DNA from: a virus
Virus record (IMG/VR): IMGVR_UViG_3300042691_014210
Coordinates: 1-27,071 of that record
Reading direction: 5' to 3' (one strand)
Length of the DNA stretch: 27,071 nt
Every line of letters begins with the position of its first letter. The stretch's first letter is position 1. Both the position numbers and the translations under genes were made by a program. Shown in pieces: positions 1 to 27,071 of this stretch. Below the pieces are notes generated by a model. It ran no database searches. It was not told the DNA's origin and saw only the letters and a list, made by a program, of their open reading frames with translations.

Positions 1-799
1 ATCCAATGACCGCGACTAGATAATCAACGCCAGTTGGTCTTGTCCAAGTTGTGCTGCTTGTAAAGGTTTCCGTGACGAGGAAGGATGAAGCGCCGCCGCC
101 GCCGCCAGCGGTTGAAGTTTGCAGCAGGAGGCTGTTGATGTTCACCTTGACGCCGCTCGTGACCGCTGCTGTCGTCGTGAGTGTGAAGGCGAGGTCCAGG
201 TACTGAGCCGCTGCATCAACGATGGCTGTGCCGCTCGTCGTGAACCCACTGATCGACGTCCAGGTGGTGTTGTCAGCTACAGTTCCGACGGTGTAGGAAC
301 TCAGGCTCGTGCCAGTTGAGTCGTAGTAGGTCGCTGTCAGCGACATCGTGAACTGGCTGGTCGAGCTATATGTTCCAACCTTCGTCAGTGACGCCAGAGC
401 CTTCTGTCGGAGGTTGAAGTTGGTGTCGTTGAGCAGATAGGACCTTGTCGTCAAGGTGATCGAATCTGAGGCAGAACCAGCCGTTGGGTTGATCTGAGCA
501 GCCCAAGTCTGAGTCGTGCTGTCGAACACTGTCGTCACAGTCATCCTGCCGTCGCTCAGGTCCTCGACTGACCAGTATGGCAGTGGGTTGTCGTTGTCAA
601 CGACAGGAGAGGCAGGATCAGGAGGGGTGATGTTGAAGCTCGGATTCGGCAGGGCATAGAGCGCCTGATTCCTGGCTGCGATTCCTAGAGGAGACGCCCC
701 GAAGTCAGTATCCGACGAGACGATGGCGTTCCCCTGGTCATCGAACAGTCCGCCGATGTTCCCTGAGACGAATCCAGTATCCGATCCGATGCGTGGCAT
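1..799 (-). CDS. Tail fibre, N-terminal part (gene continues at the right end of the window)
   Basis: This is an open frame from ATG at 799 that runs off the left edge with no stop (266 codons). A GGAGG-type site lies just upstream and the start sits 2 bases after the stop of the preceding tail gene. Residues about 45-235 look like a beta-sandwich of the carbohydrate-binding kind (a proline/asparagine-rich lead-in, then Thr/Ser-rich strands). An Ala-Gly5-Ala hinge and the lead-in of a glycine-rich domain (FTSSTTWTRPTGVDYLVAVIG) follow. Because bases 1-27 equal 27045-27071, the frame continues into 26098-27044, giving a protein of about 581 residues. The role, distal tail fibre or receptor binding, is inferred from the domain architecture and the position after the baseplate gene. 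Confidence 0.85.
   Translation of the reverse strand, partial: MPRIGSDTGFVSGNIGGLFDDQGNAIVSSDTDFGASPLGIAARNQALYALPNPSFNITPPDPASPVVDNDNPLPYWSVEDLSDGRMTVTTVFDSTTQTWAAQINPTAGSASDSITLTTRSYLLNDTNFNLRQKALASLTKVGTYSSTSQFTMSLTATYYDSTGTSLSSYTVGTVADNTTWTSISGFTTSGTAIVDAAAQYLDLAFTLTTTAAVTSGVKVNINSLLLQTSTAGGGGGASSFLVTETFTSSTTWTRPTGVDYLVAVIG
90..110. repeat. 21-base repeat, copy 1 (poly-Gly hinge in the fibre gene)
   Basis: A GC-only run encoding Ala-Gly5-Ala on the minus strand. An identical 21-base copy lies at 26312-26332 in the same gene and frame. Confidence 0.85.
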
Positions 800-801
800 C
801 C

Positions 802-2883
802 TCAGCCTCCTCCGCGCTTCACGATGTCGAGTAGGTTGTTCGGGGACCTACGGTTGAAGGTGATAGTGATGATCTGGTTGAACGATCCAGGCTCGAGTCC
901 CCAGTCTACCTGTTCGACCCTATAGATCCCGTTCAAGCCCAGCTCACTGCACACCACAGAGACCCACATACCAGGCTCCCATCGTGGCTGCAAGGCGAAG
1001 GTCGACGCGCCTGTCTGGTAATACCCAGCCGAGAAGCCGTTCGAGTTGTGTGCTGCATCTCCTGCTCCACGCAGCGTGAAGGTACCTGTCAGCAGTGGCT
1101 TGTGTCGCTCCAGGAAGTAGGACTTCGACGCTCGAGAGACCTGGTTCGCAGCGTTCGTCGCTGCCGTTGGGAAGTCAACGACGTCATCGAAGATCGGGGC
1201 GTTCTTCCTGGCTGTATAGCCAGCCTCCGTGTAGCTGATGACCTTCGTCACGCCAGCGCCGCTCTGTGCACTGATCTGGAAGAGCGCCTGCTTCGTGGTC
1301 TGATGGTCATAGTTGAGCGCCAGGCTGTACGGATAGATCGTTGCAGCAGCAGTTGTCGTGTCTGGATTCGCAGTTCCAGTCGTGATGATCTTATACGGAG
1401 CGTCAGCATAGGTCGGGATCGCCGTCGGGTCGACGAGCTTATAGTTCAGCCGTCGGTTGAGGTCGATGTAGTAGCGTCTCTCCTTCGAGTCCTGACCGCC
1501 GTATGTCTCGACCACTGCATCGAGGAACGAGCGAAGCGAACCCGCTGGGATCGCCACTCCAGACGAGGAGGAGGCGTTGGCTGCACTGGCGATCTTGGTC
1601 GTGGTATTTGTCGACAATAGTCTCTGCACTGGATAGACCCTGCTCTTGTAGCTGTGCACCGCTGCGAGCGCCTTCCTGACAGCATCGCCTTCATCCTCTC
1701 CACCGTTGATCGGGATGACTGTCTGCGAGCTACCACCAGTCGGAGTAATGGTGGCAATGCCGCGAATCTCGCCGCCACTGAAGGTCTGCGTGTTTGTCAA
1801 CTTACTCGACATCACAACCTGCAACACCGTCGAACTCACACGCTTCACGTTCGTGCCAGTGAAGACGGTGTTGATCTGATTAGTCGCCTTGTCGGATGTA
1901 GCCGTCACTCCTCGAATCTCCACTGTGTTTCCGCTGCTGAGACCGTGGAAGGCGCCGCTCGTGATCTGAATCTGAACGACCTGTAGGCTCTTAGGAACGA
2001 GAGAGATCGAGGTGATAGTTCGCCAGTTGTCACCTGTCGCGTCGTTCCCTGCGTTCGAGTAGGTGAACGTGTCATCGGATGGAGTCGTTGCGACAGTGAA
2101 GGTTCCGTTGAAGGATGCGTTGTTGCCGCCGATGACGCTCTTGATGATGAGCTGCTGACCGACTGCATAGCCGTGGTCGCTGCTGGTCGTGACCGTCGTG
2201 ACGTTCGAGACTCGTGAGAACGCACCCTCGCCCTCAGGTGAGCGAGCCTGTGCCTCCTTGCCGAAGACAACGAGCTTATCGAGGATGGCGTTCACCTCGT
2301 CTAGTGTGACGTCTGCTGTCGTGCCTTGTCCTGCCCCGTTCATCCTGGCGTTGATCGAGGCGACGGTTCCGATGAAGTAGAGGTCCGCATCCGTCGGTGT
2401 CGTCCCTGTGTCTTTCTTGTAGAGCCTGACCCGAGCCTGGTCTGGGATCAGTGCGAACCAGGGACCATCAGCAGGGGTGTCGTCCTGATTGACGCTGAAC
2501 CCCATCTGGCTGCTCCCGCCGTCTCCGATCGAGGTCATCGCGATGGTGCTGAGTTCGACGTAGAGCGCAGCGTTCCTGGCTGTTCCCTGGGCATAGTTGA
2601 TCAGTGGGTTCAGCAGATCCTGCGACGCCGCTGCTGTGGTGACAGTTCCAGATCCAGAAGATCCAGCCGCTGTGTAGGTGAAGGCTGAGCCAGATGTGAC
2701 GGTGATCGCGTACATCCCGTTCATCGAGGTCCCCGCTGATCCAGTCATCGACTCGATCTGAACGTAGGCGCCAGAGGCTAGACCGTGAGGGGATGCAGTC
2801 GTGATCGTGACTGTGCTGCTCGTTCGACTGGCTGTCGCGATCTGGGGAAGATCAACCAGAAGCTGGAAGGGCGCCGTCGCCAT
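802..2883 (-). CDS. Baseplate / minor tail protein with three inserted beta repeats (693 aa)
   Basis: ATG at 2883 follows GAGG and sits 3 bases after the tape-measure stop. Its position between tape measure and fibre is that of a baseplate hub or minor tail protein. Residues about 18-85, 223-290 and 305-375 look like copies of one small beta module. Each has a Thr-rich strand, an H-G-(L/Y) turn (PHGLASG, DHGYAVG, FHGLSSG), a V-x-I strand and, in the first two, an FTY strand. This resembles the FCCH-like repeats found in other phage tail proteins. The C-terminal half (ERRYYID, GFSAGYY, NGIYRVEQVDWGLEPG) is a conserved-looking tail core. The phage-tail role is confident; the exact hub function is inferred. 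Confidence 0.78.
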   Translation of the reverse strand: MATAPFQLLVDLPQIATASRTSSTVTITTASPHGLASGAYVQIESMTGSAGTSMNGMYAITVTSGSAFTYTAAGSSGSGTVTTAAASQDLLNPLINYAQGTARNAALYVELSTIAMTSIGDGGSSQMGFSVNQDDTPADGPWFALIPDQARVRLYKKDTGTTPTDADLYFIGTVASINARMNGAGQGTTADVTLDEVNAILDKLVVFGKEAQARSPEGEGAFSRVSNVTTVTTSSDHGYAVGQQLIIKSVIGGNNASFNGTFTVATTPSDDTFTYSNAGNDATGDNWRTITSISLVPKSLQVVQIQITSGAFHGLSSGNTVEIRGVTATSDKATNQINTVFTGTNVKRVSSTVLQVVMSSKLTNTQTFSGGEIRGIATITPTGGSSQTVIPINGGEDEGDAVRKALAAVHSYKSRVYPVQRLLSTNTTTKIASAANASSSSGVAIPAGSLRSFLDAVVETYGGQDSKERRYYIDLNRRLNYKLVDPTAIPTYADAPYKIITTGTANPDTTTAAATIYPYSLALNYDHQTTKQALFQISAQSGAGVTKVISYTEAGYTARKNAPIFDDVVDFPTAATNAANQVSRASKSYFLERHKPLLTGTFTLRGAGDAAHNSNGFSAGYYQTGASTFALQPRWEPGMWVSVVCSELGLNGIYRVEQVDWGLEPGSFNQIITITFNRRSPNNLLDIVKRGGG

Positions 2884-2886
2884 CGA

Positions 2887-4263
2887 CTACCTCGCCCCGT
2901 TGCGTGTGCCTGTCGCTGCGTTGACGCCTGCGCCGAACTTGTAGGCGAGCTCAGACTGCGCCTTCGTTCCGATCTCCAGCTTGATCGGAGTGACTGACGT
3001 GGTGGTCATACCAGCTCCGAAGTTAGGACCAGGCGTGCGGATCGGCATCCCGCCACCTGGGGCAGACGTCAACTGCCCAGTCTTGAACGTGCCCATCAGG
3101 TCGCCTTCGTTGATGATTCCGAGCGCCTTGAGTAGCCCGAACCCGTTCTCGAGCACCCAGTTGATGGCTTCGATGACCTGAGTGATTTTGTCGTAGATGA
3201 ACTCCGTAGGCTTCGCCAGGAGCCAGAGAGCGCCAGAGATGCCGTTCGTGTCCTTCTCGCTGGTCCCTGTCAGGAGGTTCTTCAACTTGCTCAGGTTGTC
3301 GAACAGCGTCCCCGCCGCATCCCCGAAGTCTGTGAAGCTCGGCTCGAGCTGATCGTAGATCGGTGTCGCGATGTCGCCCAGGGCTGCGATCAGTCCGTCC
3401 TTCCCGAGGATCGCCTCGGTGACGGTTCCGATCCCAGTGGCGAGACCTTCGAGGAGTGGCTCGAGCTGCGGAAGGATCTCGTCCTTGAACCAGGTCAGGG
3501 CGTCGTTGACGCGTGGGAGGAACTTGTAGCCGAACGCCTCGAACTTCTCGTTGATTGCGATCTGTGTCGCCTCGAGCCTGACGGCTGTGGTGTTGGCGAC
3601 TTCGTCAGCGATTCCAGCGTACTGACCGAGGATGATCTTGAGCGCAGCCATCCCCTTGATCTGTTCCTTCGTGGTCTTGGTGACCTTCTCAGTGCTCAAC
3701 CATCCGTTCTTGTCCTTCTTGAGCTTTTCTTCAGTGACTCGGTTCACCTTCGTGAGGTCGATGCCGAGCGCCTTGAACGCCTTACTGTTCCCCTGGAACG
3801 CCTTCCCGACCATCGCCGTCGCTGACTCCAGGTCGATCCCCTTCGCCACTGCGAGGTCCTGGGCGACGCGCTGGATCTCGAGCGCCTTCGAGAAGTTGTT
3901 GGTGTATTGCGTCGCCGTCTCGATGCTCTTCCGAACATCGTCGTCCGTCATCCCCAGGCGTTCCCCTGCCTTGATTAGCGCCTCGATGGAGGCGAGGTTC
4001 TTCTCGTTCGCCAGACCACGCGCCCTGAGGGTCGCGATCATCCTGGTCTGTGCCTTCTCGTCCTCGATGGCGCCCTTGATCGACGCGATGGCTAGACCAG
4101 CGATGGCAGTCGCAGCCGCTGCGGCACCAGCGACGATCGCCTTGAACGCCATCCCAGCGAAGCTGCGGAGCCGTCCCATCGACTTCCCGATGGTGCCCAG
4201 CGCCTTACTGGCTGCGTCCTTCGCGATGACGGTGAAGACTGCTGCTGCTGATGCGCTGACCAC
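2887..4263 (-). CDS. Tail tape measure protein (458 aa)
   Basis: GTG at 4263 lies five bases after GGAGG. The protein sets tail length and spans the tail lumen before ejection. Residues 1-70 are Ala/Gly-rich and hydrophobic with a likely membrane-active segment (FKAIVAGAAAAATAIAGLAI). A long, mostly helical centre follows (about 70-330: ERLGMTDDDVRKSIETA, AVAKGIDLESATAMVGKAFQG), typical of tape-measure N-terminal regions. The C-terminus is Gly/Pro-rich. At 458 residues it is short for the family; at about 1.5 Å per residue it predicts a tail of roughly 70 nm. It is preceded by the chaperone pair and the gp10-like gene, the standard siphovirus order. Confidence 0.88.
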   Translation of the reverse strand: MVSASAAAVFTVIAKDAASKALGTIGKSMGRLRSFAGMAFKAIVAGAAAAATAIAGLAIASIKGAIEDEKAQTRMIATLRARGLANEKNLASIEALIKAGERLGMTDDDVRKSIETATQYTNNFSKALEIQRVAQDLAVAKGIDLESATAMVGKAFQGNSKAFKALGIDLTKVNRVTEEKLKKDKNGWLSTEKVTKTTKEQIKGMAALKIILGQYAGIADEVANTTAVRLEATQIAINEKFEAFGYKFLPRVNDALTWFKDEILPQLEPLLEGLATGIGTVTEAILGKDGLIAALGDIATPIYDQLEPSFTDFGDAAGTLFDNLSKLKNLLTGTSEKDTNGISGALWLLAKPTEFIYDKITQVIEAINWVLENGFGLLKALGIINEGDLMGTFKTGQLTSAPGGGMPIRTPGPNFGAGMTTTSVTPIKLEIGTKAQSELAYKFGAGVNAATGTRNGAR

Positions 4264-4272
4264 TGATACCTC

Positions 4273-4836
4273 CTAGATCGTCTTCGCGACGCTCCTGAAG
4301 AACTGACCGACAGATCCTACAGCACCGCCCACCTGAGACCCTCTGCGGAACTTCAAGATCCGACCCTTGAAGACCTGGTTGTTGTAGAACTCCTCGAGCG
4401 TCTTGTAGAACGCATCGAGTGCGCGCTGCTCGTTCTCCTGTCGCTTGACTGTGTCGTTGACGAACGGACGCGCTCCCACTGGCTTCACCGTGAAGGTGCC
4501 GTTCTTGGTGCGTCGAGTGCCGCTGCGACCAGCCGTCACGAAGTATCGGTACCAGGGATTCTTGGTCGATCCTCGGCTCGAATACAGTGGACCGACGACT
4601 GCGCTCGGTCGGTTGTATCGTCCAGTCTTCGCCTTCACGCCGCGGATCAAGTTCCCTGTCTTACCCTTCGGAGCCGCAGCCTTGATGGGCTTCGAGTACG
4701 TCCGCGCAGCGTTGAGCGTGGCGAAGCTGAAGAGCCGCTTGTAGGCGGCAGGATTCGAGCCCTCCAGGAACCCGCGCTCGTAGGCGCGATAGTTCGCGTC
4801 GACTTCGATCCTGAAGTTCAGCCCAACATCAGACAC
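4273..4836 (-). CDS. HK97 gp10-like head-tail/tail completion protein (about 187 aa)
   Basis: The protein has the pattern of the HK97 gp10-like family: an N-terminal helix, KGKTGNLIRGVKAKTG near the middle, a WYRYFV strand, and ARPFVNDTV before a C-terminal helix. These proteins act in joining or completing the tail. I chose GTG at 4836 because AAGGAG lies 10 bases upstream and it overlaps the end of the frameshifted chaperone by 8 bases. The longer GTG at 4866 has no visible ribosome site. The position after the chaperones and before the tape measure is unusual; most relatives lie in the connector cluster. Confidence 0.7.
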   Translation of the reverse strand: MSDVGLNFRIEVDANYRAYERGFLEGSNPAAYKRLFSFATLNAARTYSKPIKAAAPKGKTGNLIRGVKAKTGRYNRPSAVVGPLYSSRGSTKNPWYRYFVTAGRSGTRRTKNGTFTVKPVGARPFVNDTVKRQENEQRALDAFYKTLEEFYNNQVFKGRILKFRRGSQVGGAVGSVGQFFRSVAKTI

Positions 4837-5307
4837 GTCTGCTCTGCTCCTTCGGCTGTAGGTCACCCATCAGTTGAAGTGTACGCTGGAAGTCTCCAGC
4901 CTCCCACTCCAGCACTTCGTGTGGAGGGACGTGGAACTTCTCACCGATCAGGTGCGCTGCGATGTACGGGTGCGGCACCAGTGATCGACCCGCCGCCAGC
5001 CGCTGGGCGTCGAGTCTTATCGAGGGGGGAGTGCTGCTACTGCGTCGCTCCACTTCTGGATCGCATCGCTGAGCGCATCCATCGGAGCGTCCAGGACTGA
5101 CGTCGCGAAGTTCCCATCTGCATCCAGGAAGTTGTGCTTGACGACGAGCTTCTCCAGGGCTGTGAGTGACCGCTCGGCACTTCCGCTCTGGAGTTCGATG
5201 AAGATCCTGGCTGGGATGCCGTCTGCCTTCATCGTGGCTGTCCAGCCCTCGAAGGGGCTGGACAGATTCACGTCGACCGTTCGGAACGTTGGCTTGTTCT
5301 GGCTCAC
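4829..5307 (-). CDS. Tail assembly chaperone, -1 frameshifted long form (GT-like, about 159 aa)
   Basis: A one-base backward slip on the heptamer at 5023-5029 (C CCC CCT in the reading frame) leaves the G frame after 95 residues. It adds 64 more residues, starting SIRLDAQRLA and ending at a stop at 4829. The extension holds VPPHEVLEWEAGDFQRTLQL, which has the look of the T domain that recruits the tape measure. The alternate frame stays open through the whole overlap and carries no start with a ribosome site of its own. Expression by frameshift is therefore the simplest explanation. This is inferred from sequence and gene order, not shown by experiment. Confidence 0.75.
5017..5307 (-). CDS. 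Tail assembly chaperone, short form (G-like, 96 aa)
   Basis: GTG at 5307 follows AAGGAGGACAAG, an excellent ribosome site. The protein begins like a tail-tube-associated chaperone (FRTVDVNLSSPFEGWTATM) and lies between the major tail protein and the tape measure, where G/T chaperones always sit. No other homology is needed to place it. Near its end the codons CTC CCC CCT precede CGA TAA. The run of six C followed by T fits a -1 slippery heptamer, so this is the unshifted product. It should coat the tape measure during tail assembly and be absent from the mature virion. Confidence 0.8.
   Translation of the reverse strand: MSQNKPTFRTVDVNLSSPFEGWTATMKADGIPARIFIELQSGSAERSLTALEKLVVKHNFLDADGNFATSVLDAPMDALSDAIQKWSDAVAALPPR
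5023..5029 (-). promoter_or_regulatory. Programmed -1 frameshift site (CCCCCCT)
   Basis: On the minus strand the reading frame passes C CCC CCT CGA TAA. Six C residues then T allow both tRNAs to re-pair after a one-base backward slip. The stop follows two codons later. A possible stimulatory hairpin (CGCC-C-AG / CTGGCG, with one bulge) begins 13 bases downstream at 4994-5009. Confidence 0.72.
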
Positions 5308-5333
5308 CTTGTCCTCCTTCTAACTTCTCGAAC

Positions 5334-6338
5334 TTATGGAAGAGCAGAGAGGTCGCTGTTGACCACAATGCGGAGGCTCTTCGCTGAGGCTGTGTCATAG
5401 ACCAGAGTCCCTGTCACTGCCATCGTCGTGAGCCCGTCCTCAGCACCCGCCATCTGCTGGACTTCAGTCGGAACGACCGCGCACATAATGTGAGCCGAAT
5501 ACGTCCCGTCAGTCCAGGAGAGGCGGACATACTGAGGTGATGCGCTCTGGTACTTGTCGTACCAGCTCGACACTGCGGATGCAGTCGAGGAGACCGTCAT
5601 CGACAGAGTCCCTGCGAAGGGTGCGCTCTCTGCGTGTGTCGAGAAGACTGCCGTCCCGTTCAGATAGGACTGGCGGGTGATCCCCGCGTTGAAGTCCAGG
5701 CTGAAGTCCAGGAGGTAGTCGTAGGCTGTCCCGTCTGCTGTGCCTGGGAAGGACGTGTGTGTGTAGCCCTTCCAGAGGCGACCAGCCAGGAACGGAGAGG
5801 TCGGAGTTCCGTCAGCCAGAGTCGCTGAGTTCTTCTGCACAGACTGGCAGAACAGATTCGCGCTCAGGTTGGTCAGACCGCTACGGTCAGCAGCGATCGT
5901 CATCGACTCGACCAGCGAGTATGGGAGAGCGTACTGCTGCACGCCATCCGTCGCGACCATCGTGTAGGACGTCGGGCTGTTTGCAGCCGTCATCGAGTAG
6001 TCGTAGTCCCACTCGTATGGCGCAGCCGTACCAGCAGGCGTGTCAGTGCGGGTCATCGACAACCAGATCGGAAGTTCTCCGATGCTGACTGCTGGAACCG
6101 TTGCGGAGATGGTTGGCTCGACGGAGACGATCGTCCCTGTCGATCCGATGAGTGGGTTCCTGAGCGCCACGCTGCGCTCTGCCCCGAGCTCGATCATCGT
6201 GCCGTTCGAGATGGCGCCCGTCGCAGTGACGAGCATCTTCCGACCACCGCTGGTCAGTGTTGGGATGGTTCCAGGCGTCGCCTCCTTGAAGGCGACGAGC
6301 TTCGAGAACAGTACGTTCCCCGCGGATGCTGCTGGCAT
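5334..6338 (-). CDS. Major tail (tube) protein (334 aa)
   Basis: ATG at 6338 overlaps the previous stop (TAATG). The sequence is Thr/Ser/Ala-rich and beta-rich, as expected for a tube subunit. It opens with LFSKLVAFKEATPGTIPTL, a common start for siphovirus tube proteins, and ends with two strands around VQQMAGAEDGLTTMAVTGTLVYD. Length, composition and the position just before the frameshifted chaperones make the assignment secure. I see no extra Ig-like decoration domain. Confidence 0.8.
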   Translation of the reverse strand: MPAASAGNVLFSKLVAFKEATPGTIPTLTSGGRKMLVTATGAISNGTMIELGAERSVALRNPLIGSTGTIVSVEPTISATVPAVSIGELPIWLSMTRTDTPAGTAAPYEWDYDYSMTAANSPTSYTMVATDGVQQYALPYSLVESMTIAADRSGLTNLSANLFCQSVQKNSATLADGTPTSPFLAGRLWKGYTHTSFPGTADGTAYDYLLDFSLDFNAGITRQSYLNGTAVFSTHAESAPFAGTLSMTVSSTASAVSSWYDKYQSASPQYVRLSWTDGTYSAHIMCAVVPTEVQQMAGAEDGLTTMAVTGTLVYDTASAKSLRIVVNSDLSALP

Positions 6339-6562
6339 TATTCGATCTCCTTGTCGTCTACTTCAGCGGCAGGCGCCGCACTCTTTACTGGGACAACCAG
6401 TCCCGCTTCAATGTACGCCCGAGCGAGGTCTGATGGCAGTGCCACTGGCGATCCGTCTGTGGGGACTCCACTGACGAACTGCCCGTCTGGCAGTGCCCCT
6501 GGAACCGCGACGACCAGGAGGTCGCCGCTCTCGGTGCTCTGGCTCATCTTACGCGCTCGCAC
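6338..6562 (-). CDS. Small structural-cluster protein of unknown function (74 aa)
   Basis: The start is decided by the ribosome site. GTG at 6562 has GGAGG six bases upstream, although it then overlaps the previous gene by 14 bases; an ATG at 6547 has none. The body (DLLVVAVPGALPDGQFVSGVP) is compact and followed by an acidic tail (EVDDKEIE). Its position directly before the major tail protein suggests a tail-tube or neck accessory role. I do not recognise a family. Confidence 0.62.
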   Translation of the reverse strand: MRARKMSQSTESGDLLVVAVPGALPDGQFVSGVPTDGSPVALPSDLARAYIEAGLVVPVKSAAPAAEVDDKEIE

Positions 6563-6986
6563 TGATCGCCTCCACGACTGCCACCTCTACTGTGGCGCTG
6601 ATGGTCAGATAGTCCTGGTCTGCCCAGGTGTCAGTCCCCATCGTCGTGCTCACGACACTCGCTTGAGCGACTGTCGCTGTGCCATCGAGTGTCACGCCGT
6701 CGATCAGCGAGTCCCTCAGCCAGGTGCGCCAGACCATCAGGTCTGCATACTTCCGAGCGAGGTCAGCCTGTGGCTGGATGTAGACGGTGACGTTGAGTGT
6801 CAGCGTGACTGTTCGAGCAGCCGCCCCGTATCCGATCGCGTCGTCCCCAGGGATGATGACGATGGCAGGAACGACCGCTAGGTTGTCTGGTGGGTACGGA
6901 TGAACAGCTCGGAGCGTGTACCCAGTCGGTGCCGTTCGAGCTGATAGATGCGCTGCTAGACCAGCGATGATTGTGGCGTCGTTCAC
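6549..6986 (-). CDS. Neck / tail terminator-like protein (145 aa)
   Basis: GTG at 6986 overlaps the connector stop (GTGA). The protein has an N-terminal helix (NDATIIAGLAAHL), a central VVPAIVIIPGDDAIGYG strand-turn and a C-terminal strand pair. It sits between the head-tail connector and the major tail protein. This size, fold pattern and position match tail terminator or tail completion proteins that cap the tube at the neck. The assignment rests mainly on gene order. Confidence 0.6.
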   Translation of the reverse strand: MNDATIIAGLAAHLSARTAPTGYTLRAVHPYPPDNLAVVPAIVIIPGDDAIGYGAAARTVTLTLNVTVYIQPQADLARKYADLMVWRTWLRDSLIDGVTLDGTATVAQASVVSTTMGTDTWADQDYLTISATVEVAVVEAISASA

Positions 6987-7585
6987 CGAGCGAGACCCTC
7001 ACGTCGTCGATACGGCTCGAGGAGAATCGCAGCTTCTGGATGGAGTGCTCGAGTCTGTCGCAACAGACCGCCCAGCTCCTGTGAGCCGATCACCCCGAAG
7101 GGGGACGTCCTTGATGACCACACTGCACCAGCCTGGATCAGTGCCGCCTGCTTGACTGCGTTCGGTGCTCCACCTGGGAACCCGAACACACCCACAATCT
7201 TGACGCCTCGATACACGCCCTTCGGGAAGTTCCGAGGGTATGCAGTGGAGGCGTCGACTTCGGTGTATGGCTGACCGTCGAGTGCTGCGTTCGCTGGTGC
7301 TAGTACGAAGTCTGTCCCTGCCGTCCAGGTCGTCTCGTAGCTGCCGTCAGCGTTGTCGTCAGTCTGGAGTGTGGTGATACTGACGAGGTCATCAGTCAGC
7401 GTGTAGCTCCAGTCCTGGGCTGTGTAGTAGCGAGTCTCTGACGCAGTGCCGAATCCCTGCTTCCTGTCGGTGTAGAGGTCGATCAGGTTGTCGGTTGCAT
7501 CGAGCACGCTCTGAAGTGCGACGTCGTCCGTCGAGTCGGTGATGCCGATCGCAGCCTTGAACTCTGAGAGCGTTGCGTAGGACAC
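6983..7585 (-). CDS. Head-tail connector / adaptor protein (200 aa)
   Basis: GTG at 7585 overlaps the previous TAG (TAGTG). The start SYATLSEFKAAIGITDSTDDVALQSVLDAT is the helical opening typical of HK97 gp6-like adaptors, which form a ring below the portal. The centre holds RYYTAQDWSYTLTDDLVSITTLQTD, a strand-rich region common in the family. The C-terminal helix (VKQAALIQAGAVWSSR) is followed by GVIG and a basic tail. The place after the capsid genes agrees. Confidence 0.75.
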   Translation of the reverse strand: MSYATLSEFKAAIGITDSTDDVALQSVLDATDNLIDLYTDRKQGFGTASETRYYTAQDWSYTLTDDLVSITTLQTDDNADGSYETTWTAGTDFVLAPANAALDGQPYTEVDASTAYPRNFPKGVYRGVKIVGVFGFPGGAPNAVKQAALIQAGAVWSSRTSPFGVIGSQELGGLLRQTRALHPEAAILLEPYRRREGLAR

Positions 7586-7866
7586 TAGATGCCTCCAGTC
7601 TGTAGGACGTAGATCTTCTGTTGAGATCCGTCCGATGATACACCGTAGATGTACGCGCCCTCTGGCAGGTAGATCGTGAACTCGTCGCCCTTCTGTACCA
7701 GGAACCCAGTCGAGGAGGTCACGTTCTCTGGTCCGACCAGGATGTCCTTCGAGTTGTTGTTGTCAGCGTGCAGATGTAGCTCTGATCCTCCAGCGTTCCC
7801 AACTGCCAGCAGCGTCGGGGTAGCGTTCACCTGGTACTGCCTGGAACTGATCACGCCGCCTGCCAC
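7585..7866 (-). CDS. Small beta-rich structural protein (93 aa)
   Basis: GTG at 7866 overlaps the preceding TAG. The protein is almost entirely beta-type and resembles small phage proteins built around VGxxNVTSSTGFLVQKGDEFTIYLPEG and ending in a YVLQTG strand. Such proteins are often capsid decoration or head-fibre subunits. Its position between the major capsid protein and the connector supports a virion role. The specific function is inferred only. Confidence 0.6.
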   Translation of the reverse strand: MAGGVISSRQYQVNATPTLLAVGNAGGSELHLHADNNNSKDILVGPENVTSSTGFLVQKGDEFTIYLPEGAYIYGVSSDGSQQKIYVLQTGGI

Positions 7867-8027
7867 TAGACCCCCTTCTCCCGCCCTCTGACGGGCTCTC
7901 GCTTGATAGTAGCCCTCTGGTACCTGGTCGCCACTATAGACCGCTCTACGGGGCTCCTGGGTGCCTCTCCGTCGATTTTACGCGGACCCCTACGGGCGAG
8001 GTCCTTGATCTTCTTGATGATCTCCAC
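7866..8027 (-). CDS. Small basic protein between capsid and connector genes (53 aa)
   Basis: This short frame fills the only long gap in the head module. GTG at 8027 follows GGGAGG at four bases, and its TAG overlaps the next start (TAGTG), which is the coupling used throughout this genome. The product is strongly basic (EIIKKIKDLARRGPRKIDG, many Arg/Lys to the C-terminus) with no hydrophobic segment. It lies just after the strong capsid terminator, so it would be made at a lower level than the capsid protein. I do not recognise it; nucleic-acid or capsid-interior binding is a guess. Confidence 0.6.
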   Translation of the reverse strand: MEIIKKIKDLARRGPRKIDGEAPRSPVERSIVATRYQRATIKREPVRGREKGV

Positions 8028-8048
8028 ACTGCCTCCCACTAAGGCGAA

Positions 8049-8078
8049 CGGGGTGCCGAGCCGAAGCTCGACACCCCG
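8049..8078 (-). terminator. Strong hairpin with UUCG loop after the capsid gene
   Basis: On the minus-strand RNA the arms CGGGGUG-U-CGAGC and GCUCG-G-CACCCCG form a 13-base-pair stem with one U-G wobble, closed by a C(UUCG)G tetraloop. It lies 23 bases after the capsid stop. No U-tract follows, so it is either a U-less terminator or an RNA-stabilising 3' structure that limits read-through from the capsid gene. Confidence 0.75.
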
Positions 8079-8101
8079 CCGCTCAACCTAGTGCCTAACG
8101 A

Positions 8102-9253
8102 TTAGGCGACGTTGGCTGACTTGAAGCTCTTGACGGCTGCTGGGATCGCGAGACCCGTCGCGCCGCGGACTTCGATCTTGTAGCTCACGAGCCCGAGGTT
8201 CCACGCGAACTCGCGGGATGCCTCCACGCGGACGCCCCCCACGAGGACAGTCGTGATGCTCCCGAGATCGCCGAAGAGGATCGAGCCTGCCGTGTCGTCG
8301 GTGAGGTCGATCAACGCTGCGGAATACACAGGAGCGCCGAGGAGGCGATCAGGTGCGTTCGCATCGCCTGGTCGGAAGATCGGCTGACCAGCCGTATCAA
8401 CGAGACCAGTCACAACGCCGAGCGTTGTGTCGTTCATCAACCAGCCTGCCTTAGGCGCCCGACGATAGGCTTGATTGACCGACGCTTTGAGCTTGGCTAG
8501 ATCGGTGAAGTTGGGGTTCACCGTGGTGCCTGAACCAGTCACACCCGCAGCAGCCTGAGCCGCTACAGCCGTACCAGCGAAGGCGCCGTGAGCGACAGCC
8601 ACTTCGGCTCCCGCCTTGTCAGCCACGAACATCGAGATGTCGAAGGCTGCGTCTTCCACGAGCTCTTCGGTGATCTGGAGGATCGTCGCGTACTTGATCG
8701 GGGTGAGGGACAGCGCGCTGAGCGTTCCGTCTGACTCGCCGATGGTTCCCGCTTCAGCAACTGAACCAGCCGTCCCGAGCGCCGTGACGCGTGGGAACTG
8801 GATGTTGTTGCCTGTGGATGCGCGCACAACGGTGACGATGTTCGCGTCCAGGAACGGATTGAACTGACCAGCGACCACGTTGACTCGATCCCCGATCGAG
8901 ACTGGGTTGCCGAGACCAGTGCTTCGTGATACGTCTCGATACTCGAAGGTCTTCACGCCACCGTTGCGACCAAGAGCGCGAAGCTCCGCGATCTCATCGT
9001 TGACTTCTGCCTTCGGGGCGAGAACCTGAGCGAACTCAGCACGAGCTGCATCAGCGGCACTGCGTGCCTCTGCTGCGGACTTCTCGCTGCGGATCGCCTC
9101 GGCGATGACAGCAGCCTCGGCTGTAAGAGCCTCGAACTGTGCCTGCTTGTCGCCTTCAAGGGCGACGCCTGCTTCTGCCGCGTCAGCGACGATGCTCGTC
9201 GCCTGGGTCAGAAGATTTGCACGCTTCTCGTGCAGCTTCTTGATGTCTGCCAT
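8102..9253 (-). CDS. Major capsid protein, HK97 fold (383 aa)
   Basis: ATG at 9253 lies seven bases after AAGGAG. Residues 1-100 are a charged, Ala-rich coiled-coil delta/scaffold domain that the neighbouring protease would remove (cleavage probably near residues 95-110). The mature part contains the family's typical stretches: FRVxxG-like FPRVTALGTAGSVAEAG, KYATILQITEELVEDAAFD, WLMNDTTLG and the C-terminal SILFGDLGSITTVLVGG. Length and neighbours (portal and protease upstream, connectors downstream) are standard. Confidence 0.92.
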   Translation of the reverse strand: MADIKKLHEKRANLLTQATSIVADAAEAGVALEGDKQAQFEALTAEAAVIAEAIRSEKSAAEARSAADAARAEFAQVLAPKAEVNDEIAELRALGRNGGVKTFEYRDVSRSTGLGNPVSIGDRVNVVAGQFNPFLDANIVTVVRASTGNNIQFPRVTALGTAGSVAEAGTIGESDGTLSALSLTPIKYATILQITEELVEDAAFDISMFVADKAGAEVAVAHGAFAGTAVAAQAAAGVTGSGTTVNPNFTDLAKLKASVNQAYRRAPKAGWLMNDTTLGVVTGLVDTAGQPIFRPGDANAPDRLLGAPVYSAALIDLTDDTAGSILFGDLGSITTVLVGGVRVEASREFAWNLGLVSYKIEVRGATGLAIPAAVKSFKSANVA

Positions 9254-9354
9254 TTTTCAACTCCTTATCTTCTCTGTCTTGATTGACTGCCGACTCACTG
9301 GCGGGATGACGTGACGAGGGCGCACTTCTCAGTGGCGGGTCGTCAGCCTCGTGG
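9254..9354 (-). other. Intergenic leader before the capsid gene with a 12-base direct repeat
   Basis: This 101-base gap between the protease stop and the capsid start is the largest gap in the head module without a gene. It holds two near-identical copies, CTCACTGGCGGG at 9294-9305 and CTCAGTGGCGGG at 9328-9339 (11 of 12 bases). I see no convincing -35/-10 pair. It may be a leader that boosts capsid translation, or a protein-binding site. Confidence 0.4.
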
Positions 9355-11199
9355 CTAGATCGTCTCGTCCCTCAGCATAGCGAGGCGCAGTTGCGCCTGT
9401 GCGACTGTGGGATGCGTTGATCGGTTCCCGAAGTAGGCGTCCAGGACTGCACGCGCTCGATCGAGGGCGTCCTGTGGAGCGTCTGTCAACGGGAGACGGG
9501 AGGCTGCTGCGCGAAGACCTTCAGCGATGGCGACTAGTTCGCCGTCGACGACGTCCGCGAACCCGAGCTTGTAGGAGCCTCGGAGTTCAGGTGCATCAGC
9601 ATCGTGGATGAGGAAGGCGCGACGAGCACGCTCGAAGTCTGGAGTCTCGCCATCGAATCCAGCCCACTCGAAGACACGAGCAGCCGCTGCGGCACCGTCC
9701 CAGTCACGCTCGACAATGTCGAGGTCGCGATCTGCACTGACGGTCCAGGTCTCACGCTGTTCGAGCTTCGCGCCGAGCTTGACGCGCACTGCGTCAAGGA
9801 CCTCGGTCTGCTCTTCAGTCAGGGATCGTCCCTGCTTGATCGCCTCGACCGTATCGACGAGGGTGTCGCCGCTGACGCCGAGTCGGTCCTTCGCGACCTT
9901 ACGGATCGCAGTGAGACCGAGGGTCGCTGGGTATGCAGGAGTCTGACCAGCAGATAGGACGCTCACCTCGAAGAGGTTGACTTCGCGCAGCGTGCGCTGA
10001 TCACCTTCCCACTCGTCCCCGTTCTTCGGGATCGTGAACCCGAAGGACCAGCCCATCGACTGCGCCTCGTTGCGAACCTTCGACAGGACGCTAGCTGCGT
10101 CTGGATCTGATGGGTCCAGGAGGGCGTCTACGCGTAGACCGCGCTCATCCTCGACCAGGGACAGGCGTCCACTTGCAGTCGTTGCAAGTGCACGAGTCTC
10201 GTCGTGACCGAATAGCAGGGAGACGATCTTCTTCCCCTCCGCAGCTCGTGCGAGGGTGCGCTTGAAGGCGCCAGGGGCGATGATCTCAGTGAACGGGAGA
10301 CCAGCAGATGGCGCTCCGAAGAGTGCCGCGTAGCCGCTGATCCGCTTCTGACCGTCTGCTGCGTCTTCGACTCGGTACTCACCGAGGGAGATGGATCGGG
10401 TCTCTAGTTCTTTCACGTCGAACCTCTCATCTACATCCGCGCTTGGTGCAAGTGCGCGATCTGCCCAAGATAGCACCTGGTCTGCTCCGTCTGGTTGTGT
10501 CGGATCGACTCCCCACAGGTATGCAGCGACTGCTCCTGGTCCTGGGAAGTCCTCGTTCTCTGGGTCGTTGTTGCGTGGCACGTTCTCCCAGTCGATTCGG
10601 TGTCGAAGAATCCAGGCACGCATCCGCGTGACCTTCTCGTCCTCGACTCGACCAGCAGCCAACTGACGAGCTTCTTCCACAGTCTGTGGCTGGAGCCCAT
10701 CGCCTGCGTATCCGTTCCGTTCGTACTCGATGCCCTTCCTGGCGTTCTCTCGGATGTAGTCGGGAACGTCGAGCAGAACGCGCACCTGATCATCAGGAGA
10801 CTCGTCATCGACCGTCAAGGCGATCGCCTCCTCTGGCGTGTATGCAGCGATCCCCATCCCCTGGGCTGCGTCTCGAGCCTCTGGGTCGTTGTCGACCAGG
10901 AACTCGATCTCGTCTCCGTACTCTTCCAGGAGCTTCGAGTATTTGTACGCCTTGAACGCCTCGTTGACGGCTGGGTTCGACTCACCGAAGTCCTGGAGGT
11001 GGATCTCTTCATACGGGACGAGGTTGTCGTTCAGCCATCGTTCCGTCTCAGCGAGTCGGTCGATGTTGCGTGCAGACACGATGATGACCTGGGCTCCGAA
11101 GTCGTTCGCCTGACTCTTCAGCCAGTCGATGAACGGCTGGTTCGGAGTGTCTCCGCTGGTCGTCAGCGTCCCGTCGATGTCAGTGATGATGTAGCTCAC
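9355..11199 (-). CDS. HAD phosphatase - prohead protease fusion (614 aa)
   Basis: GTG at 11199 overlaps the portal stop (GTGA). Four regions are visible. Residues 1-125 form a HAD-type phosphatase resembling the phosphatase half of phage polynucleotide kinases: nucleophile motif D7-I-D9-G-T, motif II VSAR (Ser42), a Lys at 86 or 89, and acidic motif LVDNDPEA (Asp103, Asp105). Residues 140-250 are a module with NGYAGDGLQPQTVEEAR and PGPGAVAAYLWG. Residues 265-425 are an HK97-type prohead protease (peptidase S78-like) with His332 in FGHDETRALA and Ser385 in MGWSFGF. Residues 495-590 (RDWDGAAAAARVFEWAGF, SYKLGFADVVDG) match a module often attached to phage head proteases. The protease should cut the capsid delta domain; what the phosphatase does in a prohead is unknown. 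Confidence 0.85.
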   Translation of the reverse strand: MSYIITDIDGTLTTSGDTPNQPFIDWLKSQANDFGAQVIIVSARNIDRLAETERWLNDNLVPYEEIHLQDFGESNPAVNEAFKAYKYSKLLEEYGDEIEFLVDNDPEARDAAQGMGIAAYTPEEAIALTVDDESPDDQVRVLLDVPDYIRENARKGIEYERNGYAGDGLQPQTVEEARQLAAGRVEDEKVTRMRAWILRHRIDWENVPRNNDPENEDFPGPGAVAAYLWGVDPTQPDGADQVLSWADRALAPSADVDERFDVKELETRSISLGEYRVEDAADGQKRISGYAALFGAPSAGLPFTEIIAPGAFKRTLARAAEGKKIVSLLFGHDETRALATTASGRLSLVEDERGLRVDALLDPSDPDAASVLSKVRNEAQSMGWSFGFTIPKNGDEWEGDQRTLREVNLFEVSVLSAGQTPAYPATLGLTAIRKVAKDRLGVSGDTLVDTVEAIKQGRSLTEEQTEVLDAVRVKLGAKLEQRETWTVSADRDLDIVERDWDGAAAAARVFEWAGFDGETPDFERARRAFLIHDADAPELRGSYKLGFADVVDGELVAIAEGLRAAASRLPLTDAPQDALDRARAVLDAYFGNRSTHPTVAQAQLRLAMLRDETI

Positions 11200-12398
11200 G
11201 ACGGTGTCGTCTCGCTTGTTGTCGAACCGTCGAGGGTGCCGATGTTGAGTGGTTTCCAGAACTCATCGCCACCATCTACAGGTGGTCGATCTTCCAGTGC
11301 GCGCACTTCGTTCACCGACAGGAACCCGTTGTTCAGTGCCGTCGAGTAGGCGTTGTATCGTTCCTGTGTTGTCGCTCGAAGCAGACCTTCCATCGTGAAC
11401 TTGATGAACGTGCGCTCTCCGATGATGAGTCGCTGGAGTCCAGCCTCGATGCGTGCGACCAGGCTCGTCAGTCCGAGGACCATCCACGCCTGACCGAGAA
11501 CCTCAGCCGATGCGTATGACGTGTTCCCGCCTGGGTACTGAAGAAGCTGAAGTGGAACGCCGTAGATGCGAGCGATCGCCTCGACGCCGTAGTGCATCGT
11601 CTCGACCAACTGGAGGTCGCTGATCTTGATGCCGAGCTGCTGATAGTCCGCTCCACCTGTGAGCACTGCGACGCGCCACGCCTTCTCGATGCCCTCGTGA
11701 CGTCGTGCGAATCCAGAGCGAAGAGCCTCTGCCTGATCTATCGTGAGTTCCCCTGGAACCTTGACGATGCCACCGACAGTGGTGCCGTTCTCGTAGAACT
11801 TCGCGCTGAACAGTTGCGTCGCGCTCGCCAGACCGAGCGTCACCTTGTGATGCTCGACTGGCGATAGCCCGCGCAGATTTTCGCCCGTTGCGAAGAGCTT
11901 GATGTGGATGATGGATTCGGTGCCCAGGGTTGTCGCGCCTTCGCGTGTCTCGATCTTGTAGATCGGTGCTCCGTCGTCGCCCATCTCGACGGTGACCTTC
12001 TGTGGGTTGAGGACTCGTGTCTCCACAACATCTCCAGATGGTGCGCGCAGTACCAGGATGAACGCGTTCCCGTCTAGGAGAAGTGACGAGACCATCCGAT
12101 GCTTGAAGTCGAACGGTGTCTCGTTAGGGTTCGACGGCTGTGGATGATCCATCCAGCGTGGACGTGGTCGGAACGGTCGACGCGTTCCGTCGATGCGGAT
12201 GTAGGTGTCCCAGGGCATTGACGCGATGGTGTCCGCGTACAGCTTGACGGCTGCATACACTGCGCCGATCGACGTCGCGTTCTCTTCGTTGATGTGCACT
12301 CCAGCCGTTGTCTTGTTCTCACCAGCGAACCACTGCCCACCGATTGTGCGCTTCTCTTCTGGAATAGAGCGTCCGAGGACGCGATCAAGGATTCCCAC
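11196..12398 (-). CDS. Portal protein, HK97 type (400 aa)
   Basis: The start is GTG at 12398 with GGAG five bases upstream; an ATG two bases earlier is out of frame. Family features are clear: an N-terminal MGILDRVLG helix, AVYAAVKLYADTIASMPWDTY, the strand LLDGNAFILVLR, ISDLQLVETMHYGVEAIARIYGVPLQLL, and the C-terminal NGFLSVNEVRALEDRPPVDGGDEFW. The protein forms the dodecameric ring at the capsid vertex through which DNA is pumped. It is 9 bases from terL and overlaps the protease, the classic HK97 order. Confidence 0.93.
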   Translation of the reverse strand: MGILDRVLGRSIPEEKRTIGGQWFAGENKTTAGVHINEENATSIGAVYAAVKLYADTIASMPWDTYIRIDGTRRPFRPRPRWMDHPQPSNPNETPFDFKHRMVSSLLLDGNAFILVLRAPSGDVVETRVLNPQKVTVEMGDDGAPIYKIETREGATTLGTESIIHIKLFATGENLRGLSPVEHHKVTLGLASATQLFSAKFYENGTTVGGIVKVPGELTIDQAEALRSGFARRHEGIEKAWRVAVLTGGADYQQLGIKISDLQLVETMHYGVEAIARIYGVPLQLLQYPGGNTSYASAEVLGQAWMVLGLTSLVARIEAGLQRLIIGERTFIKFTMEGLLRATTQERYNAYSTALNNGFLSVNEVRALEDRPPVDGGDEFWKPLNIGTLDGSTTSETTPS

Positions 12399-12407
12399 AT
12401 TGTCTCC

Positions 12408-13985
12408 TTACAGCTCGACCCACTCGACCTTCGGCTTCGGCTTCGCCTCCACCATTAGGGACTTCACTCCCTGGAACGATACCACCGCAGCCACCGCAGC
12501 GTCGATCTTATCTGGCGAGGACTTGTAGCTCTTGCCGATGACGGTGCCGTACCTGGTGGTCCTGGTGTGCACGTTCCCGATGTGTCGCGCCAGGAGGGGA
12601 TCGCCATCGTGCCTCAGTCCCTCACCTGTGGCGACTGCTGTGAAGAATCGGTCGCAGGCTGGTCCCATCCGTTCCAGTGTAGCTGTCGAGAAGATCGCGA
12701 CCTTGTTCCCGTATCGACGACCCCACTCTTCGATCTCTGTCTGCCACCCAGGAGGGTCACAGAAGAGCGTCGCGTCGTAGGTCTTCATCAACTGGTCGAC
12801 AGTCGCGTCTACCTCTGAGCGTGGGACGGTCCACTCTGGGTCCCTGGTGTTCCGCTCCCAGGTCTTGATGTGGAAGATGTAGCCGTCCAGGGTGCAGCCC
12901 ACCAGCGATGACGCGTCTCGGGCATAGGAACCGTCGAACCCGACCGCGATCTTCGCACCAGGTTCTGGCGCCAGGCTGACGTCCTTGAGCTTCATCCACT
13001 GCTCGAGACCGATCCAGCGATCTGGAGGCTGGACGAATCTGTTCAGGTGGTACCTCTCGAACTCGTGCCGTGGGATCTCGATGAACCGCGCCATCAGGCG
13101 CTCGATGTCGACGAAGGCTGGGGCGCTGGGGTTCGCCTGCTCGAGGGCTGCGCGCAGTCCTGCCTCGGTCTCGATGTCGTGGGTCTCTGATGCCTGCCAC
13201 CACTCAGCCAGGAACGATGGGTCCTTGACTTCTCCGAGGTTGATCTTCTTCGCGTAGGCGAGAAGTCGACCGAGCAGGCTGTTCTCGTCAGACCCTGCCG
13301 TCGAGATGTTCAGCTCGAGCGCCTCTGCACGCTTCGCCAGTGAGTTCGCCAGGACCAGGTGGACGCGCTCCTTGTTCCCAGTCCACTCGTGCAGCTCGTC
13401 AGCGATGAAGCACGTCGGGCGTCCTCCGTCGTTGGTGCCTGCCGCAGCAGCCACTCGATACATCCTCCCTGGTCCGTCCTTCCTCAGGATCTCTGTGTCG
13501 AACACCTCGAAGTGCGGAGCGAGTGGTCCCTGGGTCAGCATTATCCGAGCAGTTCCGAAGAGTAGGTCCGCCTGCTCGAAAGACGCAGCAGCGACTGGGA
13601 TGTTCGCTGCGATGGGTGCCCGAGGTCCTGCTAGTTCAGCCAGGGCGATGGCTGCGAGGAGCTCGGTCTTCCCGTTCCCCTTCGGTGTGCCCAGGAGCGC
13701 ACGTCGAACGATGCGTCGGTTCGTCGTTGGGTCGTATTCGTAAAGGCGCCAGATGAACGCCCTCTGCCAGGGTTCGAGTCGGAACGGTTCCCCGAACTTG
13801 TCGCCCTCACCGTGGACGAGGTTGGTCTCGATCCAGCGACAGACCAGTCCGCCCCAGCTAGGCGGAGGCGGAGTCGTGATCGGGCTCGAGTAGAGCGGGG
13901 TCTTCTGGGGTGACTTCGGCTGCGACCCTGCGCGGGTCGTCTTCTTCGGTCTCTTCGACACTGGCTGCGTAGGCGATTCGTGCAT
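12408..13985 (-). CDS. terL: Terminase large subunit (525 aa)
   Basis: The packaging ATPase and nuclease. Walker A is GTPKGNGKT (99-107) and Walker B is CFIADE with catalytic Asp196-Glu197. The nuclease half shows VGFDGSYARDASS (Asp351), LFCDPPGW (Asp410) and DKIDAAVA (Asp492/Asp495), the expected three-acid set. The start at 13985 has GGAGGAGCTCA directly upstream. It creates a 128-base out-of-frame overlap with terS and an unusual 42-residue Pro/Ser/Lys-rich leader before the family's usual start near SWGGLVCRWIE. Motor function is certain; whether the leader is translated rests on the ribosome site. Confidence 0.94.
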   Translation of the reverse strand: MHESPTQPVSKRPKKTTRAGSQPKSPQKTPLYSSPITTPPPPSWGGLVCRWIETNLVHGEGDKFGEPFRLEPWQRAFIWRLYEYDPTTNRRIVRRALLGTPKGNGKTELLAAIALAELAGPRAPIAANIPVAAASFEQADLLFGTARIMLTQGPLAPHFEVFDTEILRKDGPGRMYRVAAAAGTNDGGRPTCFIADELHEWTGNKERVHLVLANSLAKRAEALELNISTAGSDENSLLGRLLAYAKKINLGEVKDPSFLAEWWQASETHDIETEAGLRAALEQANPSAPAFVDIERLMARFIEIPRHEFERYHLNRFVQPPDRWIGLEQWMKLKDVSLAPEPGAKIAVGFDGSYARDASSLVGCTLDGYIFHIKTWERNTRDPEWTVPRSEVDATVDQLMKTYDATLFCDPPGWQTEIEEWGRRYGNKVAIFSTATLERMGPACDRFFTAVATGEGLRHDGDPLLARHIGNVHTRTTRYGTVIGKSYKSSPDKIDAAVAAVVSFQGVKSLMVEAKPKPKVEWVEL

Positions 13986-14418
13986 TGAGCTCCTCCAGAC
14001 TCCTGGCTGCTTCTCCGAACTGGATGCCTAGTTGCAGTCCAGACCTCGGGTTCAGTCCGAGCCGATCCTCGAGTTGTCGGATCTCCGCATCCACCGCTGA
14101 CCGTTGTCGGTACATAGGGTTCACCACTGGCTGACCCTGTGACCCTGCCACCATCGGCTCGGTCCTGATGAACGCGTCCATCCGTTCTCGCTCATCGTAC
14201 AACCCGAAGAGCCGCTCCACTGCTGGATGCTGTGCAGGCTGGACCAACTGAGCGAAGGGCGAAGACCAGAAGGTCGACCAGGACTCCTTCCAGCGATCAG
14301 ATAGGTGAGCTGGTGCGACTGGTATGGCGTCGCTCGAGACCTGGATCTGAGGCAGGACACCGATGTCCTTCGTGCCTCGACCTTGTCGTCGCTCTGGGCT
14401 TTTCTTGTTGTGTACCAA
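13858..14418 (-). CDS. terS: Terminase small subunit, P27-like (186 aa)
   Basis: The frame begins with TTG at 14418, the only TTG start I assign, supported by GGAGG five bases upstream. The centre (HLSDRWKESWSTFWSS) and the stretch QPVVNPMYRQRSAVDAEIRQLEDRLGLNPRSG follow the P27-like small terminase pattern (G-Q-xx-xNP...LG-L-P-R). The product recognises the packaging site and regulates the large subunit. The acidic C-terminus is encoded within the terL overlap. A run of seven T lies between the ribosome site and the start. Confidence 0.83.
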   Translation of the reverse strand: MVHNKKSPERRQGRGTKDIGVLPQIQVSSDAIPVAPAHLSDRWKESWSTFWSSPFAQLVQPAQHPAVERLFGLYDERERMDAFIRTEPMVAGSQGQPVVNPMYRQRSAVDAEIRQLEDRLGLNPRSGLQLGIQFGEAARSLEELNARIAYAASVEETEEDDPRRVAAEVTPEDPALLEPDHDSASA

Positions 14419-14512
14419 AAAAACCTCCAGGCTCTACAGGATTCCGACGCACTCGGCGCTGGCTAGACTGCACGAGCGTGAATCTAGAATCTCGACCCCC
14501 CTCCCTGGAAGG
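14419..14512. other. Intergenic region upstream of terS, candidate packaging (cos) region
   Basis: This 94-base gap lies between the glycosyltransferase stop and terS. It contains a G-run (minus strand GGGAGGGGGG, plus-strand C-run at 14496-14501), GATTCTAGATTC and a T7 run. A clear promoter or terminator is not visible. In many phages with an HNH gene near terminase the cohesive-end site lies just upstream of terS, so this is the best place to look for it. This is an inference from position only. Confidence 0.3.
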
Positions 14513-15715
14513 CTACCTCTTCGCACGACGAGCCGCTCGGTTCAACGGCTGGGCACTTGCAGGCTGACTGGCGAACTTCTGGATGAAGGGGACCCACAGG
14601 TCAGCGAAGATCTTGTCCGCGTCGTACTGCTGAGCCCAGGCGACGATGGCTGCTCGGTCCACCTTCCCTGCCTTCGTCTCCTGATAGTTCTGCTCCAGCG
14701 CCTGGGTGATGCCGTCGACTGATGGCACACGCCAGAAGGCGCACTGGTACTCATCCCAGTCGTCCTGCCCATCGACGATCTTCCCGTGTGGTCCACAGAG
14801 TTCTGGCTGTGCTGATCCGTCTCCCACGATCACTGGAGTGCCGCACGCCTGGGACTCGACCGTAGGCACTCCGAACCCTTCCCCGTAGCTCGCAGCCAGG
14901 AGGACATCCGCGGCAGAGTAGATCGCAGCGAGTGTCTCGTTCGGGATGCCGTTGCGGAAGGCGTTGGGTTCTGGGTAGCGGACACGCTGCTGGTCAGCGC
15001 CGATCAGCTTCAGGAACCTGGGGAGGTTCATCCCCTCGCTCAGTCCTAGTGGCTCGGTGTGGAGGAGGAGGTACATCTCAGGGTGATCCTTCGCCACGTT
15101 CCACCACGCCTGGAGATTCTGTGCGAACGCCTTCCTGATAGGTAGCCTGCCTCGGTTCGCCGCCACCATCAGGCTGAGGTGGGCGTCTTCAGGGATGCCG
15201 AGGTCCTTACGGATGCCGCGCCCCTTGTCGTTGAAGACCATCGTCTCGATGGCGTGCGGGATGTAGGTGACTCGATCGCGTGAGAGTCCAGCCTTCAGCA
15301 TCTCCCGCTCACCGTGTCTGCTCATCGCGATGGCGTGTCGGTCGTGCTGCTTCAGGAACTCGATGGATGCTGGTGTTGCAGGCGTATGGTCGATCGGAGC
15401 CCAGACCGCAGTCTTCAATCCGCCGAACTCATTAGACCAGGGCAGGATCGCCCAGGCGTCGAAGAGGATGATCCCGATCCCATCAGGTCCAGCCCACTGC
15501 TTCATCTGCTGCGGAGCCGCGTCGCCTGAATACTTGAGCAGTCCCTCTGGGAAGATCGGATGACCACTGGCGCAGTTCATCGCCACTGCTGCTCCGTGAT
15601 TCGAGATGACCGCAGGCTCGTGTCCTGACTTCACCAGTCGGTGCACAACCTGAGCACACTGCTGACCGTAGCCACTTGGGACGTGACAGGAGTTGCTGTA
15701 GAACGAGACGCGCAT
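14513..15715 (-). CDS. Glycosyltransferase, GT4 family / GT-B fold (400 aa)
   Basis: ATG at 15715 follows AGGAGGACATCAAG. The N-terminal Rossmann half starts MRVSFYSNSCHVPSGYG, with a Gly-rich donor/acceptor loop and an APIDH strand. The C-terminal half carries the EX7E signature, Glu279-GFGVPTV-Glu287, followed by SQACGTPVIVGDGSAQPEL, typical of retaining GT4 enzymes that use NDP- or GDP-sugars. The C-terminus is basic (NRAARRAKR). The target could be a virion protein, host surface glycan or modified DNA. Its place between the HNH nuclease and terS, co-oriented with packaging genes, suggests late expression and favours virion decoration, but this is inference. Confidence 0.85.
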   Translation of the reverse strand: MRVSFYSNSCHVPSGYGQQCAQVVHRLVKSGHEPAVISNHGAAVAMNCASGHPIFPEGLLKYSGDAAPQQMKQWAGPDGIGIILFDAWAILPWSNEFGGLKTAVWAPIDHTPATPASIEFLKQHDRHAIAMSRHGEREMLKAGLSRDRVTYIPHAIETMVFNDKGRGIRKDLGIPEDAHLSLMVAANRGRLPIRKAFAQNLQAWWNVAKDHPEMYLLLHTEPLGLSEGMNLPRFLKLIGADQQRVRYPEPNAFRNGIPNETLAAIYSAADVLLAASYGEGFGVPTVESQACGTPVIVGDGSAQPELCGPHGKIVDGQDDWDEYQCAFWRVPSVDGITQALEQNYQETKAGKVDRAAIVAWAQQYDADKIFADLWVPFIQKFASQPASAQPLNRAARRAKR

Positions 15716-15727
15716 CTTGATGTCCTC

Positions 15728-16039
15728 CTACTTCTTGTGCCTGGTCAGGCGACCGTGGCACGTTCTGCATAGTACCCGAAGTCTGTGCTCTGGAGCCAGT
15801 AGCGGACCGCCCTGACTGACTGGATCAAGGTGGTCGACCGTCAGGTCAGCAGTCGTTCCGCAGACCTCACACCAGCCACGCTTCGATCGAAGCTGCGAGC
15901 TGAGCTTCTTCCAGGCTGGGTCGAGGTAGGGGTTCTCCTTCCCTGACTTCCAGCGTGCCTGTGCTGCGCGCTTGTGTGTCTGGCATCTGTTGTCCTGGCT
16001 AAGTGCCCCGCAGTCGATGCAGGGCTTCAGGACGCTCAC
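15728..16039 (-). CDS. HNH endonuclease (103 aa)
   Basis: GTG at 16039 overlaps the zincin stop (GTGA). An N-terminal CxxC...C..H knuckle (Cys7, Cys10, Cys19, His22) precedes the ββα-metal core: CEVC (57-60), DH (69-70), then CRTCH (91-95). The usual middle Asn of HNH is His here (PEHRLRVLC). Small HNH proteins near terminase assist cos cleavage or packaging termination in many phages. A glycosyltransferase separates this one from terS, which is unusual but does not exclude that role. Confidence 0.85.
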   Translation of the reverse strand: MSVLKPCIDCGALSQDNRCQTHKRAAQARWKSGKENPYLDPAWKKLSSQLRSKRGWCEVCGTTADLTVDHLDPVSQGGPLLAPEHRLRVLCRTCHGRLTRHKK

Positions 16040-16440
16040 GCCTTCGGGAACTCGGGGAGGCTCAGGTATGGGGCGAGCACTCGTGCTAGATGCTCCACCG
16101 TTCTCTCCTCCGCGTTCTCCAGTTGTGGACTGATGACAGCCCAGGCGATCTTCCCTAGTGGCTCCTCGAGTGACTCAGTGACCTGGGCGTATCGAGCGAA
16201 GGCTAGGTGCAGAAGTTCGTGTGTTAGGACCAGGCGCTGCTTCTCTGGAGTCTGGCGCCAGAAGTCGTGACTGACGCGAAGGTCAGCAGTTGGTGCCTGG
16301 CTGTGGGCGTCGATGTCAGCCCAGGAGTCGACGTCTGATGCGTCCTCGATGACGTTGACTTCCCAGTCAGGGAGTCCGAGGGCAGACTGCGACTCTTCGA
16401 TCCAGCCCTTCAGTTCTTCCCACTTGGTCAGCTTCTTCAC
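16036..16440 (-). CDS. HExxH zincin-like metallopeptidase (134 aa)
   Basis: I start at GTG 16440, which has AGGAGG five bases upstream; the open frame extends further up without such support. The motif HELLH (74-78) within RLVLTHELLHLAFARY gives two zinc-binding His and the catalytic Glu, and an acidic helix (NAEERTVEHLARVLAP) can give the third ligand. The small size and the strand before HELLH recall minimal phage zincins and ImmA-like peptidases. Its neighbour upstream is an HTH protein. The substrate is unknown; peptidase activity is inferred from the motif. Confidence 0.7.
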   Translation of the reverse strand: MKKLTKWEELKGWIEESQSALGLPDWEVNVIEDASDVDSWADIDAHSQAPTADLRVSHDFWRQTPEKQRLVLTHELLHLAFARYAQVTESLEEPLGKIAWAVISPQLENAEERTVEHLARVLAPYLSLPEFPKA

Positions 16441-16467
16441 GTCGTCCTCCTGGTCCTCGAGTTGTAG

Positions 16468-16500
16468 CTCCCACTGGCGGGAGGACACCACCAGTGGGAG
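16468..16500 (-). terminator. Ten-base-pair hairpin in the HTH-zincin gap
   Basis: Perfect arms CTCCCACTGG and CCAGTGGGAG enclose a 13-base loop. It lies 28 bases upstream of the zincin start and is followed by no U-run. It may be an attenuator or a ribosome-access control for the zincin. Its arm shares the CACTGGCGGG motif seen upstream of the capsid gene. Confidence 0.5.
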
Positions 16501-16505
16501 GGGAG

Positions 16506-16523
16506 GCTCGGGCGAACCCGAGC
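16506..16523 (-). terminator. UUCG-loop hairpin after the HTH gene
   Basis: On the minus-strand RNA, GCUCGGG-UUCG-CCCGAGC forms a 7-base-pair GC-rich stem with a UUCG loop. It starts 12 bases after the HTH stop. It has the same loop as the capsid hairpin and likewise no U-tract, so it is probably a U-less terminator or an mRNA end-stabiliser. It is tandem with the hairpin at 16468-16500. Confidence 0.55.
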
Positions 16524-16534
16524 GCCTGGATAGT

Positions 16535-17161
16535 CTACGCGCCCACCTTGTAGCTGTTCGTGCCACACGTCACCCTGAAGACCATCCCGTTCACTTCCTG
16601 GAGCCTGTCGTCCACAGCCCCCACGAGCCCACAGATCCTGCACTCCACAGCCCAGTCGTCAGAGACAGCCAGCGTGTCGAACGCGTAGGGATACTTCTCC
16701 CGAGCCTCCTCCTCGTCCAGGCTGTGTTCGATCATCGCGACCTGTCCGTTCGTGAGTTCGTTCTGCCACCAGTCCGTCAGGCGATGACCCAGTGCTCCTT
16801 CTGCCAGGGCTCTCGCGTGGTTCTGGGCGTTGATGCGCCAGTTGTCCCGATAGGCTGCGAGCGCACCAGGGACTGGTCCTGGCTTCTTCGCCTTTCTGCT
16901 GACGTTCGGGGATGTGCTGTGGGCGTATAGCGTGACCTCCCTCCAGGCGTCTGGTGCTGGTTCACCGAATCTCCTGATGAACCGCTCCTCGATCCCCTCT
17001 GGGACGCGACGCTCCTCGGAGACGTAGGCATAGGCACTTCGTCGACTGATGCCTAGATCCTCTGCGAGCTTCTCGATCTGCACTCGTGGTGCGAATCCTG
17101 GGTATGCCTGACGAGCTGTGATCTTGATCCAGTCGCCGCTGATTGAGCGTACCTTCTCCAC
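16535..17161 (-). CDS. HTH DNA-binding protein with C-terminal Cys motif (208 aa)
   Basis: GTG at 17161 follows GAGGAGGACAA. Residues about 25-65 (VQIEKLAEDLGISRRSAYAYVSEERRVPEG) form a helix-turn-helix of the kind found in transcription factors and terminase-like initiators. A long helical middle and a C-terminal CRICG knuckle with a further Cys follow. It is the first gene after the early operon's last gene (16-base gap), and two hairpins lie behind it. A switch regulator between early and late expression is a reasonable inference; I do not recognise a named family. Confidence 0.65.
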   Translation of the reverse strand: MEKVRSISGDWIKITARQAYPGFAPRVQIEKLAEDLGISRRSAYAYVSEERRVPEGIEERFIRRFGEPAPDAWREVTLYAHSTSPNVSRKAKKPGPVPGALAAYRDNWRINAQNHARALAEGALGHRLTDWWQNELTNGQVAMIEHSLDEEEAREKYPYAFDTLAVSDDWAVECRICGLVGAVDDRLQEVNGMVFRVTCGTNSYKVGA

Positions 17162-17177
17162 TTGTCCTCCTCTGCTA

Positions 17178-17594
17178 TCAGGGACGCATCTGCTCCCACT
17201 CGGTGATTATGACCTCAGTCACGCCGATGTGCAACCCGCGCAGGGCTGCGAAGGCGTGAGGTGATAGGTCGATGCTTCTGCTCCTCGCAGTCCAGGTCTT
17301 CTTCAGGTCAGCCCTGCACCTGGAGCAGCGATCGACGACCAGGACATACACGCAGCGTGTCTTGTCATCAGCTCGGCAGACCTTGATCTGGTACGGATCA
17401 TCGCCCCACTTGAAGGTCCCGACTGCTGCGTAGAACTTCCAGCCTGCCCTCGTGTACCAGGTCGACTGCGTTCCGTTCGGATGGTATGTCGCGTTGTACC
17501 AGGACGCGATCCCACGCGTCGGGATTCCGTGTGGCGTCCTAACTGGGACACTTGGGTGCACTGCCAGCATCAGCGCCAGCAGGAGGGCTGTCAC
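17178..17594 (-). CDS. Secreted RlpA-like double-psi beta-barrel protein (138 aa)
   Basis: GTG at 17594 overlaps the previous stop (GTGA). Residues 1-15 form a short hydrophobic export signal (TALLLALMLAVHP). The mature part begins GIASWYN, the SWY opening of RlpA-like proteins, and has VVDRC (86-90) and SIDLSPHAF (107-114), the other conserved strands. Four Cys (73, 81, 90, 93) could form disulphides outside the cytoplasm. RlpA-like proteins bind or cleave peptidoglycan glycan strands or act as expansins. Here it is in the early operon, far from the lysis genes, so a role in modifying the host wall is possible. The catalytic activity is not established. Confidence 0.75.
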   Translation of the reverse strand: MTALLLALMLAVHPSVPVRTPHGIPTRGIASWYNATYHPNGTQSTWYTRAGWKFYAAVGTFKWGDDPYQIKVCRADDKTRCVYVLVVDRCSRCRADLKKTWTARSRSIDLSPHAFAALRGLHIGVTEVIITEWEQMRP

Positions 17595-17659
17595 TCAGAC
17601 GTCTCCGCTAGGTACCAGACGACGGAGATGATGACCAGCATCAGGATGATCCCAGTCAC
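17591..17659 (-). CDS. Single-span membrane micropeptide (22 aa)
   Basis: A tiny frame coupled on both sides by GTGA overlaps: its GTG (17659) overlaps the stop of the nuclease gene and its stop overlaps the RlpA-like start. The product is VTGIILMLVIISVVWYLAE plus three residues, that is, nearly all one transmembrane helix. It could be a real micropeptide or simply a device coupling translation of the two larger genes. Confidence 0.5.
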   Translation of the reverse strand: MTGIILMLVIISVVWYLAETSE

Positions 17660-18027
17660 TCTTCGACCTCGGTGTCTCCGAAGAAGTCCACGAACTCCTC
17701 GAAGTCGAACACGATGAGTGCGCGACGCTTGGTCCCAGCACCTGGAGAATCTCCCAGGACAACTGCGCGGAGCTTCTCGTATCGGAACGGGACCTTCCGC
17801 AGCCATCCGTCGATGCGCTCAGGGTATGAACCGCCCACCTTGCACTGCACGTCGTAGACGCCAGTCGCCACGTCTGTGGGTCCACCAGCCCAGCCGATCC
17901 TCCGACCGTTGAGCTTCGCAGCGACCTCACGCTCGAAGGCGTTCCCTCGGTTGCGTGCGTTCTTCCCGCGTCGACTCTTCGCTGGGTCGATCATCTTCTG
18001 GATCGCCTGGTCCTTGAAGTGCCCCAT
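17656..18027 (-). CDS. PD-(D/E)XK nuclease, Holliday-junction-resolvase-like (123 aa)
   Basis: ATG at 18027 shares its A with the previous stop (TGATG). The N-terminus is basic (AKSRRGKNARNRGNAFEREV). The pattern NRGNAFEREVAAKL, GGPTDV (Asp52), YDVQCK (Asp59 to Lys63) matches archaeal-type resolvases and related phage nucleases. The catalytic (D/E)xK triplet reads Gln-Cys-Lys, a known variation. It would resolve branched recombination or packaging intermediates made with the YqaJ/Rad52 pair upstream. Structure-specificity is inferred. Confidence 0.7.
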   Translation of the reverse strand: MGHFKDQAIQKMIDPAKSRRGKNARNRGNAFEREVAAKLNGRRIGWAGGPTDVATGVYDVQCKVGGSYPERIDGWLRKVPFRYEKLRAVVLGDSPGAGTKRRALIVFDFEEFVDFFGDTEVEE

Positions 18028-18314
18028 CAGCGCAGCCTCGCCAGGATCGCAGTCCCACCGTCGCTCAGAGTGAACCTTGACTCCTGGAGCTCCATCACGC
18101 CGAACTTGATCAGGTCAGCGTTCGTCTTACGGTTCCCGATCCCCTCGTACAGGAAGAACCAGCCGTCTGGGGCGATGGCGTCCGCGTAGCGTTGGCTAAG
18201 GATGCACCAGGGTCGACCAGGTACTCCTGGCTCCTCGCACCAGGCGTCAGCGCCATCCTGGACTGCGACCACCTTGTCGTCGAGGAACGGAGCAGCACGC
18301 TCGATGCGACTCAC
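18027..18314 (-). CDS. Hypothetical protein (95 aa)
   Basis: GTG at 18314 overlaps the previous stop (GTGA); the open frame extends upstream but lacks support. The protein starts SRIERAAPFLDDKVVAVQDGADAW and holds WCILSQRYADAIAPDGWFFLYEG. I do not recognise a family. It is part of the translationally coupled early operon, before the resolvase-like gene. Confidence 0.6.
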   Translation of the reverse strand: MSRIERAAPFLDDKVVAVQDGADAWCEEPGVPGRPWCILSQRYADAIAPDGWFFLYEGIGNRKTNADLIKFGVMELQESRFTLSDGGTAILARLR

Positions 18315-18496
18315 TTGACGCAGCTCCTGTGGAACCAGGCGAACCTCGTGTTCCGCTTGTTGGCGTTGAAGGTGATGACCTTCACGCGCCAGGATTCCTT
18401 CAGCGTGTTCAGGACGCCTTCGCATCCAGCGCAGGACGTCACAGTGAAGACTGGCTCCTTCCGCGGACCGCCTCGTTGTGCCTTGACTGCTGCCAC
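18311..18496 (-). CDS. Small zinc-knuckle protein (61 aa)
   Basis: GTG at 18496 overlaps the preceding TAG (TAGTG). CAGC (22-25) and a C-terminal FHRSCVK give a likely CxxC...HxxC metal site. The N-terminus is basic. Function unknown; possibly RNA, DNA or protein binding. It is one of several Cys-knuckle microproteins in this operon. Confidence 0.6.
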   Translation of the reverse strand: MAAVKAQRGGPRKEPVFTVTSCAGCEGVLNTLKESWRVKVITFNANKRNTRFAWFHRSCVK

Positions 18497-18666
18497 TAGA
18501 TGACCCTCCAGATCCAGATCACTGTCGCCAGACCGACGACTGCGTAGATGGTACCCGCCGCAGCGTTCCCGCGTCTAGCAGCTTCTGGAAGGCTGACAAC
18601 GACCAGGAAGACCAGGGTCGAGTGCAGCATCATCAGCACCACCCCGATGGCATCGAAGGCGCTCAT
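18496..18666 (-). CDS. Small two-span membrane protein (56 aa)
   Basis: ATG at 18666 overlaps the end of the preceding gene and its TAG overlaps the next GTG. Two hydrophobic segments are visible, about residues 8-26 (GVVLMMLHSTLVFLVVVS) and 38-53 (GTIYAVVGLATVIWIW), joined by a short basic loop (EAARRGN). Function unknown. It lies in the early operon, so a second holin is less likely than a membrane-associated host-takeover factor. Confidence 0.6.
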   Translation of the reverse strand: MSAFDAIGVVLMMLHSTLVFLVVVSLPEAARRGNAAAGTIYAVVGLATVIWIWRVI

Positions 18667-18863
18667 CCCCGCACCTGGTTCACCAGGATCGAGAGTCGGT
18701 CATAGGCTGACTCGACTGCATCCTCTGGCGACGTGCCCTTGAAGTTCAACTCGCCACCCATCGTGTCAACGATGACCAGGACATACCCTTCGGTCGTTCG
18801 TAGCAGTGCGTCGAAGTGGTAGCCCAACTGGTCAGCGAGAACCTGTAGCTCCTGGAACCTCAT
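18663..18863 (-). CDS. Hypothetical protein (66 aa)
   Basis: ATG at 18863 overlaps the kinase stop (ATGA). The sequence runs QVLADQLGYHFDALL, then EGYVLVIVDTMGGELNFKG, then a helix with SAYDRLSIL. It looks like a compact alpha-beta protein. I do not recognise it; coupling to the kinase gene is its only clue. Confidence 0.6.
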   Translation of the reverse strand: MRFQELQVLADQLGYHFDALLRTTEGYVLVIVDTMGGELNFKGTSPEDAVESAYDRLSILVNQVRG

Positions 18864-19423
18864 CGTGTCTCCTCCATCGTCTCGGTGATGATCCGATACG
18901 TCTCCTCTGGCGTCTGCTCAGAGGTGTCCACACTAATGTCGAACGACGCGTCTGTCCAGCCCAGCTCGGTGATGTCCCTGGTCCCCAGGAGCTGACCACC
19001 GACACGCTGACGTCGGACCTCCTGGTTCGCGAACAGCCTGACCACGAAGATCGAAGGATCGACGGATCGGAGATAGATGATCTCCGAAGGTAGGCGAACG
19101 TCATCGACGACCACCGACAGTCCGTGGCTCTTGATCTCGTCATAGGCGTGCTCCCAGATTCTCATCCACCAGTTCCTGTCGATCTCCCGCATCTTCGCTC
19201 CGACCTCCTGGAAGATCTCCCTCCCAGTCAGCCATCGAGCTCCGCTGTAGGTCAGCACCTCGTGTCCTTCGTTCTTCTTGAGCCCTGGATACGCCATCCA
19301 GGTCACGCTCTTCACCGCGTCAGCGATCCCGTGTCTGGCATAGCCTCGATGTTCCGCGAACATCTCAGCGATGGTGCTCTTCCCTGAGCCCTGTGGTCCG
19401 ATGAGTGCGATGCTCCTGCTCAT
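18860..19423 (-). CDS. P-loop deoxynucleoside monophosphate kinase-like (187 aa)
   Basis: Walker A is GPQGSGKST (9-17). VVVDDVRLPSEI about residue 105 is the second nucleotide motif, and FVVRLFANQEVRRQR gives a lid-like basic segment. The pattern matches phage deoxynucleotide monophosphate kinases that raise dNTP supply. ATG at 19423 overlaps the preceding stop (ATGA). The substrate base is not readable from sequence. Confidence 0.75.
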   Translation of the reverse strand: MSRSIALIGPQGSGKSTIAEMFAEHRGYARHGIADAVKSVTWMAYPGLKKNEGHEVLTYSGARWLTGREIFQEVGAKMREIDRNWWMRIWEHAYDEIKSHGLSVVVDDVRLPSEIIYLRSVDPSIFVVRLFANQEVRRQRVGGQLLGTRDITELGWTDASFDISVDTSEQTPEETYRIITETMEETR

Positions 19424-19950
19424 TGTCCGCTCCTTCCGATGAAGTCCTCGACTGGCGTCATCTCCGAGGCAGGCATCGCCACTCGATGCCGCTGAGAGAA
19501 CTGACGATCAACTGCGTCTCGGAGGAACCTCTCCTTCGAGCAGACACCGTGTACGCGATACACGACGCCTTCCTCGTCTGGGTGCGTCCTATCTCCGAGA
19601 AGCTGGACCAGGACCGCTCCTGGTGCCTTGAAGTGGTCCCGACTGTTGAAGATCAGCCAGGACGTGACCGTGGTCTTGACGTCGAAGTTGTACCCGTGAG
19701 CTGCAAGATCAGCTCCACCGTCGCCCGAGCCCTTGATGCTCCAGTCCAGGTCCTGCTCCCAGTCAAGGTCCAGGGCGATCGCCGCAGCGATCTCACCCAG
19801 TCTTCCCATCAAGTCCACCGTCAGAGAGTCGCTGTTCTGGTCGTACCAGAGATCAGTCGCATCGACTGCCTGCTTGTGGCTCTGCTTCGCCTGAACCCAG
19901 GCTCGAGTCTGTTCAATCTGCTCTCGTGTGAGAACGACGTCCTGACTCAC
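19420..19950 (-). CDS. PD-(D/E)XK nuclease-like protein (176 aa)
   Basis: GTG at 19950 overlaps the initiator stop (GTGA). The nuclease motif is clear: Glu53 in MGRLGEIAA, Asp81 in GDGGADL and Asp90-Val-Lys92 in YNFDVKTT, spaced as in restriction-enzyme-fold nucleases. The C-terminal half is strand-rich. Its partner genes (initiator, kinase) suggest a role in DNA metabolism or host DNA breakdown; the target is unknown. Confidence 0.68.
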   Translation of the reverse strand: MSQDVVLTREQIEQTRAWVQAKQSHKQAVDATDLWYDQNSDSLTVDLMGRLGEIAAAIALDLDWEQDLDWSIKGSGDGGADLAAHGYNFDVKTTVTSWLIFNSRDHFKAPGAVLVQLLGDRTHPDEEGVVYRVHGVCSKERFLRDAVDRQFSQRHRVAMPASEMTPVEDFIGRSGQ

Positions 19951-20396
19951 TTCACCCTCCCGAAGATCACATCTCCGACAGAAGTCATCCCTCCTGTTTT
20001 AGATAGAGTGTCTGTCTCTTTCTCTCTCTCTATGTCCTTCTCTTTCTCGGTACGGCTCAGAACGGTACTGGGACGCCGAGATAGCGTTGCACGCCACCTG
20101 GCAGTGCGCTCAGAACTGGTCGGGTCGATCTGATGCTTCGACCAGGAGACGACGACGAGTCGACCATCTTCCACAGCCAACAGCCCCGCATCGACGAGGA
20201 CCTTGATCTGCTTGTGCAGCTTCTCTGGCAGCAGCGCCTTGAGATGCTCGACGCTCCCGAACGACCCGCCTGGTCGCTGACGCTTCGCCCTGGTGAGGAC
20301 CTTGATCCACACCAACTGTGCCTCGTAAGGCAGGAGGGCGATGCGCTCGTCCTCATCCCATCCGACGCTGAGCTTGATCCACGCTCCCTGTGACAT
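19947..20396 (-). CDS. Replisome-organiser-like winged-helix protein (149 aa)
   Basis: ATG at 20396 follows AAGGAGGACACA. The opening AWIKLSVGWDEDERIALLP and the helices through PEKLHKQIKVLVDAGLLAV resemble the N-terminal winged helix of phage replication initiators that load host helicase. A highly charged linker (EKEKDIEREKET) is encoded by a purine-rich DNA tract. The product is shorter than usual initiators and has no clear C-terminal domain. As no polymerase or helicase is present, it is the best candidate for directing host replication. Confidence 0.62.
   Translation of the reverse strand: MSQGAWIKLSVGWDEDERIALLPYEAQLVWIKVLTRAKRQRPGGSFGSVEHLKALLPEKLHKQIKVLVDAGLLAVEDGRLVVVSWSKHQIDPTSSERTARWRATLSRRPSTVLSRTEKEKDIEREKETDTLSKTGGMTSVGDVIFGRVK
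20010..20048. repeat. Purine/pyrimidine-biased tract inside the initiator gene
   Basis: About 38 bases that are pyrimidine on the plus strand except for three positions, with CT repeats. It lies within the initiator gene. In several phages the replication origin sits inside the initiator gene, so an origin or melting site is possible; I see no iterated binding sites to support it. Confidence 0.4.
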
Positions 20397-20416
20397 TGTG
20401 TCCTCCTTGTGTTGGC

Positions 20417-20445
20417 GGGGAGGCGACTATCTCAGCCGCCTCCCC
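20417..20445 (-). terminator. Nine-base-pair hairpin after the Rad52-like gene
   Basis: Perfect arms GGGGAGGCG and CGCCTCCCC with an 11-base loop lie 7 bases after the annealing-protein stop and 20 bases before the initiator start. There is no U-run. It may be a U-less terminator or an mRNA processing/stability element separating recombination and replication genes. Confidence 0.6.
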
Positions 20446-20452
20446 TGGTTGA

Positions 20453-21190
20453 TTAGAACGGAAGGTCCTCCAGGTTGTCCTCAGGCACCAGCTTCGGCTT
20501 CGGAGCCTCGACTGGGTTCGCAGCCTGGAACGCCCTGCTCGGCTTGTCCTTGCACCACGATCCGTCCGCTGTCTTGTGAGATGCAGCCCAGAACGGCTGG
20601 TACTCACGCCCTGTGGTCTTACTGACGCCGCCTGGCTTCAGCTTGAACTCCTCACCGTGACTGCACGTCCCCCCTGCTGTCGTCTCAGCGAAGATCATCG
20701 CAGCCTTCACAGCGAGAGCCTCGTCCTCTGAGATCGTCCCAGACCCCACCGTAGAATCGACGGAGATGGGTCCAGGAGCCACGGAGAGACGCGGAACACG
20801 CCCAAGTGGTACTGGGACACTCCCCACGCCCTTCTCGGGGCTGTAGAGGCTACGCCCGACACCGACCTGTGCTGCACAGCGACGGAGGGCGTCCGAAGCT
20901 GCGCTCTTCAGGGGCTCGTCATCCTGGGCGGAGTTGGGGTATCCGAAGTCCTGGTGGATCGTGGTCTTCCCATCGACAACGATCGCCAGTGAACCGTGGA
21001 CCACTCCACGAACTGGATCTGCCACCTTCACCTCGAACTGCCAACCAGCGAGACCGAGGACGTCATCGAGACGCTGGGCGACCGCCCTGGCGTCTGCATA
21101 GGTGAACGTCATCCCAGCTCGACCAGGTCGATGCTTGAGGTCCTTCTCCTCGAAGGGTGCCGATAGTGCTGCTGCGATCTTCTCGCTCAT
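20453..21190 (-). CDS. Rad52-type single-strand annealing protein (245 aa)
   Basis: ATG at 21190 overlaps the exonuclease stop (ATGA). Residues 20-116 carry the Rad52/Rad22 pattern: KHRPGRAGMTFTYADARAVAQRL, HQDFGYPNSAQDDEPLKSA and SDALRRCAAQVGVGRSLY. Residues 174-215 form a possible zinc site (CSH ... H ... C: Cys176, His178, His205, Cys213) around KTTGREYQPFWA. The end is acidic and reads EDNLEDLPF, like the tip of bacterial SSB proteins. It would anneal strands made by the YqaJ-type exonuclease encoded just upstream. Confidence 0.85.
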   Translation of the reverse strand: MSEKIAAALSAPFEEKDLKHRPGRAGMTFTYADARAVAQRLDDVLGLAGWQFEVKVADPVRGVVHGSLAIVVDGKTTIHQDFGYPNSAQDDEPLKSAASDALRRCAAQVGVGRSLYSPEKGVGSVPVPLGRVPRLSVAPGPISVDSTVGSGTISEDEALAVKAAMIFAETTAGGTCSHGEEFKLKPGGVSKTTGREYQPFWAASHKTADGSWCKDKPSRAFQAANPVEAPKPKLVPEDNLEDLPF

Positions 21191-22128
21191 AGGTCTGTCT
21201 CCTCCTTGAACTTGAACACACGCGCCCCAGGAACTTCCCGAGTGTTCGCGTCGATAATCTCCTGGGGCACCTTCGCTGCTTCAGCGACTGCCTTCCAGTC
21301 TGTCTTCGCTGAGCCCTTGTTCGTCCTCCAGGTTGCGCGCCAACCTTGTCCGATGATTCCCTGCTTCTCACCGATCGCCTCCTTCAGGCTGATCGCCAGG
21401 TTCTGAAGTTCCTGGTCCAGCAGCTTCGATTCGTAGAGCTTCTCCGAATACAGGGACGCGACTCGGTCGAGTCCAGGATTCGAGTCAGCCCAGTCTTCAG
21501 ACTCCTGCTTGAACACCCACGCTAGGGCGTCGCTGTCTTCGCCCTGCACTGGTGGTGGAGTCTGTGTAGCGAGTGCATCGCGGAACTCCACAGCCTTCCG
21601 ATACAGCTCGGTCTGATACGCCAGGACCGCCTCGACGCGCTCGATGCGGAAGACCAGACCACCCAGGAGCACTGCGACGTCGACCCAGGGCGCACCTGTG
21701 ACGAACATCTGCCACTGAACCTGAGCGACGACCTCTGGTGGAACTGGGTGCAGACTCCATCGAGGTGAAGTTGAGGTCTTGATCTCGACGAGACCATCCT
21801 CACCGACGATGGTCCGATCCAGGGATGCCATCGCCCAGGGGATGTCCTTGATGCGGACGATGCCGTTCGACCGCTTCAACTTCCGACCTGTCTCCATCTC
21901 ATAGAACTCCGCGACTGTCGCCTCCAGGAGAAGACCGCGGATCGCTGCTGCGCCCACAGGCTCTGGCTCATACTTCCCGAGCTTCTCCGCCCAGAGCTGG
22001 AACGGTGTCTTGTATGGATTGACACCAGCGATGACCGACACGTCGGTCGCAGTGATGCCATCCTTCCGCAGGGCGTGCCACTCTGGCGACCTCTGCTCTG
22101 CCTTGATGAACTCGAACTGCTTGGTCAC
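21187..22128 (-). CDS. YqaJ-type (lambda-exonuclease-like) recombinase nuclease (313 aa)
   Basis: I start at GTG 22128, which follows GGAGGACGAAA and overlaps the FmdB-like stop; the frame is open further upstream. The family pattern is plain: RSPEWHALRKDGITATD, NPYKTPFQLWAEKLG, Glu69, Asp104 (ASLDRTI), Glu115-Ile-Lys117 (LVEIKTS), and the QVQWQMFVTG helix with catalytic-site Gln. It degrades one DNA strand so that the Rad52-type partner can anneal. The two genes overlap, as in phage Red-type pairs. Confidence 0.9.
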   Translation of the reverse strand: MTKQFEFIKAEQRSPEWHALRKDGITATDVSVIAGVNPYKTPFQLWAEKLGKYEPEPVGAAAIRGLLLEATVAEFYEMETGRKLKRSNGIVRIKDIPWAMASLDRTIVGEDGLVEIKTSTSPRWSLHPVPPEVVAQVQWQMFVTGAPWVDVAVLLGGLVFRIERVEAVLAYQTELYRKAVEFRDALATQTPPPVQGEDSDALAWVFKQESEDWADSNPGLDRVASLYSEKLYESKLLDQELQNLAISLKEAIGEKQGIIGQGWRATWRTNKGSAKTDWKAVAEAAKVPQEIIDANTREVPGARVFKFKEETDL

Positions 22129-22313
22129 TTTCGTCCTCCTCTGTCTTTCTTCGCCCAGCCTTCGCCCTTGTAGACGACGGCTGGTGCGCTTATCACGCGG
22201 AGCATCCAGCATCCGCACTTCTCACATCGTGGCGTCAGTGGCGCATCCATCGTCTGGATTCGCTCATCGACCACCTTGCACACTGGGCACTGGTACTGGT
22301 ACACAGGGCTCAT
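22125..22313 (-). CDS. FmdB-family zinc ribbon protein (62 aa)
   Basis: ATG at 22313 overlaps the previous stop (ATGA). The start SPVYQYQCPVCKVVDE, a second pair CEKC (30-33) and the tail SAPAVVYKGEGW match the FmdB zinc-ribbon family, known from bacterial and phage genomes with poorly defined regulatory roles. The C-terminus is basic (KKDRGGRK). Confidence 0.82.
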   Translation of the reverse strand: MSPVYQYQCPVCKVVDERIQTMDAPLTPRCEKCGCWMLRVISAPAVVYKGEGWAKKDRGGRK

Positions 22314-22498
22314 CCGAAGAACCCAGCAGCACCAACCAACCAGACACAGAGCACGACGTAGGCGACCGCTCCGACCACTCCGATCAGAACCAGGTCTCCG
22401 ACTGTGACCTCGTCTCCGTCGTATCGGAAGACGACGAAGCGTCGACGCTTCTGGATGAGCTTGGGTCGATGTGATCGACCGATCTGTCCGTGTCTCAC
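22310..22498 (-). CDS. Small membrane protein (62 aa)
   Basis: GTG at 22498 overlaps the previous stop (GTGA); longer upstream starts have no ribosome site of their own. A basic head (GRSHRPKLIQKRRRF) leads into one hydrophobic helix (LVLIGVVGAVAYVVLCVWLVGAAG). The charge pattern predicts the head stays in the cytoplasm. Function unknown. Confidence 0.6.
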   Translation of the reverse strand: MRHGQIGRSHRPKLIQKRRRFVVFRYDGDEVTVGDLVLIGVVGAVAYVVLCVWLVGAAGFFG

Positions 22499-22758
22499 TT
22501 GATGACCTCCTCTCTTGCTTCTGCCTTCAGTGTGATCTCGAGTTCGTTGTCGCAACCGATCACGAGATCGGCATAGCGTTCGTAGTCGTATGGTCCGACC
22601 TCCTTGTTGTAGCGTCCTCGATAGCCCTGTCCGCAGCGCGCACAGCTCGCTGCGATGAACCCAGGGGTGAACACGAACTCATCCCCGAACTCGTGCCGCT
22701 GGGCATTGAGCATCTTGATCCGATTGAACCAGAAGAGCCACGCCTGCGACTTGCTCAC
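22495..22758 (-). CDS. Hypothetical Cys-knuckle protein (87 aa)
   Basis: GTG at 22758 has AAGGAGG seven bases upstream and overlaps the microprotein stop (GTGA). The protein carries one CARC pair within ASCARCGQGYRGRYN and an N-terminal helix (FWFNRIKMLNAQRHEFG). A second pair is missing, so metal binding would need a dimer or other ligands. Unknown function. Confidence 0.6.
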   Translation of the reverse strand: MSKSQAWLFWFNRIKMLNAQRHEFGDEFVFTPGFIAASCARCGQGYRGRYNKEVGPYDYERYADLVIGCDNELEITLKAEAREEVIK

Positions 22759-22862
22759 TTGATGACCTCCTTCACGCACTTCGCGCAGATCCTGGTGTAG
22801 ATGTTCGAGTTGTCCTTCGCTACTCGGACAACCTTCCCGCAGTTCCAGCAGTTCGCCTTCAT
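22755..22862 (-). CDS. Zinc-ribbon microprotein (35 aa)
   Basis: ATG at 22862 shares its A with the previous stop (TGATG). Two pairs, CWNC (5-8) and CAKC (25-28), separated by a short basic stretch give a minimal zinc ribbon. It is translationally coupled on both sides. Role unknown; such proteins often bind nucleic acids or host RNA polymerase. Confidence 0.65.
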   Translation of the reverse strand: MKANCWNCGKVVRVAKDNSNIYTRICAKCVKEVIK

Positions 22863-23092
22863 CAGCGCACCGCCTTCGCGCAGGACATCACCTTGCAGTC
22901 GCCCATCCCCTCTTCGACCGTCATCGAGCCCTCGGAGATCTGATCCGAGTAGAAGTCAGCGACTGCATCCTGGGCGCTGTTGTAGAACCCGAAGGTCACG
23001 CGATTCTTCTTGAGAAGATCCGCGCAGCCAACTGCGTGGAGCTCGAACCCCTGGGCTCCGTTCTTCTGCTCTGCTGCCTCGAACTTGTACAT
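22862..23092 (-). CDS. First gene after the early promoter, hypothetical (76 aa)
   Basis: ATG at 23092 has AAGGAGG six bases upstream and is the first gene behind the promoter at 23149-23176. The protein has two short Cys-containing helices (HAVGCADLL, CKVMSCAKAV) and the core RVTFGFYNSAQDAVADFYSDQI. I do not recognise it. Strong promoter proximity suggests early, high expression. Confidence 0.65.
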   Translation of the reverse strand: MYKFEAAEQKNGAQGFELHAVGCADLLKKNRVTFGFYNSAQDAVADFYSDQISEGSMTVEEGMGDCKVMSCAKAVR

Positions 23093-23131
23093 CCTGGTCC
23101 TCCTTATCGGTCCAGCCGAGTGGCTGATGTC

Positions 23132-23148
23132 CTGCCCGATAGGGGCAG
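23132..23148. promoter_or_regulatory. Inverted repeat at the promoter start site (possible operator)
   Basis: CTGCCC gatag GGGCAG is a perfect 6-base inverted repeat just downstream of the -10 box, covering the probable transcription start. It fits an operator for a repressor; as RNA it would be a weak hairpin. A second, shorter repeat (CAGCC GAGT GGCTG, 23113-23126) lies further down. Confidence 0.5.
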
Positions 23149-23176
23149 TCTATAGCCCCCCTGTGACGGTTGTCAA
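23149..23176 (-). promoter_or_regulatory. Sigma-70-type promoter for the early operon
   Basis: On the minus strand TTGACA (23171-23176) is a perfect -35 box and TATAGA (23149-23154) is a 4/6 match to the -10 box, 16 bases apart. It points towards 23092 in a 110-base gap without genes. It is the best promoter I can see in the window. Confidence 0.72.
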
Positions 23177-23202
23177 GCGTCCCTCTACGGGAGTCCTGGA
23201 GC

Positions 23203-23391
23203 CTATTCGTAGTCCTCTGGATTCAGGGTCGAATCGACCACCAGGTGGAGGCAGATGCGGCAGATCCCCCGACCCTCGACCACCCCTAGACCAGCGCCCA
23301 GGGGGATGACCACCTCCTGGAACATCCAGATCCTGGTCTGGATGCCACAGCCGTCACAGGTGCCGAAGGGTCGGGGTAGCTGCTCGATCAT
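23203..23391 (-). CDS. Small zinc-ribbon protein (62 aa)
   Basis: ATG at 23391 overlaps the phosphoesterase stop (ATGA). Two pairs, CDGCG (12-16) and CRIC (45-48), give a zinc ribbon around a central strand (EVVIPLGAGLGVV). The tail is acidic. Its stop lies just before the early promoter gap, so it closes the preceding transcription unit. Confidence 0.65.
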   Translation of the reverse strand: MIEQLPRPFGTCDGCGIQTRIWMFQEVVIPLGAGLGVVEGRGICRICLHLVVDSTLNPEDYE

Positions 23392-24416
23392 CGGAGCCTG
23401 ATCAGGTACTCAGCCGAGACCTCACCGTCTCCGTCGAAGAACATCAGCCACTGACCTGGTTCGCCTGAGGCTCCGACGACCTCCTGGGCGAATCGGTTCG
23501 AGGACTCCAGGCTCGGGCTGCACCAGGTTGTGATCTTCCCGTCAGCTAGGACCAGGCGAGCTGGTTGATGCCAGTGCCCGAACCACAGATAGGAGAACTC
23601 AGCGACCGACAGGCGCCATCCTGACGCCTTCTTCGCCACGCCGTACCAGGGCATCCCGAGTCCACCGCGGAACTGGTCACCGTGGACGATCATCCCCAAC
23701 TTCCCACCAGGGAGGTCGAACGTGTCGTACCAGTGGCGACCACCAACGGTCAGGCTCTCCTTCCACTTGATGCGCTTCTCCCCAGCCACGAGCTGTCGGG
23801 AGATGTTCATCAGGATCGCGTCGCTATTCGACTCAGGCGAGTGGTCGGAGAACCGACCCAGGCGCCCGTGATTCCCGATCGCACCGTAGACCTCGACTTC
23901 TGGGAAGAGCGCAGCCATCGCCCTGACGAACTGCGCCAGGATCTCTGCACCCTTGAAGATCTGAACGTAGAGACCGCCTGCCTCCACTTCGTATGCCTGA
24001 CCAGGGAAGATGTTCCCGTCAGACTCGACCAGGTCCCCTGTCAGGAGGATCTTGACGGTGTCGACTGGGTGGTCCTTCCGCTGGATCTCGACCACGCGCT
24101 TCACCTTTTCAGCCAGGAGTCCGATGCGCTTCGCCGCGACGTCGATGTCGTAGTCCGCGCTCTTCTTCCCCAACTGCCAGTCGCTGAGCTGCACCAGGGC
24201 GACCTCTCGGCGCCCCTTCCGCTTGTCGACCTTCGGTGCTGGGACGGCTGGGATCTTCATCCCAAGAGCTGCGTCCTTCGCCGCTCGATACACCGCCTCG
24301 ACTAGTTCCTCGGTCTGCCGCTCACGCTTCGCCAGGGCTCGAAGAGCCCGACCGTGTGCAGCCTTCAACTCAGCCAGTTCGTCTGCTGTCTTGAACTCAT
24401 CCAGGTGCTCAGACAT
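23388..24416 (-). CDS. Calcineurin-like metallophosphoesterase (342 aa)
   Basis: I start at ATG 24416, which has GGAGG eight bases upstream; the open frame extends to 24551 but without a site. After a coiled coil (residues 1-50) the metal motifs follow in order: Asp79-Trp-Gln81 (LSDWQLGK), Gly127-Asp128 (LTGDLVE), GNHGR (181-185), VHGDQF (His245) and GHWH (280-283). The first motif has Gln where most families have His. The class includes DNA repair nucleases (SbcD/Mre11) and phosphatases. Overlap with the preceding HTH-like gene suggests joint function; the substrate is unknown. Confidence 0.82.
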   Translation of the reverse strand: MSEHLDEFKTADELAELKAAHGRALRALAKRERQTEELVEAVYRAAKDAALGMKIPAVPAPKVDKRKGRREVALVQLSDWQLGKKSADYDIDVAAKRIGLLAEKVKRVVEIQRKDHPVDTVKILLTGDLVESDGNIFPGQAYEVEAGGLYVQIFKGAEILAQFVRAMAALFPEVEVYGAIGNHGRLGRFSDHSPESNSDAILMNISRQLVAGEKRIKWKESLTVGGRHWYDTFDLPGGKLGMIVHGDQFRGGLGMPWYGVAKKASGWRLSVAEFSYLWFGHWHQPARLVLADGKITTWCSPSLESSNRFAQEVVGASGEPGQWLMFFDGDGEVSAEYLIRLR

Positions 24417-24651
24417 TATCTTGTCCTCCACAGCGGCAGTCGCCGCGTCTGTGGCGTGAGATCGAGAACGCACGCCAGGTCTGACCGCGCACACCGACCC
24501 AGCGTTCGATCGCCTTCGAGGTGATAGCGGGTGAGGCGAGTGCCTCGTCAAGAGCAGCTCGATCCTCAGCCGTGAGGTCGAGCAGCGTGTTCGTGCAGGA
24601 TGGTCCCTTCGCCAACTGGAGCGAGTGGAACTCCTGGAGCTTGTCCTTCAT
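24409..24651 (-). CDS. Small HTH-like protein with a Cys-rich end (80 aa)
   Basis: ATG at 24651 follows GGGAGG. The body (LTAEDRAALDEALASPAITSKAIERWV) is helical and the last part, FSISRHRRGDCRCGG, has an Arg-His-Arg-Arg-Gly-Asp-Cys-x-Cys pattern that I have seen in small helix-turn-helix phage proteins. Its end overlaps the phosphoesterase start by 8 bases. A DNA-binding role is inferred. Confidence 0.58.
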   Translation of the reverse strand: MKDKLQEFHSLQLAKGPSCTNTLLDLTAEDRAALDEALASPAITSKAIERWVGVRGQTWRAFSISRHRRGDCRCGGQDNV

Positions 24652-24669
24652 ACCTGTCCTCCCATTGTG

Positions 24670-24686
24670 GTACAGATTGTCTGCAC
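24670..24686. promoter_or_regulatory. Imperfect 17-base palindrome, possible operator
   Basis: GTACAGA TTG TCTGCAC has half-sites that match at 6 of 7 positions. It lies 19 bases upstream of the 80-residue HTH-like gene in a 71-base gap after the holin gene. No convincing promoter boxes are visible here. It may be an operator for the protein encoded next to it. Confidence 0.4.
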
Positions 24687-24722
24687 CTAACGAGACAGGC
24701 TAGTGGATAGGTTTCAGTCTGT

Positions 24723-25061
24723 CTAGATGGAAGATGTGGAGATCTTGGTGCGATAGACCGCAGCTTCGACTGCGTTCCCGATCGCCTCCTCGTCGAGCGT
24801 GATGCCACGCTTCGCGCACTCGGCACGAACCAGGGCGATCGCCGCCTGCTTCTTCTCCTCGCCTGCCTTACTCGACAGGGTCTGGTTCACAGCAGCGACA
24901 GTCGCCGCTGCGATCTTCTCGACCATCGCGTAGTGCTCCGCAGCCATCCTGGTCTTGAGATAGTTGATCACGCTGTTCGCGATCCAGCCCAGGGCTCCGA
25001 TCGCCACTGGCACGAGTGCCACGATGAGTGCGTTGATGATGTCGCTGTAGAACTGGTCCAT
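24723..25061 (-). CDS. Holin-like membrane protein (112 aa)
   Basis: ATG at 25061 follows TAGGAG. A single long hydrophobic segment (about 8-34, IINALIVALVPVAIGALGWIANSVI) is followed by a charged helical tail (EHYAMVEKIAAATVAAVNQ, KAGEEKKQAAIALV, LDEEAIGNAVEAAV). This layout is that of LLH-type phage holins. It follows the peptidase gene by 7 bases, which supports a lysis role. Confidence 0.75.
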   Translation of the reverse strand: MDQFYSDIINALIVALVPVAIGALGWIANSVINYLKTRMAAEHYAMVEKIAAATVAAVNQTLSSKAGEEKKQAAIALVRAECAKRGITLDEEAIGNAVEAAVYRTKISTSSI

Positions 25062-25068
25062 CTCTCTC

Positions 25069-25632
25069 CTACTTTCTGATCAGAATCATCGCAGGCGGGG
25101 TTGGGAACCCAGCCGCGCCCTTCGAGTCTCGGAGGGTCTTCACCTCAGCAGGCGTGGCTGACCGTCCTGGTCTGCCTTCCTGCATCGTTGGGCAACCATA
25201 CACCCAGCCTTCTCCCTGCCAGACGAGGACGACGTAGTGACCGTAGGTCGCGAGTGGCTGCTTCTTCCAGTAGTCCCTCTGCCACTTAGATCGAAGGTGG
25301 TCGGGGACGACCTTCTGACTCGCCTGGATGTTGAGGATGAGTGCCGAGCCGTTCTTGACTTGATTCGATACTTCGCTCCAGTCGTAGGCGACTCGAGCGT
25401 TGAATCCCAAGATCTTCGCCGCTGCGACGAGCTCCTTCGCTGACGTGCCCTCAGCTCCTGTCGGTGTGTCTCGTCGACCAGCCTGCTCGCACGCCTTGTG
25501 TGCCTGCTTGGTCGAGGTCGGGACGCCCAGGTATGTGGCACAGGTCGCCAGGGATGCTGGTCCGCAGTCATCCATCGCCTTGACTCCCAGGCGCTCAGCG
25601 AGTCCGAGCTGCGATCGGATGATGAGGGTCAC
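25069..25632 (-). CDS. C39-like cysteine peptidase, probable endolysin (187 aa)
   Basis: GTG at 25632 overlaps the previous stop (GTGA). The N-terminal MDDCGPASLATCATYLGV (nucleophile Cys23) and the later YGHYVVLVW (His132) are the signature of papain-like C39 peptidases. The usual third-position Asp-Pro reads Cys-Pro (YGCPTM), which is odd. It lies between two membrane proteins, as an endolysin would, and no other cell-wall hydrolase is present near the lysis genes. There is no signal peptide, so release would need the holin. Peptidoglycan cleavage is inferred from context. Confidence 0.72.
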   Translation of the reverse strand: MTLIIRSQLGLAERLGVKAMDDCGPASLATCATYLGVPTSTKQAHKACEQAGRRDTPTGAEGTSAKELVAAAKILGFNARVAYDWSEVSNQVKNGSALILNIQASQKVVPDHLRSKWQRDYWKKQPLATYGHYVVLVWQGEGWVYGCPTMQEGRPGRSATPAEVKTLRDSKGAAGFPTPPAMILIRK

Positions 25633-25817
25633 TTCTGTCCTTGAATCCAGGCGAGAAGACCACCCAGTCCAGACACGCCCAAGAGCCCGATGATCAACTT
25701 CGCCAACTTGAGCGCACCCCTGGACTCTGCCAGGTCGACCTTGATCTCAGTCAGGTCACGCTCGATGCGATCGAGGCGCTTCAGGATCTCCGTGTTCTGG
25801 CTCGTGCGTGGACTCAC
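25629..25817 (-). CDS. Coiled-coil membrane protein of the lysis cassette (62 aa)
   Basis: GTG at 25817 overlaps the preceding stop (GTGA). Residues 8-32 (EILKRLDRIERDLTEIKVDL) are a heptad-type coiled coil and residues 38-58 (LAKLIIGLLGVSGLGGLLAWI) one membrane helix. The architecture recalls XhlA-like holin partners. It probably works with the other holin-like protein in timing lysis. Confidence 0.65.
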   Translation of the reverse strand: MSPRTSQNTEILKRLDRIERDLTEIKVDLAESRGALKLAKLIIGLLGVSGLGGLLAWIQGQK

Positions 25818-26098
25818 AGTTCAGGCTCCGTTGGCTCAGGCAGCGGTTCTAGCTGCGGTTCGTCAATCATAGTCGCCGTGCCATCAACAATCTCAGGCTG
25901 AGATGGTGGTGCGAATACGCCGTCAGTATAGGTGCCGCCAATCCACACGCTTGTGCCGTCCTCTACCTCAATGATGGCAACCGCGCCGAACAGCGCGGAA
26001 TAGTCGCGCAGGAACTGCGCCTGCTGCGCTGGGTTGAGCGCACCGCTGATGACTTGCACCACGATGCTGTCTGCGTTGATAAAGGCGTAGCGCATCAT
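25814..26098 (-). CDS. Tail-fibre-associated small protein (94 aa)
   Basis: Two ATG codons in tandem at 26098 and 26095 overlap the fibre stop (TGATG). The start MMRYAFINADSIVVQVISGALNPAQQAQFLRDYSALFG and a WIGGTYTDGVF strand are typical of small proteins encoded just after tail fibres; a role in fibre assembly is likely. The tail is Pro/Glu-rich. Codons such as ATA, ACA and GCA are commoner than in the rest of the genome, suggesting exchange together with the fibre tip. Confidence 0.6.
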   Translation of the reverse strand: MMRYAFINADSIVVQVISGALNPAQQAQFLRDYSALFGAVAIIEVEDGTSVWIGGTYTDGVFAPPSQPEIVDGTATMIDEPQLEPLPEPTEPEL

Positions 26099-27071
26099 CA
26101 GGCTACATACGCAATGATGACAAAGCCGTTGCCACCGTTGCCTCCATTGCCGCCGATTGCCGTGCCGCTTGAGCCAGTTGTAGTTGCGGTGCCGCCGAAC
26201 CTTGCAGGACCACCACCCCCACCGCCTGAGCCACTATTCGCCGCTGCGTTGCCACCATCGCCGCCCTTGATGTAAACATTGACGGCTGGAGCGAGCCGCC
26301 CGAAGGCGGCTGCGCCGCCGCCGCCGCCAGCGCCAGCCTGGGCGCTCCCTGCTGAGTAGGATGTCGCGGTGCCTGATGGAAGGCTTGTACCCGTATACGC
26401 GAAAGTGCCACTGTTATCAACACGAACGAGCCCAGAGCGTCCGCCCTCTCCTGCGATGAATCCAGAAGTGCCACCGTTTCCTCCAAGCACCCTCACGCCA
26501 GCATTATTTACAGCGCCTCCAGCGATGATTGAGGTGCCGCTTGCAGTTCCAGTTGTTCCGAGGGATGACTGACCTGCGCTGCCGTTGCCGCCCGCTAGGG
26601 GATAGAAGTTCTGGTATGGCATAGACGAGAAGCTATTCTGCTGCCAATACGAGTTTGTCTGGAAAGTAGTTGCTGTATTTGTTGGTGCAAGGGTAGTCAA
26701 CACATAGTCACCAAAAGGCACGGTGCTTGTGACCGTGCCAACGGTGCCGCTTGCTGCGGTGGTACAACTGAGATACGCACCGAAAGTGGTTGCGCCCCCA
26801 GCAGAAGGCAATGTAGGTGCCGTTGTGACAATGCCGCCAGCGGCTGTGCCAGCCTTCGTAGCAGTTCCGCCAATGCCGCCATTTCCGCCAGCCCCAACGC
26901 CAACAGAGATTGACGTCTGGTCACCGATATAAACATTTCTGATGAATCCGTACACGCCAGGCGCTCCGCCGAAACTTGACTCACCAGATTCTGTAGTTGT
27001 GGCTATGGTTGCAGTGCCGCCCCTGCCGCCACTCCCGCCTGATAATCCAATGACCGCGACTAGATAATCAA
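26098..27071 (-). CDS. Tail fibre, C-terminal glycine-rich part (continues from position 1)
   Basis: The frame is open to the right edge and lines up exactly with the codons of the gene at 1-799. The GTG at 26955 is therefore internal, not a start. The part is dominated by Gly-rich stretches (GAGGNGGIGG, GGNGSAGQ, GAGGGGG, GGNGGNGGNG) separated by Thr/Ala-rich loops, and ends in FVIIAYVA. Such segments can form polyglycine-II bundles seen in phage adhesins. It is probably the host-binding tip. Base and codon use differ from the N-terminal half. Confidence 0.85.
   Translation of the reverse strand, partial: DYLVAVIGLSGGSGGRGGTATIATTTESGESSFGGAPGVYGFIRNVYIGDQTSISVGVGAGGNGGIGGTATKAGTAAGGIVTTAPTLPSAGGATTFGAYLSCTTAASGTVGTVTSTVPFGDYVLTTLAPTNTATTFQTNSYWQQNSFSSMPYQNFYPLAGGNGSAGQSSLGTTGTASGTSIIAGGAVNNAGVRVLGGNGGTSGFIAGEGGRSGLVRVDNSGTFAYTGTSLPSGTATSYSAGSAQAGAGGGGGAAAFGRLAPAVNVYIKGGDGGNAAANSGSGGGGGGPARFGGTATTTGSSGTAIGGNGGNGGNGFVIIAYVA
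26312..26332. repeat. 21-base repeat, copy 2 (poly-Gly in the fibre tip)
   Basis: Identical to positions 90-110 and in the same codon phase of the joined fibre gene. Recombination between the copies would delete the intervening glycine-rich segment (about 820 bases) in frame. Confidence 0.85.
27045..27071. repeat. 27-base terminal direct repeat of positions 1-27
   Basis: The last 27 bases are identical to the first 27. The fibre reading frame continues across the joined ends, so this is most likely an assembly overlap of a circular or circularly permuted genome, not a biological long terminal repeat. Confidence 0.93.

Follow-up and report, generated by a model that had tools for sequence, protein, structure and literature searches.

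Head maturation proteases are usually viewed as cutting the scaffold, then themselves, and nothing more, and those of the HK97 type are thought to be active in proheads only. Two in-frame proteins made from one gene by an internal start are known from gene 4 of T7 (4A/4B) and from C/Nu3 of lambda, the lambda case lying at the head protease gene. Polyvalent phage proteins are multidomain proteins in which head proteins of the virion (MuF, portal) carry shuffled enzyme modules, and passages in Iyer et al. 2017 (PMC5512222) present these proteins as thought to be packaged and injected. Here, we describe a gene in which a putative phosphatase of the HAD type is fused to an HK97-type prohead protease, in a single virus record of 27,071 bases that was analyzed at its full length (the window). 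Comparison with related sequences strongly supports the domains of the encoded protein, the conservation of the fusion and of its catalytic residues, and the conservation of an internal start. We lean towards an explanation in which this one gene gives two in-frame proteins, and in which a long, probably minor form would take the phosphatase and a helical module, KGL, into the prohead, the protease then freeing them.

The full open frame (HAD-KGL-S78-WDG, 614 aa) lies at 9355..11199 on the minus strand. The initial annotation had proposed one 614-residue protein at these positions, free of internal stops, without giving a strand; frame analysis agrees and places the protein on the minus strand, the plus strand of 9355-11199 having stops in frame. 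The GTG start at 11199 overlaps the portal stop codon as GTGA. The gene sits between those for the portal protein (11196..12398, minus; PF04860, 7.9e-78) and the HK97-type major capsid protein (8102..9253, minus; PF05065, 5e-32), as is the case for S78 prohead proteases, and the terminase large subunit (12408..13985, minus; PF03354, 5.3e-14; phrog_9, 1.3e-86) lies beyond the portal gene. Just upstream of the terminase is a glycosyltransferase gene (14513-15715, minus); phage phiPsal1 likewise has glycosyltransferases near its head genes. Elsewhere, the window encodes a deoxynucleoside monophosphate kinase-like protein (18860-19423, minus; phrog_139, 3.6e-25) and, at 20453-22218 (minus), a Rad52/22-family annealing protein adjoining a YqaJ-type exonuclease, likely a two-gene recombination pair.

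The protease domain occupies residues 278-426 (9922..10368, minus). It matches peptidase S78 (PF04586) with an E value of 2.8e-28 and 99.6 bits (cut-off 21), and the NCBIfam HK97 proheadase model TIGR01543 at 3e-23 and 82.5 bits, over the curated cut-off of 59. The catalytic residues H332, S385 and E411 show no variation among 31 aligned family members, and the intact HK97-type protease with His332 and Ser385 seen in the initial annotation is thereby borne out. So are the two further modules that it had placed between and after the enzymatic domains. The first, the helical KGL module, covers residues 140-250 (10450..10782, minus). No Pfam family was found for it; the head protease profile phrog_80 spans residues 137-426 and phrog_2859 covers 146-233. 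KGL accompanies many head proteases, a module HMM matches in both clades, that of the window and the phiPsal1-like one, and KGL may be a head-targeting adaptor. Besides phrog_80 and phrog_2859 proteins, Nodularia phage "minor head proteins" also carry KGL. The second, the C-terminal WDG module, at residues 485-592 (9424..9747, minus), resembles a module found in Streptomyces phage proteins annotated as "capsid maturation protease and MuF-like fusion". Among the relatives in our set, it was found in the window and one identical contig only, and we therefore reject WDG as part of the ancestral fusion. The full-length AlphaFold model (mean pLDDT 62; S78 and C-terminal parts of low confidence) was left out of the reading of S78.

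Relatives were gathered from viral contigs, 12 in a first scan and 80 in a profile scan. HAD, KGL and S78 lie in one frame at 79 loci including the window (60 distinct coding sequences); relatives without the complete fusion are cut by contig ends, and no split version occurs in the 79-locus family. The fusion that the initial annotation had suggested looking for in related genomes is thus widespread among them, and the shared frame at 79 loci rules out the sequencing error or assembly join of two genes that it had considered. Median pairwise dN/dS is 0.16 for HAD, 0.16 for KGL, 0.11 for S78 and 0.30 for the stretch after S78. HAD moves as a unit: the proteins of loci L015 and L058 are near-alike in S78 (95% shared) and diverged in HAD (49%). 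One scan of cultured-genome contigs, made to find hosts with related prophages, returned distantly related proteases only, with no HAD fusion. The database entry A0A6J5R419 ("prohead protease", uncultured Caudovirales, 501 aa) is 65% identical in a full-length structural alignment and 64% identical in HAD, and in predicted-structure libraries HAD-like parts are also seen in further entries named "Prohead protease" or XkdF.

The uniformity of the fusion bears on a different reading, which we consider rather unlikely, namely that the product is a cytoplasmic polyprotein from which HAD and KGL are cut off early to act in the infected cell, in nucleotide or end metabolism, so that the fusion only co-regulates them with the late genes and nothing is packaged. 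Standalone Pnkp-like HADs, whose supposed site of action is the cell, are indeed common in phages, and the internal start described below would give a protease independent of the fusion. However, that same start makes splitting the gene cheap, and yet 0 of the 79 loci has a split gene; moreover, one would not readily expect a cytoplasmic repair enzyme to be encoded in a late head operon, and early cleavage in the cell would go against the general view that HK97-type proteases work in proheads only.

The domain that the two-protein explanation would place inside the prohead, HAD, comprises residues 1-128 (10816..11199, minus) and is predicted to be a capless phosphatase-like domain resembling the 3'-phosphatase of Pnkp. 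At the sequence level, residues 1-128 match Pfam HAD families weakly (0.0025, 0.02), but PHROG 415, annotated as "polynucleotide kinase", gives 8.5e-10. A search of PDB structures with an AlphaFold model (residues 1-135, pLDDT 91.9) finds Pnkp1, T4 Pnkp and lipin/Nir2 domains. Upon realignment, the highest scores belong to T4 Pnkp chains (Z 16.6-16.0, 117-119 residues, rmsd 1.9-2.1), the best being the T4 Pnkp 3'-phosphatase 1rrc (Z 16.6, 118 residues, rmsd 1.9), followed by Pnkp1 (Z 15.9), Nir2 (15.1) and lipin (13.6). Thioredoxin and CRASP, which came up when the HAD profile was compared with PDB sequences, were dismissed as chance matches. In a one-against-one profile alignment with T4 PseT (E 6e-5), D165/D167/S211/R213/K258/D277 of the T4 protein, which we take to have catalytic roles, align with D7/D9/S42/R44/K83/D103 of HAD. 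Motifs I-III of the Pnkp 3'-phosphatase (DxD, S-x-R, Lys) are present and invariant. Motif IV is DND rather than DD, T4 D277 corresponding to D103 and D278 to N104, followed by an invariant D105; the replacement of T4 Asp278 by Asn is a caveat to Pnkp-type activity. D7, D9, S42, R44, K83, D103, N104 and D105 are invariant in the 31 aligned family members, in line with the active-site set (Asp7/Asp9, Ser42, a Lys, Asp103/Asp105) and the resemblance to the 3'-phosphatase half of polynucleotide kinase given in the initial annotation, the Lys being K83. Because the score against Pfam HAD_PNKP (PF25109) is 15.3 bits, under the curated cut-off of 27.6, we call HAD Pnkp-like and do not file it as a Pnkp member. 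Altogether, by fold and motifs HAD is Pnkp-phosphatase-like, and we regard it as a putative phosphatase.

A second, diverged HAD lineage (PF25109 score 25.7, likewise below the 27.6 cut-off) is also fused to S78. A scan for it yielded 34 loci: in 30 it shares a frame with S78, two are truncated at a contig end and two are unfused. One unfused relative, L201, has the kinase-plus-phosphatase make-up of Pnkp, its kinase half being read by eye, rather than by profile, from a P-loop-like GYPGSGKST stretch. At another locus, L202 (2432-2959), a standalone HAD follows a Cys-rich zinc-ribbon-like stretch, and the HAD profile matches in two pieces. Relatives of gp006 of Pontimonas phage phiPsal1 have a combinatorial N-terminus before KGL-S78, the options being a module named "GW-GCH", one named Cys4 that weakly matches HiPIP, a TUDOR-like module (PF11160), DUF5824 (PF19141) or the second HAD. 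The Cys4 module (CGNC...C...C) is fused to the head protease in L014 (3665-5119) and L074 (2741-4456), with the weak HiPIP match seen in L104, and it may be an iron-sulphur or zinc module that is packaged. DUF5824 and TUDOR-like modules occupy the slot of HAD on the prohead protease in L104 (256-2112) and L163 (479-2407). As judged from these sequences, the HAD-S78 fusion is recurrent: it occurs in about 110 contigs and involves at least two HAD lineages. HAD is one of several interchangeable N-terminal modules, and the fusion is thus a pattern and not a one-off.

The lineages also inform a reading that we regard as improbable, in which HAD has a structural or targeting role or a substrate of another kind (nucleotides, lipid head groups or protein), its likeness to Pnkp being one of fold only. 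Lipin/Nir2 HAD-type domains are close behind in the structural comparison (Z 13.4-15.1), and the sub-threshold HAD_PNKP score and the Asn at the position of T4 Asp278 fit this reading. However, a module with a purely structural role would have no need of the nucleophile and acid-base residues, and these do not vary; moreover, the sequence families matched are polynucleotide kinases, and L201 has the make-up of a true kinase-phosphatase.

Several lines of evidence, all of them comparative, strongly support the idea that the two-protein explanation requires, namely that translation also starts inside the gene. First, codon 262, immediately before S78, is a candidate start codon (GTG at 10414..10416, minus, in the window) that reads GTG, TTG or ATG in 57/57 nonredundant sequences aligned there, and it has changed among GTG, ATG and TTG more than once, always remaining a start codon. 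Nowhere else in the gene does NTG reach ≥95%, except at the start itself and at one nearly invariant Met, and only 38% of Val codons overall are GTG. Second, a Shine-Dalgarno-like GAGAGG (10423..10428, minus) precedes it, and the Arg259 codon within it is AGG in 47/47 Arg-bearing relatives; as the counts at codons 262 and 259 come from related sequences, they are not independent events. Among Arg codons as a whole, AGG accounts for 6%, and its share at the other conserved Arg positions never exceeds 20%; where residue 259 is not Arg, a purine-rich AGGGAG lies slightly upstream. Third, synonymous variation is 0.01 at codon 259 and zero at 262 (mean 0.45), and the lowest 7-codon window of the gene starts at 256. 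Fourth, the Shine-Dalgarno energy in the window is -6.5 at the internal site vs -4.6 at the upstream start; the family median at the internal site is -8.2, with a weaker site (-3.4 kcal/mol) in one subclade. When the site is ranked by Shine-Dalgarno strength against other stretches of equal length from its own gene, its median percentile is 3.5% in the clade of the window and 10.7% in the phiPsal1-like clade. In the latter, TTG, GTG or ATG again stands just before S78 in unrelated linker sequences, the evidence being weaker in this clade, where Leu/Val codon bias by itself accounts for some of the NTG pattern. A candidate start at residue 139, before KGL and Met in several relatives, was rejected: the residue is Ala, Ile or other in many, and synonymous variation is ordinary and the Shine-Dalgarno sequence weak in the window.

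Because the internal ribosome-binding site and start codon are conserved, we predict a short product of 353 aa (9355..10416, minus) comprising the protease and C-terminal module, and the bare protease is probably translated from the internal start besides the long form. The initial annotation had seen no strong restart, a view that GTG262 and GAGAGG, conserved family-wide, overturn; it had also held that an internal start before residue 260 would speak against the fusion, and the conserved start, at 262, lies just beyond that limit. Within a gene, a Shine-Dalgarno-like sequence can also have another effect, the pausing of ribosomes between domains. We consider it improbable that only the long form is made and that GAGAGG and the NTG at 262 mark a ribosome pause site or the relic of a separate protease gene: there is a general proposal that Shine-Dalgarno-like sequences cause pauses at domain borders, and the standalone proteases of distant relatives (L084-L088) begin at about the matching place, but a pause site needs no start codon, and a relic would decay, yet codon 262 has kept to three start codons and codon 259 to AGG.

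In the two-protein explanation that we favor, we infer the relative amounts of the forms, packaging, self-release, the substrate and injection as follows. Ribosomes that reach the end of the portal gene would, by coupling, start at 11199 and make the long form HAD-KGL-S78-WDG, and ribosomes entering at GAGAGG and GTG (10414-10428) would make S78 protease without HAD and KGL. The short form would be the ordinary supply of prohead protease. The long form would be a tagged and probably minor species that enters the prohead through its protease part, together with the short form, HAD and KGL thereby being carried inside. The initial annotation had already pictured the enzyme inside the prohead, a plausible proposal. 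The flexible linkers at residues 129-139 and 251-275 would be the places where the protease frees HAD and KGL, and no cleavage site could be identified in the long form. The phosphatase would have as its substrates DNA or RNA ends that bear a 3'-phosphate, either in the head or, once ejected, in the newly infected cell. By analogy, self-release and co-injection would be in keeping with what passages in PMC5512222 relate of packaged polyvalent proteins, and with the precedent of HK97-type proteases. More tentatively, carrying cargo may be a general role of head proteases in a large group of uncultured phages. Through a conserved internal start, these proteases would be made both bare and with one of several interchangeable enzyme or binding modules (Pnkp-like HAD, HiPIP-like Cys4, TUDOR, DUF5824), which would be dragged into the prohead, cleaved off and left for injection into the next host. 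The conserved dual-start gene and the swappable N-terminal enzymes suggest that head proteases can also deliver capsid cargo. If true, phage heads would have a simple and naturally tunable loading route for proteins, and one more head component would join those used for virion-packaged effectors.

Within the openly licensed literature, we found no paper on HAD fused to a prohead protease, nothing that describes an internal start in the gene of such a protease, and nothing apt on fusions of head maturation proteases or on phiPsal1. With HK97-family prohead proteases (PF04586/TIGR01543), the window protein shares S78 with His332, Ser385 and Glu411 and the location between portal and capsid genes; it adds the N-terminal HAD and KGL and a conserved internal start for the bare protease. 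With the 3'-phosphatase domain of T4 Pnkp (PseT) and bacterial Pnkp1, it shares the capless fold and the DxDGT, SxR, Lys and Asp motifs; it differs in having no kinase half, in having DND for DD in motif IV and in being joined to a head protease. The gp006 protein of phiPsal1 (AUV61415.1) also has KGL and S78 (38.5% identity over residues 135-475), but it is without HAD and has GW-GCH and Cys4 modules instead. In T7 4A/4B and lambda C/Nu3, the short form is a helicase or scaffold, whereas in the window gene it is predicted to be the protease. As in polyvalent proteins, disparate activities (HAD and S78) lie in one polypeptide with a virion component, and variants carry TUDOR, DUF5824 or HiPIP-like modules; in contrast to them, the head component is the S78 protease, predicted to be made separately too from the internal start. 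The HAD-prohead protease fusion does not appear in those passages of PMC5512222 that a text search for prohead, HAD and phosphatase brings up. Sequences with the fusion are already deposited as "prohead protease", the HAD-like N-terminus of A0A6J5R419 and similar entries being unremarked in the database; what we add is a description of the fusion and of its conserved dual start, which by analogy would make this gene a head-protease version of the packaged fusion proteins.
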